The notes below the pieces were generated by a model. The model was not told the DNA's origin and made no database searches. It saw only the letters and a program-made list of their open reading frames with translations. A program made the position numbers and the translations under genes. Below are positions 1 to 64,000 of a stretch of 64,000 bases of DNA, one piece after another; position 1 is the first letter of the stretch; every line of letters begins with the position of its first letter. Origin of the DNA: Chitinibacter fontanus (GTDB lineage: Bacteria; Pseudomonadota; Gammaproteobacteria; Burkholderiales; Chitinibacteraceae); the NCBI RefSeq assembly GCF_013423785.1, contig NZ_CP058952.1, positions 372,001 through 436,000 of the forward strand. The letters run 5' to 3'.

Positions 1-3000
1 CTTTTTTATCCAGCGCGTTATTAGCGGTACTTGCATTTTTAAGCGGTAGCCACAGTTTTTGCAATTGCGCATGGATGCGGTTATTGGCAATCTGCCACTG
101 CACATCACCTGCAATTTGTTGGCTACTCAGGCTGGCTTGTAGGCCTTTATCGCTCAATTGACCCGATACCACCACATCACTAAGCACTTTACCAGCCACA
201 TTAACTTGATCGAATCCCAGCTGATCAATCACGATTTGCGGGATAGTTTTGGCCACGGATTTTCCGCTTGGTTGTGCCACACTCAACATTGGTAGCCAAT
301 CATTCAGGTTTAATTGCGACCATTGCCCACCAATTTGTATCCCCTTGCCATCTAATGTGAGCTGGCTTAACACCGTAGCAGACGTTTCATTGGCTAATAG
401 CACTTTGCCGCGCAGCGCAGCTGGCTCACTACTGAGTAACAAAGCGGCTTGCAGGGCCTTGCCGTAACTTAAATCGAGTCGTGGTAAGGCATGCTCACGG
501 CTGACTTTGAGTCGAAATGGGCGCGTTTGCTGCGCAGTTTTTCCTAAAGGGGCTGGCAAATTGACTATGCCACCTTGTAATTCCGAACTTAAGTTTAATG
601 CGTAGCTATCTTCATCCACCTGCAAATTAGCTTGAAATGGCACGCTTCCCTGCAACCAGCTGCTAAGTGGGGGAGCGTAGTACTGCAAAGTCTGCGCCAA
701 CTCGGCTTGCCCCTTTAGGCTCAGCAGCAGCTCGCCTTTGGCATCGGTCTGCCCTTGAATGATGACGCTTCCACCCAAAGCCTTTGCGGTAGAGGGCAGC
801 ACTTTCATACTCGACTCAGTAAAGCTCACGGCACCTTTGGCCTGAGTTAATACGGGAATAGTGGCTCCAAAATTAAGCTGATTCCCGGTGAACGCAAATT
901 GGCCTTTGATGCGGGTTTGTTCGATGTCCTCAATCGGAATATCCAACTGTAGCGCCAGCTCACCTGAACCTTCAGACTTCAGTTCATTCAGAAAGCCATG
1001 TGTCGCCTGTCGCACAGGGCTATGCTGCACGAAGTAGAGAAAATCGGCCGTTTTACCTTTGAGTCGGCCATCAACCAGCACATGCTGCTGCTGTTCCAAA
1101 TTAGGAATGGTCACTTTGACCTTATCAAACGCTGTGCCTGTAATATCACCACGCTGTGCATCCACGGTCAGCTGCATACCATCAATCAGCACTTGACCAT
1201 CAACCTTGGTAATCACCGGCCAATCATCACCATAATTAATGGTGACATTCGCAGCTTGCGTTTTCACCATAAATTGCCCAGCCTTTGCCGCTGGCGTACC
1301 CAAGGTATAGGGAAATTGCGCCACATCGCCACGCCAGATAAGTTGACCTTTTTGAGCCTCCCCAGCCAGTAGCGAGGTTTTTAACCAGATCAGCACATCG
1401 TCGGACAAGACGCGTGGCAAATAGGCAAAAACACGGTTAGCCGCCAGTCGATTAATATTGGCACTAACATCTACCTGCCCCATTCCCTGTCCAGGCCAGC
1501 TATAACGACCTTCCGCAGCAAGATCTAGCTCATCACTCACAGCCTTAAAGCCATCGATATTGAGCGCCCAACCTTTACCTTCACGCTGCCAATCGACTTG
1601 GGTCTGCAAGCGGGAAAACTGCATTGGCTCCAAAAATTGTGCGGGGTAGTTAAATTGCGCATTTTGTCCAAGCAGCTTTAGCCGGCCGCCACGAGGCTCA
1701 AACTGCAGATCAATATCAATGCCAGCCACTTCGGGCCAAGCTGGCGCATTTTTCAGCGCGAATTGCGAGGTTTCTAATTCAACCTTTAAGTCACGCACGG
1801 CAGGTAAAGGCGCATTTGGTTCAAGCGGCCAGCGCCCGGGCCATTCAACACTGAATTTTTCGAGAGTACCGCCCAATTGGGCATGTCGATATTGGCTCAG
1901 ACTGGCAGGAAAAAACACACTATAGGCATTAAGACCAGCCAGTGACCAATTTCGTGCCGTGAGCGTCTGGCTTTGTGCCGTTTGCAAATATTCCAATTCA
2001 CAATTACGGCACAGAGTTTGACCAGCACCATCAATCTGCTCGGCCAAAATTTGTAATGTACGCAGCTGATCGCGATCTTGCCAAATAATGCGCCCATTAA
2101 AGAGTGGCAAATCTAGCTCTGGCTGATTTGCCAACTTTAACCGCCATTGCGTTAGCTTTAGATCACTAGCTACCCCCTCTAGCTTGCCATCGGCCAATTC
2201 TAATTTGAGTGCGAGCGCACCAATGCCAGAACGAACTTGCAACTGTGGCAGCAATGGTGATAGCCATGGCGCGGCATGGCTTAAATTGGCACGAGGCAGC
2301 TCGAACTTGAGCCAACCACTCCATTGAGCAAGCTGATTCACATCGCTACCACTCAAATTTGCACTGAGTTCAACGGGCGACCCAGCAAGCTGAGTGGGAG
2401 AAAATTTGAGCAACAGCTTGTGCCGGGAAAACCAATTTTGCACATTCAGCTGCACATTATCTGCGCTAAGCGCAGGAAACTCGCCCCGCTGATCTTCCAG
2501 CCGCAATATACCACGTGAAATCGTCAATTCGCCCTGCTCTAGTAGCCAATTGAGTAACTGTCCGTCGCTGTGCTGGCCACCTGCCAGAGTGATCCCAGCA
2601 ATTTGCCACTGCCGATTTTTAAGCCGAACAATATCTAATTGCGGAGCCTGTAAATGCAAATGGCTAAAGTTAAGCTGCCCCAACAATAAATGCCACCAAG
2701 ACAAGCTCCCTTCCATGTTGGAGAACTCTAGTGCGGCATGTTGCTGAGCATTGAGTAACTGAAAGCGCTGTAAAGCGAGTTGAGGGCGAATGCCCTCCCA
2801 GCCGCCACTGAGCTTGGCAATGCGCACAGGTGCGCCAATGCGCTGGCTCAACATTTGCTCTAACCAAGGTTTGTAATCATTTAAACGTGGCACCAGCCAG
2901 AATTGCCACAGCAGTGCGCAAAGGGATAGCAACAAGCCACAGGTCAAAACCAGCCGTTTGAGCCACCGAAGATGCCAATGAGTTAAACGCGCGGTCAGCG

Positions 3001-3031
3001 ACTTGAGCTGACGCAATAAATCCAAGGACAT
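1..3031 (-). CDS. yhdP: YhdP family AsmA-like protein (5' part, continues past left edge)
   Basis: The reading frame is open from an ATG at 3031 to the left edge, giving about 1010 residues without a stop. An N-terminal membrane anchor (about residues 20-40, rich in Leu, Trp and Cys) is followed by a long, low-complexity beta-rich region of the DUF3971/AsmA2 type. YhdP is known in Enterobacteria as an envelope-spanning protein that moves phospholipid to the outer membrane; that role is inherited by homology and not shown here. It is divergent from glnE with a 148-bp gap, an arrangement common in betaproteobacteria. The C-terminus lies outside the window. The many small frames on the other strand across this stretch are shadows. 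Confidence 0.88.
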   Translation of the reverse strand, partial: MSLDLLRQLKSLTARLTHWHLRWLKRLVLTCGLLLSLCALLWQFWLVPRLNDYKPWLEQMLSQRIGAPVRIAKLSGGWEGIRPQLALQRFQLLNAQQHAALEFSNMEGSLSWWHLLLGQLNFSHLHLQAPQLDIVRLKNRQWQIAGITLAGGQHSDGQLLNWLLEQGELTISRGILRLEDQRGEFPALSADNVQLNVQNWFSRHKLLLKFSPTQLAGSPVELSANLSGSDVNQLAQWSGWLKFELPRANLSHAAPWLSPLLPQLQVRSGIGALALKLELADGKLEGVASDLKLTQWRLKLANQPELDLPLFNGRIIWQDRDQLRTLQILAEQIDGAGQTLCRNCELEYLQTAQSQTLTARNWSLAGLNAYSVFFPASLSQYRHAQLGGTLEKFSVEWPGRWPLEPNAPLPAVRDLKVELETSQFALKNAPAWPEVAGIDIDLQFEPRGGRLKLLGQNAQFNYPAQFLEPMQFSRLQTQVDWQREGKGWALNIDGFKAVSDELDLAAEGRYSWPGQGMGQVDVSANINRLAANRVFAYLPRVLSDDVLIWLKTSLLAGEAQKGQLIWRGDVAQFPYTLGTPAAKAGQFMVKTQAANVTINYGDDWPVITKVDGQVLIDGMQLTVDAQRGDITGTAFDKVKVTIPNLEQQQHVLVDGRLKGKTADFLYFVQHSPVRQATHGFLNELKSEGSGELALQLDIPIEDIEQTRIKGQFAFTGNQLNFGATIPVLTQAKGAVSFTESSMKVLPSTAKALGGSVIIQGQTDAKGELLLSLKGQAELAQTLQYYAPPLSSWLQGSVPFQANLQVDEDSYALNLSSELQGGIVNLPAPLGKTAQQTRPFRLKVSREHALPRLDLSYGKALQAALLLSSEPAALRGKVLLANETSATVLSQLTLDGKGIQIGGQWSQLNLNDWLPMLSVAQPSGKSVAKTIPQIVIDQLGFDQVNVAGKVLSDVVVSGQLSDKGLQASLSSQQIAGDVQWQIANNRIHAQLQKLWLPLKNASTANNALDKK

Positions 3032-3179
3032 CTAGGTTCCGAGTAAGACACCGTGCACTCAAACGCAAGAAGCTGTGCTACGGTTAGGGGGTATGAAATT
3101 GCCGAGCATTTTACCTTGAATTCCGGCGCAAAACAGCTGCAATGCACGACTTAAAACCAAGAAAAATTGAGTAAATGCC

Positions 3180-5870
3180 ATGACAGATCAGCTTCTAGAA
3201 CCTCAACCTCTCCTTGTTGCAGCGCAAGCGCATAGCCGTTATCTGCAAAGACTGTTTCTTTGCCACCCACAATTGGCGCAACTTACTGTGGAGCAAGCAC
3301 AGCAGCCATTTACGCGGCAGGCCATGCTGGAACAGCTCCAGGCCAATCCTGCCACTAGCGATGAAGCACTAAGCCTGCAATTGCGACAACTACGGCAAGC
3401 AGTCATGGCCCGTCTGATCGTGCGCGAGATCAATGGTTTATCCGACCTGACCGAAGCCATGCACACCATTTCAGATCTAGCCGAGGTCGCGATTGAACGC
3501 GCATTGGCGTGGGTAAGCCAGCCTGATGAGCGCTTTGGTCAACCCATCGGCGAGGAAAGCGGCACGGTACAAGAACTAATTGTGGTGGGCATGGGCAAAC
3601 TGGGCGGGCGTGAGCTCAATGTCTCGTCCGATATCGACCTGATCTTTATTTATCCCGAAGATGGCGAAACCAATGGTCGGCGCAAAATCAGCAACCATGA
3701 ATATTTCGTCAACATCGGCAAACGGCTGATCCGCCTGATTGGCGACACCGATGCCAATGGCTTTGTATTTCGCGTTGACATGCGCTTGCGGCCTTTTGGC
3801 GATTCGGGCCCATTAGTCTGCAGCTTTGCCGCGTTAGAAAACTACCTGCTAACCCAAGGGCGTGAGTGGGAGCGCTATGCTTGGATCAAAGGCCGCGCGC
3901 TCACTGGCGACGAGGCTAGCGTGAAGGGCTTAATGGATCTGATCACACCGTTTGTGTATCGCAAATATCTGGATTACGGTGCTTATCAGTCGATGCGCGA
4001 GCTACACAGCCAGATTCGCCGTGAAGTCGAACGCAAAGATCGGCTCGACAATGTGAAATTGGGGCCAGGGGGTATTCGCGAGATCGAGTTTATTGGTCAA
4101 GTCTTCCAGCTAATACGGGGGGGGCGTAACAAAACCCTGCGTTCACGCGCCAGCCAGCAGATCTTGGCACAGCTGGCTGAGCAAGGTCATTTACCCGATG
4201 AGGTCGTTACTGAACTGCAAGCGGCGTATGTGTTCTTGCGCGATGTCGAGCACCGGATTATGTATCTGGATGATGCACAAACTCAGATGCTACCGGGCAA
4301 CAGCGAAGACCAACAGCGACTAGCATTGAGTATGGGGTTTGCCAATTGGGATGAATTCCGTGCTCAACTCGATGCGCATCGCCACCTCGTAAGTAAACAC
4401 TTTGAAGAAGTATTTCTGCAACCTGATCAAAATACCCCCCAGGGGAATAAAGCCGAAGAGCAGATTGATGCTTTTAGTGAAGGCAATACACCATATTACA
4501 CTCAGCTAGGTTACCAGCAAGCAGCAGAAATTGAGCGTCGCCTTTCCGCGATGCAAGACAGCAGTAAATACCGGCAAATGCCTGATCGCTGCCGGCGCCG
4601 CTTAGATAGCATTTTGCCCAACCTAATTAGCACCACCGCGCAATTTGATAAGCCGGATGCCACCTTAATGCGGCTGCTGGATTTACTCGATGCCATTAGC
4701 CGTCGGGAGTCGTATCTGGCCTTACTAGCCGAGCATCCACAAACCCTGAAACGACTGGCCAGCCTATATAGCGCCAGCCCTTGGGTATCCGAATACCTAA
4801 CCCGACATCCGATTTTGCTGGATGAATTATTAGATATTCGCTTATTACATCAAGTACCCGACTGGGAAAAATTGGGGCGATTATTGCGACACGAAATGCA
4901 GGAGCTGGCTGATGATGTTGAGGCACGGATGGATTGCCTACGCCATTTTCAGCATTCGCAGATATTCCGCTTGGTGTCGCAAGATTTAGCCGAGTTACTG
5001 CCGCTAGAAAAATTATCTGATCATTTATCCGACCTAGCCGACTTGATTTTGAATGTTGCGCTCGAGCAAGCTTGGCAAGATTTGCCCAATAAGCATCGTG
5101 AGCATCCGTCATTTGCCATCATCGGCTACGGTAAACTCGGCGGCAAAGAGTTGGGGTTCGCCTCGGATCTGGATATTGTTTATCTATATGATGATGACCA
5201 CCCTAGTGCGGCCGACATCTATGCTCGGCTAGCCAAGCGTATTGTCAATTGGCTCACCTCAATGACTAGCGCCGGACAATTGTATGATATTGATTTGCGC
5301 TTACGACCGAATGGCTCGTCTGGTTTACTGGTTTCAACAGTAGAAGCCTTTGCAGAGTATCAACAGAAATCTGCCTGGGTTTGGGAGCACCAGGCCATTA
5401 CCCGCGCCCGCTATTGTGCAGGGGATCGGCAAGTGGGGGCCGCCTTTGAACAGATCCGTCATCAAGTCCTATGCTCGAACCGGAATGTGCCCGATTTACA
5501 AGCCGAGGTGCTCAATATGCGCAATAAAATGCTGGAAACTCATCCGGCATTGGCCAGCGATGTAAAACATCGGCGCGGCGGTATTGTAGATATTGAATTC
5601 ATTGTGCAGTTTTTAATTTTGGGCTATTCGGCCCAAATACCTGCACTCACAGCCAATAGCGGCAATATTGCGTTATTAGATGTCGCCGCCAAACATACAC
5701 TCCTGAGTACCGACGCGGCTGAGCAAGCACGCACCGCTTATCGTGAACTACGGCGCTTGCAACACCGACACAGACTCAATGGTACCGCATTGGATTTGGC
5801 TATGATTGCCCCAATTGAGCCCCAATTGGCGGCCGTGCAAACCTTATGGCAACAGCTTTTTCCAGCCTGA
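3180..5870 (+). CDS. glnE: Bifunctional glutamine synthetase adenylyltransferase/deadenylase
   Basis: 896 residues, slightly shorter than the about 946 of E. coli GlnE, with both nucleotidyltransferase halves present. The N-terminal half has the GMGKLGGREL...SDIDL signature near residues 134-160 (deadenylase), and the C-terminal half has GYGKLGGKEL...SDLDIV near 645-670 (adenylylase). The enzyme adds and removes AMP on glutamine synthetase under control of PII, and a PII gene (glnB) occurs at 61490 in this same window. A hairpin terminator follows 22 bases after the stop. No oddity was seen. Confidence 0.97.
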   Translation: MTDQLLEPQPLLVAAQAHSRYLQRLFLCHPQLAQLTVEQAQQPFTRQAMLEQLQANPATSDEALSLQLRQLRQAVMARLIVREINGLSDLTEAMHTISDLAEVAIERALAWVSQPDERFGQPIGEESGTVQELIVVGMGKLGGRELNVSSDIDLIFIYPEDGETNGRRKISNHEYFVNIGKRLIRLIGDTDANGFVFRVDMRLRPFGDSGPLVCSFAALENYLLTQGREWERYAWIKGRALTGDEASVKGLMDLITPFVYRKYLDYGAYQSMRELHSQIRREVERKDRLDNVKLGPGGIREIEFIGQVFQLIRGGRNKTLRSRASQQILAQLAEQGHLPDEVVTELQAAYVFLRDVEHRIMYLDDAQTQMLPGNSEDQQRLALSMGFANWDEFRAQLDAHRHLVSKHFEEVFLQPDQNTPQGNKAEEQIDAFSEGNTPYYTQLGYQQAAEIERRLSAMQDSSKYRQMPDRCRRRLDSILPNLISTTAQFDKPDATLMRLLDLLDAISRRESYLALLAEHPQTLKRLASLYSASPWVSEYLTRHPILLDELLDIRLLHQVPDWEKLGRLLRHEMQELADDVEARMDCLRHFQHSQIFRLVSQDLAELLPLEKLSDHLSDLADLILNVALEQAWQDLPNKHREHPSFAIIGYGKLGGKELGFASDLDIVYLYDDDHPSAADIYARLAKRIVNWLTSMTSAGQLYDIDLRLRPNGSSGLLVSTVEAFAEYQQKSAWVWEHQAITRARYCAGDRQVGAAFEQIRHQVLCSNRNVPDLQAEVLNMRNKMLETHPALASDVKHRRGGIVDIEFIVQFLILGYSAQIPALTANSGNIALLDVAAKHTLLSTDAAEQARTAYRELRRLQHRHRLNGTALDLAMIAPIEPQLAAVQTLWQQLFPA

Positions 5871-5891
5871 AGACACAATTGAGTGGCAGAC

Positions 5892-5918
5892 AAAAACGGC
5901 GCCATAGGCGCCGTTTTT
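5892..5918. terminator. Bidirectional rho-independent terminator
   Basis: A 7-bp GC stem (CGGCGCC/GGCGCCG) with a 3-nt loop is flanked by five A and five T. It sits between glnE and the convergent gene at 5947, so it can serve both. Confidence 0.9.
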
Positions 5919-5946
5919 ATTTATCATTATCAGATAGGTCAACTGC

Positions 5947-6438
5947 TCACATGCCAACAAATTGACCAAAGTGGGCCGCAGATTTTCCTGATGGCATATA
6001 GCTCGCCAGCCAATCAATTTCTTGCTTAACATGTTCCATGAGCATCACGACATGTACCGGATTAGTGTTATTGGCAAACCAAAATTCCTTGCGCCATACC
6101 GCATGAGGCAAATCTAGCGGGTCACCACCTGGGGTAAGCTCATCAATTGAAGGCGCACGTTGCTGATAGTCATTTAGCGCCAAAATCTCACTTAAAGGAC
6201 TGATTACACGCGTCACTTCAATCACAAATGCACACATCTCAGGCGACATTTGTTGCAAGTTAGCATAAGCTTCGCACTTCAGTTCGAGCAATTTAAATTC
6301 AGTGCGGCAGCATTGCGGACATAGGAAGGCTTTGCCTGTTTCTACAAGCTCTGCGAAATGTTCTTTGCGCTCATCGTACGGCAGAATCGGGTGCGCATGT
6401 CCGCATTTATAGATCGTTTGATTAACGACGATTTCCAT
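5947..6438 (-). CDS. Uncharacterised protein with an N-terminal Cys/His cluster
   Basis: 163 residues, family not recognised. The N-terminus carries a C-G-H at residues 12-14 and, about 25 residues on, CPQCC, spacing that could bind one zinc ion like a small knuckle; this is inference. The rest is acidic, helical-looking and without membrane segments or signal peptide. It is monocistronic, convergent with glnE and divergent from truC (78 bp apart). Intact start and stop and typical composition argue that it is a real gene. Confidence 0.7.
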   Translation of the reverse strand: MEIVVNQTIYKCGHAHPILPYDERKEHFAELVETGKAFLCPQCCRTEFKLLELKCEAYANLQQMSPEMCAFVIEVTRVISPLSEILALNDYQQRAPSIDELTPGGDPLDLPHAVWRKEFWFANNTNPVHVVMLMEHVKQEIDWLASYMPSGKSAAHFGQFVGM

Positions 6439-6516
6439 TAGTCATTCCAATCCTTAAGCAAGAATTCAGAATAACACAGCAATTGCTGACACAAAACACC
6501 TTTAATCAACTCAAAT

Positions 6517-7305
6517 ATGCTTTCTATCCTTTATCGCGACGATGAACTGATCGCCATCAATAAACCTAGTAATTTGCTGGTTCACAAAACCGAACTCGAC
6601 TTCTTCGAAAAAGAGTTTGCATTGCAGCAATTACGTGATCAAATTGGCCAGCATGTTTACCCTATTCACCGCCTAGATAAAGCGACCTCGGGTGCATTAC
6701 TCTTTGCGCTCAATAGCGAGATGGCGCGGTTGATGAGTGATGCTTTTGCAACACGGCAGGTCGATAAACGCTATTTGGCCTTAGTACGTGGCTGGCCAGC
6801 CGAGGCTGGAGTAATAGACCACCCCTTGTCGATCCGTCAGGATGATGTAGATCCACGCACGCCGATCGATCACAAAGCACCACAGCAGGCTACCACCCAA
6901 TACCAGCGTTTGGCGCAATTTAGCCTCGATTGGGCAGTGGATAAATATCCGACCAGTCGTTATGCCCTATTGGCACTCACACCGATTACCGGACGTCGAC
7001 ATCAGATCCGTCGCCACTTAAAACATTTAAGCCATCCAATTATCGGCGATAGCACTTATGGAAAAGGGCGGCATAATCGCGCCTTTGCGGAAGCGTTCGA
7101 AGTCGATCGACTGTTGCTTGCATGCACCGGCCTAGCTTTTACCCATCCCCGTAGCCAGCAAAAAATCAGCCTTAATTGCCCTTTAACCGGAGATTTTGCG
7201 CATGTGCTGCTGCAACTGGGCGCTCAAAGCGCCTTAGAAGCAGCTCAAATCGAATGGCTCCCCCCACAAGTCAGCTGCCCACGACGACGCAATATTTGGG
7301 TATAG
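6517..7305 (+). CDS. truC: tRNA pseudouridine(65) synthase TruC
   Basis: 262 residues, the same length as E. coli TruC (260). It belongs to the RluA family: the catalytic motif HRLDKATSG places the catalytic Asp at residue 54, and the later GRRHQIRRHL and HPIIGDSTYG blocks are conserved. The N-terminal ILYRDDELIAINKPS block is typical. TruC converts U65 in some tRNAs; the absence of an S4 domain agrees with TruC rather than RluC/RluD. It is monocistronic with a terminator 8 bases after the stop. Confidence 0.9.
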   Translation: MLSILYRDDELIAINKPSNLLVHKTELDFFEKEFALQQLRDQIGQHVYPIHRLDKATSGALLFALNSEMARLMSDAFATRQVDKRYLALVRGWPAEAGVIDHPLSIRQDDVDPRTPIDHKAPQQATTQYQRLAQFSLDWAVDKYPTSRYALLALTPITGRRHQIRRHLKHLSHPIIGDSTYGKGRHNRAFAEAFEVDRLLLACTGLAFTHPRSQQKISLNCPLTGDFAHVLLQLGAQSALEAAQIEWLPPQVSCPRRRNIWV

Positions 7306-7313
7306 CACAGCAT

Positions 7314-7341
7314 AAAAAAGGCCCGCGTCTGCGGGCCTTTT
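7314..7341. terminator. Bidirectional terminator, truC / gtsD
   Basis: GGCCCGC stem, GTCT loop and GCGGGCC stem, flanked by six A and four T; lies between convergent genes. Confidence 0.9.
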
Positions 7342-7362
7342 GATTTGAAGCTGCGAACAATA

Positions 7363-8451
7363 CTAGGCAATTCGTAATTCGGTTTCGGGGTCAAACAACA
7401 CCGCTTTTTTCACATCCAGAATCAAGGACAGTGAAGTGCCTGGTGCGGTAGCTGCACGGGGATGCACCCGCGCAATCATTTCGACACCATTGACCTCGCT
7501 GTAAATCATTGTGTCGGGGCCGGTTGGCTCGGTGATTTTTACTGCGCATTGCAATGCGTGCTCACTATGTTCGACATCCCACTGTTCAGGGCGCACACCC
7601 AAGATCACTTTTTGGCCGACCCGATCTTTCAACTCAGGGCGATCTGATAGCGCAATAAACTGCGGCACGCCATTGCCTTGTAAAGTCACGCCGATTTGCT
7701 CCCCCTGCTGTACCAAATGGCACGGGATAAAGTTCATCGATGGTGAGCCAATAAAACTAGCAACAAACAGATTAGCTGGGCGTTCGTAAATATCTTGCGG
7801 CGAGCCAAATTGCTGAATGATACCGTCTTTCATCACGGCAATTTTGTCGCCCAGCGTCATCGCCTCAATCTGATCGTGTGTCACATACACGATCGTGGTT
7901 TTTAGGCGTTGATGCAGTTGCTTGATCTCTACACGCATTTCGACGCGCAGCTTGGCGTCCAGATTCGATAGCGGCTCATCAAACAAAAATAATTTTGGAT
8001 CCCGCGCCAAAGCACGACCCATTGCCACCCGCTGGCGCTGACCACCGGACAAAGCCGATGGTTTACGATCGAGCAAATGATCCATTTGCAGCATTTTGGC
8101 GACGCGATTGATGATTTCATTTTGCTCAGCTTTAGGCACGCCGCGCGTTTCCATGCCGAATGCAATATTTTGGCGCACATTCATCGTTGGATACAGCGCA
8201 TAGCTTTGGAACACCATCGCAATATCCCGATCTTTAGGCGCGACATTGTTGACCACACGATCAGCAATGCAGACCTCGCCCGATGTCGCTTGCTCCAGCC
8301 CGGCGATGATATTCATTAACGTTGATTTGCCGCAGCCCGAGGGGCCGACCAAAATCAGAAACTCACCGGCCTCAATATCAATATTGATGCCTTTTAAAAT
8401 GTGGGTATCGCCAAAACTTTTGGTGACGTTTTTAATGGCTAATGCGCCCAT
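7363..8451 (-). CDS. gtsD: ABC sugar importer ATP-binding subunit (MalK/UgpC type)
   Basis: 362 residues. Walker [10 protein letters not shown] is at 36-44, the ABC signature LSGGQRQ near 135, followed by Walker [12 protein letters not shown]; the D-loop and the H-loop (YVTHDQ) are intact. The C-terminal third is a TOBE/MalK-like regulatory domain. It energises the importer formed with the two permeases and the binding protein upstream (8590-11800). A 138-bp gap separates it from gtsC, larger than other joints, and carries sequence that may hold a second promoter. The symbol follows the Pseudomonas glucose/mannose system; the real substrate is inferred. Confidence 0.93.
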
Positions 8452-8550
8452 GTTGATTCTCCAGCGTGCCTGTGCACATTTTTAATGGCTCAGCGTATCG
8501 ATGACTCGATGCAGCAGGCCCATTTTTATATACATTAGTGATGTATTACC

Positions 8551-8579
8551 CTGTAGAAAATATATTCAATACCCTACAG
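8551..8579. promoter_or_regulatory. Inverted repeat between gtsC and gtsD, possible operator
   Basis: CTGTAG and CTACAG face each other across 17 A/T-rich bases, each preceded by TACC(C). The surrounding minus-strand sequence is rich in TATA-like hexamers, so a secondary promoter for gtsD is possible. The binding protein is unknown. Confidence 0.3.
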
Positions 8580-8589
8580 AGCAATACCC

Positions 8590-9447
8590 TTAACCTTTTA
8601 CCGCTCCAGCGGTCAGACCACGCACGAAATACTTACCTGCAAACACATAGACCAAAATCGTGGGCAAGGCGGCGATCAGCGCGGCGGCCATATCGACGTT
8701 GTATTCCTTCACGCTGGTTGAGGTATTGGCCAGGTTATTGAGCCCCACCGTAATCGGCTGTGCATCACCCGATGCAAACACCACACCAAACAGGAAATCA
8801 TTCCAAATTTGAGTAAATTGCCAGATCAAGGTCACCATAATGATCGGCGTACTCATCGGCAAAATAATGCGCCAGAAAATCCGCCAGAAACCCGCGCCAT
8901 CGAGCCGTGCCGCTTTGATTAGCTCATCCGGAATACCCACGTAATAATTACGGAAAAATAGCGTGGTAGAAGCCGTGCCGCACACTACGTGGACAAAAAC
9001 CAAGCCCGCCGTAGTATTAGCCAGGCCAAACATGCCCAGAGTTTGTGCCATCGGCAATAGCAAGACCTGAAACGGCATAAACACGCCGAACAGAATCATC
9101 GCAAACACCACTTCCGAGCCCCAAAAGCGCCATTTGGATAACACATAGCCATTAATTGCGCCCAGCATGGTCGAAATCGCCACCGCCGGAATCACCATTT
9201 GCACCGAATTCCAAAAGTAGCCCGACAGGCCATTACAGCTGACGCCAGTACACGCAGTACTCCACGCCTTGCTCCAGGCATCCAAAGTCACCGCCATGGG
9301 CATCGAAAGCAAATTGCCTGCACGAATTTCCTCAACACTTTTTACGGAGGTAGTCACCATCACATATAGGGGTAGCAAGTAATATGCGGCGGCAAACAGC
9401 AAGGCCCCATACAGCGCAAAGCGCCAAATCCGATCAGTATTAGCCAT
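8590..9447 (-). CDS. gtsC: ABC sugar importer permease (MalG type)
   Basis: 285 residues with about six membrane helices. The cytoplasmic EAA-loop is visible as ELIKAARLDGAGFWRIFWRIILP, the site that docks to the ATPase. MalG-type permeases have this loop in the last third and a short C-terminal tail, as here. Its start overlaps the end of gtsB by 8 bases, indicating translational coupling. Confidence 0.93.
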   Translation of the reverse strand: MANTDRIWRFALYGALLFAAAYYLLPLYVMVTTSVKSVEEIRAGNLLSMPMAVTLDAWSKAWSTACTGVSCNGLSGYFWNSVQMVIPAVAISTMLGAINGYVLSKWRFWGSEVVFAMILFGVFMPFQVLLLPMAQTLGMFGLANTTAGLVFVHVVCGTASTTLFFRNYYVGIPDELIKAARLDGAGFWRIFWRIILPMSTPIIMVTLIWQFTQIWNDFLFGVVFASGDAQPITVGLNNLANTSTSVKEYNVDMAAALIAALPTILVYVFAGKYFVRGLTAGAVKG

Positions 9448-10333
9448 GATGATCTTTCCTTAATTCCGAATACAAATACGGCACGACAATGGCTGCCACA
9501 GTCGCCAGCATCATCATCGCGCTAGCCGCACCCAGACCAGTCTGGCCACGGGTAAACGCCATTGAATACATAAAGGTCGCGGGTAAATCAGACGAAAAGC
9601 CCGGGCCGCCGCCAGTTAGCGCCATCACCAAGTCAAAGCTCTTGATCGCGATATGCGACAAAATCATCAGCGTAGAAAACACCACCGGGCGCAGTGCCGG
9701 CAGGATAATCTTCCAGTAAATACGCGGTAGAGTAGCGCCGTCGATTTGTGCCGCTTTGATGATCGAATCATCGACGCCACGTAGCCCTGCTAAAAACAAA
9801 GCCATCACAAAACCGGATGACTGCCACAGACCCGCAATCACCACGGTGTAAATCGACATATCCGAATTGACCAACCAGTCAAAAGTAAAGCTAGTAAAGC
9901 CCCAGTCGTGCATCAGCTTTTCCAGACCCAAGCCAGGATTAAGCATCCATTTCCACGCGGTGCCGGTCACCACAAATGACAGTGCCATTGGGTAGAGATA
10001 CAGCGTGCGAATAGCACCTTCACCACGGACTTTTTGGTCGAGCAAAATGGCCAAAGTAATGCCGATAGCCATTGCACCACCAATAAACAGTACGGCAAAG
10101 ACGCCCAAATTACGTACAGCCACCCACCAGCGTTCGTTTTCAAACAAGGTGGCGTATTGCACCAAGCCAGCCCATTCGTAATTGGGTAAGAGGCGTGAAT
10201 TGGTGAACGACAAATAGCCATTCCACGCGATAAAGCCGTAAAGAAAAACCAGCGTTAATAAAAAGGATGGCGCTAAAACAAGGCGCGGCAGCCAGCGCTC
10301 GGCAAACCCATAATGGGCGTTCGGCGTAGACAT
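9440..10333 (-). CDS. gtsB: ABC sugar importer permease (MalF type)
   Basis: 297 residues, about six membrane helices, with the EAA-loop IIKAAQIDGATLPRIYWKIILPAL in the second half. It forms the heterodimeric channel with GtsC. It lies 222 bp downstream of gtsA, a gap that contains a strong hairpin but no T-tract, which fits lower expression of the membrane parts than of the binding protein. Confidence 0.93.
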   Translation of the reverse strand: MSTPNAHYGFAERWLPRLVLAPSFLLTLVFLYGFIAWNGYLSFTNSRLLPNYEWAGLVQYATLFENERWWVAVRNLGVFAVLFIGGAMAIGITLAILLDQKVRGEGAIRTLYLYPMALSFVVTGTAWKWMLNPGLGLEKLMHDWGFTSFTFDWLVNSDMSIYTVVIAGLWQSSGFVMALFLAGLRGVDDSIIKAAQIDGATLPRIYWKIILPALRPVVFSTLMILSHIAIKSFDLVMALTGGGPGFSSDLPATFMYSMAFTRGQTGLGAASAMMMLATVAAIVVPYLYSELRKDHHG

Positions 10334-10507
10334 GGGGAACTCCTAGAAAACCCAAAGATAAAACTGAATACCCGTCAACGAATGACAGCAGCTTGGAACG
10401 CACAGCACATGCGCGAAGACCGACGAGTGACGGGAATGCGCGCGGTGGAAGTGGGATCGTTCTGCCGCAGACGTTTCATTCACACAGACACAACAAATTG
10501 CAGGGCA

Positions 10508-10539
10508 CCTTGCTCATCCGTCGTATGGGATGAGCAAGG
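10508..10539 (-). other. Intercistronic hairpin between gtsA and gtsB
   Basis: A perfect 12-bp stem (CCTTGCTCATCC with GGATGAGCAAGG) and an 8-nt loop begins 17 bases after the gtsA stop. It lacks a following T-run, so it is more likely an mRNA 3'-end protector or partial attenuator than a full terminator. Similar structures separate malE from malF in Enterobacteria. Confidence 0.7.
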
Positions 10540-10555
10540 GCTTTACTCAGTGGAT

Positions 10556-11800
10556 TTATTTAGTTTTTGCTGCTGCAGCCAATTTCATTGCCGCATCTTT
10601 GGCGCTCATTTTGTCGTCATTCCAGAACTGAGTAACGGCATCATAAACCGCGCCTTGGGTGGCCGATTTCATCGCCATACCATGCGCCCACGATGGCACT
10701 AAGCCACCTTTGGCTGCGGTCGCTTTGAAGTCCACGGCAGATTTTTTGCCGCACTCATCAAATTTATCCATTGCCAAATCAGTACGCGCAGGGATCGAGC
10801 CTTTGTTCAAGTTAAAGACTTCCTGGAACGCAGGGCTCATCAAGGTGCTGGCCAAATCATTCTGACCTTTCACTGCTGAAGCATCTTTTAACTTGAACAT
10901 CGCAAAGCTGTCGATATTGAAGGTAAAGGCATTCGCTGTACCAGGTGCTGCCACACACAAGAAATCTTTGCCTGGTACTTTGCCAGCAGCGAGGAACTCA
11001 CCTTTGGCCCAGTCGCCCATAAACTGCATTGCCGCTTTGCCATTGATCACCATGCTAGTGGCCAGATTCCACTCGCGGCCTGCTGCATTTTTGTCGGTAA
11101 ATGGTTTGAGTTTTTTGTAGGTCTCGAGCACTTTAATCATCGTGGGGCCGGATAAAGTGGCTGAGTCGAGCTGAACAAAGGCTTTTTTGTAGAAGTCCAC
11201 ACCACCGACGCCCAGTGCCACTGATTCAAACACCGTACTATCTTGCCATGGCTGACCGCCGTAGGCTAAAGGCTGAATACCCGCTTTTTGCAATGCGGCA
11301 GCGGTAACGAAGAATTCGTCCCAAGTAGTTGGAACTTTGGCATTGGCTTTCTTGAGCAATTCTGGGTTAACCCACAACCAGTTTACGCGGTGAACATTTA
11401 CTGGTGCTGCCACGTATTGGCCTTTGTACTTCATCACATTGGAAACAACAGGCGGCAATACTTTATCCCAGCCTTCTTTTTTGGCCACCGCGTCAATCGA
11501 GCCTAATACGCCTTCGTCACCCCACTCCTGAATCGATGGGCCTTTGATTTGTGCTGCAGCTGGTGGGTTACCCGAAACCACGCGGGTTTTCAAGGCGGTC
11601 ATCGCATTTTCACCGCCACCACCCGCTACGGCAAAGTCTTTCCATTTATTGCCTTTGCCTTCCATCATTTTTTTCAACTCGGCAGCGGCTTTGGCTTCAC
11701 CACCTGAAGTCCAGTAATGTAGAACTTCTACTTCAGCAGCTTGTACAGAAAAAGCCAGCGCCATGCTGGTGGCCAACAAACCCAATTTCAAGTTGCGCAT
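10556..11800 (-). CDS. gtsA: Periplasmic sugar-binding protein of the ABC importer
   Basis: 414 residues. A signal peptide covers about residues 1-21 (KLGLL...SVQA|AEV), and the mature part starts with VEVLHYWTSGGEAKA, the opening of cluster B solute-binding proteins of the glucose/mannose type. Length and style match Pseudomonas GtsA and Thermus glucose-binding proteins. It is the first gene of the importer operon and should be the most abundant product. The promoter region of 262 bp is bounded upstream by the terminator of the response regulator gene. Substrate is inferred as glucose or another monosaccharide. Confidence 0.92.
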   Translation of the reverse strand: MRNLKLGLLATSMALAFSVQAAEVEVLHYWTSGGEAKAAAELKKMMEGKGNKWKDFAVAGGGGENAMTALKTRVVSGNPPAAAQIKGPSIQEWGDEGVLGSIDAVAKKEGWDKVLPPVVSNVMKYKGQYVAAPVNVHRVNWLWVNPELLKKANAKVPTTWDEFFVTAAALQKAGIQPLAYGGQPWQDSTVFESVALGVGGVDFYKKAFVQLDSATLSGPTMIKVLETYKKLKPFTDKNAAGREWNLATSMVINGKAAMQFMGDWAKGEFLAAGKVPGKDFLCVAAPGTANAFTFNIDSFAMFKLKDASAVKGQNDLASTLMSPAFQEVFNLNKGSIPARTDLAMDKFDECGKKSAVDFKATAAKGGLVPSWAHGMAMKSATQGAVYDAVTQFWNDDKMSAKDAAMKLAAAAKTK

Positions 11801-11917
11801 TATCGAATCTCCAATGGTTTTTTATCGCGCCGAATACGGTTCACTCCGCTCCGGTTGTAGTCAGAATACGCACACTACACATTGCTCGAAATCAGGTAAT
11901 CTCCTGTCAGGCTGACG

Positions 11918-11933
11918 CCCTAGGGTTATACCC
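11918..11933. promoter_or_regulatory. Palindromic candidate operator upstream of gtsA
   Basis: Two overlapping palindromes, CCCTAGGG (11918-11925) and GGGTTATACCC (11923-11933), lie about 120 bp upstream of the gtsA start. They share a GGGTATA-type core with sequences near the two-component genes. Candidate binding site of the FixJ-like regulator encoded next door; inference only. Confidence 0.35.
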
Positions 11934-12012
11934 TTATAGACCAATTCAGATTCAGAGTCTTTTTCTGACAAGATTGAAATATTAGCCGTAAAAATAAGGA
12001 CTTAAAAATCAC

Positions 12013-12035
12013 AAAAGCCCAGCAATGGGCTTTTT
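12013..12035 (-). terminator. Terminator of the two-component operon
   Basis: AAAAGCCCA stem, GCAA loop and TGGGCTTTT stem, 28 bases after the response regulator stop on the minus strand. Confidence 0.85.
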
Positions 12036-12062
12036 GTTAGAGATACAAGCAAAGCATACAAT

Positions 12063-12695
12063 TTAAGAGCCAAGCAATTCATCCATTGGGATTTCTTTCA
12101 ACATTGCGGCAAGTTCCATCGCAGAATGCACCTTCATTTTGATAAAAATACGTGCACGATGAACTTCCACGGTTTTGGTACTGATATCCAAGCGGTCGGC
12201 GATTTGTTTGTTCAATTTACCAAGCATGATCTCCTTGAGCACATCTCGCTCGCGTGGTGTTAGCTCGGCGACCAATTCGCTCACTTTTTGCTGATGGGCC
12301 GTAGCACCACGCCGGGCAATGTCTTTTTCAATGCACTCATTAACCCGCGCTAGCAGCTCGCGCTGATCGCAAGGCTTTTGCATAAAATCCATCGCACCAT
12401 CTTTGAGGGCATTGACCGCCATGGGCACATCACCATGACCAGTAAGAAAAATCACGGGTGGCAGATAGTTGCCTTGCTTGAGCTCGGTAAATAATTCCAA
12501 ACCGCTCATACCATCCATACGCACATCGACAATCAAACAGGCAAAGCGGCTGGCGTCGCCTTCTTCTAGAAAATCTTCCGCAGAAGGGTAATTAAGCGCA
12601 GTCCAGCCTTCGGTCTCCAGCAATAAACTGAGTGAATCACGTACCGCTTCATCATCATCGATAATTGCCACCATAGGGATGGGGTTGCTTTTCAT
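12063..12695 (-). CDS. FixJ-family response regulator
   Basis: 210 residues. The receiver domain (about 8-120) has acidic residues DDD at 13-15 and the phosphoacceptor Asp57 in VDVRMDG, with the conserved Lys in MQKPCD. A LuxR-type helix-turn-helix follows at about 140-200 (LTPRERDVL...IADRLDISTKTVEVHRARI). It is 15 bases downstream of the histidine kinase gene and surely its partner. Position beside gtsABCD suggests it may control sugar uptake, but target genes are not shown. Confidence 0.93.
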   Translation of the reverse strand: MKSNPIPMVAIIDDDEAVRDSLSLLLETEGWTALNYPSAEDFLEEGDASRFACLIVDVRMDGMSGLELFTELKQGNYLPPVIFLTGHGDVPMAVNALKDGAMDFMQKPCDQRELLARVNECIEKDIARRGATAHQQKVSELVAELTPRERDVLKEIMLGKLNKQIADRLDISTKTVEVHRARIFIKMKVHSAMELAAMLKEIPMDELLGS

Positions 12696-12710
12696 GGACT
12701 TGCACTCCGT

Positions 12711-15044
12711 TCAATAAACAATGTCGTCTAGATAGATTGTAGGTAAGCGAAAGCACATTTGCGTACCGCCGCCGGGATTAACTTCGGCCCATAGATGGCC
12801 TTTGTGTTGCTCGATGACCGAGCGGCAAATATTCAGCCCCATCCCCATCCCTTCAGATTTGGTGGTGTAAAACGGCTGAAATAGTTGATTCATATCGGCG
12901 ACCCCACAGCCGCGATCAGCAATGCGCAGCTCTACGCCTTCGGCCACCAAACGAGCTGTAATCGTCAAGCTGCGCTGCGCAACAGGCGTCTCGGCCATGG
13001 CTTCTAGACCGTTTTTGATTAAATTAAGCAGCACTTGCTCTAGCATCACTGCATCCCCCATCACCACCGGGCTTGGCTCAGGCAATGCAACCTCGATTTT
13101 AACTTTCATGGTTTGCGCTAATGGATTGAGCAGCGGTACCACGATGTCGATGAGTTCGGCCAAGGTACATGGGGCTTGCTCACTAGCACGTTTGACCACC
13201 AGCTGCCGTATGCCGCGAATAATTTGCCCTGCGCGGCGTGCCTGTTCGGTCATTTTGACTAGGGTTTCCTGCACCTTACCCAGCGGTGGCTCTTTTTTAT
13301 ACAACATGGTTTCACAGGCAGTGCTATAGCTGGCAATCGCAGCCAAAGGCTGGTTCAGCTCATGCGCCAGACTGGAGGCTAACTCACCCATATTAACCAA
13401 GCGTGCGGTGTGCTGCAGGCGTTCATTACGTAAGCGGGTTTCTTCTTCCGCTTGCCGGCGCTCGGTAATATCCGCGCAGATTTCCAACAAGGCAGCACGG
13501 CCATCCAGCCAGTCCACATAGCGCTGACCTATTTGATACTCCCGACCTGTAATTACATCCAAGTCTTCAAATTCATAACTTCCAGGCTGATACCCATTAG
13601 ATCTACGCCAAGAAACCCAGCAGTAGCTTGCCCCTTCGGCCTGATGCACCAAATGTTCTATCGGGAAACATTTTTGGTGCTTGCGATTTCGATACAGCAC
13701 GTCGCCGCTTTTAACATCGCTCACACATACGGCCACATCTAGCCCTTCTAAGACGGTCCGCAATTGCTGACGGGATTGCTGTAGCGCTTCGCGGTCACGT
13801 TTCAGCTCGGTAATATCATTAATCGATGCCATCCAACCACGGTGCTCGCCCTTACCATCGACCAGTTGCGAGGAATACAGACGCACATCAAAACGCTCAC
13901 CATTTTTGCGCATATAGCGCAGCTCAAAGCCATTGTGCGGGTTTTGCCCAGCCAGTATCGCGCGATACGCGGCATCGCATTGGGCCAGCGCCTCAGGAGC
14001 CCAAAATGGCAACGGTGCTTTTTGCCCTTTGAGCTCTTCCATACTCCAGCCGACCATGTTGGCAAAGGCCAAATTCACATAAATAATGCGCCCTTCTTTG
14101 TCGGTGGCCCGCAAACCGGTCACCAAGGAATTCTCCATCGCGGAGCGGAACAAAATTTCATCCTGCAACGCAATCTCGGCCATCTGCCGCTCTTGCATTC
14201 GTAAGCGCAGCAGTTTTAAAGCCCAGATAAGCAGCGCCATCAGCAAGACAACCAGCACCAGCCAGCCCGCATTTTCAAAGCGCGAAGGCGTTTTTAGCGG
14301 TTTGGCCAATAAGCGCACTCCTGAGCCCATATTGCCAAAAGCGATTTCACGCACATCCGCCCCCTCAAGCTTGCTATGAAACTCGCTGGGCGCCAGCACG
14401 CGATTTTGCGAATCGACCAATTGCAATTGATAGCGCTGCACCAACCACCATGGCACCCGATGCTGCAACATGCGCTCAAGGCTATAAGTGGCCATCACGG
14501 CACCGTCATAGCTGGCAAAGCGAAACACCGGCACCATTTGCATCATCAGGGGCTCATGACGCATCACAACATTTGAATACAGTGGGTAACCTAAGGTCGC
14601 CACCCCATCGATGGCTTCGACTAATTTAGGGTCATTCAATGGCACAAGCTCGGGTGGCCGATGCGTAAACTTGGGCATACCGCCAATATAAAACCCATTG
14701 GCATCGACCCATTCCAGCGCCAAAATTTCCGGGTTATTTTTGATGAGCAAATCTGCGCGGACTCGAAACTCTTCGAGATCAATGGCATCGGATGCCAAGG
14801 AATACGCCAAGCTTTCCAGCGCATTCTGATTGCTTTGCAGCCGAACACGCAGCTCCTGCTCTTGCCAGAGCAAATCTTGTGCATATGCCGCCTCGCGCGC
14901 TAATTGGGTTTTACGGTCATTTTGTAAAACATAAAATGCCAAAGACCCCAGTACCAGCAAAACCAGGCTGTACGCGAGCCACCACGGCCATTGCCGGTGC
15001 CAGCGAGCTTTAAAGCGGGAAAATAGTGTCGAAAACAGCCTCAT
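12711..15044 (-). CDS. Membrane PAS histidine kinase (FixL/DctB-like)
   Basis: 777 residues from the ATG at 15044; the frame is open further up to a TTG at 15110, but the upstream residues are not typical and the ATG precedes a good N-terminal anchor. Order: membrane helix, periplasmic sensor of about 215 residues, second helix, two PAS domains (the first with NGFELRYMRKNGE), HisKA with SLAHELNQPLAAI (His phosphoacceptor), then HATPase with GMGMGLNICRS. The extracytoplasmic sensor points to a soluble or periplasmic signal. Cotranscribed with the FixJ-like regulator downstream. Confidence 0.9.
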   Translation of the reverse strand: MRLFSTLFSRFKARWHRQWPWWLAYSLVLLVLGSLAFYVLQNDRKTQLAREAAYAQDLLWQEQELRVRLQSNQNALESLAYSLASDAIDLEEFRVRADLLIKNNPEILALEWVDANGFYIGGMPKFTHRPPELVPLNDPKLVEAIDGVATLGYPLYSNVVMRHEPLMMQMVPVFRFASYDGAVMATYSLERMLQHRVPWWLVQRYQLQLVDSQNRVLAPSEFHSKLEGADVREIAFGNMGSGVRLLAKPLKTPSRFENAGWLVLVVLLMALLIWALKLLRLRMQERQMAEIALQDEILFRSAMENSLVTGLRATDKEGRIIYVNLAFANMVGWSMEELKGQKAPLPFWAPEALAQCDAAYRAILAGQNPHNGFELRYMRKNGERFDVRLYSSQLVDGKGEHRGWMASINDITELKRDREALQQSRQQLRTVLEGLDVAVCVSDVKSGDVLYRNRKHQKCFPIEHLVHQAEGASYCWVSWRRSNGYQPGSYEFEDLDVITGREYQIGQRYVDWLDGRAALLEICADITERRQAEEETRLRNERLQHTARLVNMGELASSLAHELNQPLAAIASYSTACETMLYKKEPPLGKVQETLVKMTEQARRAGQIIRGIRQLVVKRASEQAPCTLAELIDIVVPLLNPLAQTMKVKIEVALPEPSPVVMGDAVMLEQVLLNLIKNGLEAMAETPVAQRSLTITARLVAEGVELRIADRGCGVADMNQLFQPFYTTKSEGMGMGLNICRSVIEQHKGHLWAEVNPGGGTQMCFRLPTIYLDDIVY

Positions 15045-15280
15045 GGCACGAGCATACTTTGGGTATTTAACCGATATCCATACCTTAATACCCCAAGCGG
15101 GAATACACAAAGCAGAAGCGCCGTTCTGTTCCTACTGGCGGCAAAACAGCTAAAACTGTCGCATTAAGCCCACGCAGCGCCCCCCAATATCATCCTTACT
15201 GCTGTGTGGCGGCTCCCAGCACTTGGGGTATAGGCTATGTACTAAGCCGATTAACTGATAGCGATTTTCAATATTACTCG

Positions 15281-15286
15281 TATAAT
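15281..15286 (+). promoter_or_regulatory. Probable -10 box of the trhO promoter
   Basis: A consensus TATAAT lies 82 bases upstream of the trhO ATG. No good -35 box is seen at the right distance, so an activator or an extended element may be needed. Downstream, CCTAGGTAC (15311-15319) and GTACTAGG (15331-15338) could pair in the 5' leader. Confidence 0.4.
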
Positions 15287-15367
15287 TGCGCCTGCTTAAA
15301 AATCCCCCACCCTAGGTACAGCTGTTAGGCGTACTAGGTTTTGCCGAACTGGCGAGGAGTTGTGGAC

Positions 15368-16357
15368 ATGTCTCAAATCGTTGTGTGTGCTTTATATAAA
15401 TTTGTATCGCTGGAAAACTACGTCGAGTTGCGCCAGCCGCTGCTCGATCAAATGCTGGGCAACGGCATTCGCGGTACTTTACTGCTGGCGCTCGAAGGTA
15501 TTAATGGCACGGTAGCGGGCACACAACAAGGCATCGATGCACTGCTGGCTTGGCTGGACAAACAAACAGGGCTGGACAATATCGTCGCCAAGTTTTCCTA
15601 TGACGACAAAATGCCGTTTCACCGCAGCAAGGTGAAGCTGAAAAAAGAAATCGTGACGATGGGCGTCGAAGGCATCGATCCGCGCCGTGTGGTGGGCACC
15701 TATGTCAAACCCAAAGACTGGAATGCACTGATTTCTGACCCAGACGTCGTGTTAGTCGATACACGTAACGATTATGAAGTACAGATCGGCACGTTTAAGG
15801 GCGCGATCAACCCGAAAACCGAGACGTTCCGCGAGTTTCCCGACTATGTGAAGCAAAACCTTGATCCGGCGAAAAACAAAAAAGTCGCGATGTTTTGCAC
15901 CGGCGGTATCCGCTGCGAGAAATCAACCGCCTATTTGAAAGAGCAAGGTTTTGAAGAGGTCTACCACCTAGAAGGCGGTATTCTGAAATATCTGGAAGAA
16001 GTGCCCGAAGCAGACACGATGTGGGAGGGCGAGTGTTTTGTGTTTGACGAGCGCGTGGCGGTGAACCACAAACTCGAAAAAGGCCAATACGATCAATGCC
16101 ATGCCTGCCGCATGCCACTGACCGAAGCGGATAAAAAAAGCGAGCAGTATATCCTTGGCGCTTGCTGCCCACATTGCTTTGGCAAGCATACCCCCGAGCA
16201 ACAACAACGATTTTCAGAGCGTCAAAAACAAGTCCGTCTAGCACAAGAACGTGGTGAAGCCCATATTGGCAGCGATGCAGCACGCGCCGCCGAAGCACAC
16301 CGCCAGGCCAAAGAACTTAAAAAACAGCAGGACCGCGAAAAAAACCGCAAGTCTTAA
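15368..16357 (+). CDS. trhO: tRNA uridine(34) hydroxylase TrhO (YceA)
   Basis: 329 residues from the ATG at 15368, which follows GAGGAG by 8 bases; an upstream in-frame TTG at 15341 lacks such a site. An N-terminal acylphosphatase-like domain is followed by a rhodanese domain with the active-site block [11 protein letters not shown] (Cys177, with a second Cys at 183). A C-terminal Cys-rich part (CHACR...CCPHC) can bind metal, followed by a charged tail. TrhO hydroxylates U34 of tRNA using oxygen on the path to 5-methoxyuridine-type bases. Monocistronic with a terminator. Confidence 0.93.
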
Positions 16358-16381
16358 ATTGCTAAATCAAATCCGTATCGT

Positions 16382-16412
16382 AAAAAGCCGCAGCTTTGCT
16401 GCGGCTTTTTTT
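16382..16412. terminator. Terminator after trhO
   Basis: GCCGCAG/CTGCGGC stem with five A before and seven T after; also lies downstream of the convergent chemoreceptor gene. Confidence 0.92.
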
Positions 16413-16432
16413 CGTACCGAACACACATTGCC

Positions 16433-18052
16433 TCACCCAGCGCGATAACAAAATAGATTCACTTCACTGCGCAAATTTTGCGTCATTTTTTCCAGCAGCT
16501 GGGCAGACTGACTCATGCTTTGTACTGCCGATGTATTTTCATCGGTCATCTGCGCAACCACTTCCACCTGCTGGGCAATCAATTGTGTACTTGCTTTTTG
16601 CTCATTCAGAGCATCGGCAATATTGCGGATGGCGTGATCTTCGCGCTCAACATCGAGATTAATTTCTGCAATCGCCATCCCTGCTTCATCGGCCACAATT
16701 GCACAATCATGGGCTCGTTGTACGGTCGCATTGCTGGCATTCACCGCTTGCTTGCTGGCTTCATCGATACGACTCACCATGAGCTGAATATCTACAGTTG
16801 CCGCTGCGGTGCGCTCGGCCAGTTTACGCACTTCATCGGCCACCACGGCAAAACCCCGCCCTTGTTCACCCGCCCTCGCCGCTTCAATTGCCGCATTGAG
16901 AGCTAACAAATTGGTTTGTTCGGCCACCTCTTTAATCACACCGACTACTGAACTAATCTTATTGGCATCAGCACCCAACATCGCCACCTTGCTGGCGGCA
17001 TCGGCCACTTCGTGGTCAATATTGCGAATTTCTGCCACGGTTTTCTCAATACGCGCCCCACCATCGGCAACACGCTGCAGCATGGCTTGCCCCATATGGC
17101 GTGCATCGTCGGCATTTTCGGCGACGTGGCTAATTGCCACGGTCATTTGCTCTACTGCGGCCGCCATTGAGTTAGTAGACTCAGCCCCGAGGTGCGAGGC
17201 TTTGGAGACTTGATCGCTACTACTGGCTAAGTTTTCAGTCTCGCGCGATACCGTATCAATCGCCTGAGCCACATTTGTCACCAGCGACTGCATTTTGCCC
17301 GCCAACTGATTGTAGGCAATGGCAATCGTATCAATTTCATCGCTCCCACTCACGGCTACGCGCACCGTTAAATCCTGATGCTCGGTGGCACGATTGAGCT
17401 GATCACGCAGTGCGTTAATTTTCCGGCTCATGCCCCAAATCACCCAAGCCGAAAACAGCGCGCCAAACAATACGGCACAGACGATAAAACCGATGGTTAG
17501 CTGTCGGGTGCTTGCAAAATTGCGCTGTGCCAGCTCGAAATTATTTTTCGCCTCACTCAATTGCAGATCCACTAATTTGGAGATGCTGGCCGACACCGGA
17601 TCAATGGCTGGGTATAGTGCAGTACGCGCAAATTGATTTAGCGCTTCCATGTCTTTCTGTGCCAGTATTTGCTCTACGCGATCAATCTCCCGGTCAGCCG
17701 CCTGCATACGGGTCAGCGTTTCTTTCACAATGGCAGCTTCATCTGTGGTCATTTCGGTGGCGCTATAGGCCTGCCATTCGGTTTGCAATTTGGCTTGAGC
17801 ATCGCGGATTAATTTTTGTGCAGCTTCTGGGCTTAATGTTTGATGATTGGCCTTGTGCGTCGTATCTACGATATTGACGGCGTACTGATCTGCGACGATT
17901 TTTAATTGCGCCAGCGGCAAAATACGATCGCTATAGGTGGTCTCAAATGCCGCATTGGTTTTTTCCAGCCCCTGCAACGCCAATACGCCCATCACCATCA
18001 TTAGCAGCAATAGACCTGCGCTTAAAACCATCAGTTTCGTTTTAATCGTCAT
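16433..18052 (-). CDS. Methyl-accepting chemotaxis protein
   Basis: 539 residues from the ATG at 18052, chosen because AAGGAG lies 6 bases upstream; a longer TTG/ATG reading from 18073 is less likely. Order: short cytoplasmic N-terminus, membrane helix, periplasmic four-helix-bundle sensor of about 150 residues, second helix, HAMP ([13 protein letters not shown]...), then the signalling hairpin with the tip [31 protein letters not shown]. No NWETF-type tether for CheR is at the C-terminus. The ligand is unknown. It is about 16 kb from the che operon. Confidence 0.95.
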
Positions 18053-18180
18053 CACACACTCCTTGAGCAACACTGTGTTTTAAGTCTCAAGTAGACAGAA
18101 GGCAAGAAATGCAGGCGATTCTCGATTGCATTTATGCCCAATTTCAGCTTCAATGCGCGCCTGACGCAAGGAAACACCGG

Positions 18181-18351
18181 ATGACGATCGCCTCCCCCTG
18201 TATTAAGTTATGCCAGCTCGATGCCGCGGGCCAATATTGCATTGGCTGCCAGCGCACACTGGACGAGCTACGCCGTTGGTCAAAAGCCAGCGACGATGAA
18301 AAACAAATTATTATTGAGCGTATTAAGCTGCTCGAACCGCAACCTAGCTAG
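18181..18351 (+). CDS. DUF1289 family small Cys-rich protein
   Basis: 56 residues from the ATG at 18181, preceded by AAGGA; the frame stays open upstream to 18109 but that part is not conserved-looking. The pattern SPCIKLCQLD...YCIGCQRTLDEL is the DUF1289 signature with four cysteines (C-x3-C ... C-x2-C) likely to bind metal. Function unknown. It is divergent from the chemoreceptor. Confidence 0.85.
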   Translation: MTIASPCIKLCQLDAAGQYCIGCQRTLDELRRWSKASDDEKQIIIERIKLLEPQPS

Positions 18352-18421
18352 GGTATATCCAAAAAAGCTATGATTAGCCTTATTTAGCTGGCTATACATT
18401 AATCTAGAGTGCTAGCCACAT

Positions 18422-18451
18422 AAAAAAACCGGGCCACTCGTGCCCGGTTTT
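18422..18451. terminator. Bidirectional terminator, DUF1289 gene / efflux operon
   Basis: AACCGGGC stem, 7-nt loop and GCCCGGTT, preceded by seven A; between convergent genes. Confidence 0.85.
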
Positions 18452-18478
18452 CGACGCTCTAGTTTTACGCGTATTGTT

Positions 18479-19858
18479 TCAATACAAGGCAGTGGCTTTA
18501 TACACATTGACCAGATTTTGTGCTTGCTGCAATTTAAGTGTATTGAACGTCTGCTCGGCTAAATACAACGAGCGCTGACTTTCCAACACTTCCAGATAGG
18601 CAGCTACGCCTTTCTGGTATCGCGCTTGGGCAATATCAAATGCACGTTGCGCGGCAGCTACTTGTGCCTGCTGCGCTTTCACGCGATCCTGATCACTGCT
18701 CGCTTGCGTTAAGCCATCACTCACTTCACGAAATGCGGTTTGAATCGCTTTGTCGTAATTGGCCAGCGCAATATCCCGCTCAGCGTTAGCGATATCTAAG
18801 TTGGCCTGATTGCGCCCACCGTCGAAAATGGGCAGGTTCAGTTGTGGCGCAAATAACCACATCCCGCTACCTGATTGAAATAAATTCGACAGACTATTAC
18901 TCGCAAAGCCGGTATTGGCCGTGAGCGTAATACTCGGGAAAAACGCCGCGCGCGCCGCACCGATATTGGCATTGGCCGCTTGCAGTGCTAACTCGGCCTG
19001 CTGCACATCCGGCCGACGCAGCAATACTTCCGATTTAAGCTGGCTCGGTAAAACTGGGTTAGCGGTAGCAAGGGCAAAATCAGTGGGCAAATCAGTGACT
19101 GGCAGTTCGCTACCCAACAAAACACGCAGCGCATTTTGATCCTGCACGATCAAAGCTTGATAACGCGCCCGATCACTACGCGCAGTTTCGAGCGCAATTT
19201 TCGATTGTTGCACATCCAGCTCACCAATAATTCCGGCTGCGAAGCGGCGCTCGATCAGCGCATGCGATTGCTCACGGCTGGCCAAGGTGGCACTCACACG
19301 CTTGAAGTTGGCCTGATCTGCCGCCAAGTTATAATACGCATTGGCGACCTCAGCAATCAAACTCAGCCGCAGGCTCTGCTGCGCCGCTTGGGAGCCCAGA
19401 TATTGCGCCATCGCGGCATCGTTTAAACTTTTAATCCGGCCAAACAAATCGATTTCATAGCTAGTCAAGCCCACGGTCGCGCTGTACTGGCGATTGATAT
19501 TACTGTTACCACTGGTTTTGCCTTGGACATTGCTACCGGCATTCAGCCCTATCGTCGGCCAGCGGCTAGCCTGATTAATCTGATACTGCGCCCGCACTTT
19601 CTCGATATTCAGTGCCGCCACGCGATAATCTCGATTATTGGCCAAAGCAGTACGAATCAGGTTTTGCAGTGCTGGTTCAGTAAACAATTGCTCCCACTGG
19701 GTATATGGCTGCAACTCTTGATTCGCATTAGCGACTGGCGCATACCCATTATTTATCTCAGCTTGCACTACACTCGCCGGGCGCTCGTATTGAGGCGCAA
19801 GGCTCGTGCAGCCAGAAAGTATTGCCAGAATGGCAATTGAAATCAGTGAGCGCGTCAT
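18479..19858 (-). CDS. Outer membrane efflux lipoprotein (OprM/NodT family)
   Basis: 459 residues. A lipoprotein signal ends in the lipobox LSGC (Cys16). Two outer-membrane-efflux repeats follow, with the usual long alpha-helices (for example QQAELALQAANANIGAARAAFFPSITL). It forms the trimeric exit duct for the RND pump. Its start overlaps the acrB-like stop by one base (TAATG), so it is translationally coupled. Confidence 0.94.
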   Translation of the reverse strand: MTRSLISIAILAILSGCTSLAPQYERPASVVQAEINNGYAPVANANQELQPYTQWEQLFTEPALQNLIRTALANNRDYRVAALNIEKVRAQYQINQASRWPTIGLNAGSNVQGKTSGNSNINRQYSATVGLTSYEIDLFGRIKSLNDAAMAQYLGSQAAQQSLRLSLIAEVANAYYNLAADQANFKRVSATLASREQSHALIERRFAAGIIGELDVQQSKIALETARSDRARYQALIVQDQNALRVLLGSELPVTDLPTDFALATANPVLPSQLKSEVLLRRPDVQQAELALQAANANIGAARAAFFPSITLTANTGFASNSLSNLFQSGSGMWLFAPQLNLPIFDGGRNQANLDIANAERDIALANYDKAIQTAFREVSDGLTQASSDQDRVKAQQAQVAAAQRAFDIAQARYQKGVAAYLEVLESQRSLYLAEQTFNTLKLQQAQNLVNVYKATALY

Positions 19859-22800
19859 TAACGTGGCTCCTTATTAGGTTCAGCCGCACGATAGCGGCTA
19901 GCCGAGAAGTAGCGGCTAATCAGAACAAAAAAGACGGGAACGAAGAAAATCCCCAACACAGTCGCGGTCAGCATGCCACCCAAGACGCCAGTACCAATCG
20001 CATTTTGCGCCCCCGAGCCGGCACCACCCGCTAAAGCCAATGGCAAGACACCAAATCCGAAGGCCAGTGAAGTCATCACAATCGGGCGCAAGCGCATGCG
20101 TACCGCCTTCAAGGTTGCGGCCATCAGCTCCATGCCATCATCGACCAGCTCTTTGGCAAACTCGACGATCAGAATGGCATTTTTCGCCGACAAACCAATC
20201 GTCGTTAGCAGACCCACCTGGAAGTACACGTCATTACTCAAGCCACGCCCCATCGTCGCCGCTAGCGCACCGATCACGCCCAATGGCACCACCAGCATCA
20301 CCGAGAATGGAATCGACCAACTTTCATACAGCGCCGCTAGACACAAGAACACAATCAGCAAAGATAAGGCGTACAGCGCTGGCGCTTGCGCACCGGCTTC
20401 ACGCTCCTCCAGTGATAAACCACTCCACTCATAGCCAATGCCGGGTGGCAATTTGGCAATCATCGCTTCCATGGCCTTCATCGCATCGCCCGAGCTTTTA
20501 CCGGGTGCCGCCTGCCCTTGCAGATTCATCGACGGTACGCTGTTGTAGCGCGTCAAACGCGGCGAACCATAATCCCAACGGCTGGTCGCAAACGCAGAGA
20601 ACGGCACCATCTGACCACTGGCGTTTTTCACATACCAGCGATTAAGGTCTTCGGGCTTCATCCGGAATTGCGCATCTGCCTGCAGATACACTTTTTTCAC
20701 TCGGCCACGATCGACAAAATCATTCACATACGCAGAGCCCCAAGCCGCGGACAACGTTTGATTGATTTCGCTAATTGATAAGCCCAAAGCACTGGCTTTT
20801 TCCTGATCAATATCGAGCAGCAATTGCGCTGAATCGGGCTGACCATTGGGACGTACACCGACCACATTTGGGTCTTTGGCCGCCATCCCCAGCAGCATAT
20901 TGCGCGCTTCGGTGAGCTTTTCATGCCCTACACCGCCACGATCTTGTAACTGCAGATCAAAGCCCGAAGCGTTACCCAGCTCCATCACTGCAGGCGGGGC
21001 AAAAGCAAACACCATCGCCTCTTTGATCTGGGCAAACGCGCCATAGGCACGCCCCATCACGGCCTGAACGTGCTGGTCTTTTCCGTGGCGCTCGGACCAA
21101 TCTTTTAGCATCACAAAGCCGATACCGGCATTTTGCCCGCTACCACCAAAGCTGAAACCAGCCACGGTAAAAATCGATGCCACATTGGCTTTTTCATCAA
21201 CCAAAAAGTGCTTCTCAACTTTGTCCAACACACTGATGGTTTGCTCTTGCGTTGATCCTGCAGGCAACATCACCTGTGTGAACAAAATACCTTGATCTTC
21301 ATCGGGCAAGAACGACGTCGGCAAGCGCATAAACATCGCAACCATCACGCCAACCAGCAATAAATACACGACAACATAGCGGCCGGACTTCAACAGCCAT
21401 GCACTCACGGTATTTTGGTAGCGCTGATTCAGCCGTTCAAAACTGCGATTAAACCAGCCGAAGAAACCACTTTGGCCATGATGCGAACCTTTAGGTAAAG
21501 GTTTGAGCAAAGTGGCACACAGCGCTGGGCTTAACGTTAGCGCGACCAGCACAGATAGCGCCATCGCAGACACGACAGTGATCGAAAACTGGCGATAAAT
21601 CACCCCAGTTGAACCGCCAAAGAATGCCATCGGCACAAATACGGCTGACAGCACCAGCGCAATCCCGACCAGCGCGCCAGTAATTTGCGACATTGATTTG
21701 CGGGTGGCTTCTTTTGGGCTTAAGCCCTCTTCGCTCATCACCCGCTCGACGTTTTCCACCACCACAATGGCGTCATCGACCAACAGACCAATGGCTAGCA
21801 CCATCCCGAACATGGTTAGTGTATTGATCGAAAAGCCAAACGCCGCCATCACCCCGAAAGTACCTAGCAACACCACAGGCACCGCAATGGTTGGAATCAA
21901 CGTAGCACGGAAATTCTGCAAGAATAGATACATCACGCAGAACACCAAAATTACGGCCTCAACCAGCGTTTTAACGACTTCTTCAATCGATAATTTCACA
22001 AATGGGGTGGTGTCATACGGCACCACAACATCCATACCCGCCGGGAAATATGGCTGCATTTCAGCCATTTTGGCGCGAACCAGTTTCGCCGTTTCCAGCG
22101 CATTAGCACCCGTTGCCAAATTAATACCAATACCAGCGGCTGGTTTACCATTGAAGCGACTTTCTACGTCATAGCTTTCAGCTCCGCGCTCTACCCGGGC
22201 AACGTCTGACAGGCGCACTTGGCCACCGTCCGCTTTAACCCGTAGCAAAATACGGCCAAATTGCTCGGGGCTTTCCAGTCGACTTTGGGCAATAATCGCA
22301 GCATTAATGCGCTGCCCCGGTAATGCAGGCATCCCACCGACCTGACCGGCCGACACCTGAGCGTTTTGAGCTTTAATCGCTGCAATCACATCCTGAGTGG
22401 TGAGTTTGTAGCTAGCCAGTTTGTTAGGATCAACCCAGATACGCATCGCATATTGCGCACCAAATAGTTGCACATTACCTACGCCGTTAATCCGGCTGAT
22501 CGGGTCAATGATATTGGCAGCTGCATAGTCGGCGAGATCGGTTTTCGTCATATTGCCATCTTTGGCAACAAAACCAACCACCATCAGAAAGCTCGATGAC
22601 GACTTGGTAACCGTCACCCCTTGTTGCTGCACTTCCTGCGGCAATTGGGTCAACGCCAGTTGCAGTTTATTTTGCACCTGCACTTGGGCAATATCTGGGT
22701 CTGCATCGGCTTCAAAACTCAGGGTAATGCTCACAGAGCCAGATTCATCGCTGCTTGAGCTGATATACCTCAGCTTATCGATCCCCTTCATCTTTTGTTC

Positions 22801-22995
22801 GATAACTTGAGTTACCGAGTCTTCCACGGTTTTAGCCGCTGCACCTGGGTATTGCGCCGAAATCGTAATTGCCGGCGGAGCCACAGGCGGGTACTGCTCG
22901 ACGGCCAAGCCGCGAATGGCAAGCACACCGGCCAGCATAATAATCAAAGCGATCACCCATGCGAAAATGGGCCGATCAATAAAAAAACGCGCCAT
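19858..22995 (-). CDS. acrB: RND multidrug efflux transporter (AcrB/MexB type)
   Basis: 1045 residues, matching the HAE1 family (AcrB 1049). Starts with [23 protein letters not shown] and carries the paired proton-relay Asp residues in TM4 ([16 protein letters not shown]), about residue 405. Twelve membrane helices and two large periplasmic loops are visible. It exports drugs, dyes or solvents by proton antiport with the adaptor and duct genes at its sides. Named after the type member; orthology to E. coli acrB itself is not implied. Confidence 0.95.
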
Positions 22996-23007
22996 CTTGT
23001 TACTCCT

Positions 23008-24177
23008 TTATTGGCGGGCTGCTGCGCTGGATGGCGTAGCAGTTTTGGCAACTTCGGCTTTCACCGGTACGCCTGGCTGTACTTTTTGCAAGCCTTCCAC
23101 AATGATTTGCTCGTTGCCTTTCAAGCCTTCGGTAATGAGCCACTGATCACCCACGGCACGGCTTGCCTTAACCTGAATCGCTTGTGCCTGCCCTTTGGCA
23201 TCTACGGCCATGACCATCGCCCCGCCCTTAGGAGTACGGATCAGGGCCGCCTGCGGAATCAGTACCGCATTACTCACATTGGCTTGAGCCAATTTGGCGC
23301 GCACAAACATCCCCGGCAGCAGGGTTTTGTCTGGATTTGGCACTAATACTCGCAGTGTTACGCCTCCCGTATCGGGATCGACTGTGGTATCAGCAAATTG
23401 CAAAGTACCGGGCTGTGGATATTCGCGGCCATCTTCAGTGATTAAGGTGACGCTCAGCCCTGCCCGTTTGGCTGCCGAGTCAGCAAACTCAGCTTTTAGT
23501 CGTACTAACTCAGCACTTGACTGGCTAATATCGACATAAATCGGGTCCAGTTGCTGTACCGTGGTTAAGGCGCTTGCTTGGCCAACGGCCAACAAAGCCC
23601 CTTCAGTCACAGCCGATTTACCAATTCGACCACTAATCGGAGAAGTAATTTGGCTATAGTTCAAATTGATTTTGGCAACTTGCTGCGCGGCTTTTGCCGC
23701 AGCAACATCGGCTTTGGCCTGCAAGTAAGCGGCCTGCGCATCGTCGTTTTCTTGTTTGCTCACGCCATTAATTGCAATCAATTCCTGATAACGCTCAGCT
23801 TTAAGACGAGTGCTAACCAGCGTAGCCTCCGCGCGGGCCAATGCCGCGCTGGCACTGTCATAACTCGCTTTGAAACTCGCGTCATCAATCTGGTACAAGG
23901 CTTGACCTGCTTTTACCTCAGCGCCCTCTGCAAACAAGCGCTTGAGCAAAATACCGCCGACTTGTGGACGAATCTCAGCAATACGATGCGCAACGGTCCG
24001 GCCCGGTAATTCGCGCTCAATCTTGACGTCTTGCACTTTCAAATTGACTACGCCAACTGGCACTGGGCCGTTTGCACCGGCCCCCTCTTGCGAGCCATGC
24101 TGACCACACGCGGCCAAAGTGGCGGCTAGCAGCGTCAGCGTCAATACACGAGGCAGGGACTTTAGCGATCTGGACAT
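23008..24177 (-). CDS. acrA: RND periplasmic adaptor lipoprotein (AcrA/MexA type)
   Basis: 389 residues. Signal peptide with lipobox LAAC (Cys24). The biotinyl-lipoyl half-motifs (RPQVGGILLKRLFAEGAEVKAGQALYQID and SPISGRIGKSAVTEG) flank a coiled-coil hairpin, then beta-barrel and membrane-proximal domains. First gene of the efflux operon; the next gene starts 12 bases on. Its promoter overlaps the TetR operator. Confidence 0.95.
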   Translation of the reverse strand: MSRSLKSLPRVLTLTLLAATLAACGQHGSQEGAGANGPVPVGVVNLKVQDVKIERELPGRTVAHRIAEIRPQVGGILLKRLFAEGAEVKAGQALYQIDDASFKASYDSASAALARAEATLVSTRLKAERYQELIAINGVSKQENDDAQAAYLQAKADVAAAKAAQQVAKINLNYSQITSPISGRIGKSAVTEGALLAVGQASALTTVQQLDPIYVDISQSSAELVRLKAEFADSAAKRAGLSVTLITEDGREYPQPGTLQFADTTVDPDTGGVTLRVLVPNPDKTLLPGMFVRAKLAQANVSNAVLIPQAALIRTPKGGAMVMAVDAKGQAQAIQVKASRAVGDQWLITEGLKGNEQIIVEGLQKVQPGVPVKAEVAKTATPSSAAARQ

Positions 24178-24248
24178 AATTGGTTCTCTTAATCAAATAC
24201 TTATCAATGAAAAGCCAACCAGATCCTGCTGGCCAGCTTGTATTTTTT

Positions 24249-24280
24249 AGAATGATCATTCTAGAATGAACGATCATTCT
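24249..24280. promoter_or_regulatory. Tandem palindromic operator for the TetR regulator
   Basis: Two adjoining inverted repeats: AGAATGATCATTCT (perfect, 24249-24262) and AGAATGA-ACGA-TCATTCT (24263-24280). They lie in the divergent intergenic region and cover the -10 box and the start of the pump transcript. Form and place are those of TetR/AcrR-family operators. Confidence 0.85.
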
Positions 24281-24304
24281 AATTTCTTACCAAAAAAATG
24301 ACAA
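24276..24304 (-). promoter_or_regulatory. Sigma-70 promoter of the efflux operon
   Basis: On the minus strand TTGTCA (24304-24299), a 17-base spacer and TAGAAT (24281-24276). The -10 box overlaps the second operator palindrome, so bound repressor would block it. Confidence 0.75.
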
Positions 24305-24315
24305 GTCAGTATAAT
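24287..24315 (+). promoter_or_regulatory. Sigma-70 promoter of the tetR-type gene
   Basis: TTACCA, a 17-base spacer and consensus TATAAT (24310-24315), 45 bases before the ATG at 24360. The operator ends just upstream of the -35 box, so the regulator may also control itself. It overlaps the divergent pump promoter. Confidence 0.65.
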
Positions 24316-24359
24316 TCCCCACCTAATATGGCTTGAGGAACTTAGGGAACTGTGTACAA

Positions 24360-24968
24360 ATGTGCGCCCAACTAATCGACATTCCAGAAATTGATAAAGC
24401 TGAAGCCCGGCGCTTGCAGGTGCTCGATGCTGCTGCCACCTGTTTTCGCGTTGCAGGCTTTCACGCCGCCAGTATGGCGTCCATCGCCAAGGCGGCAGGA
24501 ATGAGCGTCGGTCATATCTATCACTACTTTGACAATAAAGAAGCCATCATTTCAGCCATCATCGATCGTGAGCAGCACAAACAGCTACAAGTCATTCATA
24601 TGCTGCTGCATGCTGAGAACACCATTGCCGCATTGATTGAACATGCGGCTGAAGGCTTGGCTGACAGCCTCGATTTATCTAATTCAGCGCTTAATTTTGA
24701 AATGATCGCCGAAGCTTCTCGCAACCCCAAAGTCGCAGAAATGCTGCAAGCCTCGAACCGAGTTCTACATGAATTTGGTAAAGACATTATTACTAAAGCG
24801 CGGCAAGGATTGCCAGCACTGAGTGAAGCGGACAACGATGCGCGGTGCGACCTGATTATTTCTTTGTTTAATGGGCTTAGTATGCGTGCCATTAGTAATC
24901 CCGATCTTGATACCGAGGCAATCTTGCCGGCATTACAAAGAACCATCGTTCAAATTGTGCGTAGCTGA
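24360..24968 (+). CDS. TetR/AcrR family transcriptional regulator
   Basis: 202 residues from the ATG at 24360; an in-frame TTG at 24333 gives nine more residues and is less likely. The N-terminal helix-turn-helix is clear (MASIAKAAGMSVGHIYHYFDNKEAII, about residues 38-65). The C-terminal ligand domain is of the AcrR-like class. Divergent from the efflux operon with tandem palindromes between them, so it is very likely the local repressor, relieved by pump substrates. Confidence 0.93.
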   Translation: MCAQLIDIPEIDKAEARRLQVLDAAATCFRVAGFHAASMASIAKAAGMSVGHIYHYFDNKEAIISAIIDREQHKQLQVIHMLLHAENTIAALIEHAAEGLADSLDLSNSALNFEMIAEASRNPKVAEMLQASNRVLHEFGKDIITKARQGLPALSEADNDARCDLIISLFNGLSMRAISNPDLDTEAILPALQRTIVQIVRS

Positions 24969-24988
24969 TTAAGGCAACTTATAGTGAT

Positions 24989-25017
24989 AAAAAAGCCACT
25001 CCGCAGAGTGGCTTTTT
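24989..25017. terminator. Bidirectional terminator, tetR-type gene / ettA
   Basis: GCCACTC/GAGTGGC stem with CGCA loop, flanked by six A and five T. Confidence 0.92.
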
Positions 25018-25031
25018 GAATTGATGATCGA

Positions 25032-26699
25032 TTAACGAGAGATGGGCTTGTAGCGAATGCGTTTCGGTTTCGCTCCCTCTTCACCCAGACGTTTCTTCTT
25101 GTCGGCTTCGTATTCTTGATAGTTACCGTCAAAGAATGTCCATTGCGAATCGCCCTCAGCCGCCAAAATGTGCGTGGCGATACGGTCAAGGAACCAGCGA
25201 TCATGGGAGATCACAAAAGCCGTACCGGCAAATTCAAGCAAAGCGTCTTCCAATGCACGCAAAGTTTCCACGTCCAAGTCATTCGATGGCTCGTCAAGCA
25301 GCAAAACATTACCGCCTTTCAGTAGCGTTTTGGCCAAATGCAAACGACCGCGCTCACCACCGGATAGATTACCGACGATTTTTGCTTGATCGGCACCTTT
25401 GAAGTTAAAGCGACCCAGATAGGCGCGGCTGCTCATCTCGAACTTGCCGACAGTGATCAGATCATGGCCACCTGATACGTCTTCAAAGACTGTTTTGCTG
25501 TTTTCCAAGCCTTCACGACTTTGCTCAACAAAAGCCATTTGCGTGGTTTTACCGATTTCCACTTCACCGCTATCAGGCAATTCTTTACCAGCGATCATTT
25601 TGAACAGTGTCGATTTACCTGCGCCATTAGGGCCGATAATGCCGACAATCGCACCGGCTGGCACATTAAAGCTCAGATTGTCGATCAACAGACGATCACC
25701 AAAGGCTTTCGACACGCCTTTAAACTCAATCACTTTATCGCCCAGACGCTCAGCGACGGGAATAAAGATTTCTTGAGTTTCATTGCGTTTTTGATGCTCA
25801 AAGCTGCTCAATTCTTCAAAGCGGGCAATACGCGCTTTCGATTTAGCTTGGCGACCTTTGGCGTTTTGGCGTACCCATTCCAGCTCTTTGTTCAGGGCTT
25901 TCTGGCGCGCAGATTCTTGCGACTCTTCCAGTTTCAAGCGAGCTTCTTTTTGCTCCAGCCAAGATGAGTAGTTGCCTTTCCAAGGGATACCTTGGCCACG
26001 GTCCAACTCCAAAATCCACTCAGCGGCATTGTCGAGGAAGTAACGATCGTGTGTTACCGCCACGACGGTCCCCGGGAAGCGCACCAGGAATTGCTCCAGC
26101 CATTCAACCGACTCGGCATCCAAGTGATTGGTTGGCTCGTCGAGCAAGAGCATATCTGGTTTCGAGAGCAGCAATTTGCACAGGGCTACGCGGCGTTTTT
26201 CACCACCGGATAGATTGCCAACAATCGCGTCCCACTCTGGCAAGCGCAGCGCGTCGGCGGCAATTTCGAGTTGCAACTCAACATTTTCACCGGAACCTGC
26301 CGAAATAATCGCTTCCAATCGCGCTTGCTCTTCGGCCAGCGCGTCAAAATCAGCGTCTTCTTCGGCATACGCTGCGTACACGGCTTCAAGCTTGGCTTGC
26401 GCTTCAAATACTTCGCCCAAACCGCTTTCAACTTCTTGGCGCACGGTATTGGTGGCGGTCAACTCTGGCTCTTGCGCCAAATAGCCGATTTTAATGCCGG
26501 GCAAATGCTGGACTTCGCCGTCGTATTCTTTGTCGACGCCAGCCATGATTTTCAATACAGTCGATTTACCTGAGCCGTTCAAACCCAAGAGACCGATTTT
26601 TGCGCCCGGAAAAAAAGACAGGGAAATGTCTTTAATAATTTGGCGCTTGGGAGGAACAATTTTGCTCACGCGGAGCATGGACATAACGTACTGGGCCAT
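25032..26699 (-). CDS. ettA: Energy-dependent translational throttle protein EttA
   Basis: 555 residues, the size of E. coli EttA. Two ABC domains: Walker A LNGSGKST and GPNGAGKST, signatures LSGGEKRR and LSGGERGR, Walker B LLLDEPTNHLD and LLLDEPSNDLD. The interdomain linker with the Arg/Lys-rich ARQKALNKELEWVRQNAKGRQAKSKAR is the P-site tRNA interaction motif of this ABC-F subfamily. EttA binds the ribosomal E site and gates the first elongation steps according to ATP/ADP. Monocistronic. Confidence 0.95.
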   Translation of the reverse strand: MAQYVMSMLRVSKIVPPKRQIIKDISLSFFPGAKIGLLGLNGSGKSTVLKIMAGVDKEYDGEVQHLPGIKIGYLAQEPELTATNTVRQEVESGLGEVFEAQAKLEAVYAAYAEEDADFDALAEEQARLEAIISAGSGENVELQLEIAADALRLPEWDAIVGNLSGGEKRRVALCKLLLSKPDMLLLDEPTNHLDAESVEWLEQFLVRFPGTVVAVTHDRYFLDNAAEWILELDRGQGIPWKGNYSSWLEQKEARLKLEESQESARQKALNKELEWVRQNAKGRQAKSKARIARFEELSSFEHQKRNETQEIFIPVAERLGDKVIEFKGVSKAFGDRLLIDNLSFNVPAGAIVGIIGPNGAGKSTLFKMIAGKELPDSGEVEIGKTTQMAFVEQSREGLENSKTVFEDVSGGHDLITVGKFEMSSRAYLGRFNFKGADQAKIVGNLSGGERGRLHLAKTLLKGGNVLLLDEPSNDLDVETLRALEDALLEFAGTAFVISHDRWFLDRIATHILAAEGDSQWTFFDGNYQEYEADKKKRLGEEGAKPKRIRYKPISR

Positions 26700-26831
26700 G
26701 AGATAGATCCAATGCTAAAGAATGGTGCAGAGTGTAGCAAATACTCGGGCACTGCGCCCAGCCAACATTAATACTCCCACACCGTATTACTCTTTAAGCA
26801 TTAAAGAAAAAAGCTCATAAACGAATACCTA

Positions 26832-27176
26832 TCAAGCACCGATAGGCGTTTGCCAATCGCACTCGATCGACACAACTGATCGGTCGCTAGTAAGCTGTAA
26901 ACCATATTGATCTGCCTGGGCGCTCACTGGCAAGCGATGAGTAACACGACCAATTTGCGTTACCTTGCCTTGCCCATCGGCCGTGACATACAAACCGATA
27001 AAACGCTGTGCCATAGAACGCAAAGCCAGCGGCATACGCCCAATCATTCGACTTGATAACATCGGCGCTGCGCCACGAAAAGCTGGTTGAGCCAAATATT
27101 CAATTAAAGCCATAGGTACTTGAAGCTGTTTTTGTTGAGCAAATGCAACGCTTGAAACTCGAAAACGATAAGTCAT
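26832..27176 (-). CDS. Uncharacterised protein under a doubly operated promoter
   Basis: 114 residues from the ATG at 27176, which follows GAGGTGG by 6 bases. No family recognised. It opens MTYRFRVSSVAFAQQ, has no clear signal peptide or membrane helix, has several Arg/Met-rich segments in the middle and an acidic-polar C-terminus. No helix-turn-helix was recognised, so autoregulation cannot be claimed. Its promoter is flanked by two GAAC-N4-GTTC palindromes. It is divergent from the flagellin gene. A stress-induced or tightly repressed role is possible but only inferred. Confidence 0.7.
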   Translation of the reverse strand: MTYRFRVSSVAFAQQKQLQVPMALIEYLAQPAFRGAAPMLSSRMIGRMPLALRSMAQRFIGLYVTADGQGKVTQIGRVTHRLPVSAQADQYGLQLTSDRSVVSIECDWQTPIGA

Positions 27177-27194
27177 TGAAAGCCACCTCAAATA

Positions 27195-27256
27195 GAACGT
27201 ACGTTCACAATACAAGACGATTGCCTAAACCTCAAGCAAAAAAAGAACGAATGTTC
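27195..27256 (-). promoter_or_regulatory. Promoter flanked by two GAAC-N4-GTTC operators
   Basis: On the minus strand TTGAGG (27235-27230), a 17-base spacer and TATTGT (27212-27207). Perfect palindrome GAACGTACGTTC (27195-27206) abuts the -10 box on its downstream side, and GAACGAATGTTC (27245-27256) lies just above the -35 box. Centre-to-centre distance is 50 bp, about five helical turns. Confidence 0.6.
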
Positions 27257-27269
27257 TACAAAAACAACA

Positions 27270-27285
27270 TGGCAAGTTTTGTGAG
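27270..27285 (+). promoter_or_regulatory. Weak sigma-54-like site upstream of flagellin
   Basis: TGGCAAG followed by TTTTGTGAG matches the -24 GG part but the -12 part has GA instead of GC. No sigma-28 box was found here. Recorded because a flagellin promoter must exist in this stretch (27216-27361). Confidence 0.2.
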
Positions 27286-27373
27286 ACCGCCAGTCACATC
27301 GATTCGCTAAAACATTGAAAAAGTAGTATTTTTACAGTAAGTACATAAATAAATCGTCTTTTGGAGGTGCATC

Positions 27374-28195
27374 ATGGCCCTCGGACTCAATACCAATGTG
27401 ACATCACTGTCCGCTCAGCGATACACGACGAACACTCAGGATGCACAAGCCAGAACGCTGAATGCTCTTTCGTCGGGAAAACGCATCAACTCTGCGGCGG
27501 ACGATGCGGCTGGGTCGGCCATTATCGAGCGCTTTGCGGCGCAAATCATCGGGAACAGCCAAGGCATTCGTAATCTGAATGACGCCGTTTCATTATCCCA
27601 AACGGCTGAAGGCGCCATCTCGTCAATCTCTGACAATACCGAGCGAATTCGTGAGCTGACCGTGGCCGCGGGTAATAGCACTCTATCGGCCAGTGACCGG
27701 CAAGCCCTACAAGCAGAAGTCAATCAGCTTAGCCAAAGTAATAACGACATTATTCAAAACACACAATTTAATGGCATGGCTATTTTGCAAGGTGGCAGTT
27801 TTAATTTTCAAGGAGGCGCCAACAGTGGCCAATTGCAAAATCTAAACACTGGCAATCTGGCGGGAAGTGGTGCTTTGGCCAGTGTTGCTGGCCAAATTGA
27901 TCTCTCCAGCGTGGCAGCGGCCAACACAAGCCTGAATGCTCTGGATCAAGATCTGCAACGCATTAGTAACGAACGCAGCAATCTTGGGGCATTTCAAAAT
28001 GGGATTGAAGCGAACATCAACAATTTACGCGTGTCGATCGAAAATCAGGCCGCAGCCAAATCGCGCATTGCAGATACAGATTACGCCGCGCAAACTGCCA
28101 ATCTGGCGCAAGAATCAATTCGGAGCCAAGCAGGCTTAGCCATGCAAGCGCAGGCAAATGCGTCCAGTAAACAAGTGCTCAGCCTATTGAGATAA
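27374..28195 (+). CDS. fliC: Flagellin
   Basis: 273 residues. Start fixed by GGAGG 7 bases before the ATG. The N-terminal D0/D1 (MALGLNTNVTSLSAQRYTTNTQ...ALSSGKRINSAADDAAGSAIIERF) and C-terminal D1/D0 (NLRVSIENQAAAKSRIADTDYAAQTANLAQESIRSQAGLAMQAQAN...QVLSLLR) are both conserved, with only a short variable middle, so the filament lacks large surface domains. No flaG, fliD or fliS follows. Terminated by a modest hairpin. Confidence 0.97.
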   Translation: MALGLNTNVTSLSAQRYTTNTQDAQARTLNALSSGKRINSAADDAAGSAIIERFAAQIIGNSQGIRNLNDAVSLSQTAEGAISSISDNTERIRELTVAAGNSTLSASDRQALQAEVNQLSQSNNDIIQNTQFNGMAILQGGSFNFQGGANSGQLQNLNTGNLAGSGALASVAGQIDLSSVAAANTSLNALDQDLQRISNERSNLGAFQNGIEANINNLRVSIENQAAAKSRIADTDYAAQTANLAQESIRSQAGLAMQAQANASSKQVLSLLR

Positions 28196-28206
28196 ACCGT
28201 GGGTAT

Positions 28207-28227
28207 AGCCCTAAAGGGCCTTCTTTT
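28207..28227 (+). terminator. Probable terminator after flagellin
   Basis: GCCC-TAAA-GGGC hairpin followed by CTTCTTTT, 12 bases after the stop. Short stem. Confidence 0.55.
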
Positions 28228-28310
28228 AAAGAGCCAGGGGAATATACCTGCGAAAAACCTAATTTAAATGCAGCTCAACGATAAGCCGTAGACAAGCGGA
28301 CTACGAGTGC

Positions 28311-28898
28311 ATGGGCTTGTGGCATAATAGACTTCTTGTTGATTGCACCGAAGCCCTTGTTTTGTCAAAGCACTTCTCCCCCTCATTTTGGCATTCACCC
28401 TTGGCACGCGCACCACGGCATTTGCGGCCTTGGTTATGTGAGCAAGGCTCATTAACTCAACGCTTAATTGCCCATTTTCCAAGCTTTTCGGTGCGAGTCT
28501 TGCGGCAAGGCTATTATCGAGCCCATCTGGATGAACAACTGATTTTCACCCCCCGATTTGAGCGGGTAGCGACGCGGGAAGTACTTCTGTGCAGCGAAAA
28601 TACTCCGCTAGTATTCGCTCACAGCATCACAAGCCGGAGCAGCATGCGCCGTGGTTTTTATCTACTTGGCCGCACTGGAAGCCGCCCATTAGGTGCTTTA
28701 CTTTTTGCCGACCCCAAAATCAAACGATCATGCTTATCGTGTCGGCAAATTGATCGGCGCCACTTACTATGGCGCAAGGCAGTTGCTGCGGCAGGCCCAC
28801 AGGCTAAAACCCTCTGGGCACGCCGCTCTGTGTTTTACTCCGGACAGGATCAACTCCTGATTACTGAAGTCTTTTTGTCGCCTTTGCTCATACCATGA
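28311..28898 (+). CDS. ubiC: Chorismate pyruvate-lyase
   Basis: 195 residues. Conserved blocks of UbiC are seen: GSLTQRL near the N-terminus, TREVLLC, the [14 protein letters not shown] segment and LWARRSVF...LLITEVFL at the end. It splits chorismate to 4-hydroxybenzoate and pyruvate, first step to ubiquinone. Its stop overlaps the ubiA start by 4 bases (ATGA). The ribosome site before the ATG at 28311 is poor, so the true start could be a little downstream. Confidence 0.9.
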
Positions 28899-29758
28899 CA
28901 CTTCAACATCGCCTTTCTGCCTATTACCGACTGGCCCGCATGGATAAACCGATTGGCACCTTGCTACTGCTGTGGCCCACCCTGTGGGGCTTATGGATTG
29001 CAGGCAAGGGGCTGCCTGATTGGCAACTGGTAGTTATTTTTTGCCTGGGCACTTTTTTGATGCGCTCTGCGGGCTGTGTGATTAATGATTGGGCTGATCG
29101 CGATTTTGATGGGCACGTTGAACGCACCAAAGCACGTCCGCTCGCAGCAGGCGAAGTCTCCTCACGCGAAGCGCTATACTTAGCGGCGGCACTTGCATTG
29201 CTAGCGCTGATCATTGCTTTGCCACTCAATACACTGGCCTTAACTTTAACGATTCCTGCCGTGTTTTTAGCGGGTTCCTATCCATTTACCAAACGTTTTT
29301 TGGCCATCCCACAGGCTTATCTAGGCATTGCCTTCAGCTTTGGCATTCCGATGGCATTTGCCGCGCAAAATGGAGCAATTCCATCAATGGCTTGGTGGCT
29401 TATGTTAGCCAATTTGCTCTGGACGATTGCCTACGATACGGAGTACGCCATCGTGGACAAGCCAGACGACCTCAAAATCGGCATCAAAACATCTGCCATT
29501 ACTTTTGGCCAATATGATGTGCTAGCCGTAATGCTGTGCCATCTAGCATTTCTACTCATTATGTATTGGCTCGGGCAATCCATTGGCATGGGGTATTTCT
29601 ACTCAACTGGCCTTGGTCTGGCGGCAGTTCTGATTGCGCTGCAATATCCCCAGATACGCCATCGCGAGCGGCAACGCTGTTTTCAGGCCTTTTTGAGTAA
29701 CAACCGAGTAGGAGCAGTGATTTTTTTGGCAATCTTGCTCGACTATACAGTGCGTTAA
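28895..29758 (+). CDS. ubiA: 4-hydroxybenzoate octaprenyltransferase
   Basis: 287 residues, multi-helix membrane enzyme. The first Asp-rich motif [21 protein letters not shown] (about 68-88) and the second [19 protein letters not shown] are intact; they bind Mg-polyprenyl diphosphate. It joins the prenyl tail to 4-hydroxybenzoate made by UbiC. Translationally coupled to ubiC and followed after one base by an unknown membrane-protein gene. The next decarboxylation enzyme, UbiD, is at 47.6 kb. Confidence 0.96.
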
Positions 29759-29759
29759 C

Positions 29760-30614
29760 ATGCGCCCAGCACCACTGACTGACGCCGAACAGCGTTATCT
29801 GATTGGAATTCTTTCTGACCTAGAGTCCGGCGATGCGCGCCAATGGTATTGGCTAGAAATTGCACATACTTTGCCCACCGCTAAGCCAACCCAACGCATA
29901 CACTGGCTAGGTATAGCCTTCAAAACCTTGGGCATCAAGGCGCTAAGCCCAATACTTATCAAGCTAAAAATCAAAGGCGCGGATTTATACTTGGATAGTG
30001 CGCAGCGATTAACAACATACGTCAGACAAAAACTTAACGATGCACTGCTGTTTACTGGCACACTGATTGGATTAATGGCTGGCTTTCAATTGCTTCCTGC
30101 CAGTTTGCAATTTGCCACTTGGTGTACAGCACTACTAGGCGCAGCTTGGCAAATCATGCATGAGCTTAGGCTCAGTAAAAAAAGTAAAGCCGACGAGACA
30201 ATAGAAGCAAACGATAGCGAGGCATTACCTAGCGCGGAATCAAGTCTGGGTTTAGCGAGCATTTTACTGGCCGCAGGCGTGAATGCCCAGTTAAGCCTCA
30301 CACTAGTCAAAGGGCTTAAACAGGACCCCGCGACATTTACTCCCCCACTGCTACTTCACTGCCCGCGGCTGAAACCAAGCCCAGAACCCAACCTGCCTAA
30401 TAAATTATGGCTAAGCGGGCTAGCTTGGCTTATTCCTGGCATTATTAGCAGTAAATTGCTGGGGCTGGTTATAGCGCCGTGGAATGCCTTATTGGCATTA
30501 TGCCTGCTCGGAGCCATTGCATTTTTGCTGCACCAGCAGCGCTCCGCGCGTTTAATGATGTTGGTAAGTTGGGTCGGTGGGTTTGCTCTAGCATCAATCG
30601 CGCATTACTTTTAA
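29760..30614 (+). CDS. Uncharacterised membrane protein in the ubi operon
   Basis: 284 residues, family not recognised. The first about 95 residues are soluble and mixed. Hydrophobic segments follow at about 97-115 and 120-135, then a charged stretch (KKSKADETIEANDSE), and the C-terminal part has three further helices ending in LASIAHYF. The start is one base after the ubiA stop, so it is almost certainly cotranslated with ubiCA. A role linked to quinone or membrane lipid is a guess from context. Confidence 0.72.
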   Translation: MRPAPLTDAEQRYLIGILSDLESGDARQWYWLEIAHTLPTAKPTQRIHWLGIAFKTLGIKALSPILIKLKIKGADLYLDSAQRLTTYVRQKLNDALLFTGTLIGLMAGFQLLPASLQFATWCTALLGAAWQIMHELRLSKKSKADETIEANDSEALPSAESSLGLASILLAAGVNAQLSLTLVKGLKQDPATFTPPLLLHCPRLKPSPEPNLPNKLWLSGLAWLIPGIISSKLLGLVIAPWNALLALCLLGAIAFLLHQQRSARLMMLVSWVGGFALASIAHYF

Positions 30615-30661
30615 GGCCCACAACCAGCAGGAAACATTGCGCTGAGGTGAGAATAAAACGG

Positions 30662-32389
30662 TCACGTTTGCGTGGGCAAATAGTAAACTTCAACCTCGTT
30701 GCCCAAGCCGATAAATTGAACCTTGAGAGACAGCGCCCGCACCAGCGATACGCCACGACCAAAGGTTGATGATGGAATGGCTGCTGCATCATGGGCGTTA
30801 TAGATCGCCCGCCAGTCAAATCCGGCACCACTATCTTTAACACGAATCTTCAAAATTTCAGCATCTTTATACTGCAAACCCATCAAATCAATCTCGATTC
30901 GGCCTTCCTGCAAATGCGCCAAACGCTCAGCACGCTGAGCTAGGTAGACTTCCATCCCATCGGGTGCGGTTTTAATTTTCGAATCGAGCATCAACAAGCC
31001 GTGATCAACTGCATTTACGAACAACTCGGTAAGGATCAGGAAAATATCGGATTGCACATGGCTAAGCGATTTAATTTCTTTAACAAACGACATCATAAAT
31101 GGGATGGTGTTGACATAACGTAACTCATCCGCACTCAAGATCAGGCTGTAGCGCCAATTGCATTCGGTTGCAAGATTAAAATCAATGGTACTGGGGTCAA
31201 CCTTTGGCTTGACGGCCTCGATATCCAGTTTGGCCTGCAATTCACGCTCATCCAAACCAAAACGCGCAACGACCAGTGAGACATCATCGTGATGCTGCCC
31301 ACCCGCGAGAAAATCATTCAAATGCTCTTGTACCGCTTGAATCATAGATTCAGCGTGCGTCTGCGCTAAAACACCAAGTAGCGATGCTAGGCCATATTCT
31401 GTTTGAGACGGGTTACGAGCTTCGACCAGACCATCCGAGTACGCAATAATGTAACCCGGCTCTTTGTAGTAGATTCGCTCTGGTACCAAGTCGAGCGAAT
31501 GTGATGGCACGATTCCTAGAGGCAAATTACTGGAACTACAAACCCTCAGCACTTGCTTATTAGCATCGAGAATTTGAATTGGCGGCATGCCTGCATTCCA
31601 AATTTCGATAGTGCCACTTACTTCATCAATTGAAATCAACGAAACACACACAAATCGCCCAATCGGCAATACTTGGCGCACTTTGGCATTCATTTCAAAC
31701 AAGATATCGGTAATTGAATAGCCTTTCTCAGTCATGCTGTAAAAAGGCTGGGTCAGTGGCAAGACATTTAAGGCTGCAGTTAGTCCATGCCCAATTCCGT
31801 CTGCCAGCAAAATATGCAATGCCTGCCCAGGCGTACGGGCAGCAGCAATCAGGTCACCGGATAAGCTTTCGGCAGGTGATAGCAAATAGTCAAACTGGGG
31901 ATCCGCAAGCCGCTCCGAATTGACCATCTGATCCATCAGATGGCGAACGACTCGTTTTTCTTCTTCTGCCCGTTCGTAATAATCAGCAAGGGTTTGTGAT
32001 TGCTCTCGCACCTTCCGATTCAAATCGAGGGTACGGCCAAAAGCTTTGAGTTTTGCTTCTAGAACACGGAAGTTAACGGGCTTATTGATGTAGTCATCAG
32101 CACCACGCTCAATAGCATCAGCTAAGGCATTTTCTTCGCCAACACCCGTGACAAATACAATAGGAACCCAAGTGCCCCCCGCTTCGGCTTTAATCTGAAC
32201 CGCCGCCTCTGGCCCAGACATAATGGGCATCATCACGTCCATTAAGACCAAATCAGGCTGCTCTGCACGCCAAAGCTCAACCGCTTCTTGCCCGTTGCGG
32301 GCAACCAATGCACTGTGACCTAAAGCCTCAACAAATCGAGAGATTAATAAAAGTATCGCCTCGGTATCGTCAACGACCAAGATCTTCAT
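30662..32389 (-). CDS. hsbR: REC-PP2C phosphatase-HATPase regulator (HsbR-like)
   Basis: 575 residues, close to the 571 of Pseudomonas HsbR. Receiver domain with Asp51 (LVLMDVMMP) and Lys in INKPVN; SpoIIE/RsbU-type phosphatase from about 155-390 with metal sites ADGIGHG, YSDGLVEARN and HDDVSLV; C-terminal HATPase of the anti-sigma type with N-box TELFVNAVDHG and DSGAGFD. Such proteins switch between phosphatase and kinase toward a STAS partner, which is the next gene upstream (16 bases). In Pseudomonas the pair controls FlgM and swarming/biofilm. Last gene of the operon; convergent with the ubi operon. Confidence 0.87.
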   Translation of the reverse strand: MKILVVDDTEAILLLISRFVEALGHSALVARNGQEAVELWRAEQPDLVLMDVMMPIMSGPEAAVQIKAEAGGTWVPIVFVTGVGEENALADAIERGADDYINKPVNFRVLEAKLKAFGRTLDLNRKVREQSQTLADYYERAEEEKRVVRHLMDQMVNSERLADPQFDYLLSPAESLSGDLIAAARTPGQALHILLADGIGHGLTAALNVLPLTQPFYSMTEKGYSITDILFEMNAKVRQVLPIGRFVCVSLISIDEVSGTIEIWNAGMPPIQILDANKQVLRVCSSSNLPLGIVPSHSLDLVPERIYYKEPGYIIAYSDGLVEARNPSQTEYGLASLLGVLAQTHAESMIQAVQEHLNDFLAGGQHHDDVSLVVARFGLDERELQAKLDIEAVKPKVDPSTIDFNLATECNWRYSLILSADELRYVNTIPFMMSFVKEIKSLSHVQSDIFLILTELFVNAVDHGLLMLDSKIKTAPDGMEVYLAQRAERLAHLQEGRIEIDLMGLQYKDAEILKIRVKDSGAGFDWRAIYNAHDAAAIPSSTFGRGVSLVRALSLKVQFIGLGNEVEVYYLPTQT

Positions 32390-32405
32390 AAATCGAACCT
32401 ACTTG

Positions 32406-32717
32406 TTAGCGGATCGTAAAGATCTTGCCAAAACAAGCGATCTCCAAGACCTGCTTTACCGTATCGCGGCAATTCACCAGAGCAAGCGTCTTGCTCGCTG
32501 CGGCAATTTTCTCTTTGAGCAATAAAAGCATACCCAATGCTGAACTATCCAGATAGTTTACATTCTGAAAATCCACCAGAACTTCTTTGATATCTGGATT
32601 GGCAATAATTGACTCACAAACTTGGCGAAACTCACGATGAGCGCTGAAATCAAACTGACCCGACAAGATTACTCGGCCTACACTGCCTTCAATTTGTACC
32701 GTAGGAGTCATTCTCAC
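32406..32717 (-). CDS. hsbA: STAS-domain anti-sigma factor antagonist (HsbA-like)
   Basis: 103 residues, a single STAS domain. The phosphorylatable Ser is in the motif NYLDSSALGMLLLL (Ser58 or Ser59), as in SpoIIAA and HsbA. Substrate of the downstream phosphatase/kinase. In Pseudomonas its partners are FlgM and the diguanylate cyclase HsbD; neither is in this window. Confidence 0.9.
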   Translation of the reverse strand: MRMTPTVQIEGSVGRVILSGQFDFSAHREFRQVCESIIANPDIKEVLVDFQNVNYLDSSALGMLLLLKEKIAAASKTLALVNCRDTVKQVLEIACFGKIFTIR

Positions 32718-32794
32718 ACCAACCTTTCGCTAATCTATGTTTATAAATTTGGCTAACCAGAGCCTATACACACAAGTTAGGTAGAAAACCAAAC

Positions 32795-33982
32795 TCAGCT
32801 TTGTCTTAACACATTAGTTGTCTCGAGCACTCGAGGCAAGCAAATCTTGAATTCACTACCCAAATTTGGAGTTGAAGTAACAGTTATTTCCCCACCATAG
32901 CTGGAAATCAAATTCCTTACAATTGCCAAACCCAAGCCAGTACCGCCCTTTTTGGTTGTAAAAAAAGGTTCAAACAACCTTTCAAGTGCAGAAGCAGAAA
33001 TTCCAACACCTCGGTCACTCACCAATACCGTTACTTGCCGCTCACTCAACTCAACACGGCAGCTCACGAGCTGGCCTGCGACAGAAGCTTGACAAGCATT
33101 TTCAATTAAGTTGCTGAATGCGCCACTCAGCTCCTTGAAGTTTGCCATCACAACGGCAGAATCGTTTGGCAATTCTAATTGCAGCAAAATCCCTTGCTGC
33201 TCAAAAACCGACTTTACTTCAATAAATGCATCCTGAACTACCTCTTGCAATGAAATAGGGCTTACTTCTTGGGGCTGACCACGAACAAACAACAGCATAT
33301 TTTGGACCAGTGCCTCCAATCGCTGTAAACGTTCACTGGCTTTTACTGCGAACTTGATACGATCGGCCTCTTGAAGCTGTTCACGCTGTAAGTGCCCCAC
33401 ATACAACAACCCAGCTGCCAATGGTGTACGAAGCTGATGAGCTAGTCCCGCAGCCATCTCGCCCATCGCCACCAAACGACTATTGCGCTGCAAAGTTTGC
33501 CGCATTTCGACAGATGCACTCACATCATGCAGCAATACCACGGTCACAGCCTCCTCGACTACCTGCACTTGTTCAACAGTAATATAGCGCTTCAAATCGA
33601 CAGATTCGAATAGCAGCAATCCGCTCTCAGAGGTTTCCTGAAAATGGACAGTACAAAAATCATCCCAATTTTTAGCTACCAAGGACTCACCTAAAAGGCC
33701 AAGAGCGCGCTCATTACAGCGAATCACCATACCTCGATCATCAACCTCCAACACCCCGGCAGGTAATCTATCGAGCAACAAAGTGAGACGCCGTGACAAC
33801 ACTGCCTTCTCTTCAAACTGTTTTTTTAGATTGCCATTTGCAACTGCAAGCTGTTCCGTGAGGGATGTAACATCTTGCTGCAGACCTGCATAAGCATTTG
33901 ATAATTGATGAGAAGCTTCAGTAAAAAGCGCAAACGCCTCTTCCAAGTCTTTCGAATTGATTTGCTGATCTTGACTTGTCAC
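32795..33982 (-). CDS. FlrB/FleS-like PAS histidine kinase
   Basis: 395 residues, GTG start with AAGGA upstream. No membrane helix. N-terminal helix (EEAFALFTEASHQLSNAYAGLQQ...) resembles the FleS/FlrB opening, then a coiled coil, a PAS domain (about 68-155), HisKA with His182 in GLAHQLRTPLAA (the His-Gln-Leu form seen in FleS/FlrB) and HATPase with GTGLGLAIVRN. FlrB phosphorylates the sigma-54 activator FlrC for flagellar gene class III, but no FlrC is adjacent here. Lies in an operon with hsbA and hsbR. Confidence 0.85.
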   Translation of the reverse strand: MTSQDQQINSKDLEEAFALFTEASHQLSNAYAGLQQDVTSLTEQLAVANGNLKKQFEEKAVLSRRLTLLLDRLPAGVLEVDDRGMVIRCNERALGLLGESLVAKNWDDFCTVHFQETSESGLLLFESVDLKRYITVEQVQVVEEAVTVVLLHDVSASVEMRQTLQRNSRLVAMGEMAAGLAHQLRTPLAAGLLYVGHLQREQLQEADRIKFAVKASERLQRLEALVQNMLLFVRGQPQEVSPISLQEVVQDAFIEVKSVFEQQGILLQLELPNDSAVVMANFKELSGAFSNLIENACQASVAGQLVSCRVELSERQVTVLVSDRGVGISASALERLFEPFFTTKKGGTGLGLAIVRNLISSYGGEITVTSTPNLGSEFKICLPRVLETTNVLRQS

Positions 33983-34015
33983 AAAAAAGCGTCCTTGTTG
34001 CTTTGCAATTTTTGC

Positions 34016-34044
34016 ATTATAAATGCCTTAATCGCTGTAGCTAA
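34016..34044 (-). promoter_or_regulatory. Probable sigma-70 promoter of the kinase-hsbA-hsbR operon
   Basis: On the minus strand TTAGCT (34044-34039), a 17-base spacer and consensus TATAAT (34021-34016). The -35 box is weak. Confidence 0.5.
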
Positions 34045-34106
34045 GACTGAATATTGCTAGTTCGATTAAAGCGAGTAAATTTATTCACTCGTCCCCTTGA
34101 GTCAAC

Positions 34107-34133
34107 TAAATTTAAATGTAATTTTGCCGATAT
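34107..34133 (+). promoter_or_regulatory. Sigma-28 (FliA) promoter of the chemotaxis operon
   Basis: TAAA (34107-34110), a spacer of exactly 15 bases and GCCGATAT (34126-34133). Consensus is TAAA-N15-GCCGATAA, so only the last base differs. It lies 40 bases before the GTG start of the first cheV. Confidence 0.85.
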
Positions 34134-34173
34134 ATCTGAGCTGCAATCAACCGACGCATAATGGAGCAACCTC

Positions 34174-35136
34174 GTGTCAGAACTTCTAAAAAACATTGAT
34201 GCACGGACCAAACTAGCCGGCACAAACAAGCTAGAGATTCTGTTATTTACATTGGGCTTGGACCAGCGCTCAGGGCGCCGTGAGACATTTGGCATCAATG
34301 TATTCAAAGTTCGCGAAGTAATGCGCACACCAGAAATTACTCAAGCACCAGATATGCCATCCTCTGTGGAAGGCATGGTTAGCTTACGTGGTTCATTGGT
34401 TCCTGTTATTGATCTTGCCAGATATGCTGGAATTCAAACTGAGAGCCGGCCAGAGATCATGATTGTGTCTGAATACAACGGACACACACAGGGCTTCTTG
34501 GTTGAAGCTGTTGATACAATTTTGCGGCTTGATTGGTCGGTTATGCGGGTACCACCGGACATGCTAACCATGCAAATGGGTGGGCTAGTTACTGCGGTGA
34601 CAGAGCTTGAAAATGGCAAACTGGTCATGATGCTTGATGTCGAAAAAGTACTCGCGGAAACGACCCAGCACAGCAATCGAGTTGATACCACCACGGTCAT
34701 TCAAAATCAGAAAGTCGTCAATAAAACAGTGTTTTTTGCCGATGACTCTTTAGTCGCTCGCAGCCAGATCGAACAGACCCTTGACGCCATGGATATTCGC
34801 CACATGCATGCCATTAATGGCAAAAGAGCATGGGACGAATTATTAAGAATCGCTCAGGCTGCTGAAATTCAAGGTGTCATGGTTAAGGACATGATTCAAC
34901 TCGTATTAACTGATGTAGAAATGCCTGAAATGGATGGCTATATGCTGACCAAACAGATCAAAAGTGATCCACGGTTTGCTGGCATTCCAGTATTAATGCA
35001 TTCGTCACTCTCCGGTTTATCAAATCAAAAATTGGGGCAATCCGTTGGTGTTGACGGGTATGTAGCAAAATTTGAGCCACACAAATTGTCACAAAGCATC
35101 GCGAATTTCTTGCTACGCAATGAGCCTGCCAACTAA
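34174..35136 (+). CDS. cheV: Chemotaxis coupling protein CheV (first copy)
   Basis: 320 residues with a GTG start, GGAG 7 bases upstream. CheW-like domain (about 18-165) followed by a receiver domain (about 185-315) with FFADDSLVAR, the phosphoacceptor Asp in LTDVEMPEMDG and Lys in YVAKFEP. CheV couples receptors to CheA and can be tuned by phosphorylation. First gene of the operon, right after the sigma-28 promoter. Closely related to the next gene, from which it differs by a short insert (DQRSGRRE) in the CheW part. Confidence 0.95.
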   Translation: MSELLKNIDARTKLAGTNKLEILLFTLGLDQRSGRRETFGINVFKVREVMRTPEITQAPDMPSSVEGMVSLRGSLVPVIDLARYAGIQTESRPEIMIVSEYNGHTQGFLVEAVDTILRLDWSVMRVPPDMLTMQMGGLVTAVTELENGKLVMMLDVEKVLAETTQHSNRVDTTTVIQNQKVVNKTVFFADDSLVARSQIEQTLDAMDIRHMHAINGKRAWDELLRIAQAAEIQGVMVKDMIQLVLTDVEMPEMDGYMLTKQIKSDPRFAGIPVLMHSSLSGLSNQKLGQSVGVDGYVAKFEPHKLSQSIANFLLRNEPAN

Positions 35137-35159
35137 CAAATTTTGACTTGGAGCACTCC

Positions 35160-36101
35160 ATGAGCAAGCCTGAACAGACAAATTTGCTTGATACCGTTGA
35201 TGCGAGAACAAAATTAGCCGGCTCCAATAAAATGGAGATTCTGCTATTTACACTTGGAACGCGCGAGATTTTCGGGATTAATGTATTTAAGGTTCGAGAA
35301 GTATCTCAAACCCCAAAAATAACGAAAACCCCCAATATGCCACATGGCGTAGAAGGGGTACTTTCGCTACGCGGTAATATAATCCCAGTAATTGCATTAT
35401 CACGCTTTGTATCCACGCAAGAAGTCCCGACAGGGGATACAACAGGGACGATGATCGTCACTGAGTTTTCAAAACATACCCAAGCATTTCTAGTTCATGA
35501 TGTAGACCGGATCATTCGTGTCGACTGGGATAAAGTCAGAGCCCCTGAAACAATGCTAGCGGGCAATCAAGCGTTAATTACCGCCATTACCGAATTGCCA
35601 GATGGAAAACTAGTTTCTATTTTGGATGTTGAGCAAATCCTTGCTACGGTGATTGGAGAGCCCGTTGTTCCAGATTTACCTAAACCGCAGATTAATCCCG
35701 ACACATTTATGTTCTTCGTAGACGACTCTTTGGTTGCGCGCAAAGAAATTGTCAGCGTGCTGGACAAAGTCGGTGTTAAATATCACCAAGCAAACAATGG
35801 TAAAGAAGCGTGGGATAAACTGCAAAACCTCGCAAACCGCGCCGTTCACGATGGCGAATACCTTAAAGACAAGCTCAAACTCATTTTGGTTGATGCAGAA
35901 ATGCCGGAGATGGATGGATATGTGCTAACAAAACATATCAAGTCTGATCACCGCTTCCAAGGTATTCCAGTTGTGATGCACTCATCATTATCGTCCAATG
36001 CAAATCGTGCTATGGGCGCAAGCGTCGGTGTTGACGCTTATGTAGCAAAATTTGATCCATTCATATTGGCAGATACCTTAGCGCCTTTATTGGCTAGCTG
36101 A
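35160..36101 (+). CDS. cheV: Chemotaxis coupling protein CheV (second copy)
   Basis: 313 residues from the ATG at 35160 (GGAG 6 bases upstream; an earlier TTG at 35148 is less likely). Same CheW-REC order as the first copy, with [10 protein letters not shown], the receiver Asp in [11 protein letters not shown] and Lys in YVAKFDP. N-termini of the two are nearly the same ([18 protein letters not shown]), which points to tandem duplication followed by drift. Confidence 0.95.
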
Positions 36102-36160
36102 TTATTTGCATTAGATTCACATTATTACGCACCTTATGCGGTGCAAAACTGGAGCAAGTT

Positions 36161-36550
36161 ATGGCAGATCAGAACATGCGTTTTCTCGTGGTAGACGATT
36201 TCTCTACCATGCGTCGCATTGTCCGAAATCTTCTTAAGGAACTCGGATTTACCAATGTAGATGAGGCCGAAGACGGCCAGGTCGCGCTTCATAAGCTCAA
36301 AAATGGACAATTTGAATTTGTGGTAACCGATTGGAATATGCCCAATATGACTGGAATTGAATTGCTTAAGGCAATTCGTGCTGATGCACAATTAAAACAT
36401 CTGCCAGTACTGATGGTTACAGCCGAAGCAAAAAAAGAAAACATCATTGAAGCAGCAACTGCAGGGGCAAGCGGTTATGTAGTGAAGCCTTTTACAGCGG
36501 CAACACTAGATGAAAAGTTGAAAAAAATCTTTGCCAATATGGGCAAATAA
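36161..36550 (+). CDS. cheY: Chemotaxis response regulator CheY
   Basis: 129 residues, a lone receiver domain. Acidic pair Asp12/Asp13, phosphoacceptor Asp57 ([12 protein letters not shown]), Thr87-type switch residue in [11 protein letters not shown] and Lys in [10 protein letters not shown]. The CheY of polar/CheZ systems. GGAG lies 6 bases before the ATG, and a small hairpin (GCACC/GGTGC, 36129-36144) precedes it. Binds FliM to change flagellar rotation. Confidence 0.96.
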
Positions 36551-36591
36551 TTTTAATAACCGCAAACATAAATTTTTCGCAGGAGAAGACT

Positions 36592-37353
36592 GTGAGTGAT
36601 CCAGCATTGCAAGGCGGTGATTCCGTAGATCTCGAAGCGTTATTTGACAGTATTGTTCAAGCCAACCAACAAGATCAATCGGACAACAATGCTAGCCAAG
36701 TAGACACGATTAATTCAGCAGGACCGCAGCAACAATCTGAAATGGTTGAGCCTGCGAAATCTATGTTTTCGCACATCGGGCATCTAACTAGAAAGCTGCA
36801 TGATACTTTACGCGAACTAGGTCTGGATAAATCACTTGAAACGGCCGCTAGCTCAATTCCTGATGCACGTGACAGACTGTCTTACGTAGCAACGATGACA
36901 GAACAAGCCGCTGAACGTACGTTGAATGCACTTGATGTTGCCAAACCATTACAAGACAGTATTACAGACCAATCGACAGCACTGGCAAAAGAATGGGATC
37001 GCTTTTATGCCAAACAAATGTCTGTTGACGAATTTAAAGTTCTCGTAGAAAAAACAAGAGCACATTTGCACACGACTGTTTCGCAATCCGAACAAGTTAG
37101 CAATCAGATGCTTGAAATTATGATGGCGCAAGATTTTCAAGACTTAACCGGCCAAGTTATTAAAAAAGTACTAGCAATGGCAAAAGAAATGGAATCCCAT
37201 TTGCTAGACTTTTTGCTAATGTTTAGCCCGAATGCCGGTAAAACCGAAGATACAGGCCTGCTTAATGGCCCTGTTGTTAAATCTGAAGGTCGTACTGACG
37301 TAGTAACAAATCAAGAACAAGTTGACGACCTACTAGAAAGCCTCGGCTTCTAA
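36592..37353 (+). CDS. cheZ: CheY phosphatase CheZ
   Basis: 253 residues with a GTG start preceded by AGGAGA. Long helical hairpin; the catalytic region is MMAQDFQDLTGQVIKKV with the active Gln, and the C-terminal tail DDLLESLGF is the CheY-docking peptide. The first about 45 residues are Gln/Asp-rich and disordered. Ends CheY-P signalling. Between cheY and cheA as in Pseudomonas and Vibrio. Confidence 0.95.
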   Translation: MSDPALQGGDSVDLEALFDSIVQANQQDQSDNNASQVDTINSAGPQQQSEMVEPAKSMFSHIGHLTRKLHDTLRELGLDKSLETAASSIPDARDRLSYVATMTEQAAERTLNALDVAKPLQDSITDQSTALAKEWDRFYAKQMSVDEFKVLVEKTRAHLHTTVSQSEQVSNQMLEIMMAQDFQDLTGQVIKKVLAMAKEMESHLLDFLLMFSPNAGKTEDTGLLNGPVVKSEGRTDVVTNQEQVDDLLESLGF

Positions 37354-37377
37354 ATCCACTGGCCCAAGGAGATAATC

Positions 37378-39315
37378 ATGAGTGATTTCGCTGGCATGGA
37401 AGACCTGCTGCAAGACTTTCTAACCGAGTCATCCGAACTGCTATCTGAAGTTGACAATAAACTGGTTGAGCTTGAGAAACGTCCGGACGACAAGGCCTTA
37501 CTAAATGATATTTTCCGCGGGTTTCACACCATCAAAGGTGGCGCTGGGTTTCTAAATGTTGATGCCATGGTGAGTTTGTGCCATCGGACCGAGAACCTGT
37601 TTGACAAATTGCGTAATGGCGAGCTGCAGCTAAATCCAGAGATTATGGATGAAATCCTTGCGGCAACAGGAGTGGTTCGCGAGATGTTTGGTGCCATGGC
37701 ACAATCACGACTCCCCTCCCCTGTTGACCCTGCGCTACTGCAGGCTCTTGATGATGTACTGGAGGGACGCCCAGCGTCGACTCAGCATTCAACACCTAGT
37801 AATGCGACCCATGACGAAGCAATTAATGATACTGTTAAAGCAGCCCAACAAGAGGCTGCCACTAACAACACATCGACTGAGCATGATTGGCAACAACTTT
37901 ACAATGTTTTGCTGGATGAGCAACCAACCATAGAAATAGAGACTGGAATTATTGAGTCCACAGCAACACGAATTGATCCTATACCTGCAATCGTGCCCGC
38001 GCCAATTGCAGAGCCGATGCTAGCATTGAAGCCTGCGGCAGCCTCTACCCCAGCCCCGCAACAACGCCCACAGCAAGCAAGCACTCAACAATTGGCCACA
38101 CAAGAGACGACAATTCGTATTGATACGGTTCGCCTTGACCAAGTTCTGAACCTATCTGGTGAAATTGGGCTAACAAAAAATCGTCTTACTACATTACGCA
38201 CTGACATCATGTCGGGCAAGATGGATACAGTAACGCTAAAAGCATTAGATGAAGCGATTGGTCAATTGGATTTGCTCGTTGGTGACTTGCAAAATGCCGT
38301 GATGAAAACACGGATGCAACCAATTGGCCGCCTCTTTCAAAAATATCCACGCTTGGCTCGTGATCTGGCACGCCAAATGGGTAAGGATGTTGAACTAATC
38401 ATTTCAGGTGAAGAAACCGAGCTTGATAAAACCATGCTAGAGGATCTTAATGACCCTCTAGTTCACTTGGTGCGCAATGCAGTAGACCATGGGGTGGAAA
38501 CAACTGAGGAACGAATTGCCTCAGGTAAACCAGCGAAGGCGGTTGTGGAATTATCTGCGACCCAAGTTGGCGATCATATTCGCATCGAGATTACAGACGA
38601 TGGACGCGGCATGCGCCCCGACGTTATTCGTCGTAAAGCGCTTGAAAAAGGCCTCATTGATATTGAAACGGCAAATAGCTTAGATGATAAGCAATCATTG
38701 CAACTAATTTTCCTGCCTGGATTCTCAACAAAAGATCAGATATCAAGTGTTTCTGGCCGTGGCGTCGGTATGGATGTGGTGAAAACTAACATCCAGAAAC
38801 TAAATGGGCGCGTAGACATTCAATCCGTTGTCGGTGATGGATCCCGCTTTACAATTTCACTACCACTAACATTGGCAATCTTGCCGGTGCTTGTCGTAAA
38901 AGTCTGTGATCAACCATTTGCAGTGCCTTTGGCTATGGTCCGTGAAATTATTACGATCAGGCAAGAGCAAGTACAAGAAGTTTCGGGTCGTGCCACAATT
39001 GTGGTGCGTGATGAAATATTATCGGTACGTTCACTGGCAAATCTAATCGGCTGGCAAGAGGTTCAAATTCCGCAATTTGGCGTTCTGATGCAATCGGCTG
39101 AGCACTCATTCATTCTGGCGGTTGATAGCTTTATTGGCCGTGATGATGTTGTGATCAAACCGCTACAGCACATCAGGCCCAAAGGGATTGCCGGAGCCAC
39201 GCTCTCTGGCGATGGTTCAATTGTCCTAGTATTGGATATGGAAGACCTACTCGCCTCAGCTAATGCTGACCATTCGGCAATTAAAACATCGAGGTTTGCG
39301 CAAGAACTTCTGTAG
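37378..39315 (+). CDS. cheA: Chemotaxis histidine kinase CheA
   Basis: 645 residues. HPt domain with His50 in FRGFHTIKGGAGFL; residues about 125-240 are a Pro/Ala/Thr/Gln-rich linker in which no folded P2 domain is evident; P3 dimerisation from about 242 (TVRLDQVLNLSGEIGLTKNRL); P4 kinase with HLVRNAVDHGVE, DDGRGM and GRGVGMDVVK; P5 CheW-like domain to the end. Phosphorylates CheY and the CheV receivers. It is the last che gene here: cheW, cheB and cheD are absent from this operon. Confidence 0.96.
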   Translation: MSDFAGMEDLLQDFLTESSELLSEVDNKLVELEKRPDDKALLNDIFRGFHTIKGGAGFLNVDAMVSLCHRTENLFDKLRNGELQLNPEIMDEILAATGVVREMFGAMAQSRLPSPVDPALLQALDDVLEGRPASTQHSTPSNATHDEAINDTVKAAQQEAATNNTSTEHDWQQLYNVLLDEQPTIEIETGIIESTATRIDPIPAIVPAPIAEPMLALKPAAASTPAPQQRPQQASTQQLATQETTIRIDTVRLDQVLNLSGEIGLTKNRLTTLRTDIMSGKMDTVTLKALDEAIGQLDLLVGDLQNAVMKTRMQPIGRLFQKYPRLARDLARQMGKDVELIISGEETELDKTMLEDLNDPLVHLVRNAVDHGVETTEERIASGKPAKAVVELSATQVGDHIRIEITDDGRGMRPDVIRRKALEKGLIDIETANSLDDKQSLQLIFLPGFSTKDQISSVSGRGVGMDVVKTNIQKLNGRVDIQSVVGDGSRFTISLPLTLAILPVLVVKVCDQPFAVPLAMVREIITIRQEQVQEVSGRATIVVRDEILSVRSLANLIGWQEVQIPQFGVLMQSAEHSFILAVDSFIGRDDVVIKPLQHIRPKGIAGATLSGDGSIVLVLDMEDLLASANADHSAIKTSRFAQELL

Positions 39316-39397
39316 TGCGAGAGCCTTGTTGCCTGAAAACATAAGAATTAGCTAATATACATAACTTAGGAAAACAGCCCGCCAAGGCCGATCACAT

Positions 39398-40618
39398 ATG
39401 ACGCAAGAACATGCATTTATTGGCCGTCAGCCGATTTTGAATCGGCAACAGCAGATTATTGGTTATGAATTGCTATTCCGCCTAAATCAAGAGGCGGTGA
39501 CGGCAGACTTTTCCAGCGATATGCAAGCTGGCACCAATGTATTGGTTAATACCATTTCCAATATGGGGACGGATTGGCTAGTAGGGGACAAAATTGCATT
39601 TATTAACGTTGCTGAATCCATGCTCGAAAGTAACTTTCTCGAGCTACTTCAACCGCAACGAGTAGTGCTAGAAATTGTAGAAACCACGCAAACTTCACCA
39701 GAATTACTAACTCGATTGGCTGATCTGCGGACGCAAGGTTTTGGCATTGCCCTGGACGATTTTGTACTTACTCCACAAACAGCTCCAATGATCGAGTTTG
39801 CTAACTATGTGAAACTTGATATCCAGCAATTAGGGATGGCACAAGTACCCACCATCTCAAAAGAGCTACGCAAATATCCTTTACTGCAAGTAGCAGAGAA
39901 AGTCGAAACCAAAGAAGAATTCAAACAATGCCTCGACATTGGAATGGATTGCTTTCAAGGCTACTACTTCGCTCATCCGGTTACACTGTCAGCAAAAGTC
40001 ATCAATCCAGGTTATGCAAATATTCTGAATCTGCTGAATATGCTGCGCAATAACGCCGAAATCCGCGATATTGAAAATGCACTGAAACGCGATGTAGCTC
40101 TATCATTCAAGCTTCTTCGCTACATTAATTCGGCTGGCTTCGGGCTGTCATGTGAAATACAGTCATTCCGCCACGCGGTTACTATTCTGGGCTACCAAAA
40201 ACTTTACCGTTGGCTCACTCTGCTATTAGTAACTGCAGGAGCAGAAACAGGTTCACCGCCAGCACTGCTCAAAACTGCAGTTACTCGCGGGCGTTTAGTT
40301 GAGCTATTGGGCGCGCACTTGCTTGATGGTCAGGACAAAGACAACCTGTTCATTGTTGGCATGTTCTCGCTCTTGGATGTCTTACTAGACATGCCAATGG
40401 ATACCATTCTGGAGACTTTGATCTTACCGGAAACCGTAAGTGATGCTTTATTAACTAGAACTGGAATCTATGGTCCATTCCTAGAGCTCGCTGAGGCATG
40501 TGAGGATCCTGAAATGGCTGAGGTACCACGGTTATGTGAACAACTGCAAATCACCCCAGACATGCTTAATAAAGCACACGTGCAGGCACTAAACTGGGTT
40601 GAAGAACTTGGTGTTTAG
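39398..40618 (+). CDS. HDOD protein with degenerate EAL domain
   Basis: 406 residues. N-terminal EAL-like domain (FIGRQPILNRQQQIIGYELLFR to about 190) and C-terminal HDOD domain (about 200-390). The catalytic EAL triad is altered to LEIVET, and the metal-ligand set is incomplete, so c-di-GMP hydrolysis is unlikely. The family (YuxH/CdgJ-like) affects motility in Vibrio. Placed directly after cheA and closed by a terminator. Confidence 0.88.
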   Translation: MTQEHAFIGRQPILNRQQQIIGYELLFRLNQEAVTADFSSDMQAGTNVLVNTISNMGTDWLVGDKIAFINVAESMLESNFLELLQPQRVVLEIVETTQTSPELLTRLADLRTQGFGIALDDFVLTPQTAPMIEFANYVKLDIQQLGMAQVPTISKELRKYPLLQVAEKVETKEEFKQCLDIGMDCFQGYYFAHPVTLSAKVINPGYANILNLLNMLRNNAEIRDIENALKRDVALSFKLLRYINSAGFGLSCEIQSFRHAVTILGYQKLYRWLTLLLVTAGAETGSPPALLKTAVTRGRLVELLGAHLLDGQDKDNLFIVGMFSLLDVLLDMPMDTILETLILPETVSDALLTRTGIYGPFLELAEACEDPEMAEVPRLCEQLQITPDMLNKAHVQALNWVEELGV

Positions 40619-40637
40619 CACATTGACTTTCTCAAAT

Positions 40638-40664
40638 AAAAAACCACGTGATGCGTGGTTTTTT
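40638..40664. terminator. Terminator after the HDOD gene
   Basis: AACCACG/CGTGGTT stem with 5-nt loop, flanked by six A and T-rich sequence; marks the likely end of the chemotaxis operon. Confidence 0.9.
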
Positions 40665-40695
40665 ATTTTGGACCTTTAGAACTAGGAGCATTGAC

Positions 40696-41019
40696 ATGGT
40701 TTATGTTGAACGAAACGCGCAAGCGGATATTATCGCTATCTATAAAGAGCCACGTCCGAATGCAGTTGAAGCATTATCCCCCGATAGCACTGAAGTGATT
40801 GAATTTATCAACATGGCCAACACCAATTTCAATCATTCCGACACTGCGTTAATTCGCGTCATTGAAGACGTAGTAGATGTGCTGATTTCGAAAAATCTAT
40901 TACGGCTAACCGACCTACCTGTGGCCGCTCAGGAAAAACTGCTATCCCGCAAAACCTTGCGTCAACGCCTCAGCAACAGCCTTGATTTACTAGTCGATAG
41001 CGATCAAGGCCTTTTGTGA
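40696..41019 (+). CDS. Conserved small protein of unknown function
   Basis: 107 residues from the ATG at 40696, with AGGAG 7 bases upstream; the frame is open earlier through the terminator but that start is not plausible. MVYVERNAQADIIAIYKEPRPNAVEAL is followed by an acidic helix VIEDVVDVLISKNLLRLTDLPVAAQEKLLSRKTLRQRL. This pattern matches a small conserved proteobacterial protein sometimes mislabelled tryptophan synthase beta-like; its role is unknown. It is a separate short unit. Confidence 0.8.
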   Translation: MVYVERNAQADIIAIYKEPRPNAVEALSPDSTEVIEFINMANTNFNHSDTALIRVIEDVVDVLISKNLLRLTDLPVAAQEKLLSRKTLRQRLSNSLDLLVDSDQGLL

Positions 41020-41031
41020 GCAACACACGAA

Positions 41032-41388
41032 TTACTTTTTGCTTCCTTCACGCAGCATGAAGTTATAGCGATCTTTGACTAATTGCTCCGCGATATTTGC
41101 TTCATTGATTTTGATCCCCAACTTTTCAGCACGGGCTATCATATCCTGCCGACATTTAAGCTGAACTTCTTCAGGCGCAACATGTTCGCCAAACATTAAT
41201 TTGCCGCAATCAGCCAAGATTTCGGTGAATTGCTGTGGATTTGCATTGAGCAGGCCATTTTGATAACGAGGGTCGCTAGATTGTGTTTGAGCATTTTGTT
41301 GTCCAGCAGATTGGTTTTCCGCTTTGTCTCCGCAAGCGGATAAATTCAGCAGCAATGCCGCGGCAATGATAAATTTGAGATAGTGCAT
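41032..41388 (-). CDS. Small putative lipoprotein
   Basis: 118 residues from the ATG at 41388, which follows GGGGAG; an upstream in-frame extension to 41520 would overlap ypfJ and is rejected. Lipobox LSAC puts the lipidated Cys at residue 19. After a Gln/Asn/Ser-rich spacer comes a helical domain with two Cys (about residues 60 and 78). No family recognised. It starts 22 bases after ypfJ on the same strand, so the two form an operon. Confidence 0.75.
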   Translation of the reverse strand: MHYLKFIIAAALLLNLSACGDKAENQSAGQQNAQTQSSDPRYQNGLLNANPQQFTEILADCGKLMFGEHVAPEEVQLKCRQDMIARAEKLGIKINEANIAEQLVKDRYNFMLREGSKK

Positions 41389-41410
41389 AGTTCTCCCCAC
41401 CCTTTTTAAT

Positions 41411-42274
41411 TTATGGATCAATCGACTGATCAAACGTATTGCAGGCCTGAATGTTACCCGTTTGCATGCCACGTTTAAACCATGCCATGCGCTGGGTGGA
41501 ACTTCCATGCGTAAATGCATCAGGAACTACTGCATGACCGGCATTTCTTTGTAAAGTATCGTCACCAATTGCGTTTGCAGCGCGTAGAGCCTCTTCCATA
41601 TCATTTGCATCCAGTAAACCTCGCTGTGCCGCCGAATACCCCCAAACCCCAGCTAGGCAATCCGCTTGCAGCTCTAGACGCACGGAAAGCGCATTTGCTT
41701 TGACACTATTTAGCTGCTGCTGACGTGTATGAACCTTAGTTGAAATACCCAGTAAATTCTGTACATGGTGGCCAACCTCATGCGCAATGACGTAGGCTTG
41801 AGCAAAATCGCCCGGAGCCGCATATTTACGGTGTAACTCATCAAAAAAGGTCAGATCAATATATACCTTTTGATCTGCAGGGCAATAAAAAGGCCCCATA
41901 GCAGCACTAGCGTTGCCACATGCAGATTGAACAGCTCCATGGAAAGATACCAACTTAGGCTGCTGATAGATCGTGCCATGCTGTTTGAAAATGGCCTGCC
42001 ATGTATCTTCAGTATCGCCTAATGTGTGCTTCACAAACTGAAGCGATTCCGAGTTGGTGTTTGTCCTAGCAGGAGCGGCCTGCTGATTTGTTCCAGTGTC
42101 ATATGAACCAGCGACCAAGTTGAGGATTTCCAGCGGGCTTTTGCCTAACACTAGACCAAGCACCACCACGATCGCAACGCCTCCCAAACCTAAGCGACGA
42201 CCATTTACTCCAAAAGAGCGACTATCAGCTTGCTCCTCAACATTATCGCTCTCCCGCATATCTTTCCAGCGCAT
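41411..42274 (-). CDS. ypfJ: Neutral zinc metallopeptidase (YpfJ family)
   Basis: 287 residues. One membrane helix (about 31-45) with the protease domain outside. Zinc-binding HEVGHH at 165-170, with further conserved QADCLAGVW and FTHGSSTQRMAWFKRG. The family (PF04228) has no established substrate. Divergent from comEC by 63 bp, and followed by a small lipoprotein gene. Confidence 0.93.
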   Translation of the reverse strand: MRWKDMRESDNVEEQADSRSFGVNGRRLGLGGVAIVVVLGLVLGKSPLEILNLVAGSYDTGTNQQAAPARTNTNSESLQFVKHTLGDTEDTWQAIFKQHGTIYQQPKLVSFHGAVQSACGNASAAMGPFYCPADQKVYIDLTFFDELHRKYAAPGDFAQAYVIAHEVGHHVQNLLGISTKVHTRQQQLNSVKANALSVRLELQADCLAGVWGYSAAQRGLLDANDMEEALRAANAIGDDTLQRNAGHAVVPDAFTHGSSTQRMAWFKRGMQTGNIQACNTFDQSIDP

Positions 42275-42337
42275 TGATTCACCTCGAATGCTTAGTAAAC
42301 AGCTTGTATTGATTTATGAGTTCAACTAGCAATAAGT

Positions 42338-44698
42338 ATGAATCTTAACGAAATTAACCCACCTTGTATCAACACACGCCAATACTGTGTGTTTCTGCTC
42401 GCATTGATTTTAGGTATCACTACTGTTCAGTTGCAGGCCAAGCTTACCGAGGGTTCGCTGCTAAGTATGTGTGGCCTTATTCTCGGCGGGCTAATGCTTA
42501 TTAATCGAGTACTAGCCAACAACCCACTTTTTCACCGCGTAATTATCTACATGGGTATCTATTTAATTGGTTTTTCTTATGCACAGCATTTTGCAACTCA
42601 GCGACTAGCACAACGACTACCGATAACTTTAGTGGGTCAGTCAGTCAAAATTGTAGGGCGCATTATCAGCATTCCGGAAACTAACCAATTTGGCCAAAGA
42701 TTCTTACTTGAGCCAGACATAATCTATTCAGAGACCGACTGGCATCCTACTCAAATTCAAGTGGCAGTAAACAACAAACAATTAGCAATCAAAGCAGGGG
42801 AAAGATGGGTGTTTGAAGTCAAGCTCAAACCAGTGCACGGGCAAATAAATCCCGCTAGTTTTGATCTGGAAAGCTGGTTTCTGCAAAACAATATTGCAGC
42901 AACTGCAACTGCAAAACAATCTCAGCGCTTGGCAGATACACCGTTTCACCTAGCAAACTGGAAAACTGTTTTACAGAGCTGGCGTGGCCGACTAAATGAG
43001 CAAACCAGTGAGAAATTAGCGCACCATCCATATTCAGGCGTGCTAAAAGCACTAGCACTGGGGGAACAAAGTCAAATATCAGCGGAGCAATGGTGGCGCT
43101 TTTCCCAAACAGGCATTACACACTTGATTTCAATTTCGGGTTTGCATATCACCATGCTGGCGGGTTTAGTTGCGGCGCTAACACGGTTTATTTGGCGCTA
43201 TATACCCCAGCTAAATCAGGTTATTCCTGCACCAAAGGCAGCTATTTTATTTGGGGTATGTGCTGCAACAGCTTATTTTATAATATCTGGAATGGGTATA
43301 CCTAGCCAGAGAACGATTATCATGCTAATGATAGCTAGCGCATTAATCTGGCAACATCGCCCTATTCCACTAAGCCTCGCATGGCTGACTGCACTAGCAA
43401 TTGTGTTATTGGTAGATCCGCTGGCGGCACTTTCGATCGGTTTTTGGCTTTCCTTTCTTAGTGTTGGCATTCTGTTATGGGCTTGTGCTAACCGCATTCA
43501 TCCAGCCGCACGCTGGCGAGAATGGCTAAGTAGCCAATGGGCGGCCACTTTAGCTATGCTGCCACTTTTGCTATTTATTTTTGGGCAATTTCCCCTCGTT
43601 TCGCCACTAGCCAACATCATTGCTATCCCATTAATCAGCATCGTAATTACCCCGCTTGCACTGCTGGGGCTGATTGATCCAAGCGGATACCTTCTGCGGC
43701 TAGCGGCTGATTTAATGGCCGATTGCGATACGATCCTGCAATGGTGCACTCACTTACCACTGGCCACTTGGCAACATACTCAACCACCGTTTTACTTATT
43801 ACCCCCAGCCTTAGTCGGGGTGATGCTTATCTTATTACCTCGTGGCTTTAGCGGGCGATATCTGGGGGGATTGCTACTACTCCCGCTACTGATCTTTAGC
43901 CCAGCGAAGTTACCCAGCGGCACTTTTCGCGCTATCACACTGGATGTTGGCCAAGGGCTATCGGTACTAATCCAAACCCGTCACCATGCACTGTTATTTG
44001 ATACGGGCACACAAAGCAATGCGGATCGTGTTATTTTGCCGGCCTTCCGATATTTCAACATTGGCCAACTTGATACCTTACTGTTATCTCATAACGATAA
44101 TGATCACATTGGTGGCGGCTCGATTTTGCTACAGCGCTGGCCTATCCGGCAAATTTTGCATTCGCTACCTGCAGAACACCCTATCGTGCAGGCTAATGCA
44201 ACGATCAAGTCAGTAAGTGAATGTCATGCAGGGCAAAATTGGCGCTGGGATGATGTCCAATTCAATGTCCTTTGGCCTCCAGCAGATTTGGTTACGCGGC
44301 AGGACAATGCAAAGGGCTGTGTCATCCGAGTTGCCAATACACAACACAGCATCTTAATCACCGCCGATATAGGCAAAGCAGAAGAGTCGGCTTTGCTCAG
44401 CCAGGCAATCTTGCCAGCGACTGATGTACTAATCGTTCCTCACCACGGAAGCAAAAGCTCATCCTCTCCGGAGTTTATTGCTGCAACGCAGCCCAAATAT
44501 GCCGTTTTTTCAGCGGGCTTCATGAATCGTTTCGGCCACCCAAAACTAGAAATCATTGAGCGCTACCAAGTCAATCATGCCCAGCCACTCATCACTAGCC
44601 AATTGGGGGCGGTGCATTTTGAGTTTGGAGATCAACTACAAATGAAAGCAGAACGTCAAATTCATCCTCACTATTGGTACACTATGCCAAACCAATAG
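42338..44698 (+). CDS. comEC: DNA uptake channel protein ComEC/Rec2
   Basis: 786 residues. N-terminal DUF4131 and oligonucleotide-binding region, a Competence multi-helix channel in the middle with HLISISGLHITMLAGL, and a C-terminal metallo-beta-lactamase domain with SHNDNDHIGG near 583 and VPHHGSKSSSSPEF. It passes single-stranded DNA through the inner membrane in natural competence. Full length, so the organism may be transformable; type IV pilus genes are outside this window. Confidence 0.94.
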   Translation: MNLNEINPPCINTRQYCVFLLALILGITTVQLQAKLTEGSLLSMCGLILGGLMLINRVLANNPLFHRVIIYMGIYLIGFSYAQHFATQRLAQRLPITLVGQSVKIVGRIISIPETNQFGQRFLLEPDIIYSETDWHPTQIQVAVNNKQLAIKAGERWVFEVKLKPVHGQINPASFDLESWFLQNNIAATATAKQSQRLADTPFHLANWKTVLQSWRGRLNEQTSEKLAHHPYSGVLKALALGEQSQISAEQWWRFSQTGITHLISISGLHITMLAGLVAALTRFIWRYIPQLNQVIPAPKAAILFGVCAATAYFIISGMGIPSQRTIIMLMIASALIWQHRPIPLSLAWLTALAIVLLVDPLAALSIGFWLSFLSVGILLWACANRIHPAARWREWLSSQWAATLAMLPLLLFIFGQFPLVSPLANIIAIPLISIVITPLALLGLIDPSGYLLRLAADLMADCDTILQWCTHLPLATWQHTQPPFYLLPPALVGVMLILLPRGFSGRYLGGLLLLPLLIFSPAKLPSGTFRAITLDVGQGLSVLIQTRHHALLFDTGTQSNADRVILPAFRYFNIGQLDTLLLSHNDNDHIGGGSILLQRWPIRQILHSLPAEHPIVQANATIKSVSECHAGQNWRWDDVQFNVLWPPADLVTRQDNAKGCVIRVANTQHSILITADIGKAEESALLSQAILPATDVLIVPHHGSKSSSSPEFIAATQPKYAVFSAGFMNRFGHPKLEIIERYQVNHAQPLITSQLGAVHFEFGDQLQMKAERQIHPHYWYTMPNQ

Positions 44699-44706
44699 GA
44701 TTGCCG

Positions 44707-45513
44707 ATGCCAGCTACACTCTCAGCTATTTATCGTTACCCGCTCAAATCGGGACAAGGCCAACCGCTTCAATCTGCAGTCGTGACCGCAAGCGGCCTAG
44801 CATATGATCGCGAGTGGATGATTGCCACTCCAGAAGGGCAATACCTTACTGCGCGGACTCACCCGCAATTACTGCAGTTAAAAGCAGAGCCATCAGAAGA
44901 CGGCGTATCACTTCAAGCGCCAGGGATGCCCCCTATTTTTGCCCCACATTCAGCACTGCAACAGATTCACACTGCCAATGTCTGGGATGATCACTTTGCC
45001 GCGCGTAGCGGTGCTAGTGAGGTCAATCAGTGGCTATCTGCTTATCTCGAGCAATCAGTAATTCTGATGTGGGTTGGGCCAGAAAGTCATCGCCGAATTC
45101 GACGACGCCCAGATGTACCAATCAACTTTAGCGATGGCTACCCATTGCTGATTATTGGCGAAGGCTCATTAGCAGAGCTAAATCACCGCGCGGGCATGAA
45201 TTTTGAAATGCTCCGTTTTCGCCCCAATCTGGTGATCGCTGGAACTGAACCATTTGTGGAAGACAGCTGGCAAATTATTCAAATTGGCGATATCCGCATT
45301 GAACTATTAAAACCCTGTGAGCGCTGCATTATCACCACGCTTGACCCACAGACGCAGGAAAAATTGCCAAAGGGTGAACCATTGCGCACCTTGGCTAAAT
45401 TTCGCCGCGCGGGCGATGGCGTCATTTTTGGACAAAATGCAATGGCACATACTTTCGGGCAACTGCACCTTGGCATGCCCATAAAGATCATCAAATCATC
45501 ATCTGCAGGATAA
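44707..45513 (+). CDS. MOSC-domain molybdenum cofactor protein (YcbX-like)
   Basis: 268 residues from the ATG at 44707; the longer frame from 44674 would overlap comEC. N-terminal MOSC beta-barrel domain (SAIYRYPLKSG) and C-terminal MOSC domain with KPCERCIITTLDPQT, where the Cys binds the molybdenum cofactor. YcbX-type proteins reduce N-hydroxylated compounds; the exact substrate is unknown. Eight bases separate it from comEC and from the next gene, giving a three-gene run. Confidence 0.88.
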   Translation: MPATLSAIYRYPLKSGQGQPLQSAVVTASGLAYDREWMIATPEGQYLTARTHPQLLQLKAEPSEDGVSLQAPGMPPIFAPHSALQQIHTANVWDDHFAARSGASEVNQWLSAYLEQSVILMWVGPESHRRIRRRPDVPINFSDGYPLLIIGEGSLAELNHRAGMNFEMLRFRPNLVIAGTEPFVEDSWQIIQIGDIRIELLKPCERCIITTLDPQTQEKLPKGEPLRTLAKFRRAGDGVIFGQNAMAHTFGQLHLGMPIKIIKSSSAG

Positions 45514-45521
45514 GCACCGCA

Positions 45522-46277
45522 ATGGATCTGGCCGTACTTGTAAAAGAAAGCTTGCGGGCATTTTTATTGCCACCTGGGAGCAGCCTATTAATCATCACGG
45601 TATGTTATCTGCTACGCCAACGGCTAGGGCATTGGGGACAGCACATCATTTTGATTACATTGGCAGCAACATGGTTATTAGCAACCCCCATCATCGCCTC
45701 CACCCTCATGGGTTTTGTGGAACGACCACCATTAAATCGCCCCGCTGTACTGGCTAATAGCCAAGCCATGGTCATATTAGGTGGAGGAAAGCGCTTCACA
45801 GCAAGGGAAACCCTCGAAAACGAAACCATCAACAATGTCACGCTTGCCCGTGTGCGTTTTGCTGCTCACTTGGCTCGGTTACATCCCCAACCGATTCTCG
45901 TGTCGGGCGGAGCACCACTCGGTGGCATGAGCGAGGCGCATTATATGCGGCAGGTCTTGGAGGGTGAATTTGGTATAAAAGTAAAGTGGGTTGAGGGTGG
46001 CTCGGTTGATACCGCCGACAATGCAAAGATGAGTGCTCAATTACTTGGTGAAAATATCAAAATCATCACACTAGTTACCTCGGCTGATCATATGGCACGT
46101 GCGCAACGCAGCTTTGAAAAACAAGGCTTTCAGGTGATTGCAGCCCCAACCGACTATATCAATCGTGAACCACTCTCAATCACTCAATTTTTACCCCGTG
46201 CCAGTGCCTTGCAAATTAGCAGTACAGCATTGCGCGAGGGTTTGGGCCAGTTCTGGTATGCATTGAAAGATCAATAA
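45522..46277 (+). CDS. YdcF/ElyC family (DUF218) envelope protein
   Basis: 251 residues. Two N-terminal membrane helices (about 15-30 and 38-60), then a DUF218 domain with VILGGGKRF, SGGAPLGG.SEA and TSADHMARA. ElyC of E. coli helps peptidoglycan and enterobacterial antigen homeostasis; family membership is clear but the role here is unknown. Confidence 0.85.
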   Translation: MDLAVLVKESLRAFLLPPGSSLLIITVCYLLRQRLGHWGQHIILITLAATWLLATPIIASTLMGFVERPPLNRPAVLANSQAMVILGGGKRFTARETLENETINNVTLARVRFAAHLARLHPQPILVSGGAPLGGMSEAHYMRQVLEGEFGIKVKWVEGGSVDTADNAKMSAQLLGENIKIITLVTSADHMARAQRSFEKQGFQVIAAPTDYINREPLSITQFLPRASALQISSTALREGLGQFWYALKDQ

Positions 46278-46327
46278 AACGGGTATCTGTCTATAAATAA
46301 ACCTGCAATTGGGCTAGATCAAGATAC

Positions 46328-46726
46328 CTAGATAATTTCAAACTCCGGATTCCACGCCACTTCCCACAGATGGCCATCTGGGTCTGCAAAATAACCCGCA
46401 TACCCTCCCCAACTGGTTGGCCGGCCTGATTTGATCAGTCGACCAAGCTTATCGCTAGCCCGCGCCAGTAATTGATCTACTTCTGCAGGACTGCGTACAT
46501 TGTGCGCTAAGGCAACGCCGCGAAAACCACCCCCATCATCTGCCACCCCCGCATCTGCGGCCAATAAGTCGCGCGGAAACAAAGCCAGCCGTATTGACCC
46601 CAAATTAAAAAACACAACTTCCGGCAGCACTTTGTGTGGCACTAAACCCAATATATCGCGATAAAACGACAAGGAAGTAGCCAGATCCGCTACCCCCAAG
46701 GTGATGAAACTAACTCTGGGTTCCAT
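46328..46726 (-). CDS. VOC (glyoxalase/bleomycin-resistance) superfamily protein
   Basis: 132 residues. Two beta-alpha-beta-beta-beta repeats: VSFITLGVADLATSLSFYRDILGL and the second ending YFADPDGHLWEVAWNP. The metal ligands of glyoxalase I are not all clear, so function is open. Its start shares one base with the stop of cheR (TAATG), so it is translated after CheR. Confidence 0.85.
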   Translation of the reverse strand: MEPRVSFITLGVADLATSLSFYRDILGLVPHKVLPEVVFFNLGSIRLALFPRDLLAADAGVADDGGGFRGVALAHNVRSPAEVDQLLARASDKLGRLIKSGRPTSWGGYAGYFADPDGHLWEVAWNPEFEII

Positions 46727-47559
46727 TAGCGCATTCCAGCGCCCGGCTTAGCCAGCTCATACACTGTTTTGCCTTGCAGTTTAAAAAACTCGGCCGCGTG
46801 GTACAGGTTTTCCGAATGCCCCACGTACAACAAACCTTCAGGTTTCATCATCGGTGCAAAGCGCTGAAGAATTTTGTATTGGGTTTCTTTATCAAAATAA
46901 ATCATGACATTACGGCAAAAGATAGCATCAAATGGCCCGCGCACGCTCCAATTGGGTTCGATCAAATTCAAGCGGCGGAAGGTAATCATCTCGCGCAACT
47001 CGGGTTTTAGCTGATAACGACCATCGGGTTGCAAATTAAAAAATTTGCTCACTCGCTGCGCAGAGAGTTTTTTTACCTCTTCTGCCGGGTAAATCCCTTG
47101 GCGACCTTTTTCAAGCACATTCGTATCTAAATCGGTGGCGATGATTTTAACCGGCGGGCGCAGGGTATCAAATGCTTCACAAGCGGTGATAGCCAATGAA
47201 TATGGTTCCTCGCCGGTGCTAGAGGCAGAACACCAGATATTAAAGTTACCCACACTGCGATGGTCTTTCAAATAACGCAGCAAAATATCAAAGTGGTGAG
47301 CCTCGCGGAAAAATGAGGTCAAATTGGTCGTCATTGAGTTACTAAATAACTCAAACTCCTTAGGATCACCGCGTTCGAGCACCTGCAAATATTGTTGAAA
47401 AGTTTTCAGATTGAGCGCGCGCAGCCGTTTTGCCAAGCGTCCATACACCATATCGTGCTTTGAATCCGACAGCGCAATACCCGCATAGTTGTAAATCATG
47501 GTGCGTATCTTTTCAAAATCCGCGTGGGTAAATTCAAATTCTCGATTCAATGGCAACAT
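46726..47559 (-). CDS. cheR: Chemotaxis protein methyltransferase CheR
   Basis: 277 residues. N-terminal alpha-helical CheR_N domain, then the SAM-binding domain with IWCSASSTGEEPYSLAI, the ATDLDTNVL loop and FDAIFCRNVMIYFD. Uses SAM to methylate receptor glutamates. It sits about 7 kb from cheA, without cheB. Confidence 0.95.
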   Translation of the reverse strand: MLPLNREFEFTHADFEKIRTMIYNYAGIALSDSKHDMVYGRLAKRLRALNLKTFQQYLQVLERGDPKEFELFSNSMTTNLTSFFREAHHFDILLRYLKDHRSVGNFNIWCSASSTGEEPYSLAITACEAFDTLRPPVKIIATDLDTNVLEKGRQGIYPAEEVKKLSAQRVSKFFNLQPDGRYQLKPELREMITFRRLNLIEPNWSVRGPFDAIFCRNVMIYFDKETQYKILQRFAPMMKPEGLLYVGHSENLYHAAEFFKLQGKTVYELAKPGAGMR

Positions 47560-47610
47560 ATGCTTTTCCAGTTCTCAATACGACGGTAATTCAGAATAGA
47601 CCAAACTATT

Positions 47611-49134
47611 TTATAAGTTCAATTCTCGCCAAATTGCATCAATACGGGCGACGGCAGCTTGATCGCGTTCGATCACCCGGCCCCATTCCCGGTTGGTTTC
47701 ACCCGGTAGCTTGTTGGTCGCATCCAGCCCCATTTTGCCGCCCAAGCCTGAAATCGGGCTGGCGAAATCGAGATAATCAATCGGCGTGTGCTCAACTAAA
47801 GTCGTGTCGCGCACCGGATCCATTCGCGTGGTGATCGCCCAAATCACCTCTTTCCAATCACGGCAGTCCACATCATCGTCGACGATGACAATGTATTTGG
47901 TGTACATAAACTGGCGCAGGAATGACCAAACGCCAAACATCACACGCTTGGCATGCCCCGGATATTGCTTTTTGATCGACACAATCGCCATCCGGTAGCT
48001 ACACCCCTCGGGCGGCAGATAAAAATCGACGATTTCCGGGAACTGCTTTTGCAAGATCGGCACAAACACTTCGTTCAGCGCCACCCCCAAAATGGCGGGC
48101 TCATCCGGCGGTTTGCCCGTGTAGGTACTGTGGTAAATCGGATCTGGGCGGCTGGTGATGCGCTCCACTTCAAAAACCGGAAACCAATCCTGCTCGTTGT
48201 AGTAGCCCGTATGGTCGCCATACGGGCCTTCCAGCGCGTGCAGGAAGCCGTTGACTTCTTTCATTGGCACACCGTGCTCAGACATCCCGCTATAGCCCGC
48301 CTCGCACGGTTTGAGTACGCCTTCGAGCACAATCTCGGCCGTGGCCGGTACTTGCAAGTCTGAGCCAATACATTGCACCAACTCGGTTTTGCTACCGCGC
48401 AACAAGCCGGCAAATTGATATTCACTGAGCGTATCGGGTACGGGTGTTACCGCGCCCAAAATCGTGGCCGGATCGCAGCCGAGCACTACAGCCACCGGAT
48501 ACGGTTTGCCGAGGTTTTGTTTGGCATGCTCGCGAAAATCCAGCGCCCCGCCGCGATGTGCCAGCCAGCGCATAATCACCTGATTTTTGGCTATCACCTG
48601 CTGGCGATAAATGCCCAGATTCTGGCGTTTTTTATTCGGCCCGCGGGTTACCACCAAGCCCCAGGTAATCAGCGGCGCCACATCGCCCGGCCAGCAATGC
48701 TGGATCGGAATCTGCCCCAGATCGACCTCCGAGCCTTCGATAATAACTTCTTGGCAAATGCCTTTGCGTACTTCTTTCGGCGCCATATTCAGCACTTGCT
48801 TCAAAAGTGGCAGTTTTTCCCAAGCGTCTTTCAGGCCTTTTGGTGGCTCGGGTTCTTTGAGATAAGCCAGCGTTTGGCCAATTTCCCGCAGTGCACTGGT
48901 GTCTTGCGCCCCCATCCCCAGCGCCACTCGCCGTGGGGTGCCAAATAAATTCCCAAGCACCGGCATACCATAGCCTGGTATATTCTCAAACAATAGCGCT
49001 GGCCCACCTTGGCGCAAGATACGGTCGCATAGCTCGGTCATTTCCAGCTTGGGCGAGACTGGCAACTGCACCCGCTTAAGCTCACCTTGCACTTCCAACT
49101 GCTGGATAAAGTCACGCAAATCACGATATTTCAT
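47611..49134 (-). CDS. ubiD: 3-octaprenyl-4-hydroxybenzoate carboxy-lyase
   Basis: 507 residues against 497 in E. coli. Contains the prenylated-FMN site residues in NLGIYRQQV (about 172-180) and R-G-G-A, and the conserved LPPEGCSYR. It decarboxylates the UbiA product and needs the cofactor made by UbiX. Not linked to ubiCA here, as usual. Upstream lies the mutarotase terminator. Confidence 0.95.
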
Positions 49135-49146
49135 TAGTATTTTTCC

Positions 49147-49177
49147 AAAAAAAACGCCCGAACAATGCGGGCGTTTT
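49147..49177 (-). terminator. Terminator after the mutarotase gene
   Basis: CGCCCG/CGGGCG stem with 7-nt loop, flanked by A- and T-tracts, between the mutarotase stop and the ubiD start. Confidence 0.85.
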
Positions 49178-49207
49178 CAGTCAAAGGCCAATGCCGACCA
49201 TCAGCAC

Positions 49208-50107
49208 TTAACGCTCTTCGGAGAGCACCATTTCAGCACTAAAACGAGATCGAGCCGCAATCGTGATGGCGTTATCAAATACATCACCACGCTCTACACA
49301 AACAAAATTCTGTCGATACTGCCCAACATCGGCCATATTATCCGCGTGCTCACCGGGGTTCCACACGATGCTACTCTTCGCGGTACTACTAATATTGATT
49401 TTACGCGCGCCGTCCACAATGGTTTGGACCTGGGGTACATCGAGGTAAACGCGATCAGTACTGCCAGTTAGTTGCAGGGTACCCGATTGGTGGCGGCGCG
49501 TCACTTCGCCGAGCGTATCAATATAGGTCAGCTCTTCCAGACCGTAAATTGGTGACTGGGTATAGTCAGCTACAGCAAAGTAAGTATGGTATGCGTACGT
49601 AAACGGTGCTGGGGTATCGCTTAAATTATCTACATTTAAGGTCAATTTCAATTCGCGCCCCACTTCTATCTGCATTTCAAAGCGGAACTCATGCGGCCAC
49701 ATTGCCAGCGTCTCGGCATCACTACTTAAACTCACGGTGAGTAGCGTTGAGCCATCCGCCTGTTGGCTAACTTGCTCCAAAGTCCAATCACTAGTGCGCG
49801 CAAACCCATGCGATTGCAAGCCCGCCGGATGACCACCAAACCATGGCAGACACATTGGAATTCCGCCTCGTACTGCTTTACCCGGCTCAAACATCGCCAG
49901 CGGGGATAACCAAAGAATTTCTTCACCCGCAGCAGGCACAAACGAGAGCAAATGGCAGCCTTGCAACGCAAAAATGGCGCTACCCAGCTTATTTTCCACT
50001 ACGACCACAGGCAAGCCTGCACCGGCGTGAGAAAAACACTCGGTGGACGACACGACACGGACACCGGAAGTGCCAGCTAAAATCGCGGAATAATCAACCA
50101 TGCTCAT
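49208..50107 (-). CDS. yeaD: D-hexose-6-phosphate mutarotase (YeaD family)
   Basis: 299 residues, galactose-mutarotase-like beta-sandwich. Conserved GCHLLSFVPA...EILWLSP, GIPMCLPWFG and YHTYFAVADY with the catalytic His; an Asn/Glu-rich WNPGEHADNMADVG block closes the fold. It speeds anomer exchange of glucose-6-phosphate-type sugars. Starts at ATG 50107 or the ATG two codons later. Confidence 0.9.
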   Translation of the reverse strand: MSMVDYSAILAGTSGVRVVSSTECFSHAGAGLPVVVVENKLGSAIFALQGCHLLSFVPAAGEEILWLSPLAMFEPGKAVRGGIPMCLPWFGGHPAGLQSHGFARTSDWTLEQVSQQADGSTLLTVSLSSDAETLAMWPHEFRFEMQIEVGRELKLTLNVDNLSDTPAPFTYAYHTYFAVADYTQSPIYGLEELTYIDTLGEVTRRHQSGTLQLTGSTDRVYLDVPQVQTIVDGARKINISSTAKSSIVWNPGEHADNMADVGQYRQNFVCVERGDVFDNAITIAARSRFSAEMVLSEER

Positions 50108-50227
50108 CAGAATCTGCTCCTCTTCTCAAGCCGCCATTTTAAAGCATTTCACCGCTTCACTTACAGACAAAACCGAAAATTACTGGCAAATATTGCCGAT
50201 GCACAAAGAAAGTTGTGCTGGCGGCAA

Positions 50228-51055
50228 TTACTGCAGGTGGCGGGCGGGAATACCTTCCATGCTGCGCTCGGGGTCAAACCAGCGCGATAACCATTTATAG
50301 GTTCGTCGCCATGCATCCTGTGCTGCATCTGGATCGGCAATTGACTCAAGCGCCATATGGTTGGGCGGCAAATTCAGCGCTTCGTGCTTGAGATGATCAA
50401 GCATCAAATCAAAATCGTGGCGCGCTTCTGGGTAGCTCACAAGATGAAACAGGCTCTGGCCGGAAACTTGACTCAATTGCGTGCAATATGAAAACGGGGT
50501 TAGACCATCTTGCTGCCCCGCAAGTAACAAGGTAGGCGCGGCAACACGGAAATCAGCCCCAAGCAACAATTTACAATTTGGTGAAAACACTGTTGCCGAA
50601 CGCAAGCCTGGGTTTTTGCGATTTAAAATAGATAGCGTTGCGCTTGCACCACTATCCCAGCCCACGACGGCAATGCGGTTTGGATCAACTTCTCGGCGCT
50701 GTTTCAGCCAAGTAATCGCACGTTGCAAATTATTTGCACGGCGCTGCATTTCGGCCTTCTGGGCGCTCATTCGGCTAATTGCACAGGCGTTTTTTTGCTT
50801 AGGCATATCGTTGAGCAGTAGCACCGCAAAATCGAGCTCTTGCAATTGACTAGTCATTCGCGCATAGCGAATAGCAAGCTCTTGGTTTTTGTCATAGAGG
50901 CCAGCACAACCATGCATTAATACTACAGCGGGAGCGTTGGAGCGCACAGGGCTAAAGTATTCAGCCTTGAGTCGTGATTTACCGACCGTGACACTGTGTG
51001 GGCTGGCAAAACTACCTGCGGCAAAAAAACAGAGGATAAAACCGAAATATTTCAT
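50228..51055 (-). CDS. Secreted alpha/beta hydrolase, dienelactone hydrolase-like
   Basis: 275 residues from the ATG at 51055; a 26-residue extension upstream would run into the DUF4870 gene. Signal peptide (about 1-19, ending SFA|S). Oxyanion block VVLMHGCAGLYD, nucleophile elbow VVGWDSGAS with Asp (residue 134) where most dienelactone hydrolases have Cys or Ser, later QQDGLTPF and ARHDFD for the acid and the His. An Asp nucleophile would be unusual; see findings. Coupled to the DUF4870 gene by a one-base overlap. Confidence 0.78.
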   Translation of the reverse strand: MKYFGFILCFFAAGSFASPHSVTVGKSRLKAEYFSPVRSNAPAVVLMHGCAGLYDKNQELAIRYARMTSQLQELDFAVLLLNDMPKQKNACAISRMSAQKAEMQRRANNLQRAITWLKQRREVDPNRIAVVGWDSGASATLSILNRKNPGLRSATVFSPNCKLLLGADFRVAAPTLLLAGQQDGLTPFSYCTQLSQVSGQSLFHLVSYPEARHDFDLMLDHLKHEALNLPPNHMALESIADPDAAQDAWRRTYKWLSRWFDPERSMEGIPARHLQ

Positions 51056-51393
51056 TAAGCGATGAGGCGCAAGGCAAATGGGTAACGGTACAGCAAGCCT
51101 TTGCTGGCATTCAGTGCGGCCAAAATACTGCACACAACATTACAAATCCACAAAATCCCCAAAATCAACCAACCCAATAAGGGAATCAAACCCAAAATTA
51201 GCGAGGCCAACATTAAGGTAATAGACCAATTGAGTGCTTCTTTACCGGCGTCAAAAATGAATTCATCGTCTTTTTTCAAGACATAGATGACTAGACCAGG
51301 AATCACACTAAAGAAAATAGTCAGCAGATAGACTAGCACAGCAACATTGCGTGAATCTTGTGATGGAATCGTGCTCGGTGTTAAATCACTCAT
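51055..51393 (-). CDS. DUF4870 family membrane protein
   Basis: 112 residues, three membrane helices (about 15-40, 56-75, 78-100). The motif VKYVLKKDDEF.FDAGKEALNWS, here IYVLKKDDEFIFDAGKEALNWS, is typical of DUF4870/Tic20-like proteins of unknown role. First gene of a two-gene unit with the hydrolase. Confidence 0.85.
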   Translation of the reverse strand: MSDLTPSTIPSQDSRNVAVLVYLLTIFFSVIPGLVIYVLKKDDEFIFDAGKEALNWSITLMLASLILGLIPLLGWLILGILWICNVVCSILAALNASKGLLYRYPFALRLIA

Positions 51394-51613
51394 TAGCCGC
51401 CCTCAGTAACCATGCCGTTTATCGAATAAGGCCGTGGATTTTACGCCCTATCGATGCTCTGTTTCAAACTTTATTCGCATTATCCGCAGCGCATTGCTTC
51501 ACCTAGAATTTATGCCTAGCTAACTGATTGATTTTGCGCTAAACCATAGGTGCAATGCAGCAATTCTGCCCTACTGAACCCACCCCTGCAACGCTTACAC
51601 GAGGAGACGCCGA

Positions 51614-52402
51614 ATGAGTGATACGATCGACTGCCAAATGACTGCCGATGGAGTTGTCACACTGCGTCTGATTCGCCCTGAGGTTTGCAATGCCATTAAC
51701 GAGATCATGGTGGCGGAACTCACCGCTACCTTGGCAGCGATCAGCCAGAATCCGCAAGCACGAGTATTAGTACTTACTGGCGTAGGGCATATTTTCTGTG
51801 CGGGAACAGATTATCAGTGGATGCTCAAAGGCAGTCAGGCCGGGCCCGATCACAATTTTGAAGATGCATTGCAAATTGCGCGGCTATTGCGCACTTTAGA
51901 CCGTCTGCCTATACCCACCATCGCACATATCAACGGCCCAGCGGTCGGCATTGGCATCGGCCTGATTTCGTGCTGCGATATGGCGGTTTGTACACCTGAT
52001 AGCTGGTTTAGCATTCCAGACACACGTATCGGCCTCATACCAGCCGTATTTGGCCCTTATGTCATCAATAAAATCGGTAGTAGTGCGGCAAGGCGCTTCT
52101 TTTTAAGTACCGAGCGGTTTACGCCCGCAACCGCATTGCGATTAGGCTTGATTCATGAATGCCCAGCAACGGCAGAATTAGCGGAACAACAAGTGTCAGA
52201 CTGGATTAGCGCCATGCTACGAAATAGCCCGCACGCGTTGACTGCAGCGAAACGATTTATTACCTCTGTTGAGCATCGACCAATTGATGATGCAATGCTG
52301 TCGGATACGGCACATCGTATGGCGCATATTCGCTCGCACGAAGAAGCGCAGCTGGGATTGAACGCCTATCTCAACCAAAACACCCCAAGCTGGCTAGCAT
52401 GA
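51614..52402 (+). CDS. Enoyl-CoA hydratase/isomerase family (AUH/LiuC-like)
   Basis: 262 residues with GAGGAGA upstream of the ATG. Crotonase fold: FCAGTDYQWM for the first oxyanion loop, NGPAVGIGIGLISCCDMAVC, then PDTRIGLIPAVFGPYV, which resembles methylglutaconyl-CoA hydratases (LiuC/AUH) more than FadB-type. The catalytic Glu expected in the SEVRLGL-type segment is Asp here (PDTRIGL). Single gene, with no other leucine degradation genes near. Confidence 0.85.
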   Translation: MSDTIDCQMTADGVVTLRLIRPEVCNAINEIMVAELTATLAAISQNPQARVLVLTGVGHIFCAGTDYQWMLKGSQAGPDHNFEDALQIARLLRTLDRLPIPTIAHINGPAVGIGIGLISCCDMAVCTPDSWFSIPDTRIGLIPAVFGPYVINKIGSSAARRFFLSTERFTPATALRLGLIHECPATAELAEQQVSDWISAMLRNSPHALTAAKRFITSVEHRPIDDAMLSDTAHRMAHIRSHEEAQLGLNAYLNQNTPSWLA

Positions 52403-52404
52403 AT

Positions 52405-52434
52405 AAAAAAAGCCCAGCATCCGCTGGGCTTTTT
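52405..52434. terminator. Bidirectional terminator, hydratase / ppiD
   Basis: AGCCCAGC/GCTGGGCT stem, ATCC loop, six A before and T-tract after. Confidence 0.93.
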
Positions 52435-52452
52435 CTTTTGCAGTTAAGCGAT

Positions 52453-54294
52453 TTATTCCGCAGCTTTCGCGCTTAATTGTTTGCTGTACTGCACTTTGAT
52501 ATCGCGCTTGAGTGACTCAAGATAAGCCGAAAACTCAACCTGCCCATACATTTTTGACAGATTCTCATCCATCTTAAATTTGTTTTCCGGACTCAACGCC
52601 GGTGCAGGAATGGTTTTACCTACTTTATAAATCACAAAGCCTTTGCCTGGCACACTGGAGCCAACATAGTCAGGCTGCTCTTTATTAGCCACTTTGAAGA
52701 TAGCTTTCAAATCAGCCTCACTAACCCCAGGCGCAGCAATGCGGCCAAGAGTCTGGGCTTCACCCCACACTAAGTTGAGCTGAGCGCCTGATTTGAGCGC
52801 TTTCAATTTTGCCTCACCGTCAGCTGCCGCTAATTTGCCAGCTTTTTCCAACTTCAATTTATCCGCAATTTGTGCCGAAACATCCGCCAGAGGTTGAGTC
52901 TGGGTCGGTTTAAATTCAAGCACACGTGCAGATACCAATTGGCCACGAGCAATCTCGATCGCTTCCGAATTATGCTTTTTCTTCAAAACATCATCGGAGA
53001 AAACAGCTTCCAAGAGTTTCGGATTATTCAACAGCTCATCCTGAGCTGCTTTGCGCGTCACCCAAGCGCTCTGTTTTACGGTAAGTTTGAGCTCATCTGC
53101 AACCGCTTTTAAGCTATCAGCCTGCTGATACACCAATTCACTAAACTTATCCGATTGCGCTTGGAAAGCTGCCTGCGCCTTTTCAAATTTCAATTTTTCT
53201 TCAATTTTCGGCTTAAGATCAGCTAAGCTAGCGCCCTTAACATCATCCAGTTTCAAAATATGGAAACCGAATTCTGTTTCAACCACTTCACTAATTTGAC
53301 CTTTAGCTAACTTAAAGGCTGCATCTTCAAATGGTTTAACCATTGCACCTTTAGCGAAATAGCCTAGATCACCACCATTAGCAGCAGAACCTGGATCTTG
53401 AGATTTAGCTTTAGCAAGTGCTGCAAATTGCGCAGGGTTTTTCTTCACTTCGGCCAAAATTGCTTCAGCTTGCGCGCGTACTTTGGCTTTTTCATCTGGT
53501 TTCATTTCTTTACCAGCGGTGAGCAAAATATGGCTAACTTTGCGCTCTTCTTTGGCTAAATCGGCTTTATGCTCATCAAAGTATTTCTGCACTTCGGCAT
53601 CGGTTACCGTTTGCTTGGCAGCTAAGTCTGCTTGTGAAAACAACACATACTCTAGCTTGACCATGTCAGGAGATTTAAACTGAGCCAAGTTAGCATCGTA
53701 ATACTGTTTAATTTCGGCATCTGAAACCAAAGCCTGTGCCAAATATTGCTCTGGCGCTAATGTCGCGGCAAAAACCTCACGCTTCTCACCCATAAGTGTG
53801 TTCAAACGCTGCATTTGCGCGTTTGACACAAAACCCGTTTGCATTACACCATCCATCAACTGGCGCAAGACGATATCTTGTTTTACTTTGCTCTCAAACT
53901 GGGCTGGCGACATTTGCTGTGATGCAAGTAATTCCTGATAACGCTTAGCATCAAATTTGCCATCCACTTGAAACGCAGGAATCGTTGCAATAGCTTCGCG
54001 CAATACTGAATCAGGCACCGATAGACGTAACTCACGGGCTTTTTCCTGCAGTAGCTGCTGGCGTACCAATTGTTCAACCACCATCGGCTTCATTTCATCC
54101 GGTACGGCTTGGTTGCCAATAGCTTCAGCTAACTCACGCTGAGTGATACGTGATTTGCCAACTTTAGCCAGAAAATCATCGCCCTGCCCCATGGCGCTGT
54201 AACCGCTAAAACCAATCCCCACCACCAGACCTACCGAAATCAAACCCAAAATAACCTGAACGGCTGTTTTATTATTGTGTACAAAATCAAACAT
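52453..54294 (-). CDS. ppiD: Periplasmic folding chaperone PpiD (SurA_N/rotamase)
   Basis: 613 residues. Short cytoplasmic start and one membrane anchor (about 13-32), then SurA_N-type helical part, a parvulin rotamase domain at about 260-360 (VSHILLTA...GGDLGYFAKGAMVKPFEDAAFKLAKGQISEVVETEFGFHILKLDD), and a second helical and rotamase-like part. PpiD works at the SecYEG exit on newly exported proteins. Length and order agree with E. coli PpiD (623). Confidence 0.94.
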   Translation of the reverse strand: MFDFVHNNKTAVQVILGLISVGLVVGIGFSGYSAMGQGDDFLAKVGKSRITQRELAEAIGNQAVPDEMKPMVVEQLVRQQLLQEKARELRLSVPDSVLREAIATIPAFQVDGKFDAKRYQELLASQQMSPAQFESKVKQDIVLRQLMDGVMQTGFVSNAQMQRLNTLMGEKREVFAATLAPEQYLAQALVSDAEIKQYYDANLAQFKSPDMVKLEYVLFSQADLAAKQTVTDAEVQKYFDEHKADLAKEERKVSHILLTAGKEMKPDEKAKVRAQAEAILAEVKKNPAQFAALAKAKSQDPGSAANGGDLGYFAKGAMVKPFEDAAFKLAKGQISEVVETEFGFHILKLDDVKGASLADLKPKIEEKLKFEKAQAAFQAQSDKFSELVYQQADSLKAVADELKLTVKQSAWVTRKAAQDELLNNPKLLEAVFSDDVLKKKHNSEAIEIARGQLVSARVLEFKPTQTQPLADVSAQIADKLKLEKAGKLAAADGEAKLKALKSGAQLNLVWGEAQTLGRIAAPGVSEADLKAIFKVANKEQPDYVGSSVPGKGFVIYKVGKTIPAPALSPENKFKMDENLSKMYGQVEFSAYLESLKRDIKVQYSKQLSAKAAE

Positions 54295-54385
54295 GGACGA
54301 CGCACTCCTGCTTTACATGCGCGTTATCATGCCAGATTGCATGGCGTATGTCTGTAAGAGACGCAATATTCTGCGCATAAAACAA

Positions 54386-54409
54386 AAGGGCAAACATAAG
54401 TTTGCCCTT
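54386..54409 (-). terminator. Terminator of tRNA-Asp
   Basis: AAGGGCAAAC/GTTTGCCCTT with a 4-nt loop, 8 bases past the tRNA 3' end, followed on the minus strand by TTGTTTTAT. Confidence 0.88.
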
Positions 54410-54417
54410 GAGGATTT

Positions 54418-54494
54418 TGGCGGAGTGGACGGGACTCGAACCCGCGACCCCCGGCGTGACAGGCCGGTATTCTAACCAACTGAACTACCACTCC
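54418..54494 (-). tRNA. tRNA-Asp (anticodon GTC), CCA encoded
   Basis: Reverse complement folds into a 77-nt cloverleaf: acceptor GGAGTGG/CCACTCC, D arm with AGTTCAGTTGGTTAGA, anticodon loop CTGTCAC with GTC, T arm GCGGGTTCGAGTCCCGT, discriminator G and encoded CCA. Lies between ppiD and hupB. Confidence 0.97.
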
Positions 54495-54545
54495 AATGGC
54501 TTGCACTAGATCAAGTCTGATCTAGTCAAACCACACAATTCAGGT

Positions 54546-54818
54546 TTATTGAACTGCGTCTTTCAATGATTTACCAGCGCGGAATTTTGGCTGTTTAGCA
54601 GCAGCGATCTTGATTGACTCGCCAGTGCGTGGATTGCGGCCAGTGCGCTCTTCACGTTCTGAAACGTAGAAAGAACCAAAACCAACCAGCGTCACTTCTT
54701 GACCACTTTTAAGCGCGTTGGAGATCGCTTCTACGGTTGCATCCAGCGCTTTACCAGCAGCGGCTTTAGACAGACCTGCTGATTCGGCGATTGCGTCGAT
54801 GAGTTCCGATTTATTCAC
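54546..54818 (-). CDS. hupB: DNA-binding protein HU
   Basis: 90 residues, whole HU fold. [27 protein letters not shown] at the start and the DNA-arm segment [26 protein letters not shown]. Downstream of lon, as in E. coli (lon-hupB-ppiD). Abundant nucleoid protein. Confidence 0.97.
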
Positions 54819-54902
54819 TTACATCCCCTTTCAATTTTGATTAGATGAATCTGGTTGGTACATTGCCTAATGTTTATATCAAGTCCACAAAATAAGTGTC
54901 AA

Positions 54903-57317
54903 TTAATGCTTGAGACTGTGTTGGTTTGTATCAACGTTTGTGGCGGCAAGGTTTTCATCTGGCGTCGCATCTACCGGAGTAGCTACAGGCATGCGTTCTA
55001 GTGCATAGCCCAACACCTCATCAAACCACTTGACCGGATGAATAGCAAGACCTCGCTTTACATTTTCCGGTATTTCAATCAAATCTTTGACATTTCCTTC
55101 CGGAATGAGGACTTGTTTGATGCCACCACGATGCGCGGCCAGTAGTTTTTCTTTCAAACCACCAATCGGTAATACTTCGCCACGCAGCGTAATCTCGCCC
55201 GTCATCGCCACATCACAACGCACGGGTATACCCGTCAATACCGATGTCAGCGCGGTCGCGATACCAATACCCGCCGATGGGCCGTCTTTTGGCGTTGCGC
55301 CTTCTGGTAAGTGAATATGCATATCGTTTTTCTGATAAAACTCGGGATCAATCCCTAAGCTCACCGCACGCGAACGAACCACCGACAAGGCAGCTTGGAT
55401 CGACTCTTGCATCACGTCGCCCAACTTACCAGTCTGGATCATTTTGCCTTTACCTGGCAATTTCACCGTCTCGATCGTCAGCAATTCGCCACCCACTTCA
55501 GTCCACGCCAAACCGGTCACCTGACCGATCTGGTTTTTCTGCTCGGCTACACCAAAGTCGTAGCGATGAACTCCCAGATATTTATCCAGATTTTTCGCGT
55601 TGATAACGACTTTTTTGTCTGATGGCTTGAGCAGCAAAGCTTTGACCACTTTGCGGCATAGCTTCGCGATTTCACGATCAAGACTACGCACGCCGGCTTC
55701 GCGGGTGTAATAGCGAATAATATCGCGCACGGCTGTGTCGGCAATTTGTAGCTCGCCTTCACGCACACCGTTGTTTTTCATTTGCTTAGGCACGAGGTAT
55801 TTCAGCGCGATATTCACCTTTTCGTCCTCGGTATAACCCGATAGACGAATAATCTCCATCCGATCCAACAGTGGCGCAGGAATATTCAGTGAGTTCGCCG
55901 TAGCCACAAACATCACGTCCGACAAATCATAATCTACCTCGAGATAGTGATCGCTAAACGAATGGTTCTGCTCTGGATCGAGCACCTCAAGCAGGGCCGA
56001 TGATGGGTCACCACGGAAGTCACTACCGAGTTTATCCACTTCATCCAGCAGGAACAGCGGGTTTTTCACGCCGACTTTGGTCATGCTTTGCAAAATTTTG
56101 CCCGGCATAGAGCCAATATAGGTACGACGATGACCGCGAATTTCCGCTTCATCACGCACGCCGCCCAAGGCCATGCGCACAAACTTGCGATTGGTCGCGC
56201 GGGCAATGCTCTCACCCAACGAGGTTTTACCCACCCCTGGCGGCCCTACTAGGCACAAAATCGGGCCTTTGAGTTTTTCTACACGGGTTTGCACCGCGAG
56301 GTACTCAACAATGCGTTCTTTGACCTTTTCTAGGCCATAGTGGTCAGCATCGAGTACGGTATCGGCTTCGGCCAAATCTTTGCTGATCTTGGTTTTTTTC
56401 TTCCACGGCAAGGCCAAAATGGTGTCGATATAATTACGCACCACCGTTGCTTCGGCCGACATCGGCGACATCATGCGCAGTTTTTTCAACTCGCCTTCAG
56501 TTTTCTCACGCGCTTCTTTGCTCATACCCGCGGATTTAATACGTTTTTCCAGCTCGTCCAGATCCGCGTTTTCATCCAGCTCACCCAACTCTTTCTGGAT
56601 CGCTTTCACCTGCTCGTTTAGGTAATACTCGCGCTGGCTTTTCTCCATTTGGCGCTTCACCCGACCACGGATGCGTTTTTCCACCTGCAAGATATCCAAC
56701 TCGGATTCAAGCTGCTTGAGCAGATGATCCATCCGCGCCGCAACATCTTCCATTTCCAGCACGGCTTGTTTTTGCTCGAGCTTCAATGGCAAATGTGCCG
56801 CAACGGTATCAGCCAAACGACCGGCAGTTTCAATGCCAGCCAAGGACGACAAGATTTCTGGCGGGATTTTTTTATTCAGTTTCACATACTGATCAAACTG
56901 CGCCAGCAAAGTGCGGCGCATCGCCTCAGTCTCATTGCTGTCTTCCGGCGCCGGGGCTTGCGGCGTGGCAGTTACGCGATAGAAGCCATCGTCGTCCAAC
57001 AGCTCTTCAACCACTGCGCGTTGCAGACCTTCCACCAGCACCTTCACGGTGCCATCGGGTAATTTGAGCAATTGCAGCACCGTTGCTACGGTACCAATCG
57101 GGTAAATATCGGCAAAACTAGGCTCATCCTTGGCCGCATTTTTCTGCGCTACCAGCAAGATATGCTTGCCGGATTTCATGGCCGCTTCGAGGGCTTTGAT
57201 GGATTTGGGACGACCCACGAACAGTGGAATCACCATATGCGGGAACACAACCACATCGCGCAAGGGCAAAACGGGGAATGAGGTTGATTCTGCGGGTAGT
57301 AATGAGTGTTCGGACAT
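54903..57317 (-). CDS. lon: ATP-dependent protease Lon
   Basis: 804 residues from the ATG at 57317; an earlier frame to 57350 is less likely. LonB-type N-terminal domain ([19 protein letters not shown]), coiled coil, AAA+ with Walker [10 protein letters not shown] near 355 and a Walker B DEVDKL, and the Ser-Lys protease part with the Ser in DGPSAGIG near 680. Degrades misfolded and regulatory proteins. In E. coli sits downstream of clpX, the same order as here. Confidence 0.97.
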
Positions 57318-57386
57318 GTTGTTATGACCTGATCGAAGATATAAAGACAATATGCGGTCAAGCAGCGATTAATTCAATCGCCGCGC

Positions 57387-57434
57387 AAAAAAACATACGC
57401 CCAGCCACAATCGAGACTCGATCATGACTGGGCG
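57387..57434 (-). terminator. Terminator after clpX
   Basis: Imperfect hairpin: outer stem CGCCCAG/CTGGGCG (57398-57404, 57428-57434) and inner stem ATCGAG/CTCGAT, followed on the minus strand by TATG and seven T. It partly separates clpX from lon. Confidence 0.7.
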
Positions 57435-57446
57435 CGGGGTATATGC

Positions 57447-58718
57447 TTAGCCAGCAGCTTTTTCGTTAGCTACAGGCACATACTCTGGCTGCGCTTTACC
57501 AGCAATCACTTCAGGCGTCACCACCACCTTGGCAACGCCTTCCATTGCTGGCAATTCAAACATCGTGTCAAGCAATGTTTGCTCAACAATCGAGCGCAAG
57601 CCACGCGCACCGGTTTTACGTTCCATCGCCTTTTTAGCGATCGCCAACAAGGCTTCTGCGCCGATTTCCAGCTCAACATCTTCCATTTCAAATAATTTCT
57701 GATATTGCTTGATCAGTGCATTTTTCGGCTCAGTCAGAATCGAGATCAGCGCGGCTTCATCAAGCTCTGCCAACGTTGCCACCACCGGTAAACGTCCAAC
57801 AAACTCAGGAATCAAACCAAAGCGAATCAGATCATCGGGCTCAACTTCATGCAGCAAAGCGCCAATGCCTTTGCTCTCATCTTTGCTTGATACCTCGGCG
57901 CCAAAACCAATGCCGCCTTTCACCGAGCGATTGCGGATGATCTTGTCCAAGCCTTCAAATGCACCACCGCAGATGAACAGGATATTTGTCGTATCGACTT
58001 TAGGCATATCCTGGTTCGGGTGTTTGCGACCACCGTGCGGCGGTACCGAAGCTACTGTACCTTCGATCAATTTGAGCAAGGCTTGCTGCACGCCTTCGCC
58101 CGATACATCGCGGGTAATCGATGGGTTTTCCGATTTGCGGGCAATTTTATCGACTTCATCGAGGTAAACGATACCGCGCTGTGCCTTCTCAACGTCGTAA
58201 TCACACTGCGCCAATAGTTTGGCAATAATGTGCTCAACGTCTTCACCGACGTAACCAGCCTCGGTCAGGGTGGTCGCATCGGCAATCACAAACGGCACAT
58301 CCAAGGTTTTAGCCATGGTTTGCGCCAACAGCGTTTTACCTGAGCCAGTTGGGCCGATCAGCAAGATATTCGATTTAGCCAGCTCAACTTCACCATCGGC
58401 GCCGCGACCTTTGGTCGACAGGCGTTTGTAGTGGTTGTAAACCGCCACCGCCAAGATTTTCTTGGCGCGCTCTTGCCCCACCACGTATTGATTTAACACA
58501 TCGCGAATTTCTGTCGGCAATGGCAAACGCTTGCCATCTGGCGTTTGCGGGGTGATATCACCCAATTGTTCGGATTCTTCGCGAATGACGTCGGTGCATA
58601 ACTCAATACATTCATTGCAAATAAAGACTTGCGGGCCAGCGATGAGCTTTTGCACTTCGTGCTGGCTCTTGCCGCAAAACGAACAATAGAGGAGTTTATC
58701 GCTAGGTTTATCTGACAT
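57447..58718 (-). CDS. clpX: ATP-dependent Clp protease ATPase subunit ClpX
   Basis: 423 residues. N-terminal zinc domain with Cys12, Cys15, Cys34 and Cys37. AAA+ module with Walker A GPTGSGKT near 117-124, Walker [12 protein letters not shown], and the ClpP-contact IGF loop (GGIGFGAEV). Unfolds substrates for ClpP, the next gene upstream. Confidence 0.97.
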
Positions 58719-58751
58719 ACGCAGCCATTCCGAATTTCAAAACATGCAGAG

Positions 58752-58780
58752 AAAGAAAAGCCGCCAGTGGTGCTGGCGGC
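58752..58780 (-). terminator. Hairpin terminator or attenuator between clpP and clpX
   Basis: GCCGCCAG/CTGGCGGC stem with 5-nt loop, followed on the minus strand by TTTTCTTTCT. It should cut part of the clpP transcripts before clpX. Confidence 0.75.
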
Positions 58781-58802
58781 CTAGTTAGTTCTGGCTTAAG
58801 GC

Positions 58803-59432
58803 TTAACCTGCCAGCGCTGCTCGTGATACCAAGACCTGATCCACAAGGCCATAAGCCTGTGCTTCATCAGCATTCATAAAGTTATCACGATCAGTGTCAC
58901 GCTCAATAGTTTCTAGGCTTTGGCCAGTATGGCTTGCCAGTAACTCATTCAATGTGCGCTTGGTTTTAATCAACTCACGCGCGTGAATTTCAATGTCAGA
59001 TGCCTGACCTTGCAAGCCACCAATCAACGGCTGATGAATCATGATGCGCGAATTAGGCAGCGAGAAGCGTTTGCCTTTAGTACCACCAGACAACAAGAAT
59101 GCGCCCATCGAAGCGGCCATACCGACGCAAAGCGTTGATACATCCGGCTTGATGAATTTCATCGTGTCGTAAATAGCCATCCCCGCCGTCACCGAACCAC
59201 CCGGCGAATTGATGTAGAGGGAAATGTCCTTGTCCGGATTCTCTGATTCGAGGAACAGCAACTGCGCCACGATCAAATTAGCCATTTGGTCGTTCACCGG
59301 ACCAACAAGGAAAATCACCCGCTCTTTGAGCAAGCGTGAATAAATATCGTACGCACGCTCGCCACGGCCGCTTTGCTCAACGACCATCGGTACCAAACCA
59401 ATATTCTGCGGATCAAATTCCATACGAGACAT
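58803..59432 (-). CDS. clpP: ATP-dependent Clp protease proteolytic subunit ClpP
   Basis: 209 residues from the ATG at 59432 (AGGGG about 5 bases upstream; a GTG two codons before is possible). Catalytic Ser108 in GMAASMGAF, His133 in MIHQPLIGG, and the Asp in RDTDRDNF near 182. N-terminus has a short propeptide-like [10 protein letters not shown]. Serine peptidase barrel working with ClpX. Confidence 0.96.
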
Positions 59433-59466
59433 TTCCACCCCTTAATGAATTACTAAAAGCTTAAGC

Positions 59467-60768
59467 TTATTGCTGACCCATCAATTCGTCAAAGGCAACT
59501 GCAGTTTCTGTTACTTTTGCTTTTGACAGCACAAACTCAACCACGTTGTCTTCCAAAGCCATATTGGTTGGAGCAGCCAGGCGCTCTGGGCTAGCGTAGT
59601 ACCAAGCCACCACTTCAGCTGGATCTTCGTAGTTTTGCGCCAGATCTTCAACAATCGCTTTCACTTGTTCTGGTTTAGCCTCGAGTTTCTCGGCTTTTAC
59701 CAGCTCAGACAAAGTCAGGCCCAAATGAACGCGGCGTTTAGCTTGAGCTTCGAACAGTGCTGGGTTGAATGGCACAGTTGCTGGGTCGATACCACGCGCT
59801 TTCAAGTCGCCTTGCGCGCCTTCAACCAAACGACCGATTTCCATAGAAACCAGTGATTTTGGCAATTCGATTGGCGTAGCGTCGATCACGGCAGTCAAAG
59901 CAGTTTCTTTAACACGTGATTTCAGACGGAAACGTACTTCACGCTCCAGATTAGCTTTCACTTCAGCGCGCATTTTTGCTACATCGCCATCGGCAATACC
60001 GAGGCTTTTCGCAAATTCAGCATCCACTTCTGGCAAGATCGCTGCAGCTACGTTTTTCACCGTGATGGCGAATACGGCAGTTTTACCTGCGACGTCTTTA
60101 CCGTGGTATTCCGCTGGAAAATTCACAGTAACGTCTTTGGTCTCGCCTTCTTTCATGCCAACAACGCCGGCTTCAAAGTCTGGCAACATCTGACCTTTAC
60201 CGATCAGGAAAGCGTAGTTTTCTGAAGAACCACCCGCAAAGACTTCACCGTCGATTGAGCCTTTGAAGTCGATGATCACGCGATCGCCTTCAGCAGCAGC
60301 ACGCTCTACGCGCTCGTAACGAGTACGTTGGCTACGCAGAATATTAACTGTTTGGTCAACTTCAGCATCACCAACAGTCAACGTTGGTTTTTGCAACTCA
60401 ACGCCAGTCAAATCACCCAATTTAACTTCTGGGTACACTTCAAACGTTGCAGCAAACTCAAAGTCACCGTCTTCAGCAGTTTCTTTTGGTTCAAAACGTG
60501 GATAGCCTGCAACTTGCAGGTTTTGCGCTACAACGGCTTCACCGAAGCTGCGCTCAACTGTTTCGCCCAACACTTCTTCTTGAATACGGAAACCGTAGTT
60601 TTGGAAAACCACTTTCAGAGGTGCTTTACCTGGACGGAAACCGTCGATTTTGGCGGTTTTAGCCACACGTTTCAGACGCGCATCAACTTGCTTGCTGATT
60701 TCTTCGCGTGGTACGGCAATAGACAGACGGCGCTCAAGTGCGCTCAAAGTTTCCAATTGTGCTTGCAT
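59467..60768 (-). CDS. tig: Trigger factor
   Basis: 433 residues from the ATG at 60768 (MQAQLETLSALERRLS, GAGGAA upstream). The frame is open for 56 codons more, to 60936, but that sequence is untypical. Ribosome-binding loop GFRPGKAPLKVV, FKBP rotamase domain (VIIDFKGSIDGEVFAGGSSENYAFLIGKGQMLPDFEAGVVGM), C-terminal helical cradle. Chaperone at the ribosome exit. First gene of tig-clpP-clpX. Confidence 0.96.
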   Translation of the reverse strand: MQAQLETLSALERRLSIAVPREEISKQVDARLKRVAKTAKIDGFRPGKAPLKVVFQNYGFRIQEEVLGETVERSFGEAVVAQNLQVAGYPRFEPKETAEDGDFEFAATFEVYPEVKLGDLTGVELQKPTLTVGDAEVDQTVNILRSQRTRYERVERAAAEGDRVIIDFKGSIDGEVFAGGSSENYAFLIGKGQMLPDFEAGVVGMKEGETKDVTVNFPAEYHGKDVAGKTAVFAITVKNVAAAILPEVDAEFAKSLGIADGDVAKMRAEVKANLEREVRFRLKSRVKETALTAVIDATPIELPKSLVSMEIGRLVEGAQGDLKARGIDPATVPFNPALFEAQAKRRVHLGLTLSELVKAEKLEAKPEQVKAIVEDLAQNYEDPAEVVAWYYASPERLAAPTNMALEDNVVEFVLSKAKVTETAVAFDELMGQQ

Positions 60769-61114
60769 GACCAGATATTCCTCACAGGTGCTCCGGATGG
60801 GATCACCCGGCAATAGACTTGGATATTTCTTTATATTTAGATAATTTACTGCAGGTAAAGGAGAGCTACTTGACTTGACATACCATAGAGAAAGCCGAGA
60901 CCAGAGCGTCAAATGGGGCAAAAACAAGGCCACCATTTATTCATCCGTACTACCCACTAGCAAAAACTTAAGTTGGCGAATTTAACACAAAAGCCCCGCC
61001 GTACCAATACCAAGCCAACAGGATTTTTTACAGTCTGCGTAGGGTGTTGAACGAGGTCAATTCCGTGCTGGTTTAGCAGCCGATCCTACTGGCTAGCAGT
61101 AGCCGCGCAACAAT
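60769..61114. other. Non-coding stretch upstream of tig
   Basis: No gene is supported. It must hold the tig promoter: on the minus strand TTGGTA (61007-61002), 16 bases and TTAAAT (60985-60980) is a weak candidate. The tig frame is open up to 60936 without a start signal. Nothing else with structure was seen apart from the tRNA-Leu terminator at its right end. Confidence 0.4.
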
Positions 61115-61162
61115 AAAAAAAGCCCCGAAAATCCAGTATTACTGGGACTTTCGGGGCTTTTC
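61115..61162 (-). terminator. Terminator of tRNA-Leu
   Basis: A long imperfect hairpin: AAAAGCCCCGAAA pairs with TTTCGGGGCTTTT and TCCAGT with ACTGGGA, with a short loop. It begins 23 bases past the tRNA 3' end. Confidence 0.88.
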
Positions 61163-61184
61163 TCTAAACTCAACTATTACTAGT

Positions 61185-61269
61185 TGGTGCGAGCGGAGAG
61201 ACTCGAACTCTCACACCTTACGGCGCTGGAACCTAAATCCAGTGCGTCTACCAATTCCGCCACGCTCGC
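61185..61269 (-). tRNA. tRNA-Leu (anticodon TAG), CCA encoded
   Basis: Reverse complement is an 85-nt type II tRNA: acceptor GCGAGCG/CGCTCGC, D arm GGCGGAATTGGTAGACGC, anticodon loop ATTTAGG with TAG, variable arm GCGCCGTAAGGTGT, T arm GAGAGTTCGAGTCTCTC, discriminator A, encoded CCA. Confidence 0.97.
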
Positions 61270-61417
61270 ACTTCAATCATTCCGCAGCCGTTTCAGGCCG
61301 TGAAAATCTTGTAGGTGCGCATTATGCTGAATGCCTTTAAAAAACACAATAGCTAACACCAAAAACTTGCAGATCTTTTGCATAATTAGTTCATTGCGCA
61401 GGGATTATTGGCATTGA

Positions 61418-61828
<411 letters not shown>

Positions 61829-61847
61829 GACTATCCAGCTTTCCAAT

Positions 61848-61881
61848 AAAAAAGGCCTGTATACATATACAGGCCTTTTTT
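61848..61881. terminator. Bidirectional terminator, glnB / cobQ
   Basis: Perfect 10-bp stem GGCCTGTATA/TATACAGGCC with CA between, six A before and six T after. The T-tract overlaps the cobQ stop codon (61880-61882). Confidence 0.95.
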
Positions 61882-63367
61882 ATTTTATCGCCCCAGTTAC
61901 AAGCAATTGCAAACCAGCCTGCGCAACTCTCCCCCAATCCAGCGCAGCTTCCAACGCATCAGCCAACCGATCAATTTCTTGCTCAAGCAGTGCACTGGCA
62001 TCAGGCAAGCTCAGCTCGGGCTGCAAGCAGCCTGCCCAAGTTAATATACTTTGCAATGCTGCATTTTCATCAAATATTCCGTGTAAATAGGTCGCCATAA
62101 TCTGGCCATCGGGCGAGATCCAGCCTTCCTCACGGCCATTCTCAAGCACACACAGGCTTTGCCAATTTACCCCATGTGGTAATAATTGGCTCTGACCGAG
62201 ATGAATTTCATAACCTTCGAGCGCCGCACCATCATGCAGCAACCGCCCTTGTACATTGACCAATTGCTTCTCAGCTTGCAAGACGGTTTCAATGGGTATA
62301 TATCCCAAGCCCATACTAAACTTTGCATCCGACTCAATACCCTGTGGATCAGCGATAGTTTCACCTAGAATTTGCATCCCGCCGCAAACACCAATCACCT
62401 TACCGCCGTAGCGCAAATGCCGCGCGATTTGGGTATCCCACCCCTGCGCACGCAAATGCGCCAAATCGCCGAGCGTGTTTTTGCTACCCGGAATAATCAG
62501 CAAATCGCAGTCGGGCAACGGCAAATTGGGGTTAGCAAATTCGCAGCGCGCATTGGGCAGGCGGCGCAGCGGGTCGAAATCGGTGTGGTTGGAAATATGC
62601 GGCAAAGTCGCAATCACGATGCGAAATTCACCCTGCTCGTTTGCCACCGTCCGAGGCAAGGCGTCTTCGGCGGCGATCTCCAGCCCATGCAAATAAGGCA
62701 CCACCGCCAGCACCGGCTTACCGGTTTTTGCCTCCAGCCAATCGCAGCCCGGTTGCAGCAAGCTAATATCGCCACGAAAACGATTGATAATAAAACCTTT
62801 GATGCGCTTTTGTTCCGATTCACTCAAGCACGCCAACGTGCCGACAAAATGCGCAAATACCCCACCGCGATCAATATCGGCCACCAGCCACACGGGGCAA
62901 TCCGCCTCTTCGGCAAAGCCCATATTGGCAATATCGCCTTGGCGTAAATTCACTTCCGCTGGGCTGCCCGCGCCTTCGACGATGACACAATCATATTGGC
63001 TCGCCAAGCGGCCCCACGATTCAAACACCGCGCGTTTAGCGGTGGATTTATACTCGTGATAATCAACCGCATCCAGATTACCAATCGACTTACCCTGAAT
63101 AATCACCTGCGCACGGCAATCGCTGGAGGGCTTTAAAAGCACCGGATTCATATCGGTATGCGCCGCCAAGCCACACGCCACCGCCTGCACCGCTTGCGCG
63201 CGGCCAATCTCGCCGCCATCCTCAGTCACCGCCGAGTTGAGCGCCATATTTTGCGGCTTGAACGGCGCAACTTTCACGCCACGGCGCACCAGCAATCGGC
63301 ACAGCGCGGCGGTTAAAGTCGATTTACCTGCATCGGAGGTGCAGCCTTGGATCATTAAGGTGGGCAT
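61880..63367 (-). CDS. cobQ: Cobyric acid synthase
   Basis: 495 residues from the ATG at 63367; a second in-frame ATG at 63388 is possible. P-loop-like [13 protein letters not shown] (dethiobiotin synthetase fold), then a glutamine amidotransferase domain with the Cys in [11 protein letters not shown] and the His in YLHGIF. Amidates the adenosylcobyrinic acid side chains. Stands without other cobalamin genes here. Confidence 0.95.
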
Positions 63368-63404
63368 TGATAACCTGTCGCCACGCATTCAGCAATGAAT
63401 GCAA

Positions 63405-64000
63405 TTAATTTTTTAGAGGGATATAGATTTTCGTGATGCTATCAGGGTGAGTCGGCCCCAAAAAGCGCTCATCATAATATTCAAAATCAATCGCGAGATC
63501 GATCTGCATTCCTGCCGCGGGCAACCATTCTTGATAGGCCGCTTGGTAAGTTTGCTGCATCGTACTAACCGCACCAAGGTGCTCAACACACGCATAGGTA
63601 CGAGCTGGAATTTCAACCGCGACCATTCCGGCAGGTATTGCGGTCTGACTATCGACAGAGACGCCCGCAATATAACGCCAATTGCCATCTTCTAATGGCT
63701 GACAGACTCCATATGAATCTGGCGATTTATTTTGGCGAATAATTTCGTGTTCACGCAGCAGAAAGCGTTGCCACATTTCGGGAATCGATTCATCGTCATT
63801 GCCTTGCCAGATCATGCCAATAATTCGTTTTGCTGGAAAAGTTACACACAGAGGGGTTTGCATCACCGCTACACTCCATTCTTGAGTTAAATAGTGCTTC
63901 AGTTGGGTGAGTACCTGTTGCTGCTTGGCAATCTCTGCAGCCATCGTCGTCGCATGATCCTGCAAAAACTCTCGCATGGTTGCCGCGTCATTTAATACGC
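63405..64000 (-). CDS. Partial regulator with GyrI-like effector domain (5' end beyond window)
   Basis: The frame has an ATG at 63977 but stays open to the right edge (VLNDAAT precedes it), so the gene likely starts outside. The visible part is a coiled-coil helix (FLQDHATTMAAEIAKQQQVLTQLKHYL) followed by a GyrI/AraC-effector-binding domain (about 150 residues, ending ITKIYIPL). That order, helix then GyrI-like, is seen in MerR-family regulators such as BmrR; the DNA-binding part would lie beyond the edge. An isolated GyrI-like protein is the alternative. Confidence 0.7.
   Translation of the reverse strand, partial: VLNDAATMREFLQDHATTMAAEIAKQQQVLTQLKHYLTQEWSVAVMQTPLCVTFPAKRIIGMIWQGNDDESIPEMWQRFLLREHEIIRQNKSPDSYGVCQPLEDGNWRYIAGVSVDSQTAIPAGMVAVEIPARTYACVEHLGAVSTMQQTYQAAYQEWLPAAGMQIDLAIDFEYYDERFLGPTHPDSITKIYIPLKN

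Follow-up and report, generated by a model that had tools for sequence, protein, structure and literature searches.

The window analysed here, a 64-kb stretch of the Chitinibacter fontanus genome (C1:372001–436000 of the one contig, 3.63 Mb, that makes up the whole genome), contains three open reading frames in the order flrB-hsbA-hsbR, all placed on the minus strand by the ORF list of the window. Chitinibacter sp. GC72 and C. tainanensis are the nearest named relatives. The gap between the kinase and HsbA genes is 77 bp and that between the HsbA and HsbR genes is 16 bp.

32795..33982, minus strand: FlrB/FleS-type PAS histidine kinase, 395 aa, with His182 (Pfam, PDB match, flrC pairing and AlphaFold model)
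32406..32717, minus strand: HsbA/CrsA-type STAS anti-sigma-factor antagonist with a DSSALG phosphosite (Pfam, family identity and adjacency to HsbR)
30662..32389, minus strand: HsbR/CrsR-type REC-PP2C-HATPase response regulator, 575 aa (Pfam, invariant residues and model matches)

The locus is flanked on the kinase side by divergent cheV, cheV, cheY, cheZ and cheA genes and on the hsbR side by a hypothetical gene, ubiA, ubiC and a flagellin gene, several of these names being read from the sequence. The hypothetical gene (29760–30614, plus strand, 284 aa), which lies past ubiA and is convergent to hsbR, had no Pfam or NCBIfam match and evolves fast (32–49% among Chitinibacter species). As it is the next gene after hsbR, no hptB adjoins hsbR. 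A plasmid search gave no match. The preliminary description had proposed looking for flgM outside the window, and a FlgM gene was indeed found approximately 7.6 kb beyond its edge; RpoS is also encoded in the genome. One promoter-like site was detected between the flrB and cheV genes.

34107..34133, plus strand: sigma-28 (FliA)-like candidate site TAAA-N15-GCCGATAT, upstream of the divergent cheV-cheV-cheY-cheZ-cheA genes

This candidate has one mismatch to TAAA-N15-GCCGATAA, a consensus match only, and similar sites on the same strand are present in Chitinibacter GC72, the Deefgea loci and Silvimonas terrae. For the flrB operon itself no convincing sigma-54 or sigma-28 site was found, the sole good one facing cheV, and a sigma-70 scan returned fewer sites than in shuffled sequences.

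Pfam analysis of the kinase revealed PAS_8, HisKA and HATPase_c domains, with the catalytic His182 in the motif AHQLRTP, and its AlphaFold model (mean pLDDT 82) consists of a long N-terminal helix (residues 10–71), a PAS region and the DHp/CA domains. The top PDB match was 9p6i (9.4e-43), the Vibrio cholerae FlrB that phosphorylates FlrC (PMC12607845), followed by ZraS at 1.5e-26; the next-closest kinase within the C. fontanus genome reached only 8e-26. An AtoS/ZraS-type identity was rejected, as the FlrB match is far better and linkage to flrC is pervasive (see below). In addition, the DHp region resembles that of FlrBs encoded beside FlrC. The kinase gene is flrB.

HsbA contains a STAS domain (Pfam, 1.3e-14), and the serine of its DSSALG motif is residue 56 when counted from an ATG two codons downstream, which is the phosphosite number of Pseudomonas aeruginosa HsbA (PMC5085249). 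Its gene adjoins hsbR in nearly all relatives. Across Chitinibacteraceae, HsbA identity is 88–98% compared with 43–69% for the kinase encoded in the same operon, suggesting that HsbA has several binding partners.

HsbR showed matches to Response_reg (1.7e-25), SpoIIE/PP2C (1.3e-36) and HATPase_c_2 (3.1e-06), and the AlphaFold models agree with the Pfam domain order. The receiver Asp51, the PP2C aspartates (Asp179, Asp197, Asp319, Asp368 and Asp369) and the N-box residues Glu455 and Asn459 are invariant in 24 relatives. The model matched P. aeruginosa RssB (3f7a) and, with a high rmsd of 14.2, the RsbU–RsbW part of Rv1364c (3ke6); since the latter is the sole structural match of the HATPase domain, an RsbW-like role rests on the Pfam match and the conserved residues. 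HsbR is 27–35% identical with gammaproteobacterial HsbR-like loci, a set containing no Pseudomonas sequence. Thus the three same-strand genes are of the types given in the preliminary description: an FleS/FlrB-like kinase, a STAS protein with a phosphorylatable DSSALG motif and a REC-PP2C-HATPase protein with its catalytic residues.

The same description had the kinase packaged without FlrC. This holds inside the 64-kb window but not for the genome, in which a clear flrC was detected by genome search; such a gene is the first half of one of the findings that the description had named as refuting it.

C1:618202–619524: FlrC, 441 aa, REC-AAA-HTH, acceptor Asp53, between cheB and fliE

This FlrC is one of four strong sigma-54 activators in the genome, together with NtrC, a PilR-like protein and one without a receiver (the labels NtrC and PilR are inferred from sequence and neighbours). 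It lies approximately 213 kb from flrB. Genome searches found neither FlhD nor an FlrA/FleQ-like activator. Of 200 genomes surveyed in the order, 84 have the kinase and 84 have FlrC; the two occur together in 82 (hypergeometric p 3e-51). In 55 of the 200 the kinase is encoded immediately 5' of FlrC, with 12–128 bp separating the match edges. The kinase directly before FlrC is the usual flrB-flrC arrangement. As in V. cholerae FlrB–FlrC and Pseudomonas FleS–FleR, we have here a soluble PAS kinase with the same H-box region that co-occurs with a REC-AAA-HTH sigma-54 activator encoded beside fliE; what differs is that in this clade hsbA-hsbR, and in Deefgea the che cluster too, stand between flrB and flrC, that the two genes are far apart in Chitinibacter, and that the FlhD and FlrA/FleQ-like activators were not found. 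With flrC present elsewhere in the chromosome, what we see is two known systems united by rearrangement and not a novel one.

The order flrB-hsbA-hsbR was found at all nine named Chitinibacteraceae loci and, as kinase-HsbA-HsbR, in 16 of the 200 surveyed genomes (hereafter fused genomes), which belong to Chitinibacteraceae and two further GTDB families; such recurrence is not chance. Loss of the order in close relatives, which would have spoken against the packaging, was thus not seen. FlrC is present in every fused genome: in 12 of the 16 it follows HsbR at a distance of 0.8 to 9 kb on the same strand; two are split (C. fontanus and G099, of another Chitinibacteraceae genus); and in two the contigs end early, with FlrC nonetheless present. 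Joint flrB-hsbA-hsbR-flrC clusters also occur at the named loci L027–L029 and L032. The arrangement is real, conserved and made of known parts, and the earlier view that the flagellar checkpoint is joined genetically to partner switching is borne out by this packaging. A literature search, with subscription journals mostly outside its reach, found no published description of it.

The surroundings of the module point to where it may have come from. Outside the fused genomes it is usually found behind cheB in a che cluster: HsbA-HsbR lies immediately 3' of CheB in 16 of the unfused genomes compared and in two MAGs, whereas in G080 CheA is just downstream of HsbA-HsbR instead of CheB being upstream. 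The Deefgea-like genome G004 carries on a single strand flrB-hsbA-hsbR-cheY-cheA-cheW-mcp-cheR-cheD-cheB-flrC-fliE-fliF. A short CheB separates HsbR from FlrC in Silvimonas and Amantichitinum, as it does in the two other families.

L028:11838–12521, and likewise L149, L150, L151, L152, L153, L154 and L164 (several genera): methylesterase-only CheB gene between hsbR and flrC

This short CheB (about 202–257 residues) aligns essentially with the methylesterase half alone, without the receiver, and so appears to be left over from che genes that were lost. The Chitinibacter cluster is in two halves, flrB-hsbA-hsbR in the window and cheY...cheB-flrC-fliE at 618–628 kb (L145); the che cluster of C. 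fontanus is about 212 kb from hsbA-hsbR, and the two are linked in Deefgea and in unfused relatives. At both named Chitinibacter loci the convergent genes that come after HsbR are those of the window, so the break is common to the genus.

In the HsbR tree all fused HsbR proteins, with a fused Deefgea MAG locus among them, form one clade with 99/99 support, which makes a single relocation of the module to between flrB and flrC probable. On these gene orders and this tree, one insertion would be the simplest history: a CrsA/CrsR-type partner switch, formerly part of a che cluster, would have moved between flrB and flrC in the ancestor of Chitinibacteraceae and the two other families; the Chitinibacter cluster would later have been split through rearrangement, and in Silvimonas and others the che genes would have been lost save for the cheB remnant. 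A single event of this kind is also all that would be needed if the neighbourhood were functionally meaningless, with hsbA-hsbR having landed by chance and its expression riding on a flagellar promoter, and gene order in operons may often be passively inherited. We regard this as improbable, because the arrangement was kept in three families despite loss of the surrounding che genes and splits in two genera, and because HsbA is so exceptionally conserved compared with the kinase.

As regards the donor of phosphate to the HsbR receiver, the preliminary description had suggested that the kinase may replace HptB. In its strict form, with the kinase as sole donor and no longer paired with FlrC, this would agree with an hsbR that has no adjoining Hpt gene and a window that has no flrC. 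However, flrC is present in the C. fontanus genome and in every fused genome surveyed, and Hpt domains are available from two other genes.

C1:625504–627579: che-cluster CheA with an Hpt domain
C1:3599607–3599855: stand-alone Hpt gene, beside a hybrid kinase gene

No positive evidence for the replacement was obtained: the DHp region is like that of FlrC-adjacent FlrBs, and kinase distances track FlrC better over the whole set. In a mirror-tree analysis, weak with its 11 genomes, kinase distances correlated at 0.94 with those of FlrC and at 0.83 with those of HsbR (0.88 for HsbA with HsbR); inside Chitinibacteraceae the FlrC advantage is gone (0.97 against 0.98). We therefore hold it very improbable, and the least probable of the readings considered, that FlrB has given up FlrC for HsbR. 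On the contrary, the FlrB-like DHp region, the retention of FlrC in all fused genomes and the distance correlations together suggest that FlrB keeps FlrC as its target. As the kin of HsbR sit in che clusters, a CheA or an Hpt protein is the more likely donor, and in C. fontanus this is probably the che-cluster CheA or the stand-alone Hpt protein.

A branched donor has more in its favour. Here FlrB would phosphorylate both FlrC and the HsbR receiver, such that the hook–basal-body checkpoint also resets the HsbA switch (FlgM/FliA and RpoS). The flrB-hsbA-hsbR order is conserved over three families, and in two lineages (Chitinibacter and the genus of G099) flrC was separated while flrB remained with hsbA-hsbR, which could reflect a functional tie to HsbAR. 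In the Silvimonas-type genomes G054, G139 and G177 the che-cluster CheA has no close orthologue (identity of the best hits 46–47%, compared with 57–78% in most others) but the HsbR receiver is intact, so that another donor must serve there. Taken together, the receiver kept where CheA is lost and flrB staying with hsbA-hsbR make it possible that FlrB also acts on HsbR. A further difference lies in the first receiver helix, where many unfused HsbR proteins have Asn and the fused ones Ile, Val or Met; but the Asn-to-Ile change occurs also in the unfused f13 clade (G013, G061 and G105), and so it is not tied to the linkage and was rejected as a diagnostic sign of a change of donor. The unchanged DHp region, the retention of FlrC in 16 of 16 fused genomes and the lower correlation of kinase distances with HsbR over the whole set also speak against branching, which has little in its support besides gene order and which we consider unlikely, although clearly less so than the two explanations above. 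If it were true, one checkpoint would set both sigma-54-dependent rod and hook transcription and the HsbA switch that governs FlgM/FliA and RpoS.

We thus favour, as the likely explanation, that flrB keeps FlrC, that hsbA-hsbR is a che-derived switch inserted once and that the linkage serves co-expression. For its activity FlrB/FleS depends on the export apparatus, the MS ring and the rotor, and it is this activity that drives FlrC/FleR (PMC7064773). In Chitinibacter, FlrB would sense whether export gate and rotor have been assembled and would phosphorylate FlrC, turning on the sigma-54-dependent rod and hook genes, while the HsbR receiver would be phosphorylated by the che-cluster CheA or an Hpt protein. 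HsbR would then toggle between phosphorylating HsbA through its HATPase domain and dephosphorylating it through its PP2C domain. The non-phosphorylated HsbA of Pseudomonas binds FlgM, and HsbR/CrsR bind RpoS (PMC6482189); HsbA may here set the availability of RpoS (via HsbR) and of FliA (via FlgM). The linkage would most likely be co-expression of two decisions and not a single phosphorelay.

The hsbA-hsbR pair has counterparts elsewhere. The Pseudomonas HptB–HsbR–HsbA system (PMC5085249, PMC6482189) has the same protein types, domain order and HsbA phosphosite motif, and its possible targets FlgM and RpoS are present in C. fontanus; in non-aeruginosa Pseudomonas the hsb cluster, too, is found among flagellar genes, close to fliK (PMC5085249). 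Unlike there, hsbR has no neighbouring hptB here and hsbA-hsbR come after flrB. In Shewanella oneidensis, crsR and crsA, the genes that control RpoS, belong to the che1 locus (PMC9855816), where a STAS antagonist and a response regulator bearing an anti-sigma domain are encoded together with cheA/Y/W/R/D/B. This che association is common in the present order and whole in Deefgea; the fused clade differs in having the module between flrB and flrC and no free-standing che operon. Shewanella ties CrsR/CrsA to a chemosensory system and Pseudomonas ties HsbR/HsbA to flagella, and one lineage here has both, with a single cluster joining flagellar checkpoint kinase, partner switch, che genes and checkpoint activator. 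The loss of che genes in Silvimonas-type genomes and the split cluster of Chitinibacter are natural experiments, and the question of which kinase feeds CrsR/HsbR becomes testable in the harmless chitin degraders of this lineage. VCA1086/VCA1087 are a possible Vibrio counterpart, on which the literature search yielded nothing of use.

Finally, the genome encodes a second HsbA-like STAS protein, the sole close paralogue of HsbA (L147:5361–5660, minus strand; C1:230360–230659), of 99 aa with the motif DSAALG and 45% identity to HsbA. Its gene is convergent to ntrBC and stands beside a ferredoxin-NADP reductase-like gene, and the protein might be another HsbR client.
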